Source: Acidiphilium sp. C61 (lineage in GTDB: Bacteria; Pseudomonadota; Alphaproteobacteria; Acetobacterales; Acetobacteraceae). Taken from it: a stretch of 64,000 nucleotides of DNA. Location: contig NZ_CACTIA010000005.1 in assembly GCF_902712915.1 (NCBI RefSeq), positions 3,012,501 to 3,076,500 on the forward strand, in the 5' to 3' direction. The notes beneath the pieces are model-generated. The model did not search any database and was not told the DNA's origin. It was given only the letters and a program-made list of their open reading frames with translations. The stretch's first letter is position 1. Every line of letters starts with the position of its first letter. The position numbers were made by a program, and so were the translations under genes. This document shows positions 1-64,000 of the stretch, piece by piece.

Positions 1-492
1 CAGCGCCAGCGTCTGCCATCGGCTTGCCCCGTTCAGCCGGAACAGGTCGGCCAGCTCCGGCGGCGTCGCCGCCAGCCCCGCCGCAGTGTTGGACAGCACC
101 GGGAAGAACGCGACGATGGTGGCGCAAACCACCATGGCGGCGAATTGCTGATGCACCCAGATGATGATCAGCGGTGCGATGGCGACCACCGGCGTCACCT
201 GCAACACCACCGCCCAGGGCTGGATCGCCGCGCGCGCCAGCCGGCTCGCCGCCATCGCCATCGCCAGCGCCATGCCGAGCAACGCCGCCGCCAGCAGCGC
301 CGCCCCGGTCACCGCGAGGGTCGAGACCAGCGACAGCAGCAGCGAGGCCCGGTCCGCCCAGAATGCGATCACGATCGCCGCCGGCCCCGGCAGCACGTAA
401 GGCTTCACCCGCAAGCCGATCACCAGCCCCTGCCACAGCGCCAGCGCCGCAACGCCAAAGACGATCGGCGCCCATCGCTCGGCGCGTCTCAT
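1..492 (-). CDS. ABC transporter permease, partial (C-terminus beyond window edge)
   Basis: This is the inner-membrane permease of an importer of the SsuC/ThiX/TauC type (BPD_transp_1 fold). The visible 164 codons run from an ATG at 492 that overlaps the ATPase stop as ATGA, and continue off the left edge. The translation holds several hydrophobic helices and the cytoplasmic EAA-like loop (NGASRWQTLAL near residue 154), where the ATPase docks. Members are about 250 residues, so roughly 90 are missing. It is the third gene of a binding protein-ATPase-permease operon on the minus strand. The substrate cannot be told from this part. Confidence 0.85.
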   Translation of the reverse strand, partial: MRRAERWAPIVFGVAALALWQGLVIGLRVKPYVLPGPAAIVIAFWADRASLLLSLVSTLAVTGAALLAAALLGMALAMAMAASRLARAAIQPWAVVLQVTPVVAIAPLIIIWVHQQFAAMVVCATIVAFFPVLSNTAAGLAATPPELADLFRLNGASRWQTLAL

Positions 493-1229
493 GCCGGCAT
501 CACCGCGCGCAGCGTCTCCGTCACCTCGCGGACCAGCGCGGCATAGGCTGGATCGGTCCGCCTATCCCCGCCCTCGGCGAGCGGGCTGGCAATCTCCGCG
601 GCGATCCGCCCCGGCCGCGGCGTCATCACCACGATGCGCGTGGCGAGATACGCCGCCTCGTAGATCGAATGGGTGACGAACACGATCGTGCTGCCGGTCT
701 CCCGCCACAGCGCCAGCAAATCATCCTGCAACCGATTGCGGGTGAATTCATCAAGGGCGGCGAACGGCTCGTCCATCAGCAGCAGCCGCGGCCGCGACAC
801 CAGCGCCCGCGCGATCGCCACCCGCATCCGCATCCCGCCCGACAAGGCGGCCGGCTTCGCATCCTCGAACCCCGCCAGCCCGAGTCGCGCCAGCAGCGCA
901 TGGACCGAGGCCGCGTCCTCCTCGAAGTGTTGCCCGGCGAGGCGCAGCGGCAAATGCACGTTCCGCGCCGCACTCGCCCAGGGGAGCAGCGTGGCATCCT
1001 GGAACACGAAGCCGATCTCGCCCGCGCCGGGTGCCGCACCCCCGTCCCAGGCCAGCCGCCCCGCATCCGGCGCATCGAGTCCGGCCAGCAGCCGCAGCAG
1101 CGTCGACTTGCCGCAGCCCGAGGGCCCGAGCAGGGCGACGAACTCGCCCCGCCCGATTTCCGCATCGATCCCCGCGAGCGCGACAATTCCCGTCCCGAAC
1201 TGCCGCGTTACCTGCTCGAGCCGCACCAT
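489..1229 (-). CDS. ABC transporter ATP-binding protein (nitrate/sulfonate/pyrimidine importer type)
   Basis: This 246-residue ATPase would energise import by the adjacent permease. It has the Walker A motif GPSGCGKST near residue 38, a Q-loop (GFVFQDATLLPW), the signature ALSGGMRMRVAIARAL, Walker B (LLLMDEPFAALDE) and the switch histidine in VFVTHS. The start is MVRLEQ at 1229. A longer open frame exists upstream, but it overlaps the binding-protein gene and lacks ABC similarity. One base separates the start from the binding-protein stop, and its own stop overlaps the permease start, so the three genes form one operon. The family (SsuB/TauB/ThiZ) does not by itself reveal the substrate. Confidence 0.93.
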   Translation of the reverse strand: MVRLEQVTRQFGTGIVALAGIDAEIGRGEFVALLGPSGCGKSTLLRLLAGLDAPDAGRLAWDGGAAPGAGEIGFVFQDATLLPWASAARNVHLPLRLAGQHFEEDAASVHALLARLGLAGFEDAKPAALSGGMRMRVAIARALVSRPRLLLMDEPFAALDEFTRNRLQDDLLALWRETGSTIVFVTHSIYEAAYLATRIVVMTPRPGRIAAEIASPLAEGGDRRTDPAYAALVREVTETLRAVMPA

Positions 1230-1230
1230 C

Positions 1231-2241
1231 TCAGCGCGCGGCCGCTTTCCCCTTCGGCAGGAAGCGCAGCGTATAGGCCTTGCGATAGTCGAACTGCGCC
1301 GGATACAGCCCGGCCGCGCGCATCTGCTCGTAGAAGCCCTTCCACCGCGCATCGGTCATCCCGCCGATCCCGATCTTCGCCGTGGTCGCATCCTCCACCA
1401 CCTGATGCGCCTTGAGCTGGTCATAGCCGAATTTCAGCAGCGCCGGCGTCATGTCCGGGTTGGCCTTGCGGATCAGCGCGAAGGCGGGCGCCGGATTGCC
1501 GTCGAGATAGGATTTCCACCCCGCGGCCGACGCCTCGATGAAGCGGCGCACCACCGAGGGGTCGGTCTTGGCCAGCTTGCGCGAGGTCGCGATCAACTCG
1601 CCATACCCGTCGAACCCCGCCTGGTCGAGCCGCAGCACCACCGGGAAATGCCCGGTCTTCTGCTTCACGAGAAACGGCTCCGAGGTGAGAAACCCCTGCA
1701 CCACGAGGTCCTTGCTGGTGAAGAACGGGGCGAGGCTGAAATCGTAGGGGCGGATCTGGCTGTCGCTATAGCCGTATTTCTGCTTGAGAAAGAGCCACCA
1801 CCCCGCCCGCGTATCCGCCGAAATCGCGATCGGCTTGCCCTTGAGTGCGGCGAAACTGTCCTCGTTCGCGCCCCGATGCGCGATCAGCACGTCGATATCC
1901 TTCTGGAAGAACGCGGCGACCGCGACGAAGGGGATCTTCTGCTGCACGAAATTGAAGGCGAGGAAGCTGTTCGAGGTGATGTCGAAATCGAGCCGCCCGG
2001 CGAGCAGCAGCTGCGCGTTGTTCACCTGCGGCCCGCCCTCGCGGATCGTCACGTCGAGGCCATATCTGCGGTAGATGCCCTCCGCCACCGCCTGATAGAA
2101 GCCGCCATATTCGGCCTCGGCCACCCAGTCGAGCCCGAACGTGACCTTCTGCAGCTTCGGCGGCGAGGCGGCATGGGCCAGCGCCGGTGCGGCGCAGAGC
2201 AGCGTGGCAAGCAGTCGAGGCAAGGAGCGGAACCAGTCCAT
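1231..2241 (-). CDS. NMT1/THI5-like periplasmic substrate-binding protein
   Basis: This 336-residue protein is the solute receptor of the importer encoded downstream. It starts with a Sec-type signal peptide (residues 1-24, hydrophobic core LPRLLATLLCAAPALAHA). The mature part opens with VTFGLDWVAEAEYGGFYQA, typical of the NMT1/THI5 fold that binds pyrimidines, sulfonates or related small molecules. The WVAEAEYGGFY region resembles ThiY-type HMP-precursor receptors more than nitrate or taurine receptors, so a thiamine-pyrimidine precursor is a plausible ligand, but this is inference. No thiamine genes or THI-box riboswitch are visible beside it. It is the first gene of the operon and is divergent from the DUF1491 gene. 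Confidence 0.87.
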   Translation of the reverse strand: MDWFRSLPRLLATLLCAAPALAHAASPPKLQKVTFGLDWVAEAEYGGFYQAVAEGIYRRYGLDVTIREGGPQVNNAQLLLAGRLDFDITSNSFLAFNFVQQKIPFVAVAAFFQKDIDVLIAHRGANEDSFAALKGKPIAISADTRAGWWLFLKQKYGYSDSQIRPYDFSLAPFFTSKDLVVQGFLTSEPFLVKQKTGHFPVVLRLDQAGFDGYGELIATSRKLAKTDPSVVRRFIEASAAGWKSYLDGNPAPAFALIRKANPDMTPALLKFGYDQLKAHQVVEDATTAKIGIGGMTDARWKGFYEQMRAAGLYPAQFDYRKAYTLRFLPKGKAAAR

Positions 2242-2313
2242 GAGCTTTTCCCCGTGGGTTTTCTTCAGTCATTATCAACAGAGTTCGGTACGGCCGTCGA
2301 GAGGTCAAGACCG

Positions 2314-2649
2314 ATGAGCGAGCCGCGCATCAAGGCCGGCATCTGGGTGCAGATGGCGCTGCGGCTCGGCGCCGCCGATGGCAGGCCCGGCATGCTGCTG
2401 CATCGTGGCGACGAGGATGCCGGCGGCGTGCTGGTGCTGCTGCGCGGCCGGATGGGGGTGGTGATCCTGAGCCAGACGCGCGATGCGCTGGGCCGCCCGG
2501 CCTGGCTGCGCGCCACCGGCCCCGATCCGGTCGACGATGCGCGGGCCGATTCCTATGTCGAGAAGCAGCTCGGCTTCGACCCCGATCTCTGGGTCGTCGA
2601 GTTCGAGGCGCCGGACTATCTGCCGCCCTTCGAGGGCACGCTCATCTGA
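2314..2649 (+). CDS. DUF1491 family protein
   Basis: This 111-residue soluble protein matches the alphaproteobacterial DUF1491 family. It begins MSEPRIKAGIWVQMALRL and carries the family-like stretch GVLVLLRGRMGVVILSQTRD and a C-terminal WVVEFEAPDYLPPFEG. No signal peptide, membrane segment or catalytic motif is seen, and the family has no established function that I know of. It stands alone, divergent from the ABC importer, and is followed by a GC-rich stem-loop. The ATG at 2314 is chosen because the upstream part of the frame is the shadow of the binding-protein gene on the other strand. Confidence 0.75.
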   Translation: MSEPRIKAGIWVQMALRLGAADGRPGMLLHRGDEDAGGVLVLLRGRMGVVILSQTRDALGRPAWLRATGPDPVDDARADSYVEKQLGFDPDLWVVEFEAPDYLPPFEGTLI

Positions 2650-2655
2650 ATGCAG

Positions 2656-2683
2656 AAGGGCCGCGCCTTCCGGCACGGCCCCT
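2656..2683 (+). terminator. Stem-loop after DUF1491 gene
   Basis: AAGGGCCG pairs with CGGCCCCT across a 12-base loop, starting six bases after the stop codon. There is no clear T-run, so it may be a weak intrinsic terminator or only a transcript-stabilising hairpin. Confidence 0.45.
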
Positions 2684-2701
2684 CGCTCTGGTCATGCGAT
2701 T

Positions 2702-2807
2702 TAGAGCACGTTCCGATCCATCCGGATCGGATGTCGTGCTCTATCCTATTGATAATTAGAGCATCTTTATCCGATCAGATGATTCCATCTGATCGGATGA
2801 TGCTCTA
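2702..2807. repeat. Two-hairpin palindromic repeat, copy A
   Basis: This is copy one of a five-member family in the window. Hairpin 1 (2702-2743) runs from TAGAGCAC to GTGCTCTA around a CCGATCC/GGATCGG core. Hairpin 2 (2757-2807) runs from TAGAGCAT to ATGCTCTA around CCGATCAGATG/CATCTGATCGG. The two are joined by a 13-base AT-rich linker. The element ends three bases before the FNT transporter stop codon. It fits a REP/REPIN-like or MITE-like element; no mobilising enzyme is present here. Confidence 0.9.
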
Positions 2808-2809
2808 GC

Positions 2810-3634
2810 TCACTCCGCCGGTGCGGTCGCCGCCGCCGGCTCTGCCGCCGCCGTGGCGCCATGCGCGAGGTAGAGGCCAAGGGCCGTGATCACCACGGCG
2901 CCGACGATGTTGCCGAGCGTCACCGGGATCTCGTTCCAGACCCACCACTGCCCGACCGTCACCTTCGCACCGAGCATGATGCCGCAGGGGATCGCGAACA
3001 TGTTGACCACGCAGTGCTCGAAGCCTTGCGCGACGAAGGCCATGATCGGCATGAACATCGCGAAGATCTTGCCGATCACCGAGCGCGAGACGAGCGCCAT
3101 CACCGCGCCGAGGCTGACCATCCAGTTGCAGACCACGCCCTTGGAGAACGCGGTCAACCAGCCGGCGCCGCCGGCATGCATGTAGGGGATCACCTTGAGC
3201 GTCGCGATGGCGGCGATCTTCGCGCCCACCGCATCCGGTGCGACGGTGAAGAACTTGGTGTCGATCGCGGCGAAAAGTGCCGCATAGGCCAGGCTGCCGA
3301 TCAGGTTGCCGACATAAACGAGCACCAGACCGCTGACGATGCTGCCGAAGCCGAGCCGCCCGACCATGCCGGCATAGGGCAGCAGCGCCGCGTTGCCGGT
3401 GAACAGTTCGAGGCCAAGCAGCACCAGCAGGATGAAGCCGACCGGGAAGAACATCGCGCTGACCACCAGATTGCCGGTGGCGACCAGGGCGGACACGAAC
3501 AGCGTTGTCGTGAACCCGAGGAACAGGCCCGACAGGATGCCGGTGAGAACGATCGTCTTGGCCGGCAGGTTCCCCTTGGCGGTGCCCGCGTCTCTCATCG
3601 CCGCTGCGAGTGCGGGCGGATTCAACCAATCCAT
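2810..3634 (-). CDS. Formate/nitrite transporter (FNT) family channel
   Basis: This 274-residue inner-membrane protein belongs to the FocA/NirC pentameric channel family. Six membrane segments are evident. The family signatures are seen as GLELFTGNAALLPYAG (near residue 89) and as WLTAFSKGVVCNWMVSLGAVMAL with a later GFEHCVVNMFAIPCGIML, which carries the conserved central histidine. The start MDWLNPPALAAAM at 3634 is preceded by GGAG at good spacing, so the longer in-frame extension is rejected. It lies just downstream of the formate dehydrogenase genes on the same strand, separated by repeat copy B and its own promoter. Formate is therefore the likely substrate (inference). Confidence 0.93.
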   Translation of the reverse strand: MDWLNPPALAAAMRDAGTAKGNLPAKTIVLTGILSGLFLGFTTTLFVSALVATGNLVVSAMFFPVGFILLVLLGLELFTGNAALLPYAGMVGRLGFGSIVSGLVLVYVGNLIGSLAYAALFAAIDTKFFTVAPDAVGAKIAAIATLKVIPYMHAGGAGWLTAFSKGVVCNWMVSLGAVMALVSRSVIGKIFAMFMPIMAFVAQGFEHCVVNMFAIPCGIMLGAKVTVGQWWVWNEIPVTLGNIVGAVVITALGLYLAHGATAAAEPAAATAPAE

Positions 3635-3666
3635 TGTTGTCGCTCCTTGTGCTTGGACTAGCCGCG

Positions 3667-3694
3667 CCATTACCATGTCACAGTATTTCGTCAA
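3667..3694 (-). promoter_or_regulatory. Candidate sigma-70 promoter for FNT gene
   Basis: Reading the minus strand, TTGACG (3694-3689) is followed 16 bases later by TAATGG (3672-3667), about 33 bases upstream of the start codon. This suggests the channel can be transcribed separately from the fds operon. Confidence 0.45.
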
Positions 3695-3783
3695 CACATT
3701 TTCGTGTATTTCGGCATGAATTACGATATAAGCAGTCACGCTGTCCGGTCAGACCGCAAAACGACATGCAACAATAAAGAATT

Positions 3784-3807
3784 CCGCGTCAGTATTGAAT
3801 GACGCGG
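3784..3807. promoter_or_regulatory. Perfect inverted repeat CCGCGTCA-N8-TGACGCGG
   Basis: The 8-base arms pair perfectly around GTATTGAA, 150 bases upstream of the FNT start. A similar half-word (CAATATTGAACGG) follows at once. The stretch 3635-3980 holds no gene. The palindrome may be an operator for the FNT promoter or a hairpin ending fds transcription. Confidence 0.45.
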
Positions 3808-3882
3808 CACCAATATTGAACGGATAGTAAGTTTTATTTGGACCGCCGCATCTTCTTTCGACGGAATTGCCGCCTCAGGCGC

Positions 3883-3990
3883 TAGAGCACGACATCCGAT
3901 CCATCAGGATCGGTTTTCGTGCTCTAGCATGTCGATGATTAAAGAATCTTTATCCGGTCAGAGGATTCCGTCCGAACGGATCATGCTCTG
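3883..3990. repeat. Two-hairpin palindromic repeat, copy B (second hairpin degenerate)
   Basis: Hairpin 1 (3883-3926) runs TAGAGCAC to GTGCTCTA. Hairpin 2 (about 3941-3990) is diverged (CCGGTCAGAGG against CCGAACGGATC) but keeps the CATGCTCTG end. The TCA that gives the fdsD stop codon lies inside the last ten bases of the element, so the repeat contributes the 3' end of the gene. Confidence 0.8.
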
Positions 3991-4217
3991 GCGACTTCGC
4001 GGGACAGGCGATCCACCGCCGCGGCCGCGCTTTCTGTCAGCCCCGTGCCGCCATGCGCGCGGAAGGCGATGATCTTCGCCCGCATCCTGGGGTCCCAGAA
4101 CTTGCGGATATGCGCCTCGATGCTGGCCACCGCCTCGTCATCGGCGGCGGTGTTGAAAAAAGTGGCGATCTGGTTCGCCATGTAGACGAGTTTGCGGTCC
4201 TGATCTTCAGGCGACAT
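3981..4217 (-). CDS. fdsD: Formate dehydrogenase subunit delta
   Basis: This 78-residue protein matches the small FdsD subunit found at the end of fdsGBACD operons. It begins MSPEDQDRKLVYMANQIATFF and has the helical stretch IEAHIRKFWDPRMRAKIIAF (AHIRKFWDPRM is characteristic). FdsD is thought to help assembly or stability of the NAD-dependent molybdenum formate dehydrogenase. The start at 4217 overlaps the fdhD stop by 11 bases, implying coupled translation. Its stop codon is formed inside repeat copy B, and the last residues (SREVARA) are coded up to the repeat boundary. Confidence 0.88.
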   Translation of the reverse strand: MSPEDQDRKLVYMANQIATFFNTAADDEAVASIEAHIRKFWDPRMRAKIIAFRAHGGTGLTESAAAAVDRLSREVARA

Positions 4218-5034
4218 GGCTGGCAGCTCCAAAGCGAATGCGTGTTTCGTGGGTAAAAACTTCAAACCCGTCATCGCGCGCGACGGCGGCGAGCGTAATT
4301 CCGGCGGTTTCGGCGGCGCGGATCGCATGGGCGCTCGGCACCGACACCGCGACGATCACCGGCGCGCCGGCGACCGCGCATTTCTGGATCAGCTCGATCG
4401 AGACCCGGCTGGTCATCAGCACGACCCCGCCGGCGGCAGGCCGCCCGGCGCGGGCGAGGGCGCCGAACACCTTGTCGAGCGCGTTGTGCCGGCCGACATC
4501 CTCGCGCACCAGCACCGAACCATCGGCCGGGTCGAGAAACCCGGCGGCATGCACCGCCCTGGTCTCGCGGTTCAGCGCCTGCTGCCCGGCCATCGCCCGC
4601 ATGCCCTGCATCACCGCCTCGGCCGAGACGCTCAGCGCCGAGCCGACCACCGGCAAGCGTCGGTTCGCCTCGGCGAGACTCTCCAGCCCGCACAGCCCGC
4701 AGCCGAGTGCACCGGCAAGGTGACGGCGCCGGCGGGCCAGCCGCTCGCCGATCTCGGTGCCAACCTGCATCCGGCACTCCACCCCGTCCTCGACGGCGAC
4801 GATGCGGCACTCCCGCACATCCTCGGCGCGGTCGACGATGCCTTCCGACAGGCTGAACCCGATCGCGAAATCCTCGAGATCCCGCGGTGTCGCCATCATC
4901 ACGGCATAGCCGACCCGGTCGTAGCTCAGCGCCACGGCCGTCTCCTCCGGCACCAGCCTGGTGCCGGCAACGACGTCGCCATGATGGAACGCCGTCGCCG
5001 CCACCCGCACGACAGGGGCGGGCAGAGACGTCAT
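4207..5034 (-). CDS. fdhD: Formate dehydrogenase accessory sulfurtransferase FdhD
   Basis: This 275-residue cytoplasmic protein passes sulfur from a cysteine desulfurase to the bis-MGD molybdenum cofactor, a step needed for active formate dehydrogenase. The key redox loop GCGLCG is visible near residue 111, followed by LESLAEANRRLP. The motif MQGMRAMAGQQALNRETRAVHAAGF and the segment VREDVGRHNALDKVFG are standard FdhD blocks. It sits between fdsA (4-base overlap, ATGA) and fdsD, the expected fdsA-fdhD-fdsD order. Confidence 0.96.
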   Translation of the reverse strand: MTSLPAPVVRVAATAFHHGDVVAGTRLVPEETAVALSYDRVGYAVMMATPRDLEDFAIGFSLSEGIVDRAEDVRECRIVAVEDGVECRMQVGTEIGERLARRRRHLAGALGCGLCGLESLAEANRRLPVVGSALSVSAEAVMQGMRAMAGQQALNRETRAVHAAGFLDPADGSVLVREDVGRHNALDKVFGALARAGRPAAGGVVLMTSRVSIELIQKCAVAGAPVIVAVSVPSAHAIRAAETAGITLAAVARDDGFEVFTHETRIRFGAASHVA

Positions 5035-7871
5035 TCCGCCGGCACGGCCTCGATCTGCCGCGTCCGGCGGCCGAGATCGGCGTAGTCCTGCTGCGTCGCC
5101 GTCGGCCCGTTCGAGGGCGAGACCTGCACCGCCGTCACCTTGTATTCAGGGCAGTTGGTCGCCCAGTCCGAATAGTCGGTGGTGACGACATTGGCCATCG
5201 TCATCGGGTGATGGAAGGTGGTGTAGACCACCCCCGGCGCCACGCGGTCTGTCACCTTCGCGCGCAGCGAGGTCTCGCCGGCCCGGCTCGCGAGCTTGAC
5301 CCACGCCCCGTCATTGATCCCGCGCTGCTCGGCATCGTGCGGATGGATCTCGAGCAGATCCTCCTCGTGCCAGGCGGTATTGGCGGTGCGCCGCGTCTGC
5401 GCGCCGACATTGTATTGCGACAGGATGCGCCCGGTGGTCAGCAGCAGCGGGAAGCGCGGCCCGGTCTTCTCGTCGGTCGCGACATATTCGGTGACAAAGA
5501 ACCGCCCCCGGCCGCGGACGAACCCGTCCACATGCATCACCGGCGTGCCTTCCGGTGCGGTTTCGTTGCAGGGCCACTGCACCGAGCCTTCCCGCTCCAG
5601 CAGGCCGAAGGACACGCCCGAGAAGCTCGGCGTCAGCCGCGCGATCTCGTCCATGATCTCGGAGGGATGCGTGTAGTTCATGTTGTAGCCCAGCGCCCGG
5701 GCGATCAGCTGGGTGACCTCCCAGTCCTCGTAGCCGTTCTTCGGCGTCATCACCTTGCGCACGAGCTGGATGCGCCGCTCGGCATTGGTGAAGGTGCCGT
5801 TCTTCTCGAGGAAGGTCGAGCCCGGCAGGAACACATGGGCGAACTGCGCCGTCTCGTTCAGGAACAGATCCTGCACGACGACGCATTCCATCGCCGCGAG
5901 CCCGGCGGTGACATGCTTGATGTCCGGGTCGGACTGCGCGATGTCCTCGCCCTGGATGTAGAGCCCCTTGAACGTGCCATCCACCGCGGCGTCCAGCATG
6001 TTCGGGATGCGCAGTCCCGGCTCGCCATCGAGCGAAACGCCCCAATCGATCTCGAAAGCTTGCCGGACTTCCGGTGTCGAGACATGGCGATAGCCGCTGA
6101 ACTCATGCGGGAAACTGCCCATGTCGCAGCTGCCCTGCACGTTGTTCTGCCCGCGCAGCGGGTTCACGCCGACGCCGACGCGGCCGATATTGCCGGTCGC
6201 CATCGCGAGATTGGCGAGCGCCATCACCGCCGTCGTGCCCTGGCTGTGCTCGGTCACGCCAAGCCCGTAATAGATCGCGGCATTCCCGCCCGTGGCGTAG
6301 AGCCGCGCCGCCGCCCGCACGAGTTGCGGATCGACGCCCGTGGTCGCCGCCAGCGCCTCGGGGCTGTTCCGCTCGGCGGCGGCGAACTCGGCCCACTGGG
6401 TAAAGGCGTCGAGATCGCAGCGCTCGCGGACGAAAGCCTCGTCGAAGAGGTTCTCGGTGACGATCACATGGGCGAGGGCGGTCAGCATGGCGACATTGGT
6501 GCCCGGCCGTAGCGGCAGATGATGCGCCGCCTCGACATGCGGGGTGCGGACGAGGTCGATCCGCCGCGGATCGATCACGATCAGCTTCGCCCCCTCGCGC
6601 AGCCGCTTCTTCATCCGCGAGCCGAACACCGGGTGGCCATCGGTCGGGTTGGCGCCGATCACCAGAATCACGTCGGCCTGCTCGACGCTGTCGAAATCCT
6701 GCGTCCCCGCCGAGGTGCCGAAGGTCTGCGACAGGCCATAGCCGGTCGGCGAGTGGCACACCCGCGCGCAGGTATCGACGTTATTGTTGCCGAACCCGGC
6801 GCGGACCAGCTTCTGCACGAGGAAGGTCTCCTCGTTGGTGCAGCGCGACGAGGTGATACCGCCGACCGAGCCCTTGCCATAGGTCGTCTGGATCCGCTTG
6901 AACTCCGAGGCGACATGGCTGATCGCCTCGTCCCACGACACTTCCCGCCACGGATCGGAAATCTTCGCCCGGATCATCGGCTTGGTGATCCGGTCCTGAT
7001 GCGTCGCATAGCCCCAGGCGAAGCGCCCCTTCACGCAGGAATGGCCATGATTCGCCTTGCCGTCCTTGTAGGGCACCATGCGCACGAGTTCCTCGCCGCG
7101 CATTTCCGCCTTGAACGAGCAGCCCACACCGCAATAGGCGCAGGTCGTCACCACCGAATGTTCCGGCTGGCCGATCTCGACGACGGATTTCTCCATCAGC
7201 GTCGCGGTCGGGCAAGCCTGCACGCAGGCGCCGCACGACACGCACTCGGATTCGAAGAAACTCTCCTCCATCCCCGGCGAAACCTTTGAGTCGAAGCCGC
7301 GCCCGGCAATGGTCAGCGCGAAGGTGCCCTGCACCTCCTCGCAGGCCCGCACGCAGCGCGAGCAGACGATGCACTTGGCCGGATCGAACTGGAAATACGG
7401 GTTGGAGAGGTCCTTGGCCGAGTCGAGATGGTTCTCGCCCTCATAGCCATAGCGCACCTCCCGCAGCCCGACCGCGCCGGCCATGTCCTGCAACTCGCAA
7501 TTGCCATTGGCCGAGCAGGTCAGGCAGTCCAGCGGGTGGTCGGAGATGTAAAGCTCCATCACCCCGCGGCGCAGCTTGCCGAGCCGCTCGTTCTGGGTGT
7601 GGACCACCATGCCCTCCGCCACCGGCGTGGTGCAGGAGGCCGGCGTGCCCGCGCGCCCCTCGATCTCCACGAGGCAGAGCCGGCACGAGCCGAAACTGTC
7701 CAGCATGTCGGTGGCGCAGAGCTTGGGGATCTGCGTGCCGATCTCCATCGCCGCCCGCATGACCGACGTGCCTTCCGGCACGCTGACCTTCACCCCGTCG
7801 ATCGTCAGGGTAACGAGGCTTTCCGCCTCGCTGGGCTTGGTGCCGTAGTCGATTTCATGGACGAGACCCAT
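5031..7871 (-). CDS. fdsA: NAD-dependent formate dehydrogenase, alpha (molybdenum) subunit
   Basis: This 946-residue catalytic subunit oxidises formate to CO2 at a Mo-bis-MGD centre and passes electrons through Fe-S clusters to FdsB. In order it has a plant-type [2Fe-2S] domain (C52, C63, C66, C80), a His-Cys cluster region (HPLDCLTCSANGNC), two [4Fe-4S] ferredoxin motifs (CIVCSRCVRAC and CVSCGACVQAC), the CAYCGVGCSF cluster, and the molybdopterin domains. The active-site block is TCARVCHSPTG, so the ligand is cysteine and not selenocysteine. The C-terminus carries the MGD-binding fold (TTGRILSQYNVGAQTRRT). Length and layout match FdsA of soluble, NAD-linked enzymes, and the 13-base gap to fdsB supports an operon. 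Confidence 0.97.
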   Translation of the reverse strand: MGLVHEIDYGTKPSEAESLVTLTIDGVKVSVPEGTSVMRAAMEIGTQIPKLCATDMLDSFGSCRLCLVEIEGRAGTPASCTTPVAEGMVVHTQNERLGKLRRGVMELYISDHPLDCLTCSANGNCELQDMAGAVGLREVRYGYEGENHLDSAKDLSNPYFQFDPAKCIVCSRCVRACEEVQGTFALTIAGRGFDSKVSPGMEESFFESECVSCGACVQACPTATLMEKSVVEIGQPEHSVVTTCAYCGVGCSFKAEMRGEELVRMVPYKDGKANHGHSCVKGRFAWGYATHQDRITKPMIRAKISDPWREVSWDEAISHVASEFKRIQTTYGKGSVGGITSSRCTNEETFLVQKLVRAGFGNNNVDTCARVCHSPTGYGLSQTFGTSAGTQDFDSVEQADVILVIGANPTDGHPVFGSRMKKRLREGAKLIVIDPRRIDLVRTPHVEAAHHLPLRPGTNVAMLTALAHVIVTENLFDEAFVRERCDLDAFTQWAEFAAAERNSPEALAATTGVDPQLVRAAARLYATGGNAAIYYGLGVTEHSQGTTAVMALANLAMATGNIGRVGVGVNPLRGQNNVQGSCDMGSFPHEFSGYRHVSTPEVRQAFEIDWGVSLDGEPGLRIPNMLDAAVDGTFKGLYIQGEDIAQSDPDIKHVTAGLAAMECVVVQDLFLNETAQFAHVFLPGSTFLEKNGTFTNAERRIQLVRKVMTPKNGYEDWEVTQLIARALGYNMNYTHPSEIMDEIARLTPSFSGVSFGLLEREGSVQWPCNETAPEGTPVMHVDGFVRGRGRFFVTEYVATDEKTGPRFPLLLTTGRILSQYNVGAQTRRTANTAWHEEDLLEIHPHDAEQRGINDGAWVKLASRAGETSLRAKVTDRVAPGVVYTTFHHPMTMANVVTTDYSDWATNCPEYKVTAVQVSPSNGPTATQQDYADLGRRTRQIEAVPAE

Positions 7872-7883
7872 GGTGGTTCTCCT

Positions 7884-9434
7884 TCACTCAGCTGCGGCGG
7901 GGAGTTTCGGCGCGCGAAACTCTTCCGGGAAATGGTTGATGGCGGACAGCACCGGATACGGCGTGAAGCCGCCCAGCGCGCAGAGCGAGCCGAATTTCAT
8001 CGTCTCGCAGAGATCGCGCACTAGTGCCAGGTTCTTCTCCGGCTCGATGCCGGCGCGAAGGCGGTCGAACGTCTCCACCCCGCGCGTCGAGCCGATGCGG
8101 CAGGGCGTGCACTTGCCGCAGGATTCGAGGGCGCAGAATTCCATCGCGAAACGGGCCATCTGCACCATGTCGGCGGTGTCGTCGAACACCACGAGCCCGC
8201 CATGGCCGATCAGCCCGTCGCGCTTGGCGAAGGCCTCGTAATCATAGGGCGTGTCGAACATCGAGGGCGGGAAATAGGCGCCGAGCGGCCCGCCCGCCTG
8301 CACCGCCTTCACCGGCCGGCCCGATGCGGTGCCGCCGCCGATCTCGTTCACCAGCTCGCCCAGCGTCACGCCGAAGGCGCATTCGAACAGCCCGCCCTGC
8401 TTCACATTGCCGGCGAGCTGCACCGGCATCGTCCCGCGCGAGCGCCCGTAGCCGACCTCGGCATAGCGCTTCGCCCCCTCGGCGAGGATGAACGGCACGC
8501 TGGCGAGGCTGATCGTGTTGTTGATGATGGTCGGCCGGCCGAACAGCCCCTCGATCGCCGGCAACGGCGGCTTCGGCCGCACCTGCCCGCGCTTGCCCTC
8601 GAGGCTCTCCAGCAGCGAGGTCTCCTCGCCGCAGACATAGGCCCCGGCGCCGACCCGCACTTCGAGGTCGAAATCATGCGCGCTGCCGTTGATCCCCTTG
8701 CCGAGATAGCCGGCGCGCTCCGCCAGCTCGATCGCCCGGCGCATCATCCGGATCGCGAGCGGATATTCCGAGCGGATATAGACATATCCCTTGGTCGCGC
8801 CCACCGCGACACCCGCGATCGTCATGCCCTCGATCAGCATGAACGGATCGGCTTCCATGATCAGACGGTCGGCGAAGGTGCCGGAATCGCCCTCGTCGGC
8901 GTTGCAGACGATGTATTTCCGGTCCGCCGCCGCCCGGGCGACGGTCTCCCACTTGATCCCGGTCGGGAAGCCAGCACCGCCGCGCCCGCGCAGCCCGCTC
9001 TCCTTCACCGCGGCGACGGTCGCCGCCGGCCCCATCGACAGCGCGGCCTCCAGCCCCTTGTAGCCGCCATGATGGCGGTAATCCTCGAGCGAGAGCGGAT
9101 CGATGATCCCGGCGCGGCCGAAGGTGAAGCGCGTCTGCTTTGCGAGATAGGCGATCTCCTCGACATGGCCGACGCATTTTTCATGCGGCGCGCCGTCGAA
9201 GAAGCGGGCCTCGAACAGCCCCGGCACGTCGGCGACGCCGATATTGCGATAGCCGATCCGCCCCGATGCGGTGGCGACCTCGACCAGCGGCTCCATGAAG
9301 AACATCCCGCGCGAGCCGTTGCGCACGATCGTCACCGGAATGTTGCGCGCCTGCGCCTCCGCCTCGATCGCGGCGGCAACCCGGTTCGCCCCGATCGCAA
9401 CGGCGGCCATGTCCTGGGGTACGAAAATCTTCAT
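7884..9434 (-). CDS. fdsB: NAD-dependent formate dehydrogenase, beta (flavin) subunit
   Basis: This 516-residue NuoF-like subunit holds FMN and reduces NAD+ with electrons from FdsA. An N-terminal thioredoxin-like region (KIFVPQDMAAVAIGANRVA) is followed by the FMN/NAD domain (GLRGRGGAGFPTGIKWE, NADEGDSGTFADR) and the [4Fe-4S] motif ESCGKCTPCRIG. The start at 9434 overlaps the fdsG stop as ATGA. A longer in-frame reading exists upstream, but it runs through fdsG in another frame and is rejected. The HymB/NuoF-like layout is usual for soluble formate dehydrogenases. Confidence 0.96.
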   Translation of the reverse strand: MKIFVPQDMAAVAIGANRVAAAIEAEAQARNIPVTIVRNGSRGMFFMEPLVEVATASGRIGYRNIGVADVPGLFEARFFDGAPHEKCVGHVEEIAYLAKQTRFTFGRAGIIDPLSLEDYRHHGGYKGLEAALSMGPAATVAAVKESGLRGRGGAGFPTGIKWETVARAAADRKYIVCNADEGDSGTFADRLIMEADPFMLIEGMTIAGVAVGATKGYVYIRSEYPLAIRMMRRAIELAERAGYLGKGINGSAHDFDLEVRVGAGAYVCGEETSLLESLEGKRGQVRPKPPLPAIEGLFGRPTIINNTISLASVPFILAEGAKRYAEVGYGRSRGTMPVQLAGNVKQGGLFECAFGVTLGELVNEIGGGTASGRPVKAVQAGGPLGAYFPPSMFDTPYDYEAFAKRDGLIGHGGLVVFDDTADMVQMARFAMEFCALESCGKCTPCRIGSTRGVETFDRLRAGIEPEKNLALVRDLCETMKFGSLCALGGFTPYPVLSAINHFPEEFRAPKLPAAAE

Positions 9435-9907
9435 CACGCGGCCTCCGCGACCAAAGCTTCGAGCGTGGCGGCATCGGCCCGCCCCACCGGCTCGTCGTCG
9501 AACAGCGCGCCCGGCGCCGTCGCGCACAGGCCAAGGCAATACACCGCCTCGACGGTGAGCCGCCCGTCCGGCGTGGTGCCGCCCCAGTCCAGCCCGAGCG
9601 CATCGAGCAGGCGCCGCGCATTCGCCTCCGACCCCATCGACTGGCAGGCCTCGGCCCGGCACAGTTTCAGCACGTGGCGGCCGGCCGGCTCGCGGCGGAA
9701 ATCATGATAGAAGCTGATCACCCCATGAACTTCGGCGCGGGTGATGTTGAGCGCCTCGGCGATCAGCGGCTCCGCCGCGCGCGGCACATGCCCAAAACTC
9801 TCCTGCAATGCGTGCAGGATTGGCAGCAGCGGGCCTTCCTCGCCGACATGATCCCGGATCACGGCGCGTGCCGCGTCTTCGTTCCACTGGGCTGGCGTCT
9901 GGTCCAT
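9434..9907 (-). CDS. fdsG: NAD-dependent formate dehydrogenase, gamma subunit
   Basis: This 157-residue NuoE-like subunit binds a [2Fe-2S] cluster next to FdsB. The ligands are seen in the thioredoxin-like fold as CRAEACQSMG and VYCLGLCATAPG. The preceding helix block (LPILHALQESFGHVPRAAEPLIAEALNITRAEVHGVISFYHDF) is typical of NuoE/HymA. It is the first structural gene of the fds operon. The 139 bases upstream contain a LysR-type palindrome and the 3' end of lysR. Confidence 0.95.
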   Translation of the reverse strand: MDQTPAQWNEDAARAVIRDHVGEEGPLLPILHALQESFGHVPRAAEPLIAEALNITRAEVHGVISFYHDFRREPAGRHVLKLCRAEACQSMGSEANARRLLDALGLDWGGTTPDGRLTVEAVYCLGLCATAPGALFDDEPVGRADAATLEALVAEAA

Positions 9908-10027
9908 TCCGACTATCCCGTTTCCTCGCTCGGCCAGGATGACCGAGTCTCCTGCTTAAGCGATGCAGGTTAATGATTTCTCTATTATCCCCAAGTTCAC
10001 GTCGGTAAACAAGCCAAAGACCGGATT

Positions 10028-10052
10028 GTTTGATAGAAAACGTCTATCAAAC
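10028..10052. promoter_or_regulatory. Candidate LysR-type operator upstream of fdsG
   Basis: GTTTGATAG (10028-10036) and CTATCAAAC (10044-10052) are perfect 9-base arms around a 7-base spacer. The inner ATAG-N7-CTAT has the symmetry of LysR-family recognition sites (T-N11-A). It begins about 120 bases upstream of the fdsG start and overlaps the stop codon of the LysR gene. It could also form a hairpin in the lysR transcript. The operator role is inference. Confidence 0.55.
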
Positions 10053-10958
10053 ACCCGCCCGGCCGGGCGCGGCCAGCGCCGCCGCCCGCGCTTCCGCCAC
10101 CTCCACCAGCGCCGCCACCAGCGGCGAGACCGGCTCGCGGTTCGGCAGCACCAGCCCGACCGCGTGAACCTCCTCCGGCCCGGTGATCGGGATCGCCCGC
10201 AGCCGCGGCGTCAGTCCGAAAATCTGCGCCAGCTTCTCCGGCAGCACGCAGGCCCAGCGCCCGGTCTGCACATGGCTCACCAGCACGACGATCGAGTTGC
10301 TCTCCAGCGTCGGCCGCAGCTCGGTGCCGGCATTGCGCAGCAGCCGGTCGAGAATCCGCCGGTTCTGCATGTCCGGCGTCAGCAGGCAGAGCGGGATCCG
10401 CCCGACCTCGGCCCAGCTCACCTGATCGCGCCGGCCGAGCGGCGCATCCGCCGCCGTCAGCAGCCGGTAGCGCTCCTCATAGAGCGGCACCACCCGGTTC
10501 TTGCCCACCGGCTCGTTGTCGATATAGGTCACCCCGGCATCGACCTCGAAATTCTCCAGCCGCCGCAGCACCTCGTTCGAGGTGCAGGACTGGATCGAGA
10601 ACCGCACCGCATCGTGCTGGCGCCGATAGGGCGTCGTGAGTTCCGTGATCGTGGCCAGCGCGGTCGGGATCGCGGCGATCCGCAGCAACCCCGAAAGCCC
10701 CAGCTTCAGCGCGCGGATATCGGCGCGCATCGCCTGCATGTCGCCGACGATGCGCCGCGCCCAGTCGAGCACCCGCTCGCCCTCAGGGGTAAACCCCTGA
10801 AAGCGTGACGACCGCTCGACCAGCGGCATCCCCAGCGCCTCCTCCAGCGCGCGAATCCCCGCCGAGAAGGTGGGCTGGGTCACACCGCAGCTCTCCGCGC
10901 CGCGGCCGAAGTGCCGCTCGCGCGCCAGCGCCAGCAGGTATTCGAGCTTCTCGATCAA
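10047..10958 (-). CDS. LysR-family transcriptional regulator (probable regulator of fds)
   Basis: This 303-residue regulator has an N-terminal winged helix (residues 1-60, with VTQPTFSAGIRALEEALG as the recognition region) and a LysR substrate-binding domain (EVLRRLENFEVDAGVTYID onwards). The start is TTG at 10958, whose TTGA overlaps the alcohol dehydrogenase stop; no ATG further in would keep the helix-turn-helix. LysR regulators often sit beside fdsGBACD operons, usually divergently. Here the gene is co-directional and directly upstream of fdsG, with a palindrome at its 3' end. Control of the fds genes is inferred from position. Confidence 0.9.
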   Translation of the reverse strand: MIEKLEYLLALARERHFGRGAESCGVTQPTFSAGIRALEEALGMPLVERSSRFQGFTPEGERVLDWARRIVGDMQAMRADIRALKLGLSGLLRIAAIPTALATITELTTPYRRQHDAVRFSIQSCTSNEVLRRLENFEVDAGVTYIDNEPVGKNRVVPLYEERYRLLTAADAPLGRRDQVSWAEVGRIPLCLLTPDMQNRRILDRLLRNAGTELRPTLESNSIVVLVSHVQTGRWACVLPEKLAQIFGLTPRLRAIPITGPEEVHAVGLVLPNREPVSPLVAALVEVAEARAAALAAPGRAGV

Positions 10959-12028
10959 GCGCCCTCGGCCACCAGCACCAGCCGCCCGGTCACCTCGCCG
11001 GCCTTGAGCCGGTGGATCGCCGCATCCGCCTCGCGCTGCGGCACCGTCTCGATCTGCAGCTTCGGCAGCGCCCCGCCCTGGGCGAGATCGACCAGCTCGC
11101 GCAGATCGCCCGGCGTGCCGACGAAACTGCCCTGCAATGTCAGCGCCCGCATCGGCATGAAGGGCAGGGGGATGTTCAGCTCGCCGCCGAACAGCCCGAC
11201 CATGATCAGCTTGCCGCCCTTGGCCAGCGCCGCATGCGCCGCCTTCGCCGTGCCCGAGCCGTTGACGAGGTCGATGATCGCCTCCGGCTGCCCGCCGCAC
11301 GCCGCGATGATCGCCTTGTGCAGCGCCGGATCGTTGCCATCCACCACCGCGCTGGCGCCCGCCGCCAGCGCCGCCGCGCGCTTCGTCGCGCTGGTATCGA
11401 CGCTGACGATCGCCCTGTGCCCGAGCGCGCGCAGCACCGCGATCGCCGACAGCCCGAGCCCGCCCGCGCCGATCAGCACCACCGGCGTGTCCGCCGGCAG
11501 CGGCATCACCTTGCGGATCGCGGCATAGACCGTGATGCCCGAACACGCATAGGTCGCCGCCAGCGCGGGATCGAGATCGCCGGGATCGACGAGGTGCCCC
11601 GCATGCGCCGCGATCACATGGGTCGCGTAGCCGCCATGCTGGTAGATGCCGAGCGAGCGCTGCTTGGCGCAGAGATTGTCCTCGCCCGCCTTGCACCGCG
11701 CGCATTCGCCGCAGCCGACCCAGGGATACACGATCCGCACATCCCCCACCTTCGCCCCGCTCGCCTCCGGCCCGAGCTTCACCACCCGGCCGACGATCTC
11801 ATGGCCCAGCGCCAGCGGCAGCGTGATTCCCCGCCGCACGATCTCATAACGCCCGGCGCTGCCGAGATCGTAATACCCGTCCCAGAGATGCAGGTCGGAA
11901 TGGCAGACGCCGCAATGCGTCACCTCCAGCAAGATCTCCTGCCCCTTCGGCTCGGGCATCGGCAGGTCGATTTCCTTCAGCGGCGCCCCGTTCTCGACAA
12001 CGGCCCAGGCTTTCATCGTGGTGGACAT
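10955..12028 (-). CDS. Zinc-dependent alcohol dehydrogenase
   Basis: This 357-residue medium-chain dehydrogenase has the catalytic zinc motifs CGVCHSD and LGHE, the structural zinc loop CGECARCKAGEDNLC and the NAD-binding GAGGLGLSA. The start at 12028 (MSTTMKAWAVV) has a GGGAGA ribosome binding site just upstream. The gene leads a minus-strand series that continues into lysR with a 4-base overlap, so it may be co-transcribed with the formate regulator. A role in oxidising short alcohols or aldehydes in C1 metabolism is possible but not proven. It has no glutathione-dependent formaldehyde dehydrogenase signature that I can identify. Confidence 0.9.
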   Translation of the reverse strand: MSTTMKAWAVVENGAPLKEIDLPMPEPKGQEILLEVTHCGVCHSDLHLWDGYYDLGSAGRYEIVRRGITLPLALGHEIVGRVVKLGPEASGAKVGDVRIVYPWVGCGECARCKAGEDNLCAKQRSLGIYQHGGYATHVIAAHAGHLVDPGDLDPALAATYACSGITVYAAIRKVMPLPADTPVVLIGAGGLGLSAIAVLRALGHRAIVSVDTSATKRAAALAAGASAVVDGNDPALHKAIIAACGGQPEAIIDLVNGSGTAKAAHAALAKGGKLIMVGLFGGELNIPLPFMPMRALTLQGSFVGTPGDLRELVDLAQGGALPKLQIETVPQREADAAIHRLKAGEVTGRLVLVAEGA

Positions 12029-12141
12029 TCCGGTCTCCCATTTTTGATCCACCGCGAGTATCGGGCGCATCGCGCCGTTCAGGCAAGCCGGGCCGGCCGC
12101 ATGGCGCGGAAGATCAGCCCCGCGCCGCATGGCGCGTGAGT

Positions 12142-13443
12142 TCACCCTTCTGCCGGCGCCGCGTCCTGCCGTGCCAGGATCACCCCGGCGAGATAGAGCG
12201 AGCCGCAGATCAGCACCCGCTTCGGCGCCCCGTCCGCGGCGAGCCGCCGCAGCGCGGTTTCCACATCCGGCCCCGCCGTCGCCACCCCGCCCGACGCCTC
12301 GATGATCGCCTCGACCGGCAAGGCGAGATGCTGCCCCGGCTCGACCACCGCCTGCACCGATGCCGCCTGCGGCAGCAGGATGCGCAGGAATTCCGCGACG
12401 TCCTTGGCCTGCTTCATCCCGACGACGAGATGCGTCTCCCCCTCCCAGCCGGCCAAAACCTCGGCCAGCGCCTGCGCCCCGCCCGGATTATGCGCGCCAT
12501 CGAGCCAGAGTTCCGAGCCCGAAGGCAGCAGCGCTTCCAGCGGCGCGGCGAGGCGCTGCAACCGCGCCGGCCATTCCGCCGCCGCCATGCCGCGCGCGAA
12601 AGCGGCCTCGCCGAACCCGAACCCGCCGGCGCGCAGGGCGGCGATGGCGATGCCGGCATTGTCGAATTGATGCGCGCCGGGCAGGGCAGGGCGGGGCAGC
12701 TCCAGCCGCCCGTCCTCATCCTCATACACAGCACCCGCGCCCTGCTGCATGATCCGCCACTGCCGCCCGCGCACCGCGAGCTTCACCCCGGCCGCCTTCG
12801 CCCTGGCATCCAGCACGGCCAGTACCTCCGGCGTCTGGAACCCGGTCACGGCCCGGCTGCCCGCCTTCATGATCCCGGCCTTCTCGGCGGCGATCACGGT
12901 TTCGGTATCGCCGAGGAATTCGCGGTGATCGAGCGAGATCGCGGTGATCGCGGCGGCTGCCGGCGGCGGGATCACGTTGGTCGCATCGAAGGTGCCGCCG
13001 AGCCCCACCTCGATGATGGCGATCTCCGCCGGGCGGGATGCGAACAGCACGAAGGCGGCGGCGGTGATCGCCTCGAACACGGTGATGGGGGCGGCGTCGT
13101 TCACCCGCTCCACCTCGTCGAGCGCTGCGTCCAGCTCGTCATCGCTGACCAGCGCGCCGGCCAGCCGGATGCGCTCGTTGAACCGCACGAGATGCGGCGA
13201 GGTATAGACATGCGCGCGCAGCCCCGCCGCCTCGGCCATGCCGCGCAGGAAGGCGCAGACGCTGCCCTTGCCGTTGGTCCCGGCGACATGGATCGTCGGC
13301 GGCAGGCGCCGCTCGGGATGGCCGAGCGCTGCCAGCAGCCGCTCCAGCCGTTCCAGCCGCAGGTCGATCAGCCGCGGATAGAGCGTGTGCAGCCGCTCGA
13401 TCCGCGCATCGATCCGGCTCGATCCCGTCGCCGCCCCGCTCAT
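12142..13443 (-). CDS. folC: Bifunctional folylpolyglutamate/dihydrofolate synthase
   Basis: This 433-residue Mur-ligase-fold enzyme adds glutamate to dihydropteroate and to folates. Visible motifs are the P-loop VAGTNGKGSVCAFL near residue 53, SPHLVRFNERIRL, the EVGLGGTFDATN block and the C-terminal LDGAHNPGG. It follows accD, the usual accD-folC order in proteobacteria. Its ATG at 13443 overlaps the TGA of a small in-between frame rather than that of accD itself (see the junction repeat). Confidence 0.96.
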   Translation of the reverse strand: MSGAATGSSRIDARIERLHTLYPRLIDLRLERLERLLAALGHPERRLPPTIHVAGTNGKGSVCAFLRGMAEAAGLRAHVYTSPHLVRFNERIRLAGALVSDDELDAALDEVERVNDAAPITVFEAITAAAFVLFASRPAEIAIIEVGLGGTFDATNVIPPPAAAAITAISLDHREFLGDTETVIAAEKAGIMKAGSRAVTGFQTPEVLAVLDARAKAAGVKLAVRGRQWRIMQQGAGAVYEDEDGRLELPRPALPGAHQFDNAGIAIAALRAGGFGFGEAAFARGMAAAEWPARLQRLAAPLEALLPSGSELWLDGAHNPGGAQALAEVLAGWEGETHLVVGMKQAKDVAEFLRILLPQAASVQAVVEPGQHLALPVEAIIEASGGVATAGPDVETALRRLAADGAPKRVLICGSLYLAGVILARQDAAPAEG

Positions 13444-13481
13444 GCCGCCCGCCTTGCGCCGCGCCTCACGCCGCGCCTCAC
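13441..13481 (-). repeat. Expanded accD-folC junction with bridging mini-ORF
   Basis: The words GCGGCGTGAGGC, GCGGCGTGAGGC and GCGGCGCAAGGC follow each other with a 12-base period. A GTG at 13481 overlaps the accD TGA, and from it 13 codons are open and end in a TGA (13442-13440) that overlaps the folC ATG (13443-13441). The two genes are therefore joined by a chain of overlapping stop/start signals and not by an ordinary spacer. Confidence 0.6.
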
Positions 13482-14347
13482 GCCGCCTCCGCGTCCGGCC
13501 GCCCCACCTTGAGCAGGCCGAGCAGCCGCCCGAGCGTCGCCGCCATCTCGCCGCGCGCCAGCACCATGTCGACCATGCCGTGTTCGAGCAGGTATTCGGC
13601 GCGCTGGAAGCCTTCCGGCAGTTTCTCGCGGATCGTCTCCTCGATCACCCGCGCCCCGGCAAAGCCGATCAGCGCGTTCGGCTCGGCGATCTGGATATCG
13701 CCGAGCATCGCGAACGAGGCGGTCACCCCGCCGGTGGTCGGATCGGTCAGCACGACGATATAGGGCAGCCCCGCCTCGCGGACCATCTGCACCGCGATGG
13801 TGCTGCGCGGCATCTGCATCAGGCTCACCGGCCCTTCCTGCATCCGCGCCCCGCCCGAGGCGGTGAACACGATCAGCGCCGCCTTCTGCAACACCGCGAG
13901 CCGGGCGGCGGCGACCAGCGCCTCGCCCATCGCCGCCCCCATCGAGCCGCCCATGAAGCGGAAATCCATCGCCGCGATCACCGCCCGATGCCCGCCCACG
14001 GTGCCATGCGCGACCAGCACGGCATCCTCCATCCCGGTCTTCCTGCGTGCATCGGCGAGCCGGTCGGGATATTTCTTGCGATCCTGGAATTTCAGCGGAT
14101 CGACCGGCACCCTGGGCAGGTCGATCCGCTGGAACTTGCCGCCATCGAAGGTCCAGGCCAGCCGCTCGGCCGCCGTCGCCCGCATGTGGTGGCCGCAATG
14201 CGGGCAGACCTTGAGGTTGGTCTCCAGTTCGCGGTGAAAGATCATCTGCTGGCAGGCGCTGCACTGATGCCAGAGATTGTCCGGCGCCTCCTTGCGCCCG
14301 AGCAGGGTGCGAATGCGCGGGCGGACGAATTCGGAAAGCCAGTTCAT
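13478..14347 (-). CDS. accD: Acetyl-CoA carboxylase carboxyltransferase, beta subunit
   Basis: This 289-residue subunit works with AccA to move the carboxyl group from biotin to acetyl-CoA, the first step of fatty acid synthesis. The N-terminal zinc ribbon is clear (CSACQQ and CPHCGHH near residues 33-55), followed by the crotonase-like carboxyltransferase core with [16 protein letters not shown] and [17 protein letters not shown]. Length is normal. It starts 10 bases after the stop of a Gln/Pro-rich gene and leads into folC. Confidence 0.96.
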
Positions 14348-14357
14348 GTCGGGCCGG

Positions 14358-14840
14358 TCAGAAAATGCTGTTGATCAGGTCGTCGCCGAGGCCGAACCCG
14401 GCCCCCATCGCGATCGCCCGGCCAAAGCCCGAATTCAGGAACCCGCCGAGCAGCCCGCCGCCCTGCTGGGGATAGCCCTGCTGGGGGTATTGCGGCTGCG
14501 GCTGATACGCCGGCTGGGTCATTGGCTGACTCTGGGGCTGACCCTGGGGCTGGTAAGCCGGCTGAGACATCGGCTGAGTTTGGGGCACCGAGCCGGCGAG
14601 CGCGGCCGGCTGGTTCGCCACGAAATTGTGAAGCGCCTGGAGCAGCCCGCCCACCTGATTCTGCTCCGCCTGGATCGCCAGCGCGATCTCGCGCAGGTCC
14701 AGCAGCCACTCCCGCGCGTCCTGGTTCCCGGCGTCCCGCGCCGCTTGCAGCTTCTGCGCCAGCGCCTTCAGCTGGCCGGCCGTCTGCTGCGCCTGGCCCT
14801 GCAACTGGTCATATTGCGTGTCGATCGTCTGGATATCCAT
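14358..14840 (-). CDS. Conserved hypothetical protein with Gln/Pro-rich linker and Gly-rich C-terminus
   Basis: This 160-residue protein has an N-terminal coiled-coil-like region ([14 protein letters not shown] to about residue 80). A low-complexity stretch follows, with repeats such as SQPAYQPQ and [12 protein letters not shown], and then a Gly-rich end ([29 protein letters not shown]). The layout recalls DUF2076-like proteins, but I do not assign a function. The start at 14840 has AGGA nine bases upstream, better than the in-frame ATG ten codons earlier. No signal peptide is present. It lies upstream of accD on the same strand. Confidence 0.65.
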
Positions 14841-14892
14841 GGGACCCGTCCTTTCGCGTAAACCGTTCATATAGAATCAACGGCGGCAAAAG

Positions 14893-15633
14893 TCAGGCCG
14901 CCGCCCGCCCGCCGCGCCAGGCCCGGCACGCCTCGCCAAAGGCCGCGAACAGGCGCTGCCGGTCCGGCGCCTCCATCACCGCCCATTCCGGGTGCCATTG
15001 CACGGCGATGGCGAAGCCCGTCGCCCCCTCGACCCGCACCGCCTCGATCGTCCCGTCCGGCGCCACCGCCTCGGCCGCGAGCCCCGGCGCCAGCCGGTCG
15101 ATCGCCTGGCCGTGCAGCGAATTGACCATGATCGTCTCCGCCCCGCAGATATGCCGCAGCGCGCCGCTCAGCCGCACCTCGTGCTTGAGCGCCATCTGCT
15201 CGGCCCGCGTGCCCTCGCCGGCGCGATGATCGAGCCGCCCGGGGAGCGTATGCACGCGCTGGTGCAGCGTCCCGCCAAGGGCGACGTTGAGTTCCTGCAA
15301 CCCGCGGCAGATGCCGAGCACCGGCATCCCGCGGGCAAGGGCGGCGCGGATCAGCGGCAGCGTCGTCGCGTCGCGGTCGGCATCATGCGCGTCCGGCGTC
15401 TCGTCATTGGCAACGCCGTAGCGCGTCGGCATCACGTTGCTCGGGCTGCCGTTGAACAGGATGCCGTCCAGCCGGTCGAGCACGGCGATCATCGCCTCGC
15501 CTTCCGGCGGGATCAGCAGCGGCAGCGCGTCGCTCGCCGCGATCACCGCCTCGCCGTAGCGCGCCGGGGTCGCGTGCTGGTGGTGGTTGCCGATGAACTT
15601 GGTGCAGGCGGGAATGCCGATGATGCTGGGCAT
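14893..15633 (-). CDS. Peptidase C26 family class I glutamine amidotransferase (gamma-glutamyl hydrolase type)
   Basis: This 246-residue protein is a cytosolic class I glutamine-amidotransferase fold of the PuuD/YcjL kind, which hydrolyse gamma-glutamyl bonds such as gamma-glutamyl-GABA. The nucleophile elbow GICRGLQELNVALGG gives the catalytic Cys near residue 107, the NSLHGQAIDRLAPG block follows, and the catalytic His and Glu lie in VQWHPEW. The N-terminus IGIPACTK is standard. The ATG at 15633 has GAGGA upstream. It is 23 bases downstream of an MFS exporter gene on the same strand. No other polyamine genes are visible here. Confidence 0.9.
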   Translation of the reverse strand: MPSIIGIPACTKFIGNHHQHATPARYGEAVIAASDALPLLIPPEGEAMIAVLDRLDGILFNGSPSNVMPTRYGVANDETPDAHDADRDATTLPLIRAALARGMPVLGICRGLQELNVALGGTLHQRVHTLPGRLDHRAGEGTRAEQMALKHEVRLSGALRHICGAETIMVNSLHGQAIDRLAPGLAAEAVAPDGTIEAVRVEGATGFAIAVQWHPEWAVMEAPDRQRLFAAFGEACRAWRGGRAAA

Positions 15634-15656
15634 GAAATCCTCGTCAGGTGAGTCTG

Positions 15657-16874
15657 TCAGGTCAGGCGTCGGGGTCGGAAGGCGGCGGCGAGTGCGGCGA
15701 GGGACGCGCATGCGAACATGGCGAAGGCCATTGGCCGGGCGGTGCCGTCGGCGAAGGCGCCGACCAGCGCGCCGGTGATCGCCCCGCCGACATATTGCCA
15801 GGTGCCGAGCAGGGCCGAGGCCGAGCCCGCATGCGCCTGGTGCCGCGAGAGGGCGGCGACCAGCGCGCTTGGCAGCGTCAGCCCGTAACTCGCCTGGCAG
15901 ATGAACAGCCCGGCGATGATCGGCAGCGGCCCGCCGCCGCGCAGCGCCGCCACCACCAGCACGATGGTCCCGCACAAAAGTGCGACGACCGAAGCCGAAA
16001 TCACCGGCCGCAGCCCCGCCCGCGCCACCAGATGCGGGTTCCACTGGTTGAACCCGATATAGATCGCCGCATTCAGCCCGAACAGCAGCGCATAGGCGAG
16101 CGGGTGCCAGTGATACGCGCCGATGAACACCGCCGGCGTGCCGGCAAGATAGGCGAACAGCGCGCCGATCGCGAAGGTGCCGGTCAGCGCATGGGTCAGG
16201 AAGCCGCGCTCGGCGGCGATCTGCCCGTAGCGGATGATGATGGTGCGAAACCCCACCGTGCTCCGCCGCGAGACCGGCAGCGTATCCGGCAGCTTCACCC
16301 ATACCATCGCGATCGCGACGATCCCGTAGAGCGTCGCCAGGACAAAGATCCACCGCCACGAGCCGAAGGCGATCACCGCGCTGCCGAGAATCGGGGCGAT
16401 GATCGGCGCCACCCCCATCACCAGCATCAGCCGCGAGAACAGCATCGCCGCCGCCGGTCCGTCGGCGATGTCGCGCACCATCGCCCGCGGCACCACCACC
16501 GCGGCCGAGCCGCCAAAGGCGGCGAGCAGCCGGAACCACGACAGCGATGCCGTGTTCCATGCCAGCGTGCAGCCGATCGAGGCGGCGATATAGAGCCCGA
16601 GCCCGAGCAGGATCGGCAGCCGCCGCCCGGCCCGGTCGGAAAACGGCCCCTGCGTCATCTGCCCCGCGGCGAGCCCGGCGAAATAGGCGGCGAGCGTCAG
16701 CCCCGGCCCGGCCGGGTCGTGGAACTGCCGGGCGATGGTCGGAAAGGCAGGCAGATACATGTCGACCGACACCGGCCCGATCGCGATCAGGAAGCCGAGC
16801 AGCAGCGGCAGGCGCCGGCTCGTCGCGAGATCCGGCGCCGCTTCGGCGACAGCGCGTGGTGCGGATGACATCAT
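15657..16874 (-). CDS. Bcr/CflA-type multidrug MFS transporter
   Basis: This 405-residue membrane protein has 12 predicted helices. The N-terminal block FLIAIGPVSVDMYLPAFPTIARQF is the hallmark of Bcr/CflA (DHA1) drug exporters, and the loop GPFSDRAGRRLPILLG is the MFS motif A. PRAMVRDIADG after helix four is also family-typical. The substrate is unknown. The gene sits upstream of the C26 peptidase with a short spacer, so they may be co-transcribed. Confidence 0.92.
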   Translation of the reverse strand: MMSSAPRAVAEAAPDLATSRRLPLLLGFLIAIGPVSVDMYLPAFPTIARQFHDPAGPGLTLAAYFAGLAAGQMTQGPFSDRAGRRLPILLGLGLYIAASIGCTLAWNTASLSWFRLLAAFGGSAAVVVPRAMVRDIADGPAAAMLFSRLMLVMGVAPIIAPILGSAVIAFGSWRWIFVLATLYGIVAIAMVWVKLPDTLPVSRRSTVGFRTIIIRYGQIAAERGFLTHALTGTFAIGALFAYLAGTPAVFIGAYHWHPLAYALLFGLNAAIYIGFNQWNPHLVARAGLRPVISASVVALLCGTIVLVVAALRGGGPLPIIAGLFICQASYGLTLPSALVAALSRHQAHAGSASALLGTWQYVGGAITGALVGAFADGTARPMAFAMFACASLAALAAAFRPRRLT

Positions 16875-16947
16875 CTGATCATAACGCCGCCGCGAAACCC
16901 GGCAAACGCCCCGTCAGCGCAATCCTGCCGGGCGTCGGCGATCTGGA

Positions 16948-17337
16948 TCAGCCCGCCCCGCGCAGGATCGTCACCGCGAGATAGGCCGCGAGCCCCAGCC
17001 CGAGTGCGACGATCATCCCGGCGAGTGCCAGGTCGAGCCGGTCATTCCCCGGCGCGCGGGCGGCCTCGTCGAGAATCGCCCGCCGGTTGGCGACGAAGCG
17101 CAGCATCGCGGCGGCGACCATCAGCGCCCCGGCGATGATCAGCGCGATCCCCACCGCGTCCGAGGCCAGCGTCCCCGACACGGTGAAGGTGCGGCCGAGC
17201 GACTGCCCGGCCACCTGCAGAAACAGGTTGAAGCGTTCGACGAGAAAGCCGAACGCCATCACCGCGATGGCGGTGCGCACCCAGGCGAGGAAGGTGCGCT
17301 CGTTCGCCGCGTGGTCGCCAAACCGCGGTACGGTCAC
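16948..17337 (-). CDS. DUF202 (YidH) family membrane protein
   Basis: This 129-residue protein has three membrane helices and the DUF202 signature ANERTFLAWVRTAIAVMAFGFLVERF at residues 11-36. No catalytic function is established for the family. The start is GTG at 17337, whose GTGA overlaps the ilvE stop codon, so its translation is probably coupled to ilvE. Confidence 0.88.
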   Translation of the reverse strand: MTVPRFGDHAANERTFLAWVRTAIAVMAFGFLVERFNLFLQVAGQSLGRTFTVSGTLASDAVGIALIIAGALMVAAAMLRFVANRRAILDEAARAPGNDRLDLALAGMIVALGLGLAAYLAVTILRGAG

Positions 17338-18233
17338 GCCGCCCGCTTGGCCACCTCTTCCGGCGACATGTGGACGAGGGCGGTATAATCCGCGATCAGC
17401 GTCTCGGTGATCGGGCCGGGGGTGAAGGTCAGCTCGCCGATCTGGCGCACCGGCGTCACCTCGGCGGCGGTGCCGGCGAGGAACACCTCGCTCGCCTTCG
17501 CCATCTCCTCGGGCAGGATGTGCCGCTCATGCACCGGGATCTGCCGCGCGCGGGCCAGCGCCATCACGGTGCGGCGGGTGATCCCGTCGAGGAAGCAATC
17601 CGGCGTCGGCGTGTGCAGTTCGCCGTCGATCGCGAAGAAAATGTTCGCCCCCGTCGCCTCGGCGACATGCCCGTCGAGGGTGAGCATCAGCGCGTCGTTG
17701 AACCCCTCGGCCTCGGCCGCGTGCTTCGAGAGCGTGCCGATCATGTAGAGCCCGGCGGCCTTCGAGGCGGTCGGCGCGGTCCGCGCGTCCGGCCGGCGCC
17801 ACTGCGCCATGCCGAGGGTGATGCCCTTCATCCGGTCGTTGCCGAACAGGTTCGGCCACGGCCAGGCGGCGATGGCGAGATGGATTTTGGTCTGCTGGGC
17901 GGAAACCGCGAGCATCTCCGAGCCGCGCCAGGCGAGGGGGCGGACATAGGCGTCAGTCAGCCCGTTCGCCTTGAGCACCTCGTTGCAGGCGGCGTCGATC
18001 TCGTCGGCGGTGAAGGGAATGTCGAAGCCGAGCAGCTTGCCCGACTGGATCAGCCGGTTGGTATGGTCGCGGAGGCGGAAGATGTTCCCGCCATAGGACC
18101 GCTCGCCCTCGAAGACGGCGGAGGCGTAATGCAGCCCGTGGCTCAGCACGTGCAGCTTGGCATCCCGCCAGGGGCGCAGCGCGCCGTCCCACCAGATCAT
18201 GCCGTCGCGGTCGTCAAACGGAATCAGACTCAT
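17334..18233 (-). CDS. ilvE: Branched-chain amino acid aminotransferase
   Basis: This 299-residue fold-type IV PLP enzyme exchanges amino groups between Leu/Ile/Val and 2-oxoglutarate. Visible are HGLHYASAVFEGERSY near residue 35, the PLP-lysine segment TASKAAGLYMIGTLSK near residue 160, the cofactor loop EATGANIFFAIDG and the GITRRTVMALAR phosphate-binding helix. The length is typical. It is divergent from the MarR-type gene across 191 bases and leads into the DUF202 gene. Confidence 0.95.
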   Translation of the reverse strand: MSLIPFDDRDGMIWWDGALRPWRDAKLHVLSHGLHYASAVFEGERSYGGNIFRLRDHTNRLIQSGKLLGFDIPFTADEIDAACNEVLKANGLTDAYVRPLAWRGSEMLAVSAQQTKIHLAIAAWPWPNLFGNDRMKGITLGMAQWRRPDARTAPTASKAAGLYMIGTLSKHAAEAEGFNDALMLTLDGHVAEATGANIFFAIDGELHTPTPDCFLDGITRRTVMALARARQIPVHERHILPEEMAKASEVFLAGTAAEVTPVRQIGELTFTPGPITETLIADYTALVHMSPEEVAKRAA

Positions 18234-18424
18234 CGCCTCGCGTCCTCTTTGATGTCGGTCTCCTCGAACGAGGAACCCAACTCTTAATCCAGGCCGCCCG
18301 CGATGGCCAAGCGATGTTTCTCAGGGAGCAGGAATGAGGTTTTGACGGCGATTGCGCGCGGCTGCGCAACGGTTCTTGCAGGAAAGCCATAATTCCTGTC
18401 TTATCACAGACGTCCCGCTTCAGT

Positions 18425-18958
18425 ATGGGCATCGACGCCATGCACGAAAAGACAGCCCAACCCGGCACGGCTGCCGGTCTCCTTTTCCTCCGCGAGGAAG
18501 AACTCCGCCTCGCCCAGGACATGATCTTCTTCGCCAACCGCGACCTCGTGGCCGCGGCGGACGCGATTCTCGCGGAAATGGGCTTCGGCCGCGCGCATCA
18601 CCGCACGCTGCATTTCATCGGCCGCAACCCCGGCCTGCCGGTCGGCGAGCTGCTACACATTCTCGGCATCGCCAAGCAGAGCCTCGCCCGCGTCCTCGGC
18701 CCGCTGATCCGCGATGGCTATGTCGAGCAGATTCCCGGCCGGGCGGATCGCCGCCAGCGCCTGCTCAGCCTCACGCCCGCGGGGGCGGCGCTGGAGCGCA
18801 AGCTGTTCGAGGCCCAGCGCGAGCGCCTGACCGCCGCCTTCCGCGAGGCCGGCGGCCCCGCCGTCGAGGGGTTCCGCCGCGTGCTGCGCGGCATGATGAA
18901 GGATGAGGCCCGCGCCTATCTCGACCGGGCCGATGCCGGGCGCACCGCGCGGCGATGA
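18425..18958 (+). CDS. petP: MarR-family regulator (PetP-like)
   Basis: This 177-residue regulator has a central winged helix (residues 55-115: LPVGELLHILGIAKQSLARVLGPLIRDG, then the wing GRADRRQRLLSLT). Its pairing with a downstream OmpR-type regulator by a 4-base ATGA overlap is the PetP-PetR arrangement first described beside cytochrome bc1 genes in Rhodobacter; that link is family knowledge. No pet genes are in this window. An alternative start is the ATG at 18440 (MHEKTAQ). Confidence 0.88.
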   Translation: MGIDAMHEKTAQPGTAAGLLFLREEELRLAQDMIFFANRDLVAAADAILAEMGFGRAHHRTLHFIGRNPGLPVGELLHILGIAKQSLARVLGPLIRDGYVEQIPGRADRRQRLLSLTPAGAALERKLFEAQRERLTAAFREAGGPAVEGFRRVLRGMMKDEARAYLDRADAGRTARR

Positions 18959-19653
18959 GCGGGGCGGCCGGCGCCCATATCCTGCTGGTCGATGACGATG
19001 CCCGCCTGCGCGCCCTGATGCAGCGCTACCTGGTCGAGAACGGCTTTCGCGTCACCGTCGCCGAAAGTGCCGCCGCCGCCCGCGAAACCCTGCGCGTGGT
19101 CGACCCCGACATGATGGTGCTCGACGTGATGATGCCCGAGGAAACCGGGCTCGACTTCGTCGAATCCCTCCGCGCCGACCGCGCGCCCGATCTGCCGATC
19201 CTGCTGCTCACCGCCCGCGGCGCGCCGGAAGACCGCATCGCCGGCTTCGAGGCGGGGGCGGATGATTATCTCGGCAAGCCGTTCGACCCGCGGGAATTGC
19301 TGCTGCGGATCCGCGCGATGCTCCGCCGCGCCGCGCCGCCCGCGCAGCAAGCCGGCCCGGTCCGGCTGGGGGCGGCGAGCTTCGATCCTGCCCGCGGCGA
19401 ACTCACCACCCTGCGCGGCCCGGTCCGCCTGACCGGCGGCGAGGCGAGCCTGCTCGCCGTCCTCGCCGCCCGCGCCCATGAGGTGCTCTCGCGCGAGGCG
19501 CTGGCCGAGATCCTCGGCATGGACGAGGCCGGCGAACGCGCGATCGACGTGCAGGTGACCCGCCTGCGCCGCAAGATCGAGCCCGACCCGCGCGAGCCGC
19601 GCTACCTGCAAACCGTGCGCGGCCGCGGCTACGTCCTCAAGCCCGGCCCATGA
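18955..19653 (+). CDS. petR: OmpR-family response regulator (PetR-like)
   Basis: This 232-residue protein has a receiver domain with acidic pocket DDD near residue 14, phospho-acceptor D57 (MMVLDVMMPEETG) and K108 (LGKPFDP). A C-terminal winged-helix DNA-binding domain follows (LTGGEASLLAVLAARAHEVLSREAL, then QTVRGRGYVLKPG). It overlaps petP by four bases. Its TGA at 19651-19653 overlaps an ATG that opens a chain of tiny frames leading to the kinase start, so kinase translation seems tied to this stop. Confidence 0.94.
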   Translation: MSGAAGAHILLVDDDARLRALMQRYLVENGFRVTVAESAAAARETLRVVDPDMMVLDVMMPEETGLDFVESLRADRAPDLPILLLTARGAPEDRIAGFEAGADDYLGKPFDPRELLLRIRAMLRRAAPPAQQAGPVRLGAASFDPARGELTTLRGPVRLTGGEASLLAVLAARAHEVLSREALAEILGMDEAGERAIDVQVTRLRRKIEPDPREPRYLQTVRGRGYVLKPGP

Positions 19654-19738
19654 GGCTCGCCTCATGAGACTAACCACAGTGAGACCCGCCCCATGAGACC
19701 CGTCACATGAGACTGGCCACATGAGACTGGCCACATGA
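19650..19738 (+). repeat. 14-base tandem repeat forming a mini-ORF relay between petR and the kinase
   Basis: Copies of a 14-base unit of the form ATGAGACTGGCCAC run from the petR stop to the kinase start. Read as codons they give successive frames 19650-19667 (MRLAS), 19664-19696 (ten codons), 19693-19710 (MRPVT), 19707-19724 (MRLAT) and 19721-19738 (MRLAT). Each ends in a TGA that overlaps the next ATG as ATGA. The last ATG (19735) is the kinase start. One unit is imperfect (ACAGTGAG), merging two steps into one longer frame. All positions were read directly from the sequence. Confidence 0.85.
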
Positions 19739-21063
19739 GACTGGCCCCGCGCGGTCTCGAGCCCGACCGCGTGCTGCGCAAGATCCTGCCGCGCAGCCTG
19801 TTCGGCCGCACCCTGCTGATCGTGGTCCTGCCGCTGGTCCTGCTCGAGGGCGTCGCCCTGCAAATATTCTATGGCAGCCATCTCGACGTTCTCTCCCGCC
19901 GCCTCGCCGGCAGCGTCGCCGGCGAGATCGCCTTCGTGCTCGACCAGGCGACGCTCCACCCCGCCGCCCGCAGCCGCATCTTCGCCCACGCCGCCCGGCG
20001 CTTCGAGTTCCGCATCCGCGTCCATCCCGGCGCCACGCTCACCCCGCGCGGCCTGCCGCACGCCTTCGGCCCGGTCGATACCGATCTCGCCCGCGCCCTG
20101 CGGCAGAATCTCGACCGCGATTTCACCCTCGCCTGGCGCGGCCCGCCGGGGATGATCCGGGTCGACATCCAGCTCTCGGGCGGCGTGCTCACGGTCGATG
20201 TGCCGCGCAAGCGGCTCTATGTCGGCGCGCTCTACATCTTCTTCGCCTGGCTCGCCGGCGTCACCATCCTGCTGCTCGGCATCGCCATCCTGTTCCTGCG
20301 CAACCAGATCCGCGCCATCCGCCGCCTCGCCTTCGCCGCCGAGGCCTTCGGCATGGGGCGCGATCCCGGCCCGATCCGCCCCGAGGGCGCGATCGAGGTC
20401 CGCCGCGCCGCCACCGCCTTCAACCGGATGCAGGACCGCATCCGCCGCTTCCTCGTCCAGCGCACCGCGATGCTCGCCGGCGTCTCGCACGACCTGCGCA
20501 CCCCGCTCACCCGGCTGCGCCTCGCCCTCGCGATGATGCCGCCCGACACCGCCGATCTCGAGGGCATGACCGAGGACATCGCCGAGATGGAGCGGCTGAT
20601 CGGCCTCTACCTCACCTTCGCCCGCGGCGAGGGCACCGAGCAGCCGCAACCGGCCGACCTCGCCCTGCTGATCGAGGATCTGGCGGCGCGGGCGGCGCGC
20701 GGCGGCGCGCCGATCGGGCTCGATCTCGCCCCGCTCCCCCCGGTGGTGCTGCGGCCGGAGGCGATGCGCCGCGCGCTCGCCAACCTGCTCGACAATGCCG
20801 CCCGCCACGCCGCCGGCCGAATCGTCATCGGCGCCGCCCAGGAAGGCGGGCAAACCCTGCGGATCACCATCGACGATGACGGCCCCGGCCTCCCCGCAAG
20901 CCGCCGCGCGGCGATGCTGCGCCCCTTCGAGAGCGGCAGCGCCAGCGGCACCGGCCTTGGTCTCGCCATCGCGCGCGACATCGTCGCTGCCCATGGCGGC
21001 GACCTCCACCTCGCCGACAGCCCGCTCGGCGGCCTCCGGGTGATCGTCACCCTGCCGCTCTGA
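19735..21063 (+). CDS. EnvZ-like sensor histidine kinase, partner of PetR-like regulator
   Basis: This 442-residue inner-membrane kinase has helix one (residues 27-47), a periplasmic domain to about residue 162, and helix two (163-187). A HAMP domain, the phospho-acceptor H252 in GVSHDLRTPLTR and a HATPase domain follow, with N-box LANLLDNAARHA, G1 DDDGPGLP and G2 GTGLGLAI. The start at 19735 is the last ATG of the repeat relay; a GTG at 19771 is the only other sensible start. Overlap logic and direction show it is the partner of the upstream response regulator. The signal is unknown. Confidence 0.93.
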   Translation: MRLAPRGLEPDRVLRKILPRSLFGRTLLIVVLPLVLLEGVALQIFYGSHLDVLSRRLAGSVAGEIAFVLDQATLHPAARSRIFAHAARRFEFRIRVHPGATLTPRGLPHAFGPVDTDLARALRQNLDRDFTLAWRGPPGMIRVDIQLSGGVLTVDVPRKRLYVGALYIFFAWLAGVTILLLGIAILFLRNQIRAIRRLAFAAEAFGMGRDPGPIRPEGAIEVRRAATAFNRMQDRIRRFLVQRTAMLAGVSHDLRTPLTRLRLALAMMPPDTADLEGMTEDIAEMERLIGLYLTFARGEGTEQPQPADLALLIEDLAARAARGGAPIGLDLAPLPPVVLRPEAMRRALANLLDNAARHAAGRIVIGAAQEGGQTLRITIDDDGPGLPASRRAAMLRPFESGSASGTGLGLAIARDIVAAHGGDLHLADSPLGGLRVIVTLPL

Positions 21064-21086
21064 ACACCGCAGCACACGGCAACACC

Positions 21087-21114
21087 TTGACTTTTACGTG
21101 GTCTGCACTGATAC
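21087..21114 (+). promoter_or_regulatory. Sigma-70-like promoter for DEAD-box helicase gene
   Basis: TTGACT (21087-21092) and TGATAC (21109-21114) are separated by 16 bases. Transcription would start near 21121, giving a leader of about 120 bases before the favoured start codon. This argues against translation beginning at the GTG at 21098, which lies inside the promoter. Confidence 0.55.
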
Positions 21115-21241
21115 CGGAGGTGTGAAGGGCAGCGTTGAACGCCCTCCCGCCCATGCCCGATTTTCCCACCCGCGCCGTTATCCGCGCGTGGGCGAGCCGG
21201 CTGGGCCATATCAGTTTCTCTTGTCCGAATTGGTCCGCATA

Positions 21242-22875
<1,634 letters not shown>

Positions 22876-22879
<4 letters not shown>

Positions 22880-24102
22880 ACGAGATCAAGAGGATAGACG
22901 AAGCCGCACCCCGCAAGACGGGCCGCAAGGGGGGGTTCACCCCGTTCGACTGGTCGGACGCCCTCCATCTCGACGCGCAACTGACCGAAGACGAGCGCGC
23001 CATCCGCGACATGGCGCACGAATACTGCCAGAACAAGCTCTTCCCGCGCGTCCTTAAAGGCTTCCGCGAAGAAAGCTTCGACCGTTCGATCATGTCCGAA
23101 ATGGGCGAGCTGGGCTTTCTCGGCGCCACTTTGTCCACCCATGGCTGCGCCGATGTCTCTTATGTCGCCTACGGGCTGATCGCCCGCGAGGTCGAGCGCG
23201 TCGATTCCGGCTATCGCTCCGCCTTCTCGGTGCAGTCCTCGCTGGTGATGTACCCGATCTACGCCTTCGGCTCCGAGGCCCAGAAAGACCGCTACCTGCC
23301 GAAGCTGCGCACCGGCGAATGGGTCGGCTGCTTCGGCCTCACCGAGCCCGATGCCGGCTCCGATCCGGGTTCGATGCGCACCCGGGCGAAGAAGGTTGAT
23401 GGCGGCTTTGTGCTGAACGGCTCGAAGACCTGGATCAGCAACTCGCCGATCGCCGATGTCTGCCTGGTCTGGGCCAAGGATGACGAGGGCGTGATCCGCG
23501 GCTTCCTGGTCGATCGCGACTCCAAAGGGCTGGAGACGCCCAAGATCGAAGGCAAGGTCTCGCTCCGCGCCTCGGTCACCGGCATGATCATGCTCTCGGA
23601 CGTCTTCGTCCCCGAGGACCGCATGCTCCCCGGCGTGAAGGGCCTGCGCGGCCCGTTCTCCTGCCTCAACAACGCGCGCTACGGCATTGCCTGGGGCGCG
23701 CTGGGTGCTGCCGAATTCTGCTGGCACGCGGCCCGGCAATACACGCTGGACCGGCAGATGTTCGGTCGCCCCCTGGCCGGCACCCAGCTCGTCCAGAAGA
23801 AGCTGGCCGACATGCAGACCGAGATCACGCTCGGCCTGCACGGCGTGCTGCGCCTCGGCCGCCTGCTCGATGCCGGCGAGGCGGCGCCGGAAATGATCTC
23901 CCTGCTCAAGCGCAACAATTGCGGCAAGGCGCTCGACATCGCCCGCCTCGCGCGCGACATGCATGGCGGCAACGGCATCGTCGACGAGTACCACGTGATC
24001 CGTCACATGGTGAATCTCGAAACCGTCAACACCTATGAGGGTGCGCACGACGTCCACGCCCTCATCCTCGGCCGCGCCCAGACCGGCCTGTCCGCCTTCT
24101 GA
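22876..24102 (+). CDS. gcdH: Glutaryl-CoA dehydrogenase (acyl-CoA dehydrogenase family)
   Basis: This 408-residue flavoenzyme oxidises and decarboxylates glutaryl-CoA to crotonyl-CoA in lysine/tryptophan breakdown. It has the N-terminal [25 protein letters not shown] block, the FAD segments [19 protein letters not shown] and [17 protein letters not shown], and the catalytic Glu in [20 protein letters not shown]. These blocks match GCDH better than generic short-chain dehydrogenases. Its start overlaps the helicase stop by four bases, an unexpected pairing that suggests the helicase promoter also serves this gene. Confidence 0.93.
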
Positions 24103-24108
24103 TCGCGC

Positions 24109-24143
24109 GGGCGCCATCCATCCTGCGGGATCGGATGGCGCCC
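24109..24143 (+). terminator. Strong stem-loop after gcdH
   Basis: GGGCGCCATCC (24109-24119) pairs perfectly with GGATGGCGCCC (24133-24143) across a 13-base loop, seven bases after the gcdH stop. No T-run follows, so the stem stability suggests pausing or Rho-assisted ending. Confidence 0.55.
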
Positions 24144-24264
24144 GACGCTCTCGATAACCGGACCCTCCTCGCCCGGCCGGGCCAAGCCGTCCGGCCGGTT
24201 TTCATCCCGCTCCGCCCTCTCTGCCTGCGCCGCACATGCGTGCGCTGCTTGCAACATTGCGGCC

Positions 24265-24286
24265 ATATGTATATATCGTTACATAT
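24265..24286. promoter_or_regulatory. AT-rich palindrome upstream of GGDEF-EAL gene
   Basis: ATATGTA (24265-24271) and TACATAT (24280-24286) are inverted around eight AT-rich bases, and TGCAA-N4-TTGCA follows at 24302-24315. The whole stretch 24103-24420 has no gene. Its AT-rich core stands out from the GC-rich surroundings and probably holds the promoter and an operator. Confidence 0.45.
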
Positions 24287-24420
24287 AAATATCATTTTTG
24301 CTGCAAAAAATTGCAAACAGTGAACCTATTTAGAGAAACGCCAGTCCAGAGACGTGTCGTGGAACACTTCCCCCTGCCTCATGACTGATCTCGCCGCCCC
24401 CGCAGCAGCCCCCGCCGCCG

Positions 24421-26808
24421 ATGTCTGACCTTTCCCGGCCATCGCCCGGGGGCCCGGCCGCCTTGCGCGGCGTCATCCGCGCGCTGCTGGGCGCGGATGC
24501 GGTGCCCCGCCACCTCGCCGAGTCGGTGGCGATCGAGGGGTTCGAGCTGCGCGCCCGGCTCACCCGGGTGGCGAGCCTGGTCGGCATGGGCATCGCCATC
24601 GTCCTCGCGGTCGATTTCCGCGCCACGCTGCACCGCCCGGCAGTGGCGGCGTCGCTCGCCGTGCTGCTGCTGGCCTGCCTCGTCCTGTTCGGCGTCGCCG
24701 CCGCTTGGCCCGCACTGCGCCGCCGCCGGTCCGACCTGCTGCTGATCCGCATCGCCTTCAACGGCGTCACGGCGGTGCTCGGCACCGCCTGGGCGGTCTA
24801 TCTGAACCTGCTGATCCGCGCGGTGCCGCCGGATAGCCAGGGGCTGCTGATCGGCGTGTTCATCGGCCTGCTGTCCAGCGTCATTTCCGCCGGCCCGCTC
24901 GCCACCAGGCTCGCCTTCTGGCTGCCGCTCACCGCCGGCGCCTTCGCCGCCCTGCGCGTCTCGGCCAGTCTCTGGCAGCCCGCCATCGTGATCACGCTCG
25001 CCCTTTATTCCGCCTTCGTCCTGTTCACCATGGTCGTGCTCAACCGCCGCATGGTCGAGCACGGCGTCAGCACCTTCGAGCTGCGGCGGATCAACGAGAC
25101 GATCCAGATGCTGCTGCGCGATTTCGAGGACAATGCGAGCGACTGGCTGTGGGAGACCGACGCCCGGCTGAACCTCGTCCATCCCTCGCCGCGTCTGGCC
25201 GAGGCAGCGCGCCGCGACGCCACCGCGATCGGCGGCAACCTGTTCACCTTCCTCGCCAGCCTCGGCGCCACGGATGCCAGCGCGGCCGATACCGATGCCG
25301 CCGATGGCAATGCCAATTCCGACCCCTATGCCGAACTGCGCCGTCAGATCGGCCTGCGCCGGCCGTTCCGCGACCTGCTGGTGCCGGTCGGCCCGGCGGA
25401 TGACCGCCGCTGGTGGTCGCTCACCGGCAAGCCCACGCTCGACCATCACGGCCTCTTCGCCGGCTATCGCGGCGTCGGCTCGGATGTCACGGTGGCGCAC
25501 AGCTCCCGCCAGCGGATCGATTTCCTCGCCCGTCACGATCCGCTGACCGAGCTGCTCAACCGCGCCGCTTTCGGCGTCCTGGCCGACCAGGCGCTCGCCA
25601 CCGCCGGCGCCGCCATGCTCTATCTCGATCTCGACCAGTTCAAGGCGGTGAACGACAGCTACGGCCACGCCCTGGGGGACAGCCTGCTGCGCGCCGTCGC
25701 CGGCCGCCTGCGCGGCGCCATCCGCGACACCGACATCGCCGCCCGCCTTGGCGGCGACGAATTCGCCGTCCTGCTGCCCGGCGGCAGCCGGCTCGACGCG
25801 ACCTCGATGGCCGACCGCATCATCGAGCGCCTCTCCCCGCCCTACGGGCTCGACGGCATGACGGTCGAGATCGGCGTCAGCATCGGCATCGCCCTCGCGC
25901 CCGAGGATGCCGACACGTCGGACGCCCTGCTGCGCAACGCCGATCTCGCCCTCTACCGCGCCAAGCAGCGCGGCCGCGGCGCCTGGCAGCTCTTCGACCA
26001 GGCGATGGACCGCCAGGTGCAGACCCAGCGCGGCCTGCGGCGCGACATCCGCCGCGCCCTGAACGACCGCGAACTCTTCCTCGAATACCAGCCGATCGTC
26101 GATCTGCGCAGCCGCCGGCTGCGCGCGGTCGAGGCGCTGGTGCGCTGGCGCCATCCCCAGCGCGGCGTGATCGGGCCGGAGGGTTTCATCGCCATCGCCG
26201 AGCGCGGCGGGCTGATCGGCGCCGTCACCCGCCATGTGCTGGCCGAGGCCGCCGCCTTCGCCCTGCGCCTGCCGCCCGAGATCTCGATCTCGATCAACCT
26301 CTCCGCCCTGCATCTGCGCGAGGCGCTGCAATTCGACCAGATTTCCGCGGTCATCGCCGCCTCCGGCCTCGATCCCCGGCGCATCGAGTTCGAAGTCACC
26401 GAAACCGCCCTGCTCTCCACCGACGACCGCACGATCGACAATCTCCGCCGCCTGCGCGCCCTTGGCTGCAGCATCGCGATCGACGATTTCGGCACCGGTT
26501 TCGCCGCCCTCTCCACCCTGCGCACCTTTCCCTTCGACCGCCTGAAGATCGACCGCAGCTTCATCCGCGAGCTTGATCGTCCGGGCAACGCCGCTCAGAT
26601 CGTCAGGGCGATCATCGAGTTCAGCCGCACGCTCGGCCTGCGCGTCACCGTCGAGGGCGTCGAGACCGAGGCGCACGCCGCCGCCCTGCTGGCCTATCCC
26701 GACATCGATGCCCAGGGATATCTCTTTTCCCGGCCGCTCTCCGGCGATAGACTGCTCGTCCTTGCGGCGTCGGGCGTGCTGGCCGGCACGGGCGCGGCCT
26801 TCGGCTGA
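24421..26808 (+). CDS. Membrane-bound diguanylate cyclase/phosphodiesterase (GGDEF-EAL)
   Basis: This 795-residue c-di-GMP enzyme has an N-terminal region with four to six membrane helices (residues 45-215) and a PAS-like segment (ASDWLWETDARLNLVHPS). A GGDEF domain (HDPLTELLNRAAF, RLGGDEFAVLL) and an EAL domain (EALVRWRHPQRG, IDDFGTGFAAL) follow. Both signature motifs are intact, and an RxxD inhibitory site (RDTD) sits five residues before GGDEF, so cyclase activity is probably feedback-limited. The net activity cannot be read from sequence. The gene stands alone between gcdH and yqeY, with an AT-rich upstream region. Confidence 0.95.
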   Translation: MSDLSRPSPGGPAALRGVIRALLGADAVPRHLAESVAIEGFELRARLTRVASLVGMGIAIVLAVDFRATLHRPAVAASLAVLLLACLVLFGVAAAWPALRRRRSDLLLIRIAFNGVTAVLGTAWAVYLNLLIRAVPPDSQGLLIGVFIGLLSSVISAGPLATRLAFWLPLTAGAFAALRVSASLWQPAIVITLALYSAFVLFTMVVLNRRMVEHGVSTFELRRINETIQMLLRDFEDNASDWLWETDARLNLVHPSPRLAEAARRDATAIGGNLFTFLASLGATDASAADTDAADGNANSDPYAELRRQIGLRRPFRDLLVPVGPADDRRWWSLTGKPTLDHHGLFAGYRGVGSDVTVAHSSRQRIDFLARHDPLTELLNRAAFGVLADQALATAGAAMLYLDLDQFKAVNDSYGHALGDSLLRAVAGRLRGAIRDTDIAARLGGDEFAVLLPGGSRLDATSMADRIIERLSPPYGLDGMTVEIGVSIGIALAPEDADTSDALLRNADLALYRAKQRGRGAWQLFDQAMDRQVQTQRGLRRDIRRALNDRELFLEYQPIVDLRSRRLRAVEALVRWRHPQRGVIGPEGFIAIAERGGLIGAVTRHVLAEAAAFALRLPPEISISINLSALHLREALQFDQISAVIAASGLDPRRIEFEVTETALLSTDDRTIDNLRRLRALGCSIAIDDFGTGFAALSTLRTFPFDRLKIDRSFIRELDRPGNAAQIVRAIIEFSRTLGLRVTVEGVETEAHAAALLAYPDIDAQGYLFSRPLSGDRLLVLAASGVLAGTGAAFG

Positions 26809-26856
26809 CGGCCGCGCCGCCCCGCGTCCGCGGCCGGCACAAGTTCGGAGACCGTC

Positions 26857-27357
26857 ATGACCGTCACACAAGCGAATGTTCCCGGCGAAGCCGCCGCCGC
26901 CCTGCGCGTCAGCCTGACCGAAGACCTGAAATCCGCCATGCGCGCGCGCGACGAGATCCGCGTCTCCACCCTGCGCATGGTCCTCGCCAAGGTGAAGGAC
27001 GCCGACATCGCCGCCCGCCCGCGCGGCGTCGAGGCGATCGCCGAGGCCGAACTCGTCGCCCTGCTGCGCGGCATGGTCAAATCCCGCCGCGAGTCCGAGG
27101 CGCAATATCTCGCCGGCAACCGCCCCGAGCTTGCCGCGCGCGAGGCGGCGGAAATCGCCATCATCGAGGCCTATCTGCCGCAAACCCTCGCCGGTGCGGC
27201 GCTCGATGCCGCCATCGCCGCCGCCATAGCCGCCACCGGTGCGACCGGCCCGAAACAGATGGGCGCGGTCATCGCCGCGCTGAAGGCGGCGCACGGTGCG
27301 GCCCTCGACATGGCCGCCGCCTCGGCCGCGGTGAAGGCGAAGCTGGCCGGCGGATGA
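26857..27357 (+). CDS. yqeY: GatB/YqeY domain protein
   Basis: This 166-residue protein matches the YqeY family, which resembles the tRNA-binding tail domain of GatB. It starts with LRVSLTEDLKSAMRARDEIRVSTLRMVLAKVKDAD and has EAYLPQTL and GPKQMGAVIAALKAAH near the end. The molecular role is not settled. Its position directly before dnaG (stop overlaps the dnaG start as ATGA) and rpoD is the alphaproteobacterial form of the macromolecular-synthesis operon. AAGTTCGGAGA precedes the start at 26857 as the ribosome binding site. Confidence 0.94.
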   Translation: MTVTQANVPGEAAAALRVSLTEDLKSAMRARDEIRVSTLRMVLAKVKDADIAARPRGVEAIAEAELVALLRGMVKSRRESEAQYLAGNRPELAAREAAEIAIIEAYLPQTLAGAALDAAIAAAIAATGATGPKQMGAVIAALKAAHGAALDMAAASAAVKAKLAGG

Positions 27358-29216
27358 GCCTGCCGCCGCAATTTCTCGACGAGCTGCGCAACCGCACGCC
27401 GCTCGTCCCGCTGGTCGCCCGCCGCGTGCGCCTCGAGCGCGCCGGCCGCGACCAGAAAGGCTGCTGCCCGTTCCACAACGAGAAATCGCCTTCGTTCTAC
27501 GTCTACGACGATCACTATCACTGCTTCGGCTGCGGCGCGCATGGCGACGCCATCAGCTTCGTGATGCAGAGCGAGGGGGCGAGCTTCATCGAGGCGATCG
27601 AGCGCCTCGCCGCCGAGGCCGGGCTGGAGGTGCCGAAGCCGAGCCCCGCCATCGCCGAGGCGCAGAAGCGCGAGGCGGAGCTGGCGGATGTGCTCGAAGC
27701 CGCGGCCGCCGAATACCGCCGCCGCCTCGCCGCCCCCGAGGGCGAGGCCGCCCGCGCCTATCTCGCCGCCCGCGGCCTCGATGCGCCGACCATCGCCCGC
27801 TTCGGCCTTGGCTGGTCGGGCGAGGGCAGGGGGGCGCTGCGCGCCGCACTCGCCCGCCAGGGCATCGCCGAATCCCGCCTCATCGAGGCCGGGCTGATGA
27901 AGGAGGGCGAGCGCGGCGCGGTCGATTATTTCTACAACCGCGTGATGTTCCCGATCCGCGACCGCAAGGGCCGCATGCTCAGCTTCGGCGGCCGCCTGCT
28001 CGGCGATGGCCAGCCGAAATACCTCAACGGCCCGGAAACCGCGCTCTTCTCCAAGCGCCGCACCCTCTACGGGCTCGACTCCGCCCGCCCCGCCATCCGC
28101 ACCGGCGCGGCGCTGATCGTGGTGGAGGGCTATATGGACGTGATCGCGCTCGCCGCCGCCGGCTTCGCCGGCGCGGTCGCCCCGCTCGGCACCGCACTCA
28201 CCGACTCCCATCTCGAGGAACTCTGGCGCCTCTCGCCGCGCCCCATCCTCTGCCTCGATGGCGATGCCGCCGGCCGCAGAGCGGCCCTGCGCACCATCGA
28301 ACTCGCGCTGAAGCAGCTCACCCCCGAGCGCGGCCTCGCCGTGCTCGCCCTGCCGCCGGGCGATGATCCGGACAGTTTCGTCCGCCGTGAGGGCGCGTCC
28401 GCCTTCGCCGCCCGCCTCGCCGCGATCCCCTCGCTGGCCGACACGCTCTACGACCTGCTCGCCGAGGCGGCCGACCAGTCCACCCCGGAAGGCCGCGCCG
28501 CCCTGCGCGCCCGGCTGGAGGCGCTCGCCCGCCTGATCGACGACCGCGCCCTGGCCGGCGAATACCGCGCCGCCCTGCTCGACCGTTTCTTCGCCGCCCG
28601 GCGCGACCGCGCGTCCGCGGCCCGTCCCGGCGGCAGCGCGGCCTTCCGTCCTGGCTTTTCGCGTCCCGGCTTTTCGCGTTCCGGCTTTTCGCGTCCCGGC
28701 TTCGCCAACCCGCCGCTGCTCAACCTGCCCCGCCCTCCGATCGACACCGCCATCGCCCATCGCCGCCGCGCCCGGCTGCTGACCGGCCTGCTCATCGCCC
28801 ATCCCGACCTGCTGCCGATGCTGGAGGAGGCCTTCGGCCTGCTCGCCTTGCCGGAGGAGTGCGCCCGCCTGCGCGCCGCGATGGCCGCATGGCTCGCCAC
28901 CGCCGAAACCCTTGACTCTGAACACCTGCTCAACCATTTGACCCAGTCAGGTCTGGGTGAGGAGGCCGCTCTCGTTCTTGCCGGCATTCCGCGCCCCGGA
29001 ACCGGAACCGACACGTCCGCAACCGGCGCCGATGCGTTGCAGTCGCTCTGGTACGGACTATACGGCCTGATGAATCTGGACTGGCTGCGGCAACAATGCG
29101 AGGAACAGAGACTGAGGTTCGAGCAGGATCCGACGCCCGAAAACAACACCCGTCTGCGGGCCCTCGTGGAAGCGCGCTATCGCGCCGAGCGGGGCGAAGC
29201 CGACCTTGACGCCTGA
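27354..29216 (+). CDS. dnaG: DNA primase
   Basis: This 620-residue primase makes RNA primers for DNA replication. The N-terminal zinc-binding CHC2 motif is clear (CCPFHNEKSP then CFGCGAHGD). The TOPRIM core carries VVEGYMDVIAL and LDGDAAGRRA, and the C-terminal domain binds the DnaB helicase. An insert of PGFSR repeats lies in the linker near residues 432-451. It overlaps yqeY by four bases and precedes rpoD by 45 bases. Confidence 0.97.
   Translation: MSLPPQFLDELRNRTPLVPLVARRVRLERAGRDQKGCCPFHNEKSPSFYVYDDHYHCFGCGAHGDAISFVMQSEGASFIEAIERLAAEAGLEVPKPSPAIAEAQKREAELADVLEAAAAEYRRRLAAPEGEAARAYLAARGLDAPTIARFGLGWSGEGRGALRAALARQGIAESRLIEAGLMKEGERGAVDYFYNRVMFPIRDRKGRMLSFGGRLLGDGQPKYLNGPETALFSKRRTLYGLDSARPAIRTGAALIVVEGYMDVIALAAAGFAGAVAPLGTALTDSHLEELWRLSPRPILCLDGDAAGRRAALRTIELALKQLTPERGLAVLALPPGDDPDSFVRREGASAFAARLAAIPSLADTLYDLLAEAADQSTPEGRAALRARLEALARLIDDRALAGEYRAALLDRFFAARRDRASAARPGGSAAFRPGFSRPGFSRSGFSRPGFANPPLLNLPRPPIDTAIAHRRRARLLTGLLIAHPDLLPMLEEAFGLLALPEECARLRAAMAAWLATAETLDSEHLLNHLTQSGLGEEAALVLAGIPRPGTGTDTSATGADALQSLWYGLYGLMNLDWLRQQCEEQRLRFEQDPTPENNTRLRALVEARYRAERGEADLDA
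28647..28705 (+). repeat. 15-base in-frame tandem repeat inside dnaG
   Basis: Four units of roughly CGTCCCGGCTTTTCG code RPGFS, RPGFS, RSGFS and RPGFA between the catalytic core and the helicase-binding domain. Since 15 is divisible by three, copy number can vary without a frameshift. Confidence 0.75.
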
Positions 29217-29261
29217 ACCGAGCGCGCCCTTCGCGTTGCTGCCCTGGAGATTGATGCACTG

Positions 29262-31178
<1,917 letters not shown>

Positions 31179-31186
31179 GCCGCGCC

Positions 31187-31786
31187 ATGCTCGAATATGC
31201 CCGCGTCCGCCCCGGCGAGAGTTTCGACCGCGCCTGCGTCACCGTGACCTTCCTGCGGATGGACCGCATGCCCGCCCGCACATGGCCCGACCTGCCTGAA
31301 GGCGCCACGATCGAGCCTGTGCCGCACATGGATCTCGCGACCTATCGCGACCTCTACGACCGTGTCGGCCAGCCCTGGCTGTGGTGGCTGCGGCGGATCA
31401 TGCCGGATGCGATGCTCGCCCGCCTGCTGGCCGATCCGGCGATCGCGGTGTACGTGCTGCGGGTCGATGGCGCGGTCGCCGGCTTCTTCGAGCTGGACGC
31501 GACCTCCTGGCCGGATGTCAATCTGAGCTATTTCGGCCTGCTGCCCGAGGTGATCGGTCGCGGCCTCGGCTTCGCCCTGCTGGGGGCGGCGATCGAGCGG
31601 GTCTTCTCCGGCCCGGTCCGCGGCATGACGGTGAACACCTGCACCGCCGATCATCCCCGCGCCCTGCCGAACTACCAGCGCGCCGGCTTTCGCATCGTCC
31701 GCCGGATCGACGAGGTATGGGACATCCCGAGCCGCCTCGGCTTCGCGGTGCCCGCCCATCTCCGCCCCCCGCCGCGCCCGGCCTGA
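31187..31786 (+). CDS. GNAT-family N-acetyltransferase
   Basis: This 199-residue protein has the acetyl-CoA-binding GNAT core. Central strands AVYVLRVDGAVAGFFELD and the LLPEVIGRGLGFALLGAAIERVF segment (motif A, with GRGLG) are followed by TADHPRALPNYQRAGFRIVRR (motif B). The substrate is not identifiable. It starts eight bases after the rpoD stop and may be read from the same transcript. Confidence 0.87.
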   Translation: MLEYARVRPGESFDRACVTVTFLRMDRMPARTWPDLPEGATIEPVPHMDLATYRDLYDRVGQPWLWWLRRIMPDAMLARLLADPAIAVYVLRVDGAVAGFFELDATSWPDVNLSYFGLLPEVIGRGLGFALLGAAIERVFSGPVRGMTVNTCTADHPRALPNYQRAGFRIVRRIDEVWDIPSRLGFAVPAHLRPPPRPA

Positions 31787-31822
31787 ACCCGCGCCCGGCC
31801 ATGGCACGACGCTGAGCGAGCG

Positions 31823-32497
31823 ATGACCGAGCCCCGCATCCTCCACCACTCGACCCACCTGATCGTGATCGACAAGCCCGCCGGCCTGCCGAGCCATGCC
31901 GGCCGCGCCGGCGGCCCGAGCGTGGAAGACTGGTTCCCCCGCTGGCGGCGCGGCGCCGACGGGCCGTGGCTGGTCCACCGGCTCGATACCGACACTTCCG
32001 GCTGCCTCGCCATCGCCCGCCGCAAGACCACGCTGGTCGCGCTGCAACGCGCCTTCGCCGCCCGCCGCGTCGGCAAGACCTACTGGGCGATCGTCGAGGG
32101 TGTTCCGGCCGCGCCGCACGGCACGATCGAACTGGCGCTCGCCCGCCGCGCCACCCAGGGCGGCTGGCGCATCGCGCCCGATCCGCGCGGCGACCCCGCG
32201 ATCACCGACTGGCGATGCCTCGCGGCGGGGCAGGGCAGGGCCCTGCTCGAACTCCGCCCGCGCACCGGCCGCACCCACCAGCTCCGCGTCCATTGCGCCG
32301 AATCCGGCTTCCCCATCGTCGGCGATCCACTCTACGGCACCGCTTCCGACGGGCTCTGCCTGCTCGCCCGCGCGCTCGCCCTGCCGCTGGAGCCGAAACT
32401 CACCGTCACCGCCGCGCCGCCCGTGCATATGCTGGCGGCGGCACGCGCCTCAGCGCTCGATCTCGCGCAACTGGTCGAGGAAGCTCCGGCAGAATGA
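31823..32497 (+). CDS. RluA-family RNA pseudouridine synthase
   Basis: This 224-residue enzyme isomerises uridine in rRNA or tRNA. It carries the RluA motif I (VIDKPAGLPSH) and the catalytic motif II (VHRLDTDTSGCLAIAR, with the nucleophilic Asp), plus the C-terminal RPRTGRTHQLRVHCAESGFPIVGDPLYG. There is no S4 domain, as in short RluA/TruC-type members, so the exact target is unclear. Its last 48 bases overlap the 3' end of otsA on the opposite strand. Confidence 0.92.
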   Translation: MTEPRILHHSTHLIVIDKPAGLPSHAGRAGGPSVEDWFPRWRRGADGPWLVHRLDTDTSGCLAIARRKTTLVALQRAFAARRVGKTYWAIVEGVPAAPHGTIELALARRATQGGWRIAPDPRGDPAITDWRCLAAGQGRALLELRPRTGRTHQLRVHCAESGFPIVGDPLYGTASDGLCLLARALALPLEPKLTVTAAPPVHMLAAARASALDLAQLVEEAPAE

Positions 32498-33823
32498 GGC
32501 GGCGGTCCGCGCCCTGATCTTGCCGAGCAGCGCCGCATGCCGCGCGACCCGCTCCTCCGCCGGCATCAGCAGCGCCGCGTGCATCGCATCCGCCACCTGG
32601 TCGGCGTCATACGGATTGACGATCAGCGCCTCGGTCAGCTCCTCCGCCGCCCCGGCGAAGCGCGAGAGCACCAGCACCCCCGGGTCCGCCGGGTCCTGGG
32701 CGGCGATGAACTCCTTCGCCACCAGGTTCATCCCGTCGCGCAGCGGCGTCACCAGCCCGATGCTGGCGATCCGGTAGAACCCGGCGATGGTGGCGCGGTT
32801 CACCGCCCGCGTCATGTAGCGCAGCGGCGTCCAGTCGAAATCCGAATAGGCGCCGTTGATCTTGCCGGCCTGCCGGTCCAGCTCGTGCCGCAGCGCCTGA
32901 TACCGGTCGACATCCTCGCGCGAGCGGGCGGCGATCTGCAACAGGCTGATCCGGCGCAGATGCTCGGGGTGCCGCTGGAACAGCCGGCCGAACGCGTCGA
33001 AGCGCTGCGGCAACCCCTTGGTATAGTCCAGCCGGTCCACCCCGATCGCCAGTGCCCGCCCCACCAGGCTCGACACCAGCCGCCGCGAATCCGCCATCCC
33101 CGCCGCCCGCTGCGCTGCGCGCGCGAAGCCCTCCGCGTCGATCCCCACCGGCGTTACCGTCGTCATCGTGCGGTGCCCGTCATGAACGAAGCCGCCCGCC
33201 CCGTCGCGGTGCAGCTCCATGCAGGAGGCGGCGCACTCCAGGAAATTCGCCCGGTCGCCCTCGGTCTGGAACCCGACGAGGTCCGCCGCCGCCATCGCCC
33301 GCACCAGCTGGCACGCCTCCGGCAGCACGTGCAGCATCGCCGGCGGCACGAAGGGGATATGCAGGAACAGCCCGATCCGGTTGGTGACGCCGCGCCGCCG
33401 CAGCGCCTCGGCCATGGTCAGCAGCTGGTAGTCATGGATCCAGATCACGTCGTCCGGGTCCAGCAGCGGCGCGAGCCGGGCGGCGAATCTCTCGTTGACC
33501 GCGAGATACCCCTCGAACTCGTCGCGCCGGAAGTCGAACAACCCGCTGCGGTAATGCAGCAGCGGCCACAGCGCGCCGTTGGAGAAGCCGACATAGAAGC
33601 GCCGATACTCCGCCTCGCTCAGATCGAGCGTCGCATAGGTGATGCCGCGATGCTCGGCGATGGCCGTCCGTCCCGCATCGCTCGCGCTCCGCCGTCCCGA
33701 CCAGCCGAACCAGAGCGAGCCGGGGATCATCGCCTCCTCCAGCGCCACCGCCAGCCCGCCGGCCTTGGCCCCCTTGTCGGTGGGCAGCGACACCCGGTTG
33801 GACACGACGACGAGCCGCCCCAT
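32450..33823 (-). CDS. otsA: Alpha,alpha-trehalose-phosphate synthase (UDP-forming)
   Basis: This 457-residue GT20 enzyme joins UDP-glucose to glucose-6-phosphate to give trehalose-6-phosphate, an osmo- and stress protectant. The N-terminus (MGRLVVVSNRVSLPTDKGAKAGGLAVAL) has the family Gly-rich loop. The blocks WIHDYQLL, FLHIPFVPP, GVDRLDYTKGLPQRF and PLRDGMNLVAKEF are all in place. The start at 33823 is one base from the otsB stop. The otsB-otsA order on one strand is common. It converges with the RluA gene with a 48-base tail overlap. Confidence 0.96.
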   Translation of the reverse strand: MGRLVVVSNRVSLPTDKGAKAGGLAVALEEAMIPGSLWFGWSGRRSASDAGRTAIAEHRGITYATLDLSEAEYRRFYVGFSNGALWPLLHYRSGLFDFRRDEFEGYLAVNERFAARLAPLLDPDDVIWIHDYQLLTMAEALRRRGVTNRIGLFLHIPFVPPAMLHVLPEACQLVRAMAAADLVGFQTEGDRANFLECAASCMELHRDGAGGFVHDGHRTMTTVTPVGIDAEGFARAAQRAAGMADSRRLVSSLVGRALAIGVDRLDYTKGLPQRFDAFGRLFQRHPEHLRRISLLQIAARSREDVDRYQALRHELDRQAGKINGAYSDFDWTPLRYMTRAVNRATIAGFYRIASIGLVTPLRDGMNLVAKEFIAAQDPADPGVLVLSRFAGAAEELTEALIVNPYDADQVADAMHAALLMPAEERVARHAALLGKIRARTAASFCRSFLDQLREIER

Positions 33824-33824
33824 C

Positions 33825-34535
33825 TCACACCCCTCCCGGCACGAGGGCGCTGCCGAGCCAGGCCAGCACAGCACCCGGCCTGCCGCCGAAATCGCGATGC
33901 ACATGCAGCCCATGCCCGCCTTGCGCCGCCGCCGCCGCGATCGCCTCCTCGTCGGTCACGTCATCGCCGACGAAAACCGGCACCCGCCCGGCGAAAGGCG
34001 GCCGCGCCATGAACCATTCCAGCGCGCGCCCCTTGCCCGCGCCGCGCGGGCGGATCTCCCAGGCCATGTTCGCCGCCAGCAATTCCACCTCGGGCGAGGC
34101 GGCGATCATCGCGCCGATCATCTCCCGCAGCGCCGTCCCGGCCGCGGGAGCCGCCCGGAAATGCGCGACCAGCGAGGCCGATTTCGCCTCGATCCGCACG
34201 CCCGGATGCGCCGCCGCCGCCGCCTCCAGCGCCGCCCGCCACGCCGCGCGGTTCGCCGTCTCGTGCAGCGGATGATGGATCACCCCCGCCGCGTCGCGCA
34301 GCACGAAGCCGTGCTCGGCGCCGGCGGGGAAGGGGGCGCCGGTCACCACGTCGATCTGCGCGAGCGACCGCCCCGAAAGGATCGCCAGCGCCCCGTCGCG
34401 CTGCGCCGCCAGCCCGCGCAGCATCGAAGCGAGCCCCTCGGGCACCGCCACCTCCTCCGCCGTCGGGGCAAATTCCAGCAACGTGCCGTCCAGGTCGAGG
34501 AACAGCGCGTGATCGCGCGTCAGGATCGGTTGCAT
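33825..34535 (-). CDS. otsB: Trehalose-6-phosphate phosphatase
   Basis: This 236-residue HAD-superfamily phosphatase removes phosphate from trehalose-6-phosphate. The nucleophile motif DLDGTLLEFAP lies at residues 14-24, ILSGRSLAQID follows, and the metal site GDDVTDEEA is near residue 195. Length is normal. It is the first gene of the otsBA pair. The 246 bases upstream are filled by repeat copy C and contain no gene. Confidence 0.94.
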   Translation of the reverse strand: MQPILTRDHALFLDLDGTLLEFAPTAEEVAVPEGLASMLRGLAAQRDGALAILSGRSLAQIDVVTGAPFPAGAEHGFVLRDAAGVIHHPLHETANRAAWRAALEAAAAAHPGVRIEAKSASLVAHFRAAPAAGTALREMIGAMIAASPEVELLAANMAWEIRPRGAGKGRALEWFMARPPFAGRVPVFVGDDVTDEEAIAAAAAQGGHGLHVHRDFGGRPGAVLAWLGSALVPGGV

Positions 34536-34616
34536 TCATGACAAATGGGCATGGATGATGCCCCGATCAAGCAACGAGACCGATTCGGTTGCGGAACGCT
34601 GGAAGTTGCGGAACGC

Positions 34617-34784
34617 TAGAACACGTTCCGATCCATCAGGATCGGAACGTGTTCTATCTTTTTGATTACTAGAGCATCTTGATCCGATCAGATGAGCCCA
34701 TCTGATCGGATGATGCTCTATCATACTGACAAACCGAGCATCTTTATCCGATCAGATGAGTTCATCTGATCGGATGATGCTCTA
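34617..34784. repeat. Palindromic repeat, copy C (three hairpins)
   Basis: Hairpin 1 (34617-34656) has TAGAACAC paired with GTGTTCTA, while other copies have TAGAGCAC with GTGCTCTA. This paired G-to-A and C-to-T change keeps the stem. Two copies of hairpin 2 follow (34670-34720 and about 34734-34784). The final CTA (34782-34784) is the complement of the TAG stop of the GT39 gene, so the repeat provides that stop codon. Confidence 0.9.
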
Positions 34785-36299
34785 GCGCCGCGCCGCCGGC
34801 CAGGAGAGCAGATCGTGCCCCATCAGCACCGGCACCCGCAGCAGCACATGCCCGTCATGAACGATGTCGATCGGCGGCTCCACCGTGATCGAGCGGAACC
34901 GCGGCGCATAGCGTTTCTCGATCGCCGAGACCGATCCCGGCATCGCCGCGATCAGGATATTCTCTCCGATCAGCGATTGCGGCGGCGTGGTCACGCCGAA
35001 TTCATGCGGATTGCCCTCGAACACCGTCATCCGCATTCCCGGCCCGACCGCATAGGCGATCTTCCCCGCATCGAACCAGCGCAGTGCCGCGAGCGCCAGC
35101 CCCGGCCGGTCGAGCTGCCCGCGCGCCTTGAGTGAAGCGCGGAAACTCGTCCAGTCGATCGCCTGCAAGGTGGGCGACTTTCCGGGCGGGAACATCGCAT
35201 CGAACCCCGGCACGATGCCGAGCCGCACCTGCACGGCGATGAACAGCACCGCCACCGCCAGCAGCGCCGCCGTCCCCGCCGCCGCCCGGCCGATCCACAG
35301 AAGCAGCGCCCCGCGCTGGCGCACCGCCCAGTCGCCAAGCAGCGGGAACAACATGAGATACCCCGGCGCCGCCCAGTGGAACAAAATCTTGCGTGAGGAC
35401 CACAACCCGATCACCGAGAACAGCGCCACCGGCACGACGCCGAGCCAGGCCAGCAGCCGCGCCCGCCGGTCGCGCCCAAGCAGCCCGCCGATCAGGAGCC
35501 CGATCATGGGGACGAAAATCCAGGGCGCGACGAACAGCGCCTCCCCGCCCCAGATCACGAAGGGCCGCAGCGGGTGCAGCGCCAGCCCGGCCGCCCGGTC
35601 GCCCTGATAGCCGAACGAGGCCCAGCCATTCAGCGCGTTCCAGATCACCACCGGCGAGAACATCCCCGCCGCCAGCACGCAGGCCACCCACGGCCCCGGC
35701 GTCGCCAGCGCCAGCCGCCCCCGCGCATCCACCAGCAGGAACAGCAGCGCCCCCGCCAGCACCAGCACCGCGTTGTATTTCGAGGCCATCGCGAGCCCGA
35801 TCAGAATGCCCGCCAGCGGCCAGAATTCCGGATCGGGCGTGGCCGCCTGCTCCGTCCGCCCGATCCCCAGCGCCCGCGCCAGCGCCCAGGCGGCGCCGAC
35901 CAGGAACGCATCCAGCGGCCCGTCCGGCAGCACCCAGGTGCCGAAGGCAAACGAGAACACGGGCGAGATATTCAACCCGATCACCGCCCACAGCCCCGCC
36001 GCCGGCGAGAACAGCCGCCGCGTCAGCCCGTACATCAGCCCGCTCGTCGCCGCGAACGTCGCGATGAACGGCAGCCGCACGATGAACGGCGTGTGCAGCC
36101 CGGTCAGCCGCTGGATGCCGAGTTCCATCCACCACGAGACCGGCGGATGATCGAAATACGACAGCTGGAACGTGTGCGCGGCGGCGACCATGTAGCTCTC
36201 GTCGATCCCGAGCCCCATGCCGGCGGCCAGCACCAGCCGCGCCAGCGTCGCGGCGAGAATGACGAGCAGCGCGGCGCTGCCCGGTTGCATCTGCTTCAT
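34782..36299 (-). CDS. GT39/ArnT-like membrane glycosyltransferase
   Basis: This 505-residue polytopic protein has about 10-12 membrane helices. The first periplasmic loop carries the catalytic-type acidic motif GIDESYMVAAAHTFQLSYFDHPPVSWW, as in ArnT and protein mannosyltransferases that use polyprenyl-linked sugars. A second loop (FGTWVLPDGPLDAF) is also typical. The acceptor (lipid A, protein or glycan) cannot be told. It ends on a TAG supplied by repeat copy C. It is divergent from the SCO1 operon across 119 bases. Confidence 0.88.
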   Translation of the reverse strand: MKQMQPGSAALLVILAATLARLVLAAGMGLGIDESYMVAAAHTFQLSYFDHPPVSWWMELGIQRLTGLHTPFIVRLPFIATFAATSGLMYGLTRRLFSPAAGLWAVIGLNISPVFSFAFGTWVLPDGPLDAFLVGAAWALARALGIGRTEQAATPDPEFWPLAGILIGLAMASKYNAVLVLAGALLFLLVDARGRLALATPGPWVACVLAAGMFSPVVIWNALNGWASFGYQGDRAAGLALHPLRPFVIWGGEALFVAPWIFVPMIGLLIGGLLGRDRRARLLAWLGVVPVALFSVIGLWSSRKILFHWAAPGYLMLFPLLGDWAVRQRGALLLWIGRAAAGTAALLAVAVLFIAVQVRLGIVPGFDAMFPPGKSPTLQAIDWTSFRASLKARGQLDRPGLALAALRWFDAGKIAYAVGPGMRMTVFEGNPHEFGVTTPPQSLIGENILIAAMPGSVSAIEKRYAPRFRSITVEPPIDIVHDGHVLLRVPVLMGHDLLSWPAARR

Positions 36300-36418
36300 G
36301 ACCGCATCGCATGGCCGCGCCGCGCCGGCCGGTCAAGCGCTGCCGCCCTGTCCTCACGCGAGCCTGACTTGCCGGGTGCTGAATCCCGCTCTAACAAGGC
36401 CTCCCACGGAGGTTCACG

Positions 36419-37063
36419 ATGTCACGACACGCCCTTGACCGCCGGGCCATGCTCGGCCTGTCCGGTTTCGCCCTCGGCGGCCTCGCCCTGCGCTCCGCCT
36501 CGGCCGAAAGCGCCCCCGCCGGCCCTGCCATCATCCCGCTCGAAGGCCATTTGCCGCCGCTCGCCTTGCACATGCAGGATGTCGAAACCGGCCAGACCGT
36601 CACCGCCTCCACCTTTCGCGGCCATCCGGTGATCCTCTATTTCGGCTTTACCCGCTGCCCGGACACCTGCCCGCTGACCCTGCAAAACGCGGCGAAACTC
36701 GTCCCCCTGCTCGGCAAGTACGGGAAGGATCTGCGGGTCGTCTTCGTCACCGTCGACCTCGCCTATGACACCGCCGCCCGGCTCAAGACCTTCGTCGCCA
36801 AATTCGGCCCGCCGCCGGTCTTCACCGGCCTGCGCGGCACGCCGGCGGAACTCAAGGCGGCGGCGCAGCGCTTCGGCGTCTATTACCGCGCCCCCACCGG
36901 CCCCGATTCGCCCGATCCCGAGGGCGCCATCCGCCACAGCAGCGCCACCTATCTCTTCGGGCCGAACGGGTGGGCCATCGCCCTGCTCGCGACCTTCCCC
37001 TCCTCGCGGCCCGACCTGCCCGGCGTGGCCGCGCTCATCCGCAAGACGATGGACAATTATTGA
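36419..37063 (+). CDS. SCO1/SenC-family copper chaperone, first copy
   Basis: This 214-residue periplasmic thioredoxin-fold protein carries the copper/redox motif CPDTCP (FGFTRCPDTCPLTLQNA) and the conserved distal His in AIRHSSATYLFGPNG. SCO proteins help assemble the CuA site of cytochrome oxidases. The N-terminus DRRAMLGLSGFALGGLAL has a twin-arginine pair and hydrophobic core, so Tat export is possible. It heads an SCO-PCuAC-cytochrome c operon; its TGA overlaps the next ATG. Confidence 0.93.
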   Translation: MSRHALDRRAMLGLSGFALGGLALRSASAESAPAGPAIIPLEGHLPPLALHMQDVETGQTVTASTFRGHPVILYFGFTRCPDTCPLTLQNAAKLVPLLGKYGKDLRVVFVTVDLAYDTAARLKTFVAKFGPPPVFTGLRGTPAELKAAAQRFGVYYRAPTGPDSPDPEGAIRHSSATYLFGPNGWAIALLATFPSSRPDLPGVAALIRKTMDNY

Positions 37064-37533
37064 TGCCGCGCCGCCCCGCTTTCCTCGCCGCCGTTCTGGT
37101 CGCCGCCGTTCTGGTCGCCGCAGGGCTGGCCCAGCCCGCCGCCGCCGCTCCCGCCGCCCCCGCGATCACCGCCAAAGATGGCTGGTTCCGCTACCTGCTG
37201 CCACAAATCCCGGCTGCCGGCTTCGTCACCCTGGCCAATGAAAGCGACAGCCCCGCAGTGCTCACCGGCGTCCGTTCCCCCGCCTGCGGCAGCGCCATGC
37301 TGCACCGCAGCCTGAACCATAGCGGGATGGACATGATGATCCACGTGCAATCCATCACCATCCCGGCCCATGGCAAATTCCGCTTCTCTCCCGGCGCCTA
37401 TCACATCATGTGCATGAAGCCGCACATGGCGGTGGGACAGACCGCGAGCGTCACCCTGACATTCGCCGCCGCCCCGCCGCTCACCGTGCCCTTCACCGTC
37501 TATGGCGCCGATGGCCGCCCGGCCAGCCAGTAA
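37063..37533 (+). CDS. PCuAC-type periplasmic copper chaperone
   Basis: This 156-residue exported protein has a signal peptide (residues 1-28) and the Met/His copper-binding pattern of PCuAC/DUF461 proteins: MLHRS and MDMM in the middle, and YHIMCMKPHM near residue 125. Members hand Cu(I) to SCO proteins or directly to CuA, so it fits its neighbour. The start overlaps the SCO stop by one base (TGATG), and a cytochrome c gene follows. Confidence 0.92.
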   Translation: MPRRPAFLAAVLVAAVLVAAGLAQPAAAAPAAPAITAKDGWFRYLLPQIPAAGFVTLANESDSPAVLTGVRSPACGSAMLHRSLNHSGMDMMIHVQSITIPAHGKFRFSPGAYHIMCMKPHMAVGQTASVTLTFAAAPPLTVPFTVYGADGRPASQ

Positions 37534-37555
37534 CACGGGAAGGCAAGATCTGCCC

Positions 37556-37921
37556 GTGTCGTATTTCCGGCCGGCGCTGCTCGCCACCCTCCTCCTGCCG
37601 CCGTCTCTCGCCGTGGCCGCCCTCCCGCCCCAAGGCGAAGCAGCGGGCAATCCGGCGCGCGGCGCAACCATCGTCGCCCATGGCACGGCGGGCGGGGTGC
37701 TGCCCTGCATGGTCTGTCACGGCGCCGATCTCGCCGGCAATCCCGCCATCGGCGCCCCGCGCCTCGCCGGCCTGAAGCCGGCGGCAACGCTCGCCGCCCT
37801 GTCCGCCATCGCCGCCGGACGGCAGGGGAAGAACTATGTGATGCGCCGCATCGCCCACGCGCTCACCGGCGCCGACCGCGCCGACATCGCCGCCTATCTC
37901 GCCACACTGACGCCACGCTAG
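37556..37921 (+). CDS. Small c-type cytochrome (class I-like)
   Basis: This periplasmic mono-haem cytochrome of about 121 residues has a signal peptide (residues 1-20) and one haem site CMVCHGADL, with NPAIGAPRLAGL after it as in c553/c4-type domains. The distal Met is probably in NYVMRRIAHAL. The start is a GTG at 37556 behind GGAAGG; no ATG in frame gives a signal peptide directly. It is the third gene of the copper operon. Its stop TAG is the first three bases of repeat copy D. Confidence 0.82.
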   Translation: MSYFRPALLATLLLPPSLAVAALPPQGEAAGNPARGATIVAHGTAGGVLPCMVCHGADLAGNPAIGAPRLAGLKPAATLAALSAIAAGRQGKNYVMRRIAHALTGADRADIAAYLATLTPR

Positions 37922-38024
37922 AGCATCATCCGATCAGATGGAATCATCTGATCGGATAAAGATGCTCTAATTATCAACAAGATAGAGCACTTTCCGATCC
38001 TTTCGGATCGGATTTAGTGGTCTG
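37919..38024. repeat. Palindromic repeat, copy D (inverse order)
   Basis: Here hairpin 2 comes first (37919-37969, TAGAGCAT to ATGCTCTA) and a decayed hairpin 1 follows (37983 to about 38024). The outermost TAG (37919-37921) is the stop codon of the cytochrome gene. Confidence 0.87.
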
Positions 38025-38044
38025 TCATATTGATAAAGATGCTT

Positions 38045-38058
38045 TGACCGCGCGGTCA
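38045..38058. promoter_or_regulatory. Perfect 14-base palindrome TGACCGCGCGGTCA
   Basis: The palindrome lies 20 bases beyond the stop of the second SCO gene, between converging operons and next to repeat copy D. It has no loop, so a protein-binding site is as likely as a terminator. Confidence 0.3.
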
Positions 38059-38077
38059 GGAGCAAGATGACGGCGCG

Positions 38078-38782
38078 TTACTCGAACCGCGCGAGCCAGC
38101 CCAGCACGCCGCCCGCCTTGCTCCGGTTCGCCGCCTCGATATCCGCGGCCAGCGCCTTGTAGTCGGGGTGCCGCGTCAGCCCGAGATCGGGGATGATGAA
38201 CCGCGCCCGACCCTTCGCGTCGAACACATAGACCAGCGCCGAATGCACCACCTGGTATTTCAGCGGATCGGGCGAGGGATGCACCGATGCCACCACCCGA
38301 TACCGCCGCGCCAGCCGGTAGATCTGGTCCGGCGTGCCCCGCAGGCCACGGAACTGCGTGTCGAACAGCGCCACATATTTCGCCAGCACCGCATCGGTGT
38401 CCCGCTTCGGATCGATGGTGACGAACAGGAACACCACGTTCTTCGCTGCCGGCCCCAGCGCGCGGAACAGCATGTGCAGCTTGTAGAGCGTGTCGGGGCA
38501 GACATCCGGGCAGTTGGTATAGCCGAAATAGAGCAGCACCGTCTTGCCGCGGAAATCCTGTGCGGTGACGGTCTTTCCCGTCTCCGCCTCGGTCATGGTG
38601 AAGCCGAGCGGCGGCACCAGCCCGCTCACCTCGACCACCCCGCCCTTGCCGAGCGGCACGCCGCTCAGCGTCGTCTGCGCCGCGGTCGCGGCAAAGGCGG
38701 TGGGGACAAAGGCAGCCGGGGCACAGGCGAGGCCGAGGGCGAGGCCGGCGCAGAGCAGCAGGGCGGCGAGGGCGCGGATCAT
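38078..38782 (-). CDS. SCO1/SenC-family copper chaperone, second copy
   Basis: This 234-residue exported thioredoxin-fold protein has a signal peptide (residues 1-31) and the SCO motif [13 protein letters not shown], with the distal His in [16 protein letters not shown]. It differs clearly from the SCO copy 1 kb away, so the two are not a recent duplication. Its ATG overlaps the gatB stop (ATGA), so it is the last gene of the gatCAB operon, an unusual partner for tRNA amidation. A role in CuA assembly is inferred from family. Confidence 0.93.
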
Positions 38783-40245
38783 GATGAAGCCGGCTCGCCG
38801 ATCTTCCGCTTCAGCGCCTCGTTCACCAGCGCCGGGTTGCCCTTGCCCTGCATCGCCTTCATCACCTGGCCGACGAAGAAGCCGAACAGCTTGTCCTTGC
38901 CCGCCTTGTATTCGGCGAGCTTGTCGGCATTGGCGGCAACCACCCTGTCGATCGCCTCGTCGATCGCGCCGGTATCCGTCACCTGCTTCAGCCCGCGCGC
39001 CTCGACGATCGCGCCCGCCGCATCGCCGGTGTCGAACATCAGCTCCAGCACCTCCTTGGCGATCTTGCCGTTGATCGTCTTGTCGGTGATCAGGTCGAGC
39101 AGCTCGCCGAGCCGGGCGGCGGTCACCGGCGAGGTCTCGATGCTCGTCCCGGTGCGGTTGAGATGGGCGAAGAAATCGCCGAGCATCCAGTTCGCCACCA
39201 GCTTCGCATCGCGCCCGGCGACGACGGTCTCGAAGAAATCCGCCGTCACCTGCTCCATCACGAAAATCGACGCCTCGTAGCGCGACAGGCCAAAGTCGCG
39301 CATCAGCCGCGCCCGCTTCGCATCCGGCAGCTCCGGCAGCGTCGCCTTCAGCGACTCCACCCATGCCTCCTCCAGCACCAGCGGCAGCAGGTCCGGCTCG
39401 GGGAAATAGCGGTAGTCGTGCGCGTCCTCCTTGCTCCGCATCGAGCGGGTCACGCCGCGCGCCGGCTCGAACAGCCGCGTCTCCTGGTCCACCGTCCCGC
39501 CGGCTTCCCAGATCTCGATCTGCCGCTTCGCCTCCGCCTCGATCGCCTGCATCACGAAGCGGATCGAGTTGACGTTCTTGATCTCGCAGCGGGTGCGGAA
39601 CGGCTCGCCATGCTTGCGCACCGACACGTTGACGTCCGCCCGCATCGAGCCCTCGTCCATGTTGCCGTCGCAGGTGCCGAGATAGCGCAGGATGGTGCGC
39701 AGCTTGCGCAGATAGGCGCCGGCCTCTTCCGGCGAGCGCATGTCCGGCTCGCTGACGATCTCCATCAGCGCCACCCCCGAGCGGTTGAGATCGATCAGCG
39801 ACTTGCTCGGATGCTGGTCATGCATCGACTTGCCGGCATCCTGCTCCAGATGCAGCCGGGTGATCCCGATCGTCCGCGTCTCGCCCGATTCCAGCTCGAT
39901 CTCGATCGCCCCGGCGCCCACGATCGGATGCTCGTACTGGCTGATCTGATAGCCCTGCGGCAGGTCGGCGTAGAAATAGTTCTTCCGGTCGAACCGCGAG
40001 ACGAGGTTGATATGCGCGGCGAGCCCCAGCCCGGTGCGCACCGCCTGCGCCACGCATTCGCGGTTGATCACCGGCAGCATCCCCGGAAACCCGGCATCGA
40101 CGAAGCTCACCTGGCTGTTCGGCGCGGCACCAAACGCCGTCGCCGCGCCGCTGAACAGTTTCGAGCGCGAGATCACCTGGGCATGGACCTCAAGCCCGAT
40201 CACCAGCTCCCACGCGCCGGTCGTCCCCTCGATCACGTAGCTCAT
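38779..40245 (-). CDS. gatB: Aspartyl/glutamyl-tRNA amidotransferase subunit B
   Basis: This 488-residue subunit activates Glu-tRNA(Gln) or Asp-tRNA(Asn) with ATP and receives ammonia from GatA. Family blocks seen are [46 protein letters not shown] and [12 protein letters not shown]. The C-terminal tRNA-binding tail domain ends with [21 protein letters not shown]. It overlaps gatA and the downstream SCO gene by four bases each. Confidence 0.97.
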
Positions 40246-41723
40246 GCCGCACCTCCCGCGATCACGCCCGGCCTGTGCGCGAACCCCGCCGCCCGCTCCA
40301 GCACGGACGAGACGGCGAACACCGTCTCCTCGTCGAAATGCCGCCCCAGTACCTGCAAGCCGAGCGGCAGGCCGCCGGCATCCAGCCCCGCCGGCACGCT
40401 CATCCCCGGCACGCCGGCGAGCGAGGCCGGCACGGTGAACACGTCGTTGAGATACATCGTCACCGGATCGTCCATCTTCTCGCCCAGCGCGAACGCCGCC
40501 GAGGGGGCGGTCGGCGTCAGCAGCGCGTCCACCTTCGCGAACACCTCCTGGAAATCCCGCAGGATCAGCGCCCGCACCTTCTGCGCCTTGAGGTAATACG
40601 CGTCGTAATACCCGGCCGAGAGCACATAGGTCCCGATCATGATCCGCCGCTTCACCTCGTCGCCAAACCCGGCCGCCCGCGTGCGCTCATACAGGTCGAT
40701 CAGGTCCTTGCCCTCGATGCGCGCGCCGAATCGCACCCCGTCATACCGCGCGAGGTTCGACGACGCTTCCGCCGGTGCGACGATGTAATACACCGGCAGC
40801 CCGTATTTCGTGTGCGGCAGCGAGACATCCACAATCTCCGCCCCCCCCCGCCGCAGCCAGTCGATCCCGTCCTGCCACAGCGTCTCGATCTCGCGCGGCA
40901 TGCCCTCCACGCGATACTCCGCCGGAATCCCGATCCGGAGCCCCTTGACCCCGCGCGCGCACGCCGCCCGGAAATCCGGCACCGCCCGCTCCGCCGAGGT
41001 CGAATCCTTCGGATCGAACCCGCTCATCTCGCGCAGCAGGATCGCGCAATCCTCCACCGTCCGCGCCATCGGCCCCGCCTGGTCCAGCGACGAGGCAAAC
41101 GCGATGATCCCGAACCGCGAGCACCGCCCATAGGTCGGCTTGATCCCGGCGATCCCGCTGAACGCCGCCGGCTGGCGGATCGACCCGCCGGTATCCGTCC
41201 CCGTCGCCCCCATCGCCATCCGTGCGGCCACCGCCGCGGCCGACCCGCCGGACGATCCGCCCGGCGCCAGCTTCGCGCCATCCGCCCGCTGCCACGGATT
41301 CTCCACCGGCCCGTAGCCCGACGTGATGTTGGATGACCCCATCGCGAACTCGTCGAGATTGGCCTTGCCCAGCATCACCGCCCCGGCCGCCTTCAGCCTG
41401 GCCGAAACCGTGCTCTCATACGGCGGCACGAACGGCTCCAGGATCCTCGATCCCGCCGTCGTCCGCACACCCTCGGTGCAGAACAGATCCTTCATCGCGA
41501 TCGGAATGCCCGCAAGGGCAGGGGCCTCGCCCTTCGCCCGCGCATCATCCGCCGCCCGCGCCTGCTCCAGCGCCAGCTCCGGCGTCGTCGTGATGAACGC
41601 GTTCAGCCGCGGATTGAGCGCCTCCACCGCCGCCACATGCGCCTCGGCCAGCTCCACCGCCGAAACCTTTTTCGCCGCCAGCGCGTCCAGCGCCGCGGCG
41701 ATCGTCATATCCATCAGGCTCAT
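40242..41723 (-). CDS. gatA: Aspartyl/glutamyl-tRNA amidotransferase subunit A
   Basis: This 493-residue amidase frees ammonia from glutamine for GatB. The Ser-cis-Ser-Lys triad lies in the blocks [11 protein letters not shown] (Lys), [14 protein letters not shown] (cis-Ser) and [14 protein letters not shown] (nucleophile). The start [15 protein letters not shown] at 41723 overlaps the gatC stop as ATGA; a much longer in-frame extension runs opposite other genes and is rejected. Confidence 0.97.
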
Positions 41724-42007
41724 TCCACCACCTTCGGCACCGCAAAGAAATCGCCGATCCGCTCCGGCGCGTTCGCCAGCACGCGGTCGGGATAATTCCC
41801 GTCCGTCACCTCGTCCTCGCGCATCCTGAGCGCCATCTGCGCCCCGCCGGACAGCGGCGCGACACCCTCGACATCCACTTCCGCCAATTGTTCCACATAG
41901 CCGAGAATCGCGTTGAGCTCGCCTTGCATCCGCGTCACCTCCGCCTCGTCGAGGCGGATACGGGCGAGTTTCGCGATGCGGCTTACCGTCGCGTGATCGA
42001 GAGACAT
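41720..42007 (-). CDS. gatC: Aspartyl/glutamyl-tRNA amidotransferase subunit C
   Basis: This 95-residue protein wraps around GatA and GatB to hold the complex together. It begins [23 protein letters not shown] and ends with the family block [21 protein letters not shown]. The start at 42007 fits the usual length. It leads the gatC-gatA-gatB operon and is divergent from ruvX with 46 bases between. Confidence 0.96.
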
Positions 42008-42053
42008 GACTGATCCCTTGGGTTTCTGAGCGCGCTGGACCATAAACGCGCGC

Positions 42054-42530
42054 ATGACACTGTTCAACCTGACCGACCTCGCCGCCACCCTGCCGCGCAA
42101 CGCAAGGCTCATCGGCCTCGACCCCGGATCGAAAATCATCGGCATCGCCCTTTCCGATGTCGGCCGCCGCCTCGCCACCCCTTACGGTGCGATGAAGCGC
42201 GGCAAGCTCGCCGATGCCGCCGCCACCATTCTCGACATCGCCCGCAAGGAAGGTGCCGCCGCCCTGATCATCGGCCTGCCCCTCTCGATGGACGGCTCCT
42301 TCGGCCCCGCCGCCCAGGCCGCGCGCGACTGGGCCCACGCCATCGCCCGCGAAACCGGCCTTCCCGTCGCGATGATGGACGAACGCCTCTCCTCCGCCGC
42401 CGTCAACCGCGCCCTCATCGAGGCCGATCTCTCCCGCGCCAAACGCGCCGGAAGGGTCGATGCCGCCGCCGCCTCCTACATGCTCCAGGGCGCGCTCGAC
42501 CTGCTGAACGAACCCCGCCCCGAAGAATGA
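42054..42530 (+). CDS. ruvX: Holliday junction resolvase-like protein YqgF
   Basis: This 158-residue RNase H-fold protein has the first catalytic Asp in [29 protein letters not shown] in the middle and [11 protein letters not shown] near residue 105, plus the C-terminal [14 protein letters not shown]. YqgF proteins act in 16S pre-rRNA 5'-end processing and may cut Holliday junctions. The stop sits in a short imperfect repeat leading to the next gene. Confidence 0.95.
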
Positions 42531-42554
42531 CGCCGGAAGAATAACCCCCACCCC

Positions 42555-42884
42555 GTGAACACCGCCGCCATCCTCGCCCTCCTCGCCGCCGCCGCCACCC
42601 TCGAGATCGGCGGCGACGCCCTGATGCGCGCCGCCCTCCACCATCACGGCCTCGCCCGCGCCCCCTTCCTCGCCGCCGGCATCCTCGTCCTCGCCGCCTA
42701 CGGCCTCGTGGTGAATCTCGGCCCATGGGATTTCGGACGCGTCCTCGGCATATACGTCACCCTCTTCTTCCTCATCGCCCAGCTGGTGAACTGGCTCGGC
42801 TTCGGCCTCCGCCCATCCCCCGCCATCCTCCTCGGCGGCGCCCTCATCTGCGCCGGCGGCCTGGTCATCACCCTCTTTCAATGA
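42555..42884 (+). CDS. Small four-helix membrane protein (SMR/DMT-like topology)
   Basis: This 109-residue hydrophobic protein has four predicted helices. [19 protein letters not shown] near the N-terminus has a conserved-looking Glu in helix one, as small multidrug resistance proteins do, and [27 protein letters not shown] follows. The start is a GTG at 42555. I do not assign a transport substrate. Its TGA overlaps the first ATG of a two-step mini-ORF relay leading to the glycosyltransferase. Confidence 0.7.
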
Positions 42885-42911
42885 CCCTCCGGCAATGACC
42901 CTCTGGCAATG
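42881..42911 (+). repeat. 14-base mini-ORF relay between membrane protein and glycosyltransferase genes
   Basis: ATGACCCTCCGGCA (42881-42894) and ATGACCCTCTGGCA (42895-42908) differ by one base and lead into ATGACCATCCAG (42909). As codons they read MTLRQ-stop and MTLWQ-stop, each stop overlapping the next ATG as ATGA. The first ATG overlaps the membrane-protein stop, and the third is the glycosyltransferase start. A degenerate relative lies at 42527-42544, after ruvX (MTPEE-stop, with GAAGAATGA/GAAGAATAA 14 bases apart). Confidence 0.85.
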
Positions 42912-43667
42912 ACCATCCAGGCCCACATGTTCTGGCACGGCGACCCACCCCGCCGCCTCGAACGCCTCGCCATCCGCAGCGTCCTCGCCCAGGGCTACGC
43001 GCTCACCATCTGGACCTACACGCCCCAGCCCAACCTCCCCTCCGGTGTCACCACGGCCGACGCCGCCGCAATCCTCCCCCGCTCCGCCCTCTTCACCAAC
43101 CGCCGCGTCTCCATCGCCAGCTTCGCCGACTGGTTTCGCTACATCGTCCTCTCCCGCCACGGCGGCCTCTGGACCGATTCCGACGTCATCGCCCTGCGCC
43201 CCGCCGCCGCCCTGCCGGCGCAGAAATTCCTCGTCACCCAGCGCGCCTGGTTCCACCGCCGCCTCCGCCCCCGCGGCTGGACAACCACCCTCAACAACAA
43301 CGTGATCTTCAACCCCACCCCCACGAAGGGCGACGTGATCGACCTCGCCCTCGCCGTCGCCGAACGCTTCCCCAAGGACGCGATCGACTGGGGCGAACTC
43401 GGCCCCGACCTGCTGACCGCTCTCACCCGCCTCCACCCCGCCCACGGCTACGCCATCATGCCGCCCCGCTTCGCCAACCCGATCGGCTACTGGGAAAGCC
43501 CCGAAGCCCTGCTCCGCCCCAACCCGCCCCGCCTGCCCCCCGAATCCGCCTTCCTCCACGCCTATGGCGAAATGTGGCGCCGCGCCGGCATATCCCCCGA
43601 CGCCCCGTTCCCCCCAGGCAGCCTCCTCGCCACCCTCGCCACACGCTTCGGCGAACCCAACCCCTGA
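42909..43667 (+). CDS. DXD-motif glycosyltransferase (Gly_transf_sug / OCH1-like)
   Basis: This 252-residue protein begins [30 protein letters not shown], the typical opening of Gly_transf_sug enzymes. The sugar-nucleotide site is [25 protein letters not shown] (D-x-D form). [21 protein letters not shown] and [15 protein letters not shown] are also family-like. It has no signal or membrane segment and probably works in the cytoplasm on surface glycans. Third-position C is very frequent here, as in the next genes. Confidence 0.87.
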
Positions 43668-43791
43668 TCCCGCCCCGTTTTTTGCGACCCGCCTTTTACC
43701 CGGCCCGCCACCGTAATGTTATCAAACGTTAGTCTTTCTCACCCTCCCGCCCGCATGGCATCCTCGCCCGATCCAGCAGGAGAACGAGACA

Positions 43792-44388
43792 ATGCCCGAC
43801 ACCACCCCACAATCCCCCACCATCCCCGCCGACCCCGCCCCCAATTTCACTAACACGCCCGACCCCAATACGCCCGACCCCACCACTCCCGACCCCAATA
43901 CACCCGACACCGCCGCAATCCTCACCCTCGTCCTCGAAACCTTCATCATCCCCTTCGAAGGTTTTTCCCCCACCCCCTACCGCGACGCCGCCGGCACCTG
44001 GACCATCGGCTACGGCTCGACAAGCGACGAAACCAACACCCCCATCACCCCCACAACCCCACCCATCACCCGCACCACCGCCGAAACCCTCGCCCGCCGC
44101 GACCTCGCCACCGCCAACCAGACCGTCACCCGCGCCGTCACCGTCCCCCTGACCCCACACCAACAAGCCGCCCTCATCGACTTCGTCTACAACCTCGGCG
44201 CCGGCAACTTCCTCCGCTCCACCCTCCTCCGCTGCCTCAACAACGGCGACTACACCGCCGCCGCCGCCCAATTCCCCCGCTGGGACCTCGCCAACGGAAT
44301 TTTGCTCGCCGGCCTCAAACGGAGACGCGAGGCGGAGGCGGCGTTATTTTGCTCCTCCGATCCGGGGGTGGGGGAGGGGGAGGGGTAG
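43792..44388 (+). CDS. Phage-type lysozyme (GH24 endolysin-like) with repeat N-terminus
   Basis: This 198-residue protein has a GH24 lysozyme domain: catalytic Glu and substrate loop in FEGFSPTPYRDAAGTWTIGYGS, TRTTAETLARRDL, and LTPHQQAALIDFVYNLGAGNFLRSTLL. The first 40 residues are Pro/Asp/Thr repeats (PDPNTPDPTTPDPNTPDT) and not a signal peptide. No holin or phage structural genes are nearby, so it may be a prophage relic or an autolysin. The C-terminus (DPGVGEGEG) is coded by a G-rich tract in which the TAG stop also lies. Confidence 0.87.
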   Translation: MPDTTPQSPTIPADPAPNFTNTPDPNTPDPTTPDPNTPDTAAILTLVLETFIIPFEGFSPTPYRDAAGTWTIGYGSTSDETNTPITPTTPPITRTTAETLARRDLATANQTVTRAVTVPLTPHQQAALIDFVYNLGAGNFLRSTLLRCLNNGDYTAAAAQFPRWDLANGILLAGLKRRREAEAALFCSSDPGVGEGEG

Positions 44389-44412
44389 GGGTAGGGGAGG
44401 GGTAGGGGAGGG
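44364..44412 (+). repeat. G-rich tract across lysozyme stop codon
   Basis: At least eight runs of 3-5 G occur within 50 bases, separated by T, A or TA (GGGGTA units). The coding strand is the G-rich one. Such a tract can form a G-quadruplex in RNA or DNA, which would stall transcription as a terminator would. Copy-number slips would change the lysozyme C-terminus. Confidence 0.7.
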
Positions 44413-44552
44413 AGAGTTGCGGAAGTGTGATTTGGGCCGGTAGCCGACAGACAGTTTCCGGAGCCTATGGGTCAGAAGGCTGGCACGTCTGTAGCACGGT
44501 TATCTTTACGTCCCAGTGCATGATTAGATACAACCGCAATGAACCGACTGCA

Positions 44553-45473
44553 TCAATTAAATCCACAAGCACGTAGTACCTCGATAAATTTCTCCGCCTG
44601 CGCTCTTACGTCAGCCCATTTCTCCTTGGGTGTGCCGTAGATCGCCCAGAATTTTGCTTCGTTGATGGCAAGCTTGCGATCATCGCCGCCCCCATGCTGG
44701 GTGATAAATCCCCAGAACCAAAGGTCATCCCATATGGTGGCTTCATCATTGGTTCTCCCGGCGACTTTGAATATCAAATCATTAATCGTGTCGAAATCAA
44801 GATTGCTTCCGGTAATGTGCTTGAAGATATACTTAATAACAGAGTCGACTGGCACGCGAACGAAATCGTCTGACGCAACATAAACGTTATCGAGGAAACG
44901 CAAATTGGTGTTCACTTCAAGAGTATGGACGTCAATAATTGACTTAATGAACAGCGCCGCAGTTTTTTCACCGAAACCTTTGCTGCCCGCGAGGACGTAC
45001 CACATCCGGTCGAAAATCCCTCCGGTAGGACCCGGGACAGGGTCAGCAGAACTCAAATTAGATAACGCGTCTAGGAGATCTGTGGGATTTTGTACGGCGT
45101 CGAAGGTCGTCCTGTGATTAAACAGTATCTGCCAAGTTTCAGTGCTATCATCTAGTGATGGCCTGCTCTGCGTTTGAAGAATCGCGTACAAAAGCGCCGA
45201 GATGCGCGCGTAATTACCTCCCTGCGGACTCAAATAAGCAGAATAATACGCGTGCTGAGTTTGTCGATTGTAGGCCGTATTGTCTTTTAAGAACATAAAT
45301 ATTTCATCAAGATTACGTTTAATTTTAAAAATTTTATCTTTGACGTCATTGACGCGTATATTTTGTTCATTAATGTTATCGAATTTGACAGTTTTGAGCA
45401 GCCCGAGTTTCTTTCCGAATTTCAAAAAATCCTTGTCATTCATTGCTTGATCGGTCCATCGATGCTGTTGCAT
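44553..45473 (-). CDS. Orphan protein with HhH-GPD glycosylase-like region
   Basis: This 306-residue protein has markedly higher AT content and different codon use than its surroundings. A helix-hairpin-helix-like segment SKGFGEKTAALFIKSI (residues 164-179) is followed about 30 residues later by RVPVDSVIKYIF, with D210 where HhH-GPD DNA glycosylases have their catalytic Asp. No Fe-S cysteines are seen. The upstream base strand has TATATAT but no clear ribosome binding site; M11 (45443) is an alternative start. The glycosylase-fold assignment is my pattern-based inference. Transfer from elsewhere is likely. Confidence 0.65.
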   Translation of the reverse strand: MQQHRWTDQAMNDKDFLKFGKKLGLLKTVKFDNINEQNIRVNDVKDKIFKIKRNLDEIFMFLKDNTAYNRQTQHAYYSAYLSPQGGNYARISALLYAILQTQSRPSLDDSTETWQILFNHRTTFDAVQNPTDLLDALSNLSSADPVPGPTGGIFDRMWYVLAGSKGFGEKTAALFIKSIIDVHTLEVNTNLRFLDNVYVASDDFVRVPVDSVIKYIFKHITGSNLDFDTINDLIFKVAGRTNDEATIWDDLWFWGFITQHGGGDDRKLAINEAKFWAIYGTPKEKWADVRAQAEKFIEVLRACGFN

Positions 45474-45921
45474 AACTAATATATAGCCGAATTAGGGTGT
45501 CGTTAATAGACGCGCTATTTAAAGCTGCCGGCCACAGTGGAGTATTTTAGACTATCTGACGGGATGCTTCTTCATCGGACCGATGCCATGAGGTCAGTGC
45601 TCTGTTTGAAATAAACAGCCATTTTAGGGGCGTCGAAAAAACTCGTGGAAAGACGAGTTTGGGCGACTGACCGCCGGTTGGCTGGTAGTCGGATCGGGGC
45701 CGGGAGCGAACAGGGAGGTTTCTGGCGGCCTGTTCAAAAGGCGATTATTGGCAATGTATCCAAAGATTTGTAGATTGGGTCCGCGCAGTGCAACCCATTA
45801 ATCTGCGGCGGTATGAAAGTCGTGGGTATCGTTCACCTAAGCTACCTTTGGTTTCTCCCATGGGCGAGGTCTCTGACGAATGATGCTATCTCTACATAAA
45901 TTTTCACGGTAGATTTTTCAT
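45474..45921. other. Non-coding 448-base stretch between two AT-rich orphan genes
   Basis: No convincing gene is seen. It contains a perfect hairpin AAACTCGT (45640-45647) / ACGAGTTT (45654-45661) with a 6-base loop, an AT-rich start near the upstream end of the minus-strand gene, and mixed-composition sequence between. It is the shared upstream region of two divergent genes and could hold promoters or a small RNA, but nothing decisive is visible. Confidence 0.5.
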
Positions 45922-46737
45922 ATGAGTGACCAATATATATTTGTAAATTTGTTCGGAATTGCGAAAGAAGTTCTTTCTTCGCCGCTTTCCATTGCTATTT
46001 TCAGCACTTCTATTGCTGCTTTCGCTGGCACCTGGGGTGCCCAGCTTCTTGCCGAACGGACGGCACGGCGGAAAGAAATCTTGCGTGAAATAAGAGGTGT
46101 AAATGCGGCGCTGAGCTTTGCCTCCAATATCGCCAACACCTACATTGTGACCAAAAAGCAGCATACCAAAAATCTTGTTGCCAAATACAAACAGCAACGC
46201 ACTGATCACGAATCCCATTACATGCGGATGAATGCATCAGCAATCTCTGCTGGCACCACTTTTTCTCTTAAACTCACACTGCAGACGATTTCGCTCCCAT
46301 ATTCTCCTATTGCGGAACTACAAAAAACTCTTTTAGATCTGAATAACCCGAGCGGTAGAGCTTTGCTTCTTCTAACTCCTCTGACGCAGTCTATCGAGGG
46401 TTTTGCCGACGTTGTGAAACAACGCAACGCTTGGATCGACGAAATTAAAAACACACCTGATAACGATGATACGAGGAGAATAAACCTTTATTTTGGTACT
46501 CCCTATGCTAATAACAGTGTTGATGATCGATACCCCAAATTGATGGAGGCCATAGAATATTACAACGACAGTTGCATCGGCTTTAGCCTTATACTCGTCA
46601 ATGTACTTGAAGAGTACGGGGAAAAAATGGCCAAAGAATACGGTAAACATGCCCCGAAAATCGGCAGGCCAAGTTTTGAAAAAGCTAGTGATTTAATCCC
46701 TGATCTTAAAAAATACTTACCCTGGGTGAAGGTTTAA
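45922..46737 (+). CDS. Orphan membrane-anchored protein in AT-rich insert
   Basis: This 271-residue protein has one N-terminal hydrophobic segment (LSSPLSIAIFSTSIAAFAGTW, residues 18-38). A positively charged helix follows (AERTARRKEILREIRGVNAAL) and then a mainly helical soluble part. No known motif is recognised. Codon use is AT-rich, like the divergent gene at 44553, so both probably arrived together. The region before the ATG (TTTTTCAT) is AT-rich without a strong ribosome binding site. Single-anchor proteins of this plan occur in defence and toxin systems, but nothing here proves that role. Confidence 0.7.
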   Translation: MSDQYIFVNLFGIAKEVLSSPLSIAIFSTSIAAFAGTWGAQLLAERTARRKEILREIRGVNAALSFASNIANTYIVTKKQHTKNLVAKYKQQRTDHESHYMRMNASAISAGTTFSLKLTLQTISLPYSPIAELQKTLLDLNNPSGRALLLLTPLTQSIEGFADVVKQRNAWIDEIKNTPDNDDTRRINLYFGTPYANNSVDDRYPKLMEAIEYYNDSCIGFSLILVNVLEEYGEKMAKEYGKHAPKIGRPSFEKASDLIPDLKKYLPWVKV

Positions 46738-47005
46738 AGCTGGCTCTGTTGCGTTAATTTATCGATCGTCGCCCGCCTACTCGCCTCGTGATTGATTTCC
46801 GATACACCGAAACTAGGCCTGAACGTCCGTTCTGAGCGCATTTCCGACCCAACCGACCATCGCCTCCACGCACACAGAATTCGGGTGTTTGGATTACACA
46901 CCGGGTCTCGCTGGCTTTTCGCCAACCGACAAAAAACACAAGCACCGGATCAAAACTAACAAAAAACCTTGCCCACCCCCACCCCCTCATGGGACTTTTG
47001 CTCCT
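46738..47005. other. Gene-free boundary region between AT-rich insert and native sequence
   Basis: The left part begins GGCTCTGTTGCGTTAAT (46743-46759), which resembles the ends of some insertion sequences (IS6-like GGCTCTGTTGC). No matching inverted end or transposase was found. The right part returns to C-rich native composition. It may mark the right edge of the acquired segment. Confidence 0.35.
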
Positions 47006-47629
47006 GTGACCACCCCAAGCCCCACATCCCCCGGTTTTCTGCTCCTCCGCTTCGACGCCTTCATCGAAGCGCTCTGCGCCCATATCGCCGGGGAGGGGTT
47101 GCGGCACCGCGTCGCCGGGCCGCTCATCGTTCTCATCTGGCAGCGAATCCGCCGCCTCGCCGCCCGCTTCGCCCGCCTCGCCGTCGCCCCGCCGCACACC
47201 CCCCGCACCCGTCAGCGCCCGCACCGCGCCGGCCCGCCACACACCCTCCCGCAATCCTTCGGCTGGCTCTCCCGCCTCATCCCCGGAACCGCCTCCGTCG
47301 CCGCCCAATTCCGCGCCCTGCTCGACACCCCGGAAATGACGGCCCTCATCGCCGCCAACCCCGCAATCGGCCGCACCCTCCGCCCCCTCTGCCACACCAT
47401 CGGCTTCCGCCCGCCGCCCTCCCTCCGCCGCCCGCGCACCAAACGCCCACAACCCGAACCGCAAACGCCGCAAACCACCGCCCAACCCGCCCAGGCGCCG
47501 CCCGCGCCCCGGCCAAACCCCCCACCACGATACGAAATCCCGCCCGCCAACGCGCCCTGGCCCCGCGCCCCCGGCGCCGCCCGCTTCAACCCCCCGCGCC
47601 GGAAACTCAGCGCCAAATTTAGCGCGTAA
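47006..47629 (+). CDS. Conserved hypothetical protein, Pro-rich C-terminus
   Basis: This protein of about 207 residues starts at GTG 47006 (VTTPSPTSPGFLLLRFDAF) or a little upstream. Its recognisable core is SFGWLSRLIPGTASVAAQFRALLDTPEM then AANPAIGRTLRPLCHTIGF, a block I associate with short Acetobacteraceae proteins of unknown function. The last 70 residues are Pro/Arg-rich. No signal peptide or clear membrane segment is present. It converges with mutL across 46 bases. Confidence 0.6.
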   Translation: MTTPSPTSPGFLLLRFDAFIEALCAHIAGEGLRHRVAGPLIVLIWQRIRRLAARFARLAVAPPHTPRTRQRPHRAGPPHTLPQSFGWLSRLIPGTASVAAQFRALLDTPEMTALIAANPAIGRTLRPLCHTIGFRPPPSLRRPRTKRPQPEPQTPQTTAQPAQAPPAPRPNPPPRYEIPPANAPWPRAPGAARFNPPRRKLSAKFSA

Positions 47630-47675
47630 CCCGCCAGCGCCTCATCGCGCCCAAATCGTTACGATTCCAAAACGA

Positions 47676-49400
47676 TCAGCCGGCCCGGCCAAACATCCGC
47701 TCCAGATCGCCCTGCGTCAGCCGCAACACCGTCGGCCGCCCATGCGGGCAGGTCTGGGCGAGGGGGGTGGTCTCCATCGCCCGCAACAGCGCCTCCATCT
47801 CCGCAAAAGCGAGCCGCCGCCCCGCCCGCACCGACCGATGACACGCCATCCGGATCAGCACCGCATCCAGCCGCACCTCCAGCGCCGTCGCCGTCCCGCT
47901 CTCCGCCAGCGTATCCGCAACATCCCGCACCAGCCCCGAAGGATCGGCCCGCATCAGCGCCGCCGGCACCGCCCGCACCAGCACCGCCCCCGGCCCGAAC
48001 GCCTCGATCTCCAGCCCCAGCCCCGCCAGCCGCCCGGCCGCCCCGAGCAGCCGCGCAATATCCTCCGCCCCCAGCTCCACCACCGCCGGCGCCAGCAGCG
48101 CCTGCGCCGGAATCACCCCCGAATCCCGCTCCGCCCGCAGCCGGATCTCCGTCAGCCGCTCATGCGCCGCATGCTGGTCCACCAGAACCAGCGTCCCATC
48201 CCCGCTCTGCGCCAGAATATACGTGTCAAACACCTGCGCGATCGGCGTCCCCAGCGGATACTCCGGCCGCACCTCCGGCAAAACCTCCGGCACAACCCGC
48301 CCCGGCGGCAAATCCAGCCCCCGCAGCTCCGCCTCCGCAAACCCCCGCGCCGCCCGTGGCATCGGCGCAGTCGCCCAGCCCGCCCGCGGCAACGAAACCG
48401 AAGGCGCCACCGCCAGCTCCGCCGGAATCGCCAGCGCCCGCTGCACCGCCCCGATCATCAGCGACCTCACCGCCTCCGGCGCCGCGAACCGCAACTCCGC
48501 CTTCGCCGGATGCACATTCACATCCAGCATCTCCGGCGGGATCTCCAGCCACAAGGCCGCCAGCGGATGCCGCCCCGCCGGAATCCGCTCCCGATACGCC
48601 AGCCGCAGCGCCATCCGCAAAAGCGGGTCCCGCACCGGCCGCCCGTTCACCACCATGTGCTGGTGTCGCCCCGTCGCCCGGGTCAGGCTCGCCGGCGAAA
48701 TGAACCCCCGCAGCACCACCTCTTCCCGAACCGCCTCGATCTCCAGCAGCTTCTCCGCATCCCCCCGCCCGTAAATTGCCGCGACCCGCCCCCGCCGGTC
48801 CTGTGGCGGCAGGTCGAAACTCGTCGCCCCGTCGATCGTCAGCGAAAACCCCACCCCCGGTGCCGCCAGCGCCAGGTGCCGCACCGCATCGGCGCAGGCC
48901 GCCGCTTCCGAACCGGCACTCCGCAGAAATTTCCGCCGCGCCGGTGTCGCATGGAACAGATCCTCGACGATCACGCTCGTCCCCACCGGCCCGGCCACCG
49001 GCTCGACCTCCCGAACCGCCCCGCCATCGACCACGATCCGGGCCGCCGAATCCTGCCCCGCCGGGCGTGACGTCACGCTCAGCCGCCCTGCCGCCCCGAT
49101 CGAGGGCAGCGCCTCGCCCCGAAACCCCAGCGTGGCAATCCGGACCAGCGCCTCGTCCGTCAGCTTCGAGGTGGCATGCCGTTCGATCGCCAGAGGCAGT
49201 TCCGCCTCCGGAATCCCGTGCCCGTCATCGGTCACCTCGATCCGCCCGATCCCCCCGCCCTCGATCGTCACCCCGATCCGCCGGGCCCCGGCATCCAGCG
49301 CATTCTCCACCAGTTCCTTGACCGCGGCGGCGGGCCGTTCGATCACCTCGCCGGCGGCGATACGGTTGATCGTGGTCGGGTCTAGGCGGCGGATCGGCAT
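47676..49400 (-). CDS. mutL: DNA mismatch repair protein MutL
   Basis: This 574-residue GHKL ATPase couples MutS mismatch recognition to strand cutting. The N-terminal ATPase has IAAGEVIERPAAAVKELVENALDAGA, TDDGHGIPE and TLGFRGEALPSI. The C-terminal domain has the endonuclease-type DQHAAHERLTEIRL, ACHRSVRAGR and TCPHGRPT. The usual metal motif is DQHA-x2-E-x4-E. Here the second Glu is one place early and Ile takes its slot, so the metal site may be altered. Length is normal. Confidence 0.96.
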   Translation of the reverse strand: MPIRRLDPTTINRIAAGEVIERPAAAVKELVENALDAGARRIGVTIEGGGIGRIEVTDDGHGIPEAELPLAIERHATSKLTDEALVRIATLGFRGEALPSIGAAGRLSVTSRPAGQDSAARIVVDGGAVREVEPVAGPVGTSVIVEDLFHATPARRKFLRSAGSEAAACADAVRHLALAAPGVGFSLTIDGATSFDLPPQDRRGRVAAIYGRGDAEKLLEIEAVREEVVLRGFISPASLTRATGRHQHMVVNGRPVRDPLLRMALRLAYRERIPAGRHPLAALWLEIPPEMLDVNVHPAKAELRFAAPEAVRSLMIGAVQRALAIPAELAVAPSVSLPRAGWATAPMPRAARGFAEAELRGLDLPPGRVVPEVLPEVRPEYPLGTPIAQVFDTYILAQSGDGTLVLVDQHAAHERLTEIRLRAERDSGVIPAQALLAPAVVELGAEDIARLLGAAGRLAGLGLEIEAFGPGAVLVRAVPAALMRADPSGLVRDVADTLAESGTATALEVRLDAVLIRMACHRSVRAGRRLAFAEMEALLRAMETTPLAQTCPHGRPTVLRLTQGDLERMFGRAG

Positions 49401-49456
49401 GACCCCATCTTACAGGCACTCAACCCCGATCTTCAATTCGCCACGGCACCCCACAC

Positions 49457-50365
49457 ATGACCAGCCTCGCTGCCCACCTGCTCAATCCGGTCCTGCGGTT
49501 CGAGGTCAAGCGAAAGCTGGCCAGGGCCCATGATTCCAAAACCCTCCAACGGGCGTTCCGCTCGCCCATGCCCACGCCGCGAGGGGCACGATATACGCCC
49601 TCGATCATCGGCGGCGTCCCCGGCGAATGGGTCGAACCCGCCTTCGGCGCCCCGCCGGCGATGACCGTGCTTTATCTGCATGGCGGCGGCTATGTCGTCT
49701 GCTCCGCCGAATCCCACCGCCCGATCACCGGCGGCCTCGCCTCAAGGGGCCTGCGGGTCTTCGCCGCCGATTACCGGCTCGCCCCGGCGCATCCGTTTCC
49801 CGCCGCGGTCGACGATGCCGAGGCCGCCTGGGCCGGCCTGATCGACCAGGGGTACGACCCCGCCGCCCTCGCCATCGCCGGCGACAGCGCCGGCGGCGGC
49901 CTCGCCCTGGCGCTGGCGCTGCGGCTCCGTGAGGCGGGGATGCCGATGCCGACACGGCTGCTGCTGTTCTCGCCCTGGACCGACCTTGCGGCGACCGGCG
50001 CCAGCATCGTCGAGAACGCCCGGCGCGATCCGATGATCAAGGCCAGCCGGCTGGCCGATGGCGCCCGGCCCTATCTCGCCGGGGCGGACCCGCGCAATCC
50101 GCTGGCCTCGCCGCTCTATGCCGATCTCGCCGGCCTGCCGCCGATGCTCACCCATGTCGGCGCGCGCGAGGTGCTGCGTGATGATTCCGTGCGCCTGCAC
50201 GAAAAGGCGCTGGCCGCCGGCGTCGCCAGCCTGCTCCGGGTCTGGCCGGTGGTGCCGCATGTCTGGCCGATATTCCAGGCGATCCTGCCTGAGGGCCGCG
50301 CCACCCTCGATGAGAGCGCCGCCTTCATCCGTGGTGCCGCAGCCTCGCCCGGCGCCACTCGTTGA
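49457..50365 (+). CDS. Alpha/beta hydrolase of the hormone-sensitive lipase family
   Basis: This 302-residue esterase-like enzyme has the oxyanion-hole motif YLHGGGYVVCS near residue 73, the nucleophile elbow AIAGDSAGGGLALAL (Ser near 142), and plausible Asp (GAREVLRDD) and His (VWPVVPHVWPIF) triad members. Natural substrates are short acyl esters in relatives. No export signal is seen. It is divergent from mutL by 56 bases, and its last 41 bases overlap the 3' end of the MFS gene on the other strand. Confidence 0.9.
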   Translation: MTSLAAHLLNPVLRFEVKRKLARAHDSKTLQRAFRSPMPTPRGARYTPSIIGGVPGEWVEPAFGAPPAMTVLYLHGGGYVVCSAESHRPITGGLASRGLRVFAADYRLAPAHPFPAAVDDAEAAWAGLIDQGYDPAALAIAGDSAGGGLALALALRLREAGMPMPTRLLLFSPWTDLAATGASIVENARRDPMIKASRLADGARPYLAGADPRNPLASPLYADLAGLPPMLTHVGAREVLRDDSVRLHEKALAAGVASLLRVWPVVPHVWPIFQAILPEGRATLDESAAFIRGAAASPGATR

Positions 50366-51554
50366 TCGTGAAATAGATAAGGGCGGTCAGTGGCAGTGCT
50401 GCGCCGACAAGGGCGACGACGTGCCAGCCGCCGCGAATGAGTAGCGTGCTGGCCACGGCCGAGCCGGCGGCGCCGCCGAGGAAGAAGGCCGTCATGTAGG
50501 CGCCGTTGAGCCGGGCCCGAAGCTCGGGGGCGAGGGCGTAGATCGCGCGCTGGCCGAACAAATTATTGGCCTGCACGCCGAAATCGAGCAGCACGCCGGC
50601 GCCGGCGAGAAGGACGACGCTGTGGATGGAAGCGCCATAGCCCGAGATCAGGAACGACAGGGCGATCAGCCCGAGAGCCGTCGCCGTGCCGGGGCGGCCA
50701 TATCCGGCATCGGCCAGCCGCCCGGCGATCGGTGCTGCGGCGGCGCCGGCGGCGCCGACCAGGGCGAAGATGGCGACACCGAGCTGCGTATAGTGGAATT
50801 CATGCAGCAGCAGCAGCGGTGCCGCCGTCCAGTACAGGGTGAAGGCGGCGAAGGCGCAGGTCTGATAGGCGGCACGGCGGCGCAGCGTCGGCTCGGTGCG
50901 GTAGAGGCCGAGCATCGAGACGATCAGCTCGCCATAGTGATGGTCGAGCTTCGGCGTCACGCGCGGCAGTTTCAGCCGCAGCAGGACCGTGAGTGCCGCG
51001 ATCCCGGCGGCCGAGAGCCCGAACACCGCCCGCCAGCCGGCGAGCCAGGCGACGAAACTTGCCATCGGCCGGGCGAGCAGGATGCCGAGCAGCAGGCCGG
51101 CCATCACATTGCCCACCACCCGGCCGCGGATCGCATCCGGGGTGAGGGAGGCGATCATCGGCACCATGATCTGCACCGCCGCCGAGCTGACGCCGATCAG
51201 CAGCGAGGCGGCGAGAAAGCTCGCGCCGTTCCAGGCGAAGGCGGCAAGGGCGAGGGCGAGGGCGGAGGCGCCGACCATCCGCGCGATCAGCTTGCGGTTT
51301 TCCAGCAGGTCGCCCAGCGGCACCAGCAGCAGCAGGCCGGCGGCGTAGCCGAGCTGCGTCAGCGTCACCAGCAGGCTCGCGACCGCGGGCGGCAGGCCGA
51401 TATCCGGCGCGATCGTGCCGACCAGCGGCTGCACGTAATAGATGTTGGCCACCACCGCGCCGGTGGCGACGGCAAAGAGCGTGGTCAGGGCGAAGGAGGG
51501 CGCGGCGCGGCCGGGTTGGGCCGCGGCCGGTGGGGCCGTGATGCTGTTCGACAT
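50325..51554 (-). CDS. MFS transporter (YgaY/arabinose-exporter-like)
   Basis: This 409-residue membrane protein has 12 helices. It opens TTLFAVATGAVVANIYYVQPLVGTIAPDIGLP and carries YAAGLLLLVPLGDLLENRKL (motif A-like) and DFGVQANNLFGQRAIYALAPELRARLNGAYMTAFFLGGA. These match a group of MFS exporters with unknown substrates. It is transcribed toward the esterase gene with overlapping tails. Confidence 0.88.
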   Translation of the reverse strand: MSNSITAPPAAAQPGRAAPSFALTTLFAVATGAVVANIYYVQPLVGTIAPDIGLPPAVASLLVTLTQLGYAAGLLLLVPLGDLLENRKLIARMVGASALALALAAFAWNGASFLAASLLIGVSSAAVQIMVPMIASLTPDAIRGRVVGNVMAGLLLGILLARPMASFVAWLAGWRAVFGLSAAGIAALTVLLRLKLPRVTPKLDHHYGELIVSMLGLYRTEPTLRRRAAYQTCAFAAFTLYWTAAPLLLLHEFHYTQLGVAIFALVGAAGAAAAPIAGRLADAGYGRPGTATALGLIALSFLISGYGASIHSVVLLAGAGVLLDFGVQANNLFGQRAIYALAPELRARLNGAYMTAFFLGGAAGSAVASTLLIRGGWHVVALVGAALPLTALIYFTINEWRRARLRHHG

Positions 51555-51631
51555 GGCAGCGATATGTCCCGCGCGGAGGCGACTTCAAGCGGCGGGGCGG
51601 ACGAACCGCACCCTTGCCGGTGGAAAACGGC

Positions 51632-52204
51632 TCAGAACAGGTCGAGGACCCGGCCGAGCAAGCCTTTCGATGCGCCGGCGGGTGCGGCTGCCGGGGTCGC
51701 ACCCTTCGTCGCCGGTTCGCCGAGGGCGGCGTTTTCCTGCAGCCGCTTCTGTTCGGACTGCGCGTTGACCACCTGGTTGCCGCCCTGGGTCTTGCCGCCG
51801 AAGGACATCAGCGAATCCACGAAGCCGGTGCCGCGGCTTTCCTGTTCGGCCTGACGGTTGATGGTCGCGCGGATATGGGCGGGCGGAGTGGGACCAGCCT
51901 GTTGCAGCAGCGCCTGTTGCGCCGGGCCGAGGCTGGTGCTGCCCGGTTGCAAGGTGGATTGCGGGGCGAGGAGGCTCTGCGCCTCGCCAGCGGCGGAGAC
52001 CTGCTGCGGCCGCGGCGCGCCGGGAACCGGCGGCGGCAGGGTTTGCAGATCCGGCGGCACGCTCAGCGGCGCCTCGGTGCCGACCGCGAACGCGTCCGGC
52101 GGGCTGAGTTCGAGCCCGAACGTCTTGGCGGGATGGCTGCAGCCGGCCAGCAGCAGCGGGCCGAGCAGCAGGAACGGAAGGGTCGCGCGCGATGAACGGG
52201 TCAT
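51632..52204 (-). CDS. DUF3035 family lipoprotein
   Basis: This 190-residue lipoprotein has a lipobox LLLAGC at residues 17-22 (acylated Cys22) and the DUF3035-like opening KTFGLELSPPDAFAVGTEAPLSVPPDL. The rest is low-complexity with Gln/Ala/Pro. The ATG at 52204 overlaps the lspA stop. This lspA-DUF3035 order is common in alphaproteobacteria, and the encoded lipoprotein is itself a likely substrate of the neighbouring signal peptidase. Function is unknown. Confidence 0.86.
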   Translation of the reverse strand: MTRSSRATLPFLLLGPLLLAGCSHPAKTFGLELSPPDAFAVGTEAPLSVPPDLQTLPPPVPGAPRPQQVSAAGEAQSLLAPQSTLQPGSTSLGPAQQALLQQAGPTPPAHIRATINRQAEQESRGTGFVDSLMSFGGKTQGGNQVVNAQSEQKRLQENAALGEPATKGATPAAAPAGASKGLLGRVLDLF

Positions 52205-52748
52205 GGCGTTTCCTTATCCTCGCGCGCCGGAGGCGGCAAGTGACCGGCGCGGTCGTGGCTGAACAGGCTTTCGAGGATCAGCGCGGCGATGCCGCCATCG
52301 ATCGCGGCATCGGCGAGGTTGAACACGTACCAATGCAGGGTGCCGACATGGACATCGACGAAATCGACCACGGCGCCATAGCCGATTCGCGAGATGACAT
52401 TGCCCGCGGCGCCGCCGATGATGGCGCCGAGGCCGAGGGTCGAGAGCAGTGAGGGGCTGCGCCAGAGCCAGACCGAGAGCCCGGCGATGGCCATTGTCGC
52501 GACGGCGATCAGCAGCAGCCGCGCATCGTCGCCGGCCAGGATGCCGAAGGTGACGCCGTGGTTCCAGACCATGGTGAAGTTGAGCATCGGCAGGATCGCG
52601 ACGCTGCCGCGCCGCGGCAGGTCGAGCCCGTAGAGCACCCACGCCTTCGAGGCCTGGTCGATGGCCAGCACGACCAGCGCCATCAGCGCGCCGAATGCGC
52701 GGCGGCTTGCGTTACCCTGGGCGGGCGCGCCGGGATTTGCCGTACCCG

Positions 52749-52752
<4 letters not shown>
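52201..52752 (-). CDS. lspA: Lipoprotein signal peptidase (signal peptidase II)
   Basis: This 183-residue inner-membrane aspartyl protease removes signal peptides from prolipoproteins. Four helices and the conserved blocks DQASKAWV, NHGVTFGI, GNVISRIGYGAVVDFVDVH and FNLADAAIDGG hold the two catalytic Asp residues. The start at 52752 overlaps the ileS stop (ATGA). The ileS-lspA order is widespread. Confidence 0.96.
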
Positions 52753-55577
<2,825 letters not shown>

Positions 55578-55827
55578 CGAAAAGGCTCCGGCGGAGGAAA
55601 GGACAGTCGTGCAATCCCGGCCCTAGATCAGGACCGGGCGGCGAATTCGCGGGATGAGGCAGGCGGCGCGCCGTGCGGATGTCATGGCGAGAGGTTATGC
55701 GAGCCGCCACCCCGAACGGTCAAGCGCGGAATGTTGAACGGAATTTTGCTCTCATCCGCATCCGGATGGTGGTTGCGGGGCGAATTGAGGGCATATCTCT
55801 GGTCCCGCAACGCAAATCCGAGCCGCC

Positions 55828-56712
55828 ATGCAGAACGCTGCCCCGCAAGCCGAAATCCCGGTTCGCCCGAAACGCCAGCCCCGCGTCTTCGGCGCGCCAT
55901 GGCGCACGCCGGCCGGTCGGTTTTCCTGGCTGAAGGCGATTGCCCTCGCGCTCTGCATCGCCCCGGCGGGCTACATGCTGTGGGAGCGGCAGGCGGGACA
56001 GCTCGGCGGCCGGCCGACTCATGAGCTGATGCTGCAGACCGGATTCTGGGCGATCCGCTTCCTGCTGCTCGGCCTCGCCATCACCCCGGCGCGGGCGGTG
56101 TTCGACTGGATGCGGGTGGCGATGCTGCGGCGGATGCTGGGCCTCGCCGCGGCGGCGTATACGTTCGCGCATGTCGTTCTGTATGCGGCGGATGAGGGAT
56201 ACGCCATTGGATTCGTCTTGAATCAGATGTTTACGGTGTTCTACCTCATCCTCGGCACGATCGCGACGATCGGGCTGCTGGCGCTGGCCGCGACCTCCAC
56301 CGATGCGGCGATGGCGCGGCTGGGACGGCGGTGGAAGGTGCTGCACCGGCTGGTCTATCCGATTGCCGCACTTTCGATCTGGCATTTCTTCCTGACCCAG
56401 AAGATCGACGTCGCCGCGGCGATGGTGCCCTTCGGCCTGTTTGCCTGGCTGATGCTGTGGCGTCTCGCGCCGCCAGAGTTCCGGCGCTCGCTGGCCGGGA
56501 TCCTCGTCCTCGCCCTCGGCGCCGTGGCGCTCACTGCCGGTGGCGAGGCGGGATGGTATGCGCTGAATTCCGGGATCGATCCGTGGCGGGTGCTCGATGC
56601 CAATCTCTCGACCGCGCGGATCAGCCCGGCGGCCTTCGTCGCGGCCGATCTGGCGCTGCTGGCGCTGCTGGTCGCCGCGCGGCGGCTGCAGCGACACGCC
56701 GCTTCGGGCTAG
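55828..56712 (+). CDS. MsrQ/YedZ-like ferric-reductase-fold haem membrane protein
   Basis: This 294-residue protein has six or more helices of the ferric-reductase-like family. Haem-ligand histidines are suggested by YTFAHVVLYAADEGY and the LHRLVYPIAALSIWHFFL segment. In E. coli, MsrQ passes electrons from quinones to the periplasmic methionine sulfoxide reductase MsrP. No msrP is adjacent, so the partner is unknown. An extra C-terminal extension (after residue 210) adds helices beyond the usual 200-residue MsrQ. The stop TAG is the first three bases of repeat copy E. Confidence 0.78.
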   Translation: MQNAAPQAEIPVRPKRQPRVFGAPWRTPAGRFSWLKAIALALCIAPAGYMLWERQAGQLGGRPTHELMLQTGFWAIRFLLLGLAITPARAVFDWMRVAMLRRMLGLAAAAYTFAHVVLYAADEGYAIGFVLNQMFTVFYLILGTIATIGLLALAATSTDAAMARLGRRWKVLHRLVYPIAALSIWHFFLTQKIDVAAAMVPFGLFAWLMLWRLAPPEFRRSLAGILVLALGAVALTAGGEAGWYALNSGIDPWRVLDANLSTARISPAAFVAADLALLALLVAARRLQRHAASG

Positions 56713-56812
56713 AGCATCATCCGATCAGATGGACACATCTGGTCGGATAAAGATGCTCTGTTTATCAATATGATAGAGCATCATCCGATCCATCAGGATC
56801 GGCACGTGCCCT
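56710..56812. repeat. Palindromic repeat, copy E (inverse order)
   Basis: Hairpin 2 (56710-56760, TAGAGCAT to ATGCTCTG) is followed by a variant hairpin 1 (56774 to about 56812, CCGATCC/GGATCGG core). TAG at 56710-56712 serves as the stop codon of the MsrQ-like gene. It lies just before the hydrogenase-related cluster. Confidence 0.87.
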
Positions 56813-56867
56813 GAACCGTCACATCGGCGCCATACCCGACTCGGCCGGGCCCTGCTAGCAAGGGACC

Positions 56868-58124
56868 ATGGCACGCCCTGCGCCCCGTTCGCTCGCGCGA
56901 TTCTTGTCGATCGCCCCAATCATTGCTGCCGGCCTGGCACTGGCCGGGACGGTGCTGGCGCTGGGCGGCGCGGTGCTGCTGCCCGGCCCTCTGGCGGTCG
57001 CGCTGCCGGCGCTTGGTCCGGCGGGCGGGCTGGCGCTGGCGATCGATCCGGGCCGGGCGGAGCTGCTCGCCGCCGTGCTGGCGGGCGGATCTGCCGCGCT
57101 GCTGGCCGCGCCGGGCTTGGGTGGTTCCGCCATATTGCTAATTGCCGGCCTCGTCGTCATTCTCGCGAATAATCTCTACACGCTTGTTTTTGCGGCATTG
57201 ATCGTGGGGTTTCTGGGCCTTCGCGACCGTGCGGCGCCGGCGGCGCTCGCCGTGCTGCCGGCCACGCTGCTGGCGCTGGCCGCGGCAACCGGGCTGCCAG
57301 GCATCATACTCGTGGCCGGGGCGGTGCTGTGTCCCGCCGGATATCTGCTCGCCGCGCTGGGGGGCGATCTGCGCCGGTTTGCCCAGGGGATGGCGATCGG
57401 GCTTGCCGGGCTGGCGCTGGTCGCGTCCGGGCTTGGCGATGCGACGGCGATGCGGCTCGCGCTCGAGACCGAAGCGCTGGCGGCGCCGGTGCTGGCGCTC
57501 GCGGCATCACGGATTGAGGACGCGACGGGTTCGCGCGCGCCGGATTGGCTGGGCGGGCTGGCGCGCGGCATGCCGGGCTTCGCGCTCTGCTTCGGCGGGG
57601 CGGTGTTCTGGGCGAGCCTGCTGCCGCCGGGGCCGGGTTTCGTCGCGTTTCAGGGCGCGTTCGCGGCGGCGCTGCGGGCGGGCTGGCCGGGTGATCTCGT
57701 CGCCATCGCCCTTGCTGGCGGCTTCGCGCTGGCCGGGTTCGCGGCGGCGGGGCTTTTCGCGCTGGTCTGCCTCGGCCGGCCGCGCAGCCTGCGCGCCGCT
57801 GCCGCCGAGGATCTGCCGCGCCGTGATCTCGTCGCGCTCGGCCTGCCGGTGGCCGCCGCCGCCGGGCTCGCCCTTGTCACCGCGCCGGTTCTGTTGCTGG
57901 TCCCGCTCGGGCTGCTGCTGGGACTGTGGCGCTGGAGCCTGCGCGCCGGGCCGGTCGAGGCGCCGCCCGTCGAGGACGGGTTTGCCCGCCCGCCCGCCTG
58001 GCTGCCCTTCGGCGATCCGGTGACGCAGATCAACGCGACGGGATTTGCCGCGCCCCTGCGCGGCCCGGCGACCTGGCTCGCCCGGCGGATCGGCGGGGCG
58101 CGCATCGCAGGGTGGTGGTCGTGA
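56868..58124 (+). CDS. HyfB/NuoL-M-like membrane subunit, shortened (Ehr-like cluster)
   Basis: This 418-residue protein has about 12 hydrophobic helices. Its position, plus GFALCFGGAVFWASLLPPGPGFVAFQGAF, fits a diverged antiporter-type subunit of hydrogenase-4/complex I relatives. The end FGDPVTQINATGFAAPLRG resembles the HyfB tail FSEPIRRMFSPFF. The helix-five Glu of proton-pumping homologues is not evident (VVILANNLYTLVFAALIVGF). It is well under the 600-plus residues of HyfB. A ribosome binding site AAGGGA precedes the start. It overlaps the next gene by GTGA. The assignment is moderate because similarity is weak. Confidence 0.65.
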   Translation: MARPAPRSLARFLSIAPIIAAGLALAGTVLALGGAVLLPGPLAVALPALGPAGGLALAIDPGRAELLAAVLAGGSAALLAAPGLGGSAILLIAGLVVILANNLYTLVFAALIVGFLGLRDRAAPAALAVLPATLLALAAATGLPGIILVAGAVLCPAGYLLAALGGDLRRFAQGMAIGLAGLALVASGLGDATAMRLALETEALAAPVLALAASRIEDATGSRAPDWLGGLARGMPGFALCFGGAVFWASLLPPGPGFVAFQGAFAAALRAGWPGDLVAIALAGGFALAGFAAAGLFALVCLGRPRSLRAAAAEDLPRRDLVALGLPVAAAAGLALVTAPVLLLVPLGLLLGLWRWSLRAGPVEAPPVEDGFARPPAWLPFGDPVTQINATGFAAPLRGPATWLARRIGGARIAGWWS

Positions 58125-59434
58125 TCCTCGCAGCCCTTGCCGGCCGGACGATGGCCACCTTGCTGTCCGTGGCGCTGCTTGGCGCGGCGGCGCTGCTGCT
58201 CGAATGCGTTCGTGCCCGGCTGGCCGGCGCGGTGGCGGGGGAGGCCGGCATGCCGTTCGCGCAGCCGGTGCGGGATCTGCGCCGCCTCCTGCGCAAGCGC
58301 CGCATCCGCCCGGCCTTCGCCTCGCCGCTGCATGGCATCTGGCCGTTGGCCGCGCTGGCGGTGACGATCACCCTGCTTGCCATCATGCCCGGTTTCGCGG
58401 CGGGGCAGCTCACCGCTGGGCTTGCCGGCCCGGCGCTGTTCGTCGGGCTGCTCGCGCTGGGGCGGGTGATACGGGTAATGGCAGGGATCGATCCCGGCAT
58501 GGCCGGCCCCGGGCTTGCCGCGATCCGCCTTGCCGCGTCCGGTCTCGGGGCCGATCTCGGCTGGCTGCTCGGCTTCGCCGCCCTTGCCGCCGTGCCCCGC
58601 CCCGCGGTGGCGGAAGCGGGTCTCGCGGCGCTCGGTGTGCTGCTGGCCTGGCCCGACGCAGCACCGGTGCCCGGCGATTATGCCGGACCCGACCGTGCGG
58701 TGTTTCATGCCGAAGCCATGCTGCGCCGCGCCGCCGGGCTGGCGCTGCTGGTGGCGCTCATCGCCCCTTCCGGCCTCGCGCGGGCCACCGCGCCGCTGGG
58801 CTGGCCGGTGGGCATCGCGGTCTATGCCGCGAAATTCGCCATCGCGGCGGCGGCGCTCGGGGCGGTGCGGCTGGTGCTGCCGGGCGGCGCGCCGCGAACC
58901 GGCGTGATCCTCACGCTCGCCGCACTCGCCCTCGCACTGCTGGGCGGGGTGACGGCGGCGCGGCTCGGCATCGTCGCCGGGGTGCTCGGCATGGGCGGTG
59001 GCCTCGCGCTGCTCTGGCGGCGCTGGCCGGCGGCGGAGGCGCTCGCGTTGTTGCAGGGCGGAGCGGCGATGGTCGGGTTCGGGCTCGGCGATGTCCGCGG
59101 CGGGGCGACGATCCTCGCGGGGGTGGCGCTCGGCCGCATCGCCGTCGCCCTGGCGGGCGAGGGCGGGCTGCGGCGCTGGGCGATCGCGGCGCTGGCCGGG
59201 ATGCCGCCCTTCGGCGTGTTCGCCGGCGATTTCCGCATCGCCAGCGCGGCCGCGACGGTCTCGCCGCTGCTGGCTTGCACGCTCGTCGCGCTGCTCGGGA
59301 TCGGAGCCGCGCGCGGGCTGACGCTGCCGGCGGCGGGCGGCGCCGGCGAGAGGCCGGGGCGCGGGCCGGCCGTGTTGCTGCTGCTCGTCCTGATGGTGCT
59401 GCTCGGCGCGGCGCCGGTGGCGGGGCTGCGATGA
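58121..59434 (+). CDS. Fused HyfC-like and HyfE/HyfF-like membrane subunit
   Basis: This 437-residue protein starts at GTG 58121. Residues 1-260 resemble HyfC/NuoH: MPFAQPVRDLRRLLRKRRIRP, a segment like the quinone-module loop, and PDRAVFHAEAMLRRAAGLALL. Residues 270-437 resemble HyfE/HyfF or MrpD tails, with AALAGMPPFGVFAGDFRIASA. In standard hyf or ech operons these are separate genes, so this looks like a fusion. It overlaps both neighbours by four bases, so the complex is expressed as one unit. Confidence 0.65.
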   Translation: MILAALAGRTMATLLSVALLGAAALLLECVRARLAGAVAGEAGMPFAQPVRDLRRLLRKRRIRPAFASPLHGIWPLAALAVTITLLAIMPGFAAGQLTAGLAGPALFVGLLALGRVIRVMAGIDPGMAGPGLAAIRLAASGLGADLGWLLGFAALAAVPRPAVAEAGLAALGVLLAWPDAAPVPGDYAGPDRAVFHAEAMLRRAAGLALLVALIAPSGLARATAPLGWPVGIAVYAAKFAIAAAALGAVRLVLPGGAPRTGVILTLAALALALLGGVTAARLGIVAGVLGMGGGLALLWRRWPAAEALALLQGGAAMVGFGLGDVRGGATILAGVALGRIAVALAGEGGLRRWAIAALAGMPPFGVFAGDFRIASAAATVSPLLACTLVALLGIGAARGLTLPAAGGAGERPGRGPAVLLLLVLMVLLGAAPVAGLR

Positions 59435-60714
59435 GCGACGCGGAAATCGCGGCACTGCTCGCGGCAGCGCCGGTCGAGCCCTGCGGCGGCGCCGCGCTGC
59501 ATCTGCTCGCGCCGGCGGACTGGCTGCGTCTCGCCGAGCTGGTGGACCCGGCGGATTTCGCCGGGCTGTTCGTCGCCGATGGCCGTGCCCATGCGCTGTT
59601 CTTTCGTGCGGCGCCGCTGCTGGTGGCGGTGGCGCTGGACAATGGCGCGTATCCCGCGCTTTCGCCGGCGATCCCCGAGGCTGGCTGGTATGAGCGGCGG
59701 GCGGCCGAAACCCATGGCGCGACCGCGACGGGTGCGACCGACACCCGGCCGGCCATCCGCCACGGCGAGGGCGACGCCGCCTGGCCGCGCTTCGACGCGC
59801 CGGCCGATGAGGGGGCGTTTCAGGTCGGGCAGGGGCCGGTCGCCGGGTTGATCGCCCGGCCGGTGCATCGCCGGTTCACCATCGCGGCGGGGCGGATTGC
59901 CCGGCTCGAACATCGCCACGGCTATGCCCACCGCGACATCGCGGCGCTGCTGCATGGCAAGTCGCCGCGCGCGGCGGCGCGTTTCGCGGCGCGGCTGGCC
60001 GGCGATGCGGTGGTGGCGCATGCGCTTGCCTTCGCCCGTGCCGCCGAGGCGGCGGGCGGGTGCGATATTCCGCCCCGCGCCGCGGCGCTGCGGGCGGCGA
60101 TGCTGGATATCGAGCGGGTGACGGCGCATCTGCTGGCGCTGACGGCAGCGCTCGAGGCGGCGGGCCGGCCCGGGCTTGCGACCCGCCTGGGCCGCGTGCG
60201 GGACGATATCGCCGCTGCCGTGGCGGTGCTGTTCGGCCACCGGTTGATGATGGACGCGGTGACGCCCGGCGGGCTGGAGGTGGATGCCCGGCCGGAGGCG
60301 CTGCCGGCGCTCGCCGCCGCCCTGGCTGCGGCCGTGCCGTCGGTGCGGCTGGTGGGTGGATTTCGCGTCCGCCGGGCGCTGGGGCCGGCGGCGGCGCTGG
60401 CGCGCGACCGGGCGCGGGCGGTGCTGGCGCGCGTGAGCGCGATCGTGCCCGCGATCGAGGCGGCGCCGCCGGGCGAGATCGTGGCAGCACTGCCGCCGGT
60501 GAGCGCCGCCGGGCTCGGCTCGGCCGCCTCGTCGCGCGGGATGGTGCATCACTGGGTGAAGCTGCATGACGGGCAGATCGCGGCGGCGGCGCTGATCGAC
60601 CCGGCGCCGCGCCTCGCGAGCCGCCTGGAGGAGGCGGCTGTCGGGCTGGATATCGAGGGCTTCGCCGTGCTGGAGGCATGCTACGCGGTGCCGACGGGGG
60701 CGATCGATGGATGA
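59431..60714 (+). CDS. HyfG/NuoCD-like large subunit lacking NiFe ligands
   Basis: This 427-residue protein fuses a NuoC-like N-terminal part (residues 1-115) to a NuoD/hydrogenase large-subunit part. Where hydrogenase large subunits have R-x-C-G-x-C, this protein reads RLAGDAVVAHALAFARAAE, with A190 and A193 at the cysteine places. The C-terminal CxxC is reduced to ACYAV (C417 only). It therefore cannot hold a normal NiFe site. This is the defining trait of energy-converting hydrogenase-related (Ehr) complexes, as described for that family. The ATG overlaps the previous stop. Confidence 0.75.
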   Translation: MSDAEIAALLAAAPVEPCGGAALHLLAPADWLRLAELVDPADFAGLFVADGRAHALFFRAAPLLVAVALDNGAYPALSPAIPEAGWYERRAAETHGATATGATDTRPAIRHGEGDAAWPRFDAPADEGAFQVGQGPVAGLIARPVHRRFTIAAGRIARLEHRHGYAHRDIAALLHGKSPRAAARFAARLAGDAVVAHALAFARAAEAAGGCDIPPRAAALRAAMLDIERVTAHLLALTAALEAAGRPGLATRLGRVRDDIAAAVAVLFGHRLMMDAVTPGGLEVDARPEALPALAAALAAAVPSVRLVGGFRVRRALGPAAALARDRARAVLARVSAIVPAIEAAPPGEIVAALPPVSAAGLGSAASSRGMVHHWVKLHDGQIAAAALIDPAPRLASRLEEAAVGLDIEGFAVLEACYAVPTGAIDG

Positions 60715-60741
60715 CATCGATGGATGATAATGATGGATGAC
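60707..60741 (+). repeat. 13-base tandem repeat relay at large/small subunit junction
   Basis: Units ATCGATGGATGAC (60703-60715), ATCGATGGATGAT (60716-60728) and AATGATGGATGAC (60729-60741) give mini-frames 60707-60727 (MDDIDG-stop) and 60720-60740 (MDDNDG-stop). Each overlaps the next start by eight bases (ATGGATGA). The large-subunit stop overlaps the first ATG in the same way, and the ATG at 60733 opens the small subunit. Confidence 0.75.
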
Positions 60742-61230
60742 ATGGACGATCCGGTCCGGGTGCTGGGTGCCCGGCTTGCGGCCACGGGCCAGGCGCTGCT
60801 CGGCCGGAGCCTCGCGGTGCGGCATGTCGATGCCGGCAGTTGCGGCGGCTGCGAGATCGAGATCGGCGCCTGCCGGCGGTTGCGCGGCGGCATGGCCGCG
60901 CAGGGCATCGTCCTGGTGGACGACATCCGCGCCGCCGATCTCCTGCTGGTGACCGGGGTGGCGACGCGCACCCTCGCCGAGGCGCTGCGCAAGAGCCTTG
61001 CCGGGATGGCGCCGCCGCGCTTCGTCGTCGCGGCCGGCGACTGCGCGCTGGATGGCGGCGTGTTCAAGGGCGCGCCGCCGGTTCTGGGCGGGGTGCAGGC
61101 GGTGATCCCGGTTGATCTGCTGATCGCCGGCTGTCCGCCCTCGCCACGGCAGATCCTTGCGGGGCTGACGGCGTTGCTGGAGGCGAATGCGCGCGAGGCA
61201 CGGGCGAGGCGCACCGAGCCGCATGCCTGA
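60733..61230 (+). CDS. NuoB/HyfI-like small subunit with intact [4Fe-4S] motif
   Basis: This 165-residue protein carries the N2-type cluster ligands C37 and C40 ([10 protein letters not shown]), C104 (GDCALDGG) and C134 (GCPPSPRQ). It has no signal peptide. It is the electron-transfer partner of the large subunit upstream, which lacks the NiFe site, so electrons may move to or from an unknown acceptor. An in-frame ATG at 60724 is an alternative start. Its end overlaps the rnhB start by eight bases. No ferredoxin-like HyfH gene is present. Confidence 0.85.
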
Positions 61231-61828
61231 TTTCAGTCATGAGCGCGCCCTGGGCGGCGTGGTGGCGGGGGTCGACGAGGTCGGGCGCGGCCCGCTGGCC
61301 GGGCCGGTCGTGGCTGCCGCCGCCGTGCTGCCGCCCGACCTGCCGGCGGCGATCGTGGCAATGGTCGATGATTCGAAGCGTCTCTCGGCAGCACGGCGGG
61401 AGGCGGCGCTGACGGCACTGCTCGGTGCCGGCGCCGAGATCGCGGTGGCGGCTTCATCCGTTGCCGAGATCGAGGCGCTGAATATCCTGCGGGCCAGCCT
61501 GCTGGCGATGCGCCGGGCGGTGGCGCGGCTGCGGACCCGGCCCGACCGCGTGCTGGTCGATGGCAAGATCGCGCCGGATCTGCCGATGCCCTGCCGGTGC
61601 GTGGTGGGGGGGGATTCCCAGTCGCTGTCGATCGCGGCGGCGTCGATCGCGGCGAAGGTGGTGCGCGACCGGGCGATGGAGAGGCTGGCGCGGCGCCATC
61701 CCGGCTATGGCTGGGAGCGCAACGCCGGATACGGCACGGCGAGCCACCGTGCGGCGATTATCACCCTCGGGATCACCGCGCATCACCGGCGCGGCTTTGG
61801 CCCGTTGCTCAGAGAGCCCGGCGCCTGA
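61223..61828 (+). CDS. rnhB: Ribonuclease HII
   Basis: This 201-residue enzyme cuts RNA in RNA-DNA hybrids and removes misincorporated ribonucleotides. It has the catalytic motif [18 protein letters not shown] (Asp-Glu pair near residue 18), [11 protein letters not shown], and [46 protein letters not shown] in order. The start at 61223 lies inside the small-subunit gene (8-base overlap), the only start with correct length. Confidence 0.95.
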
Positions 61829-61903
61829 CATCTGGGGTCTGAAACGCTGCCACGCGGCCCTGTTCCGCGCGGCGCGAGCCAGACCCTGTCAGGGATCGGC
61901 CGG

Positions 61904-62197
61904 TCAGGCGTAGCGGCGTTCGGGGTGGCGCAGATGCCACAGCCGCTCATGCGCCGCGACGAGGCTTTCGATGCTCTTCCTGCGGTTGGCGTCGGGATGG
62001 ATGGACCGGCGGGTGAGCAGGCGTTCGAGTATGCCGAGAAGATCTTCCGCAATCTCGTAATCGTCCTGGTCGCAGGCGTGGTGGAATGCGATCAGGATTT
62101 TATCCGAGAGACGGCGGCTGTAGCGGGTGGTCGACCGCTCGGCCTTGCCGGTGTCTTCGACGGCGGGGTTCTGGTGGTCGTTGTCGGTCAGGGACAT
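61904..62197 (-). CDS. Small conserved hypothetical protein
   Basis: This 97-residue soluble protein is rich in charged residues. The core RRLSDKILIAFHHACDQDDYEIAEDLLGILERLLTRR looks helical, and the end AHERLWHLRHPERR is Arg-rich. I associate this pattern with short Acetobacteraceae/Rhodospirillales proteins of unknown role but cannot name a family. It is transcribed toward rnhB. The first 20 residues are polar and probably disordered. Confidence 0.65.
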   Translation of the reverse strand: MSLTDNDHQNPAVEDTGKAERSTTRYSRRLSDKILIAFHHACDQDDYEIAEDLLGILERLLTRRSIHPDANRRKSIESLVAAHERLWHLRHPERRYA

Positions 62198-62378
62198 GAT
62201 CGAATTCCTGTTATTTCTGAGACCATATTACCAAATAGTAATCGAAATACCATACTTTTTAATGAACGAATTTCATTCGAATTAAAATTTCATATTACGA
62301 GTTCCTGAGCAACTTTATTCTTGAGATGAATTGGATCATATTTTAGACACATCGTACATCAAATACGTTTCCATTTCG
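62198..62378. promoter_or_regulatory. AT-rich upstream region of small protein gene
   Basis: This 181-base stretch is clearly AT-rich against its surroundings (runs such as TTCATTCGAATTAAAATTTC). It most likely holds the promoter of the minus-strand gene ending at 61904, and it follows the end of the Hint-protein gene. No terminator hairpin is evident. Confidence 0.4.
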
Positions 62379-64000
62379 TTAAAAGCGGCACAAATGAACG
62401 GCTTCGACGCCCGATCCGACGGCTGACTCTACGCGCCGCCACAGCTGCGGGAAAGCTGCGAGCCGGACAAAAAGCCGCGTCGCGCCCGCGGGCAGGCGGA
62501 GTTCGCCATGGCCGGTCGACCAGATCGCCTGATCGCCGGGGGCCTGGGGATGAAAGCCGCGGACCGCGCTGGCGGCGATGTCGAGCGGGCCGGTCTCGGT
62601 TCGCAATTCCGCGAGAGCGACGCCGAGCTGCCGCCGGTCGTCGGACGCGGGATCGATACAGCCGGGCACGAAGCGGGACGAGTGCAGGAAGGCCTTCCCG
62701 CCATGGCCGGGCGGCAGCGCGATCCATTCGCCGGGCACGAGCGGCATCACCGCGCCGCCGGCCCATAGCGCCGCATCGTCACTTGTCTCGACCATGAAGC
62801 CGAGAGCTTGGGCGCGGGCGTGCAGGGTTTCGCGGATCGCGCGCAGGCGGGCGCCGCCGGTGCAGAGCGGCGCGCAGGCGTCCCGGTCCCAGTTCAGACC
62901 GCGCACGATACAGGTTTCGGAGGCGGCGAAGCCGGCCCGGTTGCCGGTGTCGAGATAGCTTTCGCAGGGCGCGCCTTCGGCCAGCAGCAGGTCGTGCCGG
63001 ACGAGTTCGACATGGTGATACGAGATGGCGAGGCAGGCCTCCTCCCGGCAGATGGTCGCGCCGTTGACGAGAAACCGCGCCGGCACTAGCACGCCGTCGA
63101 GCAGCAGGGCATGGTCGGGCGACAGGCGCAGGCGGCGCGCCGGCAGGCCGGGGGCGAGCGATCCGGCGGCGAAGCTGATCGGCTGCACCTGCTCCGGCGC
63201 GGGATGCGTGGTGAGATCGAGCACGCGCGATCCGGTCCAGATGACGGGCACGACGTGCCCTGCGGCGGTGACCACCCGGTCGCCGGCCGCGAGGGTTTCG
63301 ACCGGACGCAGGCCGTTCGGCGTGAGGATCATCGTGCCACGCGCGTAGCAGGGCGGATTGGTGCTGGCCGTGGCCGCGGCGGTTTCGGTGGCGATGCCGG
63401 CGGTCAGGCTGAGTCCGCCCGGCCCCGTGGCGGCGAAGAGCGGCGCGGCATCGGCGCTGGTGAAGCGTCCCTCGACATGGCCCTGCGCGTCGAGCAGGCT
63501 GACCGTGGCGCCGCTTTCGCGGATCGATCCCCCGGCCAGGGAGGGCAGCAGGATGGCATCGTTGCCGGACAGGCCGCCGATGGTCACGTTCGCGCCGAGA
63601 AACGGGTCGGCGAGGGTGAGGGTTGCGCGGCCCGGCCCGAATTCGAAGGTCTGGCTGGAGACCGCGTCCGTGACGCGCACCGAGGTGCCGTCGCCGAGCG
63701 CGATCGTCCCGCCGCCCGAAAGCGCGCCGCCATCGACCACCAGCGTCCCGCCGGCGAGGTTGACGGCGCCGGCATTGTCGAACGCCGTGCCGCCTACCGA
63801 CAGCGTGGCGCCGGTGCCGACCGTGATGGTGCCGGCATTGGTGAATTGCGGCGCGGCCGCACCGGGCAGGCCGGTGAGCGCGCCGATGTCGACCACCACA
63901 TCGGCCGAGGATCCGCCTTCCAGCGTCATCGCCCCCGCCGCCATGATCTCGTCGCACGCGTAGAGATCGACATGGCCGGCAATATCGAGACGGGCGGCGG
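62379..64000 (-). CDS. Hint-domain (Hint_2) surface-type protein, partial at window edge
   Basis: The visible 540 codons are the C-terminal part. Residues before the Hint domain are glycine-rich beta-repeats with GTITVGTGATLSVGG and GTLVVDGG, like autotransporter passenger or filamentous repeats. The Hint core begins CYARGTMILTPNGLRPVETLAAGDRVVT and has HPAPEQVQPISFAAGSLAPG and LRLSPDHALLLDGVLVPARFLVNG, as in Acetobacteraceae Hint_2 proteins. The frame stays open upstream past 64000 without a good start, so the N-terminus is missing. The Hint fold may cleave or modify the protein itself; the stretch after it is less conserved. Confidence 0.88.
   Translation of the reverse strand, partial: AARLDIAGHVDLYACDEIMAAGAMTLEGGSSADVVVDIGALTGLPGAAAPQFTNAGTITVGTGATLSVGGTAFDNAGAVNLAGGTLVVDGGALSGGGTIALGDGTSVRVTDAVSSQTFEFGPGRATLTLADPFLGANVTIGGLSGNDAILLPSLAGGSIRESGATVSLLDAQGHVEGRFTSADAAPLFAATGPGGLSLTAGIATETAAATASTNPPCYARGTMILTPNGLRPVETLAAGDRVVTAAGHVVPVIWTGSRVLDLTTHPAPEQVQPISFAAGSLAPGLPARRLRLSPDHALLLDGVLVPARFLVNGATICREEACLAISYHHVELVRHDLLLAEGAPCESYLDTGNRAGFAASETCIVRGLNWDRDACAPLCTGGARLRAIRETLHARAQALGFMVETSDDAALWAGGAVMPLVPGEWIALPPGHGGKAFLHSSRFVPGCIDPASDDRRQLGVALAELRTETGPLDIAASAVRGFHPQAPGDQAIWSTGHGELRLPAGATRLFVRLAAFPQLWRRVESAVGSGVEAVHLCRF

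Follow-up and report, generated by a model that had tools for sequence, protein, structure and literature searches.

How does translation pass from a response regulator gene to the histidine kinase gene downstream when the two are separated by a tandem array of 14-nt repeats, and how did such an array come to be there? We addressed this for a 64,000-nt stretch of DNA from Acidiphilium sp. C61, referred to below as the window. We consider it likely that the array consists of local tandem duplications of −4 overlaps, kept mainly when coupled reinitiation survives. We observed the anatomy of the array, its expansion series in near relatives, its recurrence at other junctions, and a bias in its frame. 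Selection on coupling would be the simplest account of this phase bias, and it is the one that we infer.

An unbroken stop-start chain between the regulator and kinase genes

Genes for a MarR-type regulator, a response regulator (RR), and a sensor histidine kinase (HK) lie in a row (Table 1). With a receiver and winged helix in one protein and HAMP-HisKA-HATPase domains in the other, the RR-HK pair fits an OmpR/EnvZ-type two-component system; matches to OmpR and EnvZ proper (NCBIfam equivalogs) fell below the curated cut-offs, at 210.2 of 331 and 227.3 of 415 bits. The name PetR goes with a link to a MarR-like PetP. The first-pass annotation had called the RR gene petR, a name that the NCBIfam search did not assign, its best matches being the two subthreshold ones to OmpR and EnvZ.

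TABLE 1 Features of the regulator-kinase region and of a second relay in the window
Feature	Position	Strand	Remarks
MarR-family regulator ORF, 177 aa	18425..18958	+	Pfam MarR_2, 2.3e-12; TGA overlaps RR ATG at ATGA 18955-18958
OmpR-type response regulator (RR) ORF, 232 aa	18955..19653	+	Pfam Response_reg, Trans_reg_C; NCBIfam OmpR below cut-off
Mini-ORF 1, MRLAS*	19650..19667	+	Start overlaps RR stop
Mini-ORF 2, MRLTTVRPAP*, 10 codons	19664..19696	+	In-frame GTG 19679 after 1-nt insertion
Mini-ORF 3, MRPVT*	19693..19710	+	
Mini-ORF 4, MRLAT*	19707..19724	+	
Mini-ORF 5, MRLAT*	19721..19738	+	Stop overlaps kinase ATG
EnvZ-like sensor histidine kinase (HK) ORF, 442 aa	19735..21063	+	Pfam HAMP, HisKA, HATPase_c; NCBIfam EnvZ below cut-off
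Second 14-nt ATGA relay, two 5-codon mini-ORFs (ATG 42881, ATG 42895)	42881..42912	+	

The RR stop codon, TGA at 19651-19653, sits within an ATGA (19650-19653), and from there an unbroken stop-start chain runs through starts at 19650, 19664, 19693, 19707, 19721, and 19735, the last of which is the kinase ATG. At all six links a TGA overlaps the next ATG at −4 nt, the arrangement of coupled gene pairs. The first-pass annotation had described a relay of five mini-ORFs of five codons each; the five frames are there and unbroken, but their lengths are 5, 10, 5, 5, and 5 codons.

TRF gives the array a period of 14, 6.9 copies, and an 82% match, and the six units 5′ of the kinase measure 14, 14, 15, 14, 14, and 14 nt. 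The 15-nt unit (AGTGAGACCCGCCCC, AGTGAG...) lacks an ATG, and its GTG at 19679 shares the reading frame of ATG 19664. The one-base insertion gives mini-ORF 2 a step of 29 nt, its frame continuing to the next ATGA. Because 29, like 14, is 2 mod 3, the chain remains intact.

Chance expectation and other relays in the window

A five-step chain anywhere on one strand turned up in 2 of 300 order-1 Markov windows under a generous definition (ATG, GTG, or TTG starts and frames of up to 20 codons), and the length of the chain alone is therefore only moderately improbable. The placement of the array between genes is more telling: outside arrays, the fetched loci contain 569 ATGA pairs spaced 30 to 110 nt, of which 7 bridge two coding frames.

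When the window was scanned for relays from gene to gene, four emerged, two being 14-nt arrays, besides 21 direct overlaps. The second 14-nt relay (Table 1) joins ORF 42555-42884 (UPF0060) to ORF 42909-43667 (Gly_transf_sug, glycosyltransferase-like). At 60711-60742, a 13-nt ATGA repeat lies between a nickel-hydrogenase-type gene and an Oxidored_q6 gene. Here the gene-frame start at 60724 is 13 nt on, in phase 1 and 9 nt after the stop, and the relay does not reach it. Given this counterexample, the phase rule (steps of 2 mod 3) is a strong bias and not a law, and a start within about 10 nt of a stop may need no phase rule. The stricter statement that phase 1 never occurs was dropped in view of the 60711 repeat and the double-step relays described below.

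On the minus strand at 13481, the window also has a 38-nt single-step relay with a GTGAGGCGCGGC direct repeat, likely at a gene junction.

The kinase start

A kinase start at GTG 19771, independent of the upstream stop, had been named in advance as one finding that would speak against the relay. The comparison favors 19735. From Met onward, the sequence MRLAPRGLEPDR is conserved in loci L085 and L086 and almost fully in L090 and L092; in the latter two the codon at 19771 is GCC and GCG (Ala), respectively. GTG 19771 is thus disfavored, not being a start codon in either locus.

The kinase ATG has no strong Shine-Dalgarno (SD) match: it scores −2.7 kcal/mol, and the median over 831 ATGs is −2.5. 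Within the chain, the best match is a GAGG before mini-ORF 2 (−5.6). A scan of 19400-20000 for sigma-70 promoters and terminators found nothing, with 0 expected.

Unit number in near relatives

In genome G236, whose RR gene DNA is 92.6% identical to that of the window over 686 bases, the two genes meet in a plain ATGA overlap (ATGAGGCTCGCCCCGCGC). In G332, with RR gene DNA 96.3% identical to the window, one 14-nt mini-ORF intervenes (ATGAGGCTCGCCCC and then ATGAGACTGGCCCCGCGC). Relative to G332, the window has a first unit that is equal but for one base, an equal last unit, and five further units between them. The number of mini-ORFs therefore runs from 0 (G236) to 1 (G332) to 5 (window) with the chain unbroken throughout, in a series that compares sister species and not strains of one species. 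Because of this series, we read the unit as derived from the start region of the kinase itself by duplication and subsequent expansion.

Comparing unit number among relatives was a check proposed with the first-pass annotation, and two of its suggestions are supported. Origin from a duplicated ATGA junction agrees with the plain overlap in G236 and with the extra unit in G332, where near-first and last window units are found together. That unit number may change without breaking the coupling agrees with the chain being kept at each of the three counts.

A search of the 64-kb window that allowed up to 2 mismatches turned up no further instance of the 14-nt unit. An independent expansion, of 29 + 14 + 14 nt, is present in L006 and L082, and the sister locus L115 has a plain overlap. 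A plasmid search returned four records from Azospirillum, which together with the query aligned over 31% of the latter.

The same junction across relatives

We tried 203 loci and obtained 156 distinct orthologous RR-HK junctions after removing 22 for HK identity below 45%, 11 for lack of the pair, and 14 as duplicates. The kinase start was defined as the first start codon in the kinase open frame after the RR stop, which is not a known start. On this definition, 91 of the 156 junctions have an RR stop that shares bases with a possible start (NTGA): directly the kinase start in 49, a relay to it in 27, and neither in 15. Where the kinase start is displaced by 8 nt or more, a relay was found at 27 of 36 junctions with an NTGA stop, versus 2 of 24 controls, in which the RR stop overlaps no start codon (Fisher, 2.5e-7). 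With all offsets counted, a pseudo-relay was seen in 7 of 65 controls. Junctions with NTGA at both ends were relayed in 23 of 26 cases. Related genomes in these counts are not independent of one another, and many of the genomes compared are drafts or MAGs, judging by record titles and numbers of contigs.

Relay steps included 11, 14, 17, 20, 23, 26, 29, 32, 38, and 47 nt, and 146 to 233 nt in longer spacers; the long relays among the 27 (such as those of L199, L210, and L216) could be chance products. On a FastTree tree, the relay state must have been gained or lost at least 20 times (25.4 for shuffled labels), and strongly supported branches force 15 of these changes. Relays are sister to plain overlaps in L006/L115 (support 99), L118/L121 (97), and L097/L113 (88). 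Within one lineage, L154, L158, and L164 have steps of 20, 17, and 20 nt, a 3-nt difference that keeps the phase.

A different kind of insert occupies this junction in L087, L088, L089, L091, and L114: a dispersed palindromic sequence of about 115 to 130 nt with an open frame, which ends exactly on the kinase ATG in L089, L091, and L114 and 7 nt past the ATG in the other two. Further matches to it were found in L018, L019, L112, L125, L150, L181, L218, and L281, and none in the window. This palindromic insert resembles mycobacterial interspersed repetitive units (MIRUs) more than the 14-nt arrays do.

ATGA arrays at other gene junctions

We searched genomes for four ATGAs at a fixed period, with the reversed pattern as a control. 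At period 14, matches were found in 49 of 397 genomes of the family (Acetobacteraceae), and the reversed pattern gave 3. In one subset of 160 genomes, period 14 matched in 26, period 17 in 10, and period 11 in 8; the same subset gave 7 genomes for period 16, 1 for period 13, and 31 for period 15. Many period-15 matches look like in-frame coding repeats. At the phylum level there was no enrichment (period 14 in 10 of 175 genomes, the reversed pattern in 9 of 175).

Arrays were then classified by coding-frame tests on both sides, with the first ATGA at a gene stop and the last at a gene start. The period-14 arrays come from the 397 genomes and those of other periods from the 160. Among the matches listed, exact placement between two coding frames was found for 27 of 71 arrays of period 14, 6 of 15 of period 17, 5 of 36 of period 15, 0 of 1 of period 13, and 0 of 8 each of periods 16 and 11. 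By phase, again among the matches listed, 33 of these exact arrays are 2 mod 3, 5 are 0 mod 3, and 0 are 1 mod 3. Restricting the matches listed to the 160 genomes gives exact placement in 15 of 43 period-14 arrays and phase counts of 21, 5, and 0. These tallies are samples, because only the first places in each genome were taken and some period-15 places were omitted. The earlier view of 14 nt as the period that the chain needs is thus supported in part: the comparative data are strongly biased toward 2 mod 3, but the window array itself is inexact, with its one 15-nt unit.

When imperfect edges were allowed, an unbroken gene-to-gene relay was present, among the matches listed, in 36 of 71 period-14 and 10 of 15 period-17 arrays. 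Relays via double steps (26 or 32 nt) accounted for the 1 of 1 array of period 13 and the 1 of 8 of period 16 in those matches, and the same matches gave 0 of 36 for period 15 and 0 of 8 for period 11, although 11 is also 2 mod 3. The other 35 of the 71 period-14 arrays listed are not gene-to-gene relays, several being 7-nt AT-rich repeats.

Flanking genes were named for 10 of 38 junctions, with two of the 20 proteins lacking a family. The pairs are an FtsW-type protein with a family-28 glycosyltransferase (MurG-like), ThiG with thiamine-phosphate synthase, CcmE with a cytochrome c assembly protein, two transporter pairs, a CbiG-type protein with a tetrapyrrole methylase, a membrane-fusion protein with an AcrB-type pump, an oxidoreductase pair, and two pairs with one named partner. 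Unit sequences vary by locus and, judged by eye, have little in common beyond the searched ATGA.

Some individual cases are recorded here. Five period-15 arrays at gene starts (L299, L302, L305, L306, and L377) are in frame from the first ATG and would give repeated pentapeptides at the N terminus. L354, L355, L376, and L352 have homologous downstream genes (one with ...SFAFAGIEAVPV) and 14-nt arrays whose units differ, by eye, in two lineages; the L354 units are unlike those of L355 and L376 while the spacing stays at 14, and only L352 is flanked by coding frames on both sides. One 7.7-Mb genome, G018 (L361-L365 and L420-L449), is unusually rich, with 24 + 8 three-ATGA period-14 matches and 0 for the reversed pattern. 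In L274 the unit is palindromic, and ATGA can be read at period 14 on both strands.

Discussion

In the explanation that we favor, the ATGA stop/start overlap of RR and kinase would have been duplicated locally in tandem. With each step 2 mod 3, each copy creates a mini-ORF, its stop overlapping the start that follows. A ribosome finishing RR would be handed down the mini-ORFs to the kinase by repeated termination-reinitiation, their translation being predicted from the sequence. Such duplications would arise at many ATGA junctions in the Acetobacteraceae and would be retained mainly where coupling holds, which gives a relay at 2 mod 3 and an N-terminal extension in frame at 0 mod 3.

This explanation could be extended by supposing that each reinitiation loses ribosomes, so that unit number would set the ratio of regulator to kinase and would be selected as tunable. 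The idea is testable, since the junctions imply six reinitiation events in the window, two in G332, and one in G236. The three different unit numbers in near relatives, each with an intact chain, are consistent with it. However, simple tolerance of extra units would predict frame conservation just as well, and the ten named junctions are a mixture of metabolic, transport, and cell wall pairs without an evident common need, and we regard the extension as rather doubtful. A version covering the whole of the Acetobacteraceae strikes us as similarly speculative. There, operon junctions would gain or lose links of 14 (or 17) nt by slippage or duplication, a constant fraction of ribosomes would be lost per link, and copy number would set protein ratios without any change in promoter, SD, or codons.

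It is improbable that the array is instead bypassed by an independent kinase start, whether from its own SD, by long scanning, or at GTG 19771, with the frame rule a coincidence. Weak GAG stretches before each repeated start and the base inserted in unit 3 would be compatible with this, as would the coupling over 73 nt, and even 150 to 850 nt, in work cited in the introduction of PMC10666635. Against it stand the lack of a strong SD at the kinase ATG, the Ala codons at 19771 in L090 and L092, and the phase bias across relatives and genomes. The paper's own data have reinitiation almost abolished at about 20 nt, and, if this is valid here, an 81-nt gap without a relay should uncouple or silence the kinase. 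The need for an SD differs between gene pairs (PMC6728339). We think it very unlikely that the array is a mobile, MIRU-like dispersed repeat inserted at the junction. Its overlap logic is that of MIRUs (PMC12548453), and the palindromic inserts show that dispersed elements do reach this junction in five loci. But the 14-nt unit does not recur in the window even with 2 mismatches allowed, it corresponds to the kinase's own first codons, and arrays elsewhere are built of different units. Slighter still is the chance that the array serves at the DNA or RNA level, as binding sites or an internal promoter, and is no translation device, even though proteins can bind to evenly spaced repeats that precede a gene. 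The MIRU spacer of senX3-regX3 does have promoter activity (PMC4213456). Yet the two ends of the arrays fall on a stop and a start codon, the units of different loci are, by eye, little alike, and the sigma-70 scan of 19400-20000 contained no promoter-like site, though 0 were expected.

MIRU copy number varies between strains, a property used in typing. MIRUs such as those of senX3-regX3 are repeats between two-component genes with small ORFs coupled to their neighbors by a −4-nt overlap (PMC12548453 and PMC4213456), and the window array has this same arrangement. In contrast, the senX3-regX3 units are 53 and 77 bp (PMC4213456) and not 14 nt, and MIRUs appear to be mobile, whereas the window unit is templated by the local junction and other loci have other units. 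Strains are not alike in the composition of the senX3-regX3 spacer, two of them having different unit types (PMC4213456). Since the unit length does not fit and no dispersal was seen in the window or at the loci of other genomes, we do not class the 14-nt arrays as MIRUs; they are MIRU-like in logic but are not MIRUs.

Each link is the standard −4-nt overlap at which termination-reinitiation is established (PMC6728339 and PMC10666635), but, unlike the coupled pairs described there, the arrays have 2 to 6 serial links via frames of a few codons. The regulatory minigenes mg1 and mg2 before txe (PMC8708949) are likewise very short ORFs, and their translation in cis changes how the next gene is expressed; mg2 differs in having two codons, ending 15 nt before the start, and forming no tandem chain. 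The intergenic TAACTGA heptamer arrays of Beggiatoaceae (PMC4679880) are also tandem repeats directly 5′ of starts and are thought to act in translation, but they consist of one fixed heptamer with stops in all forward frames, no start codon, and no relay. Among titles and abstracts of the open-licence literature we found no description of tandem stop-start mini-ORF chains at gene junctions, which is not proof of absence.

Automatic gene prediction will probably overlook ORFs of 5 codons and may misplace starts at such junctions. If the relay is real, one ribosome makes up to six consecutive terminations and reinitiations, and the arrays are natural test objects for distinguishing coupling by the same ribosome from coupling by mRNA unfolding only. 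The arrays suggest that repeat phase can reveal selection for coupling, and operon stoichiometry may evolve by repeat number.
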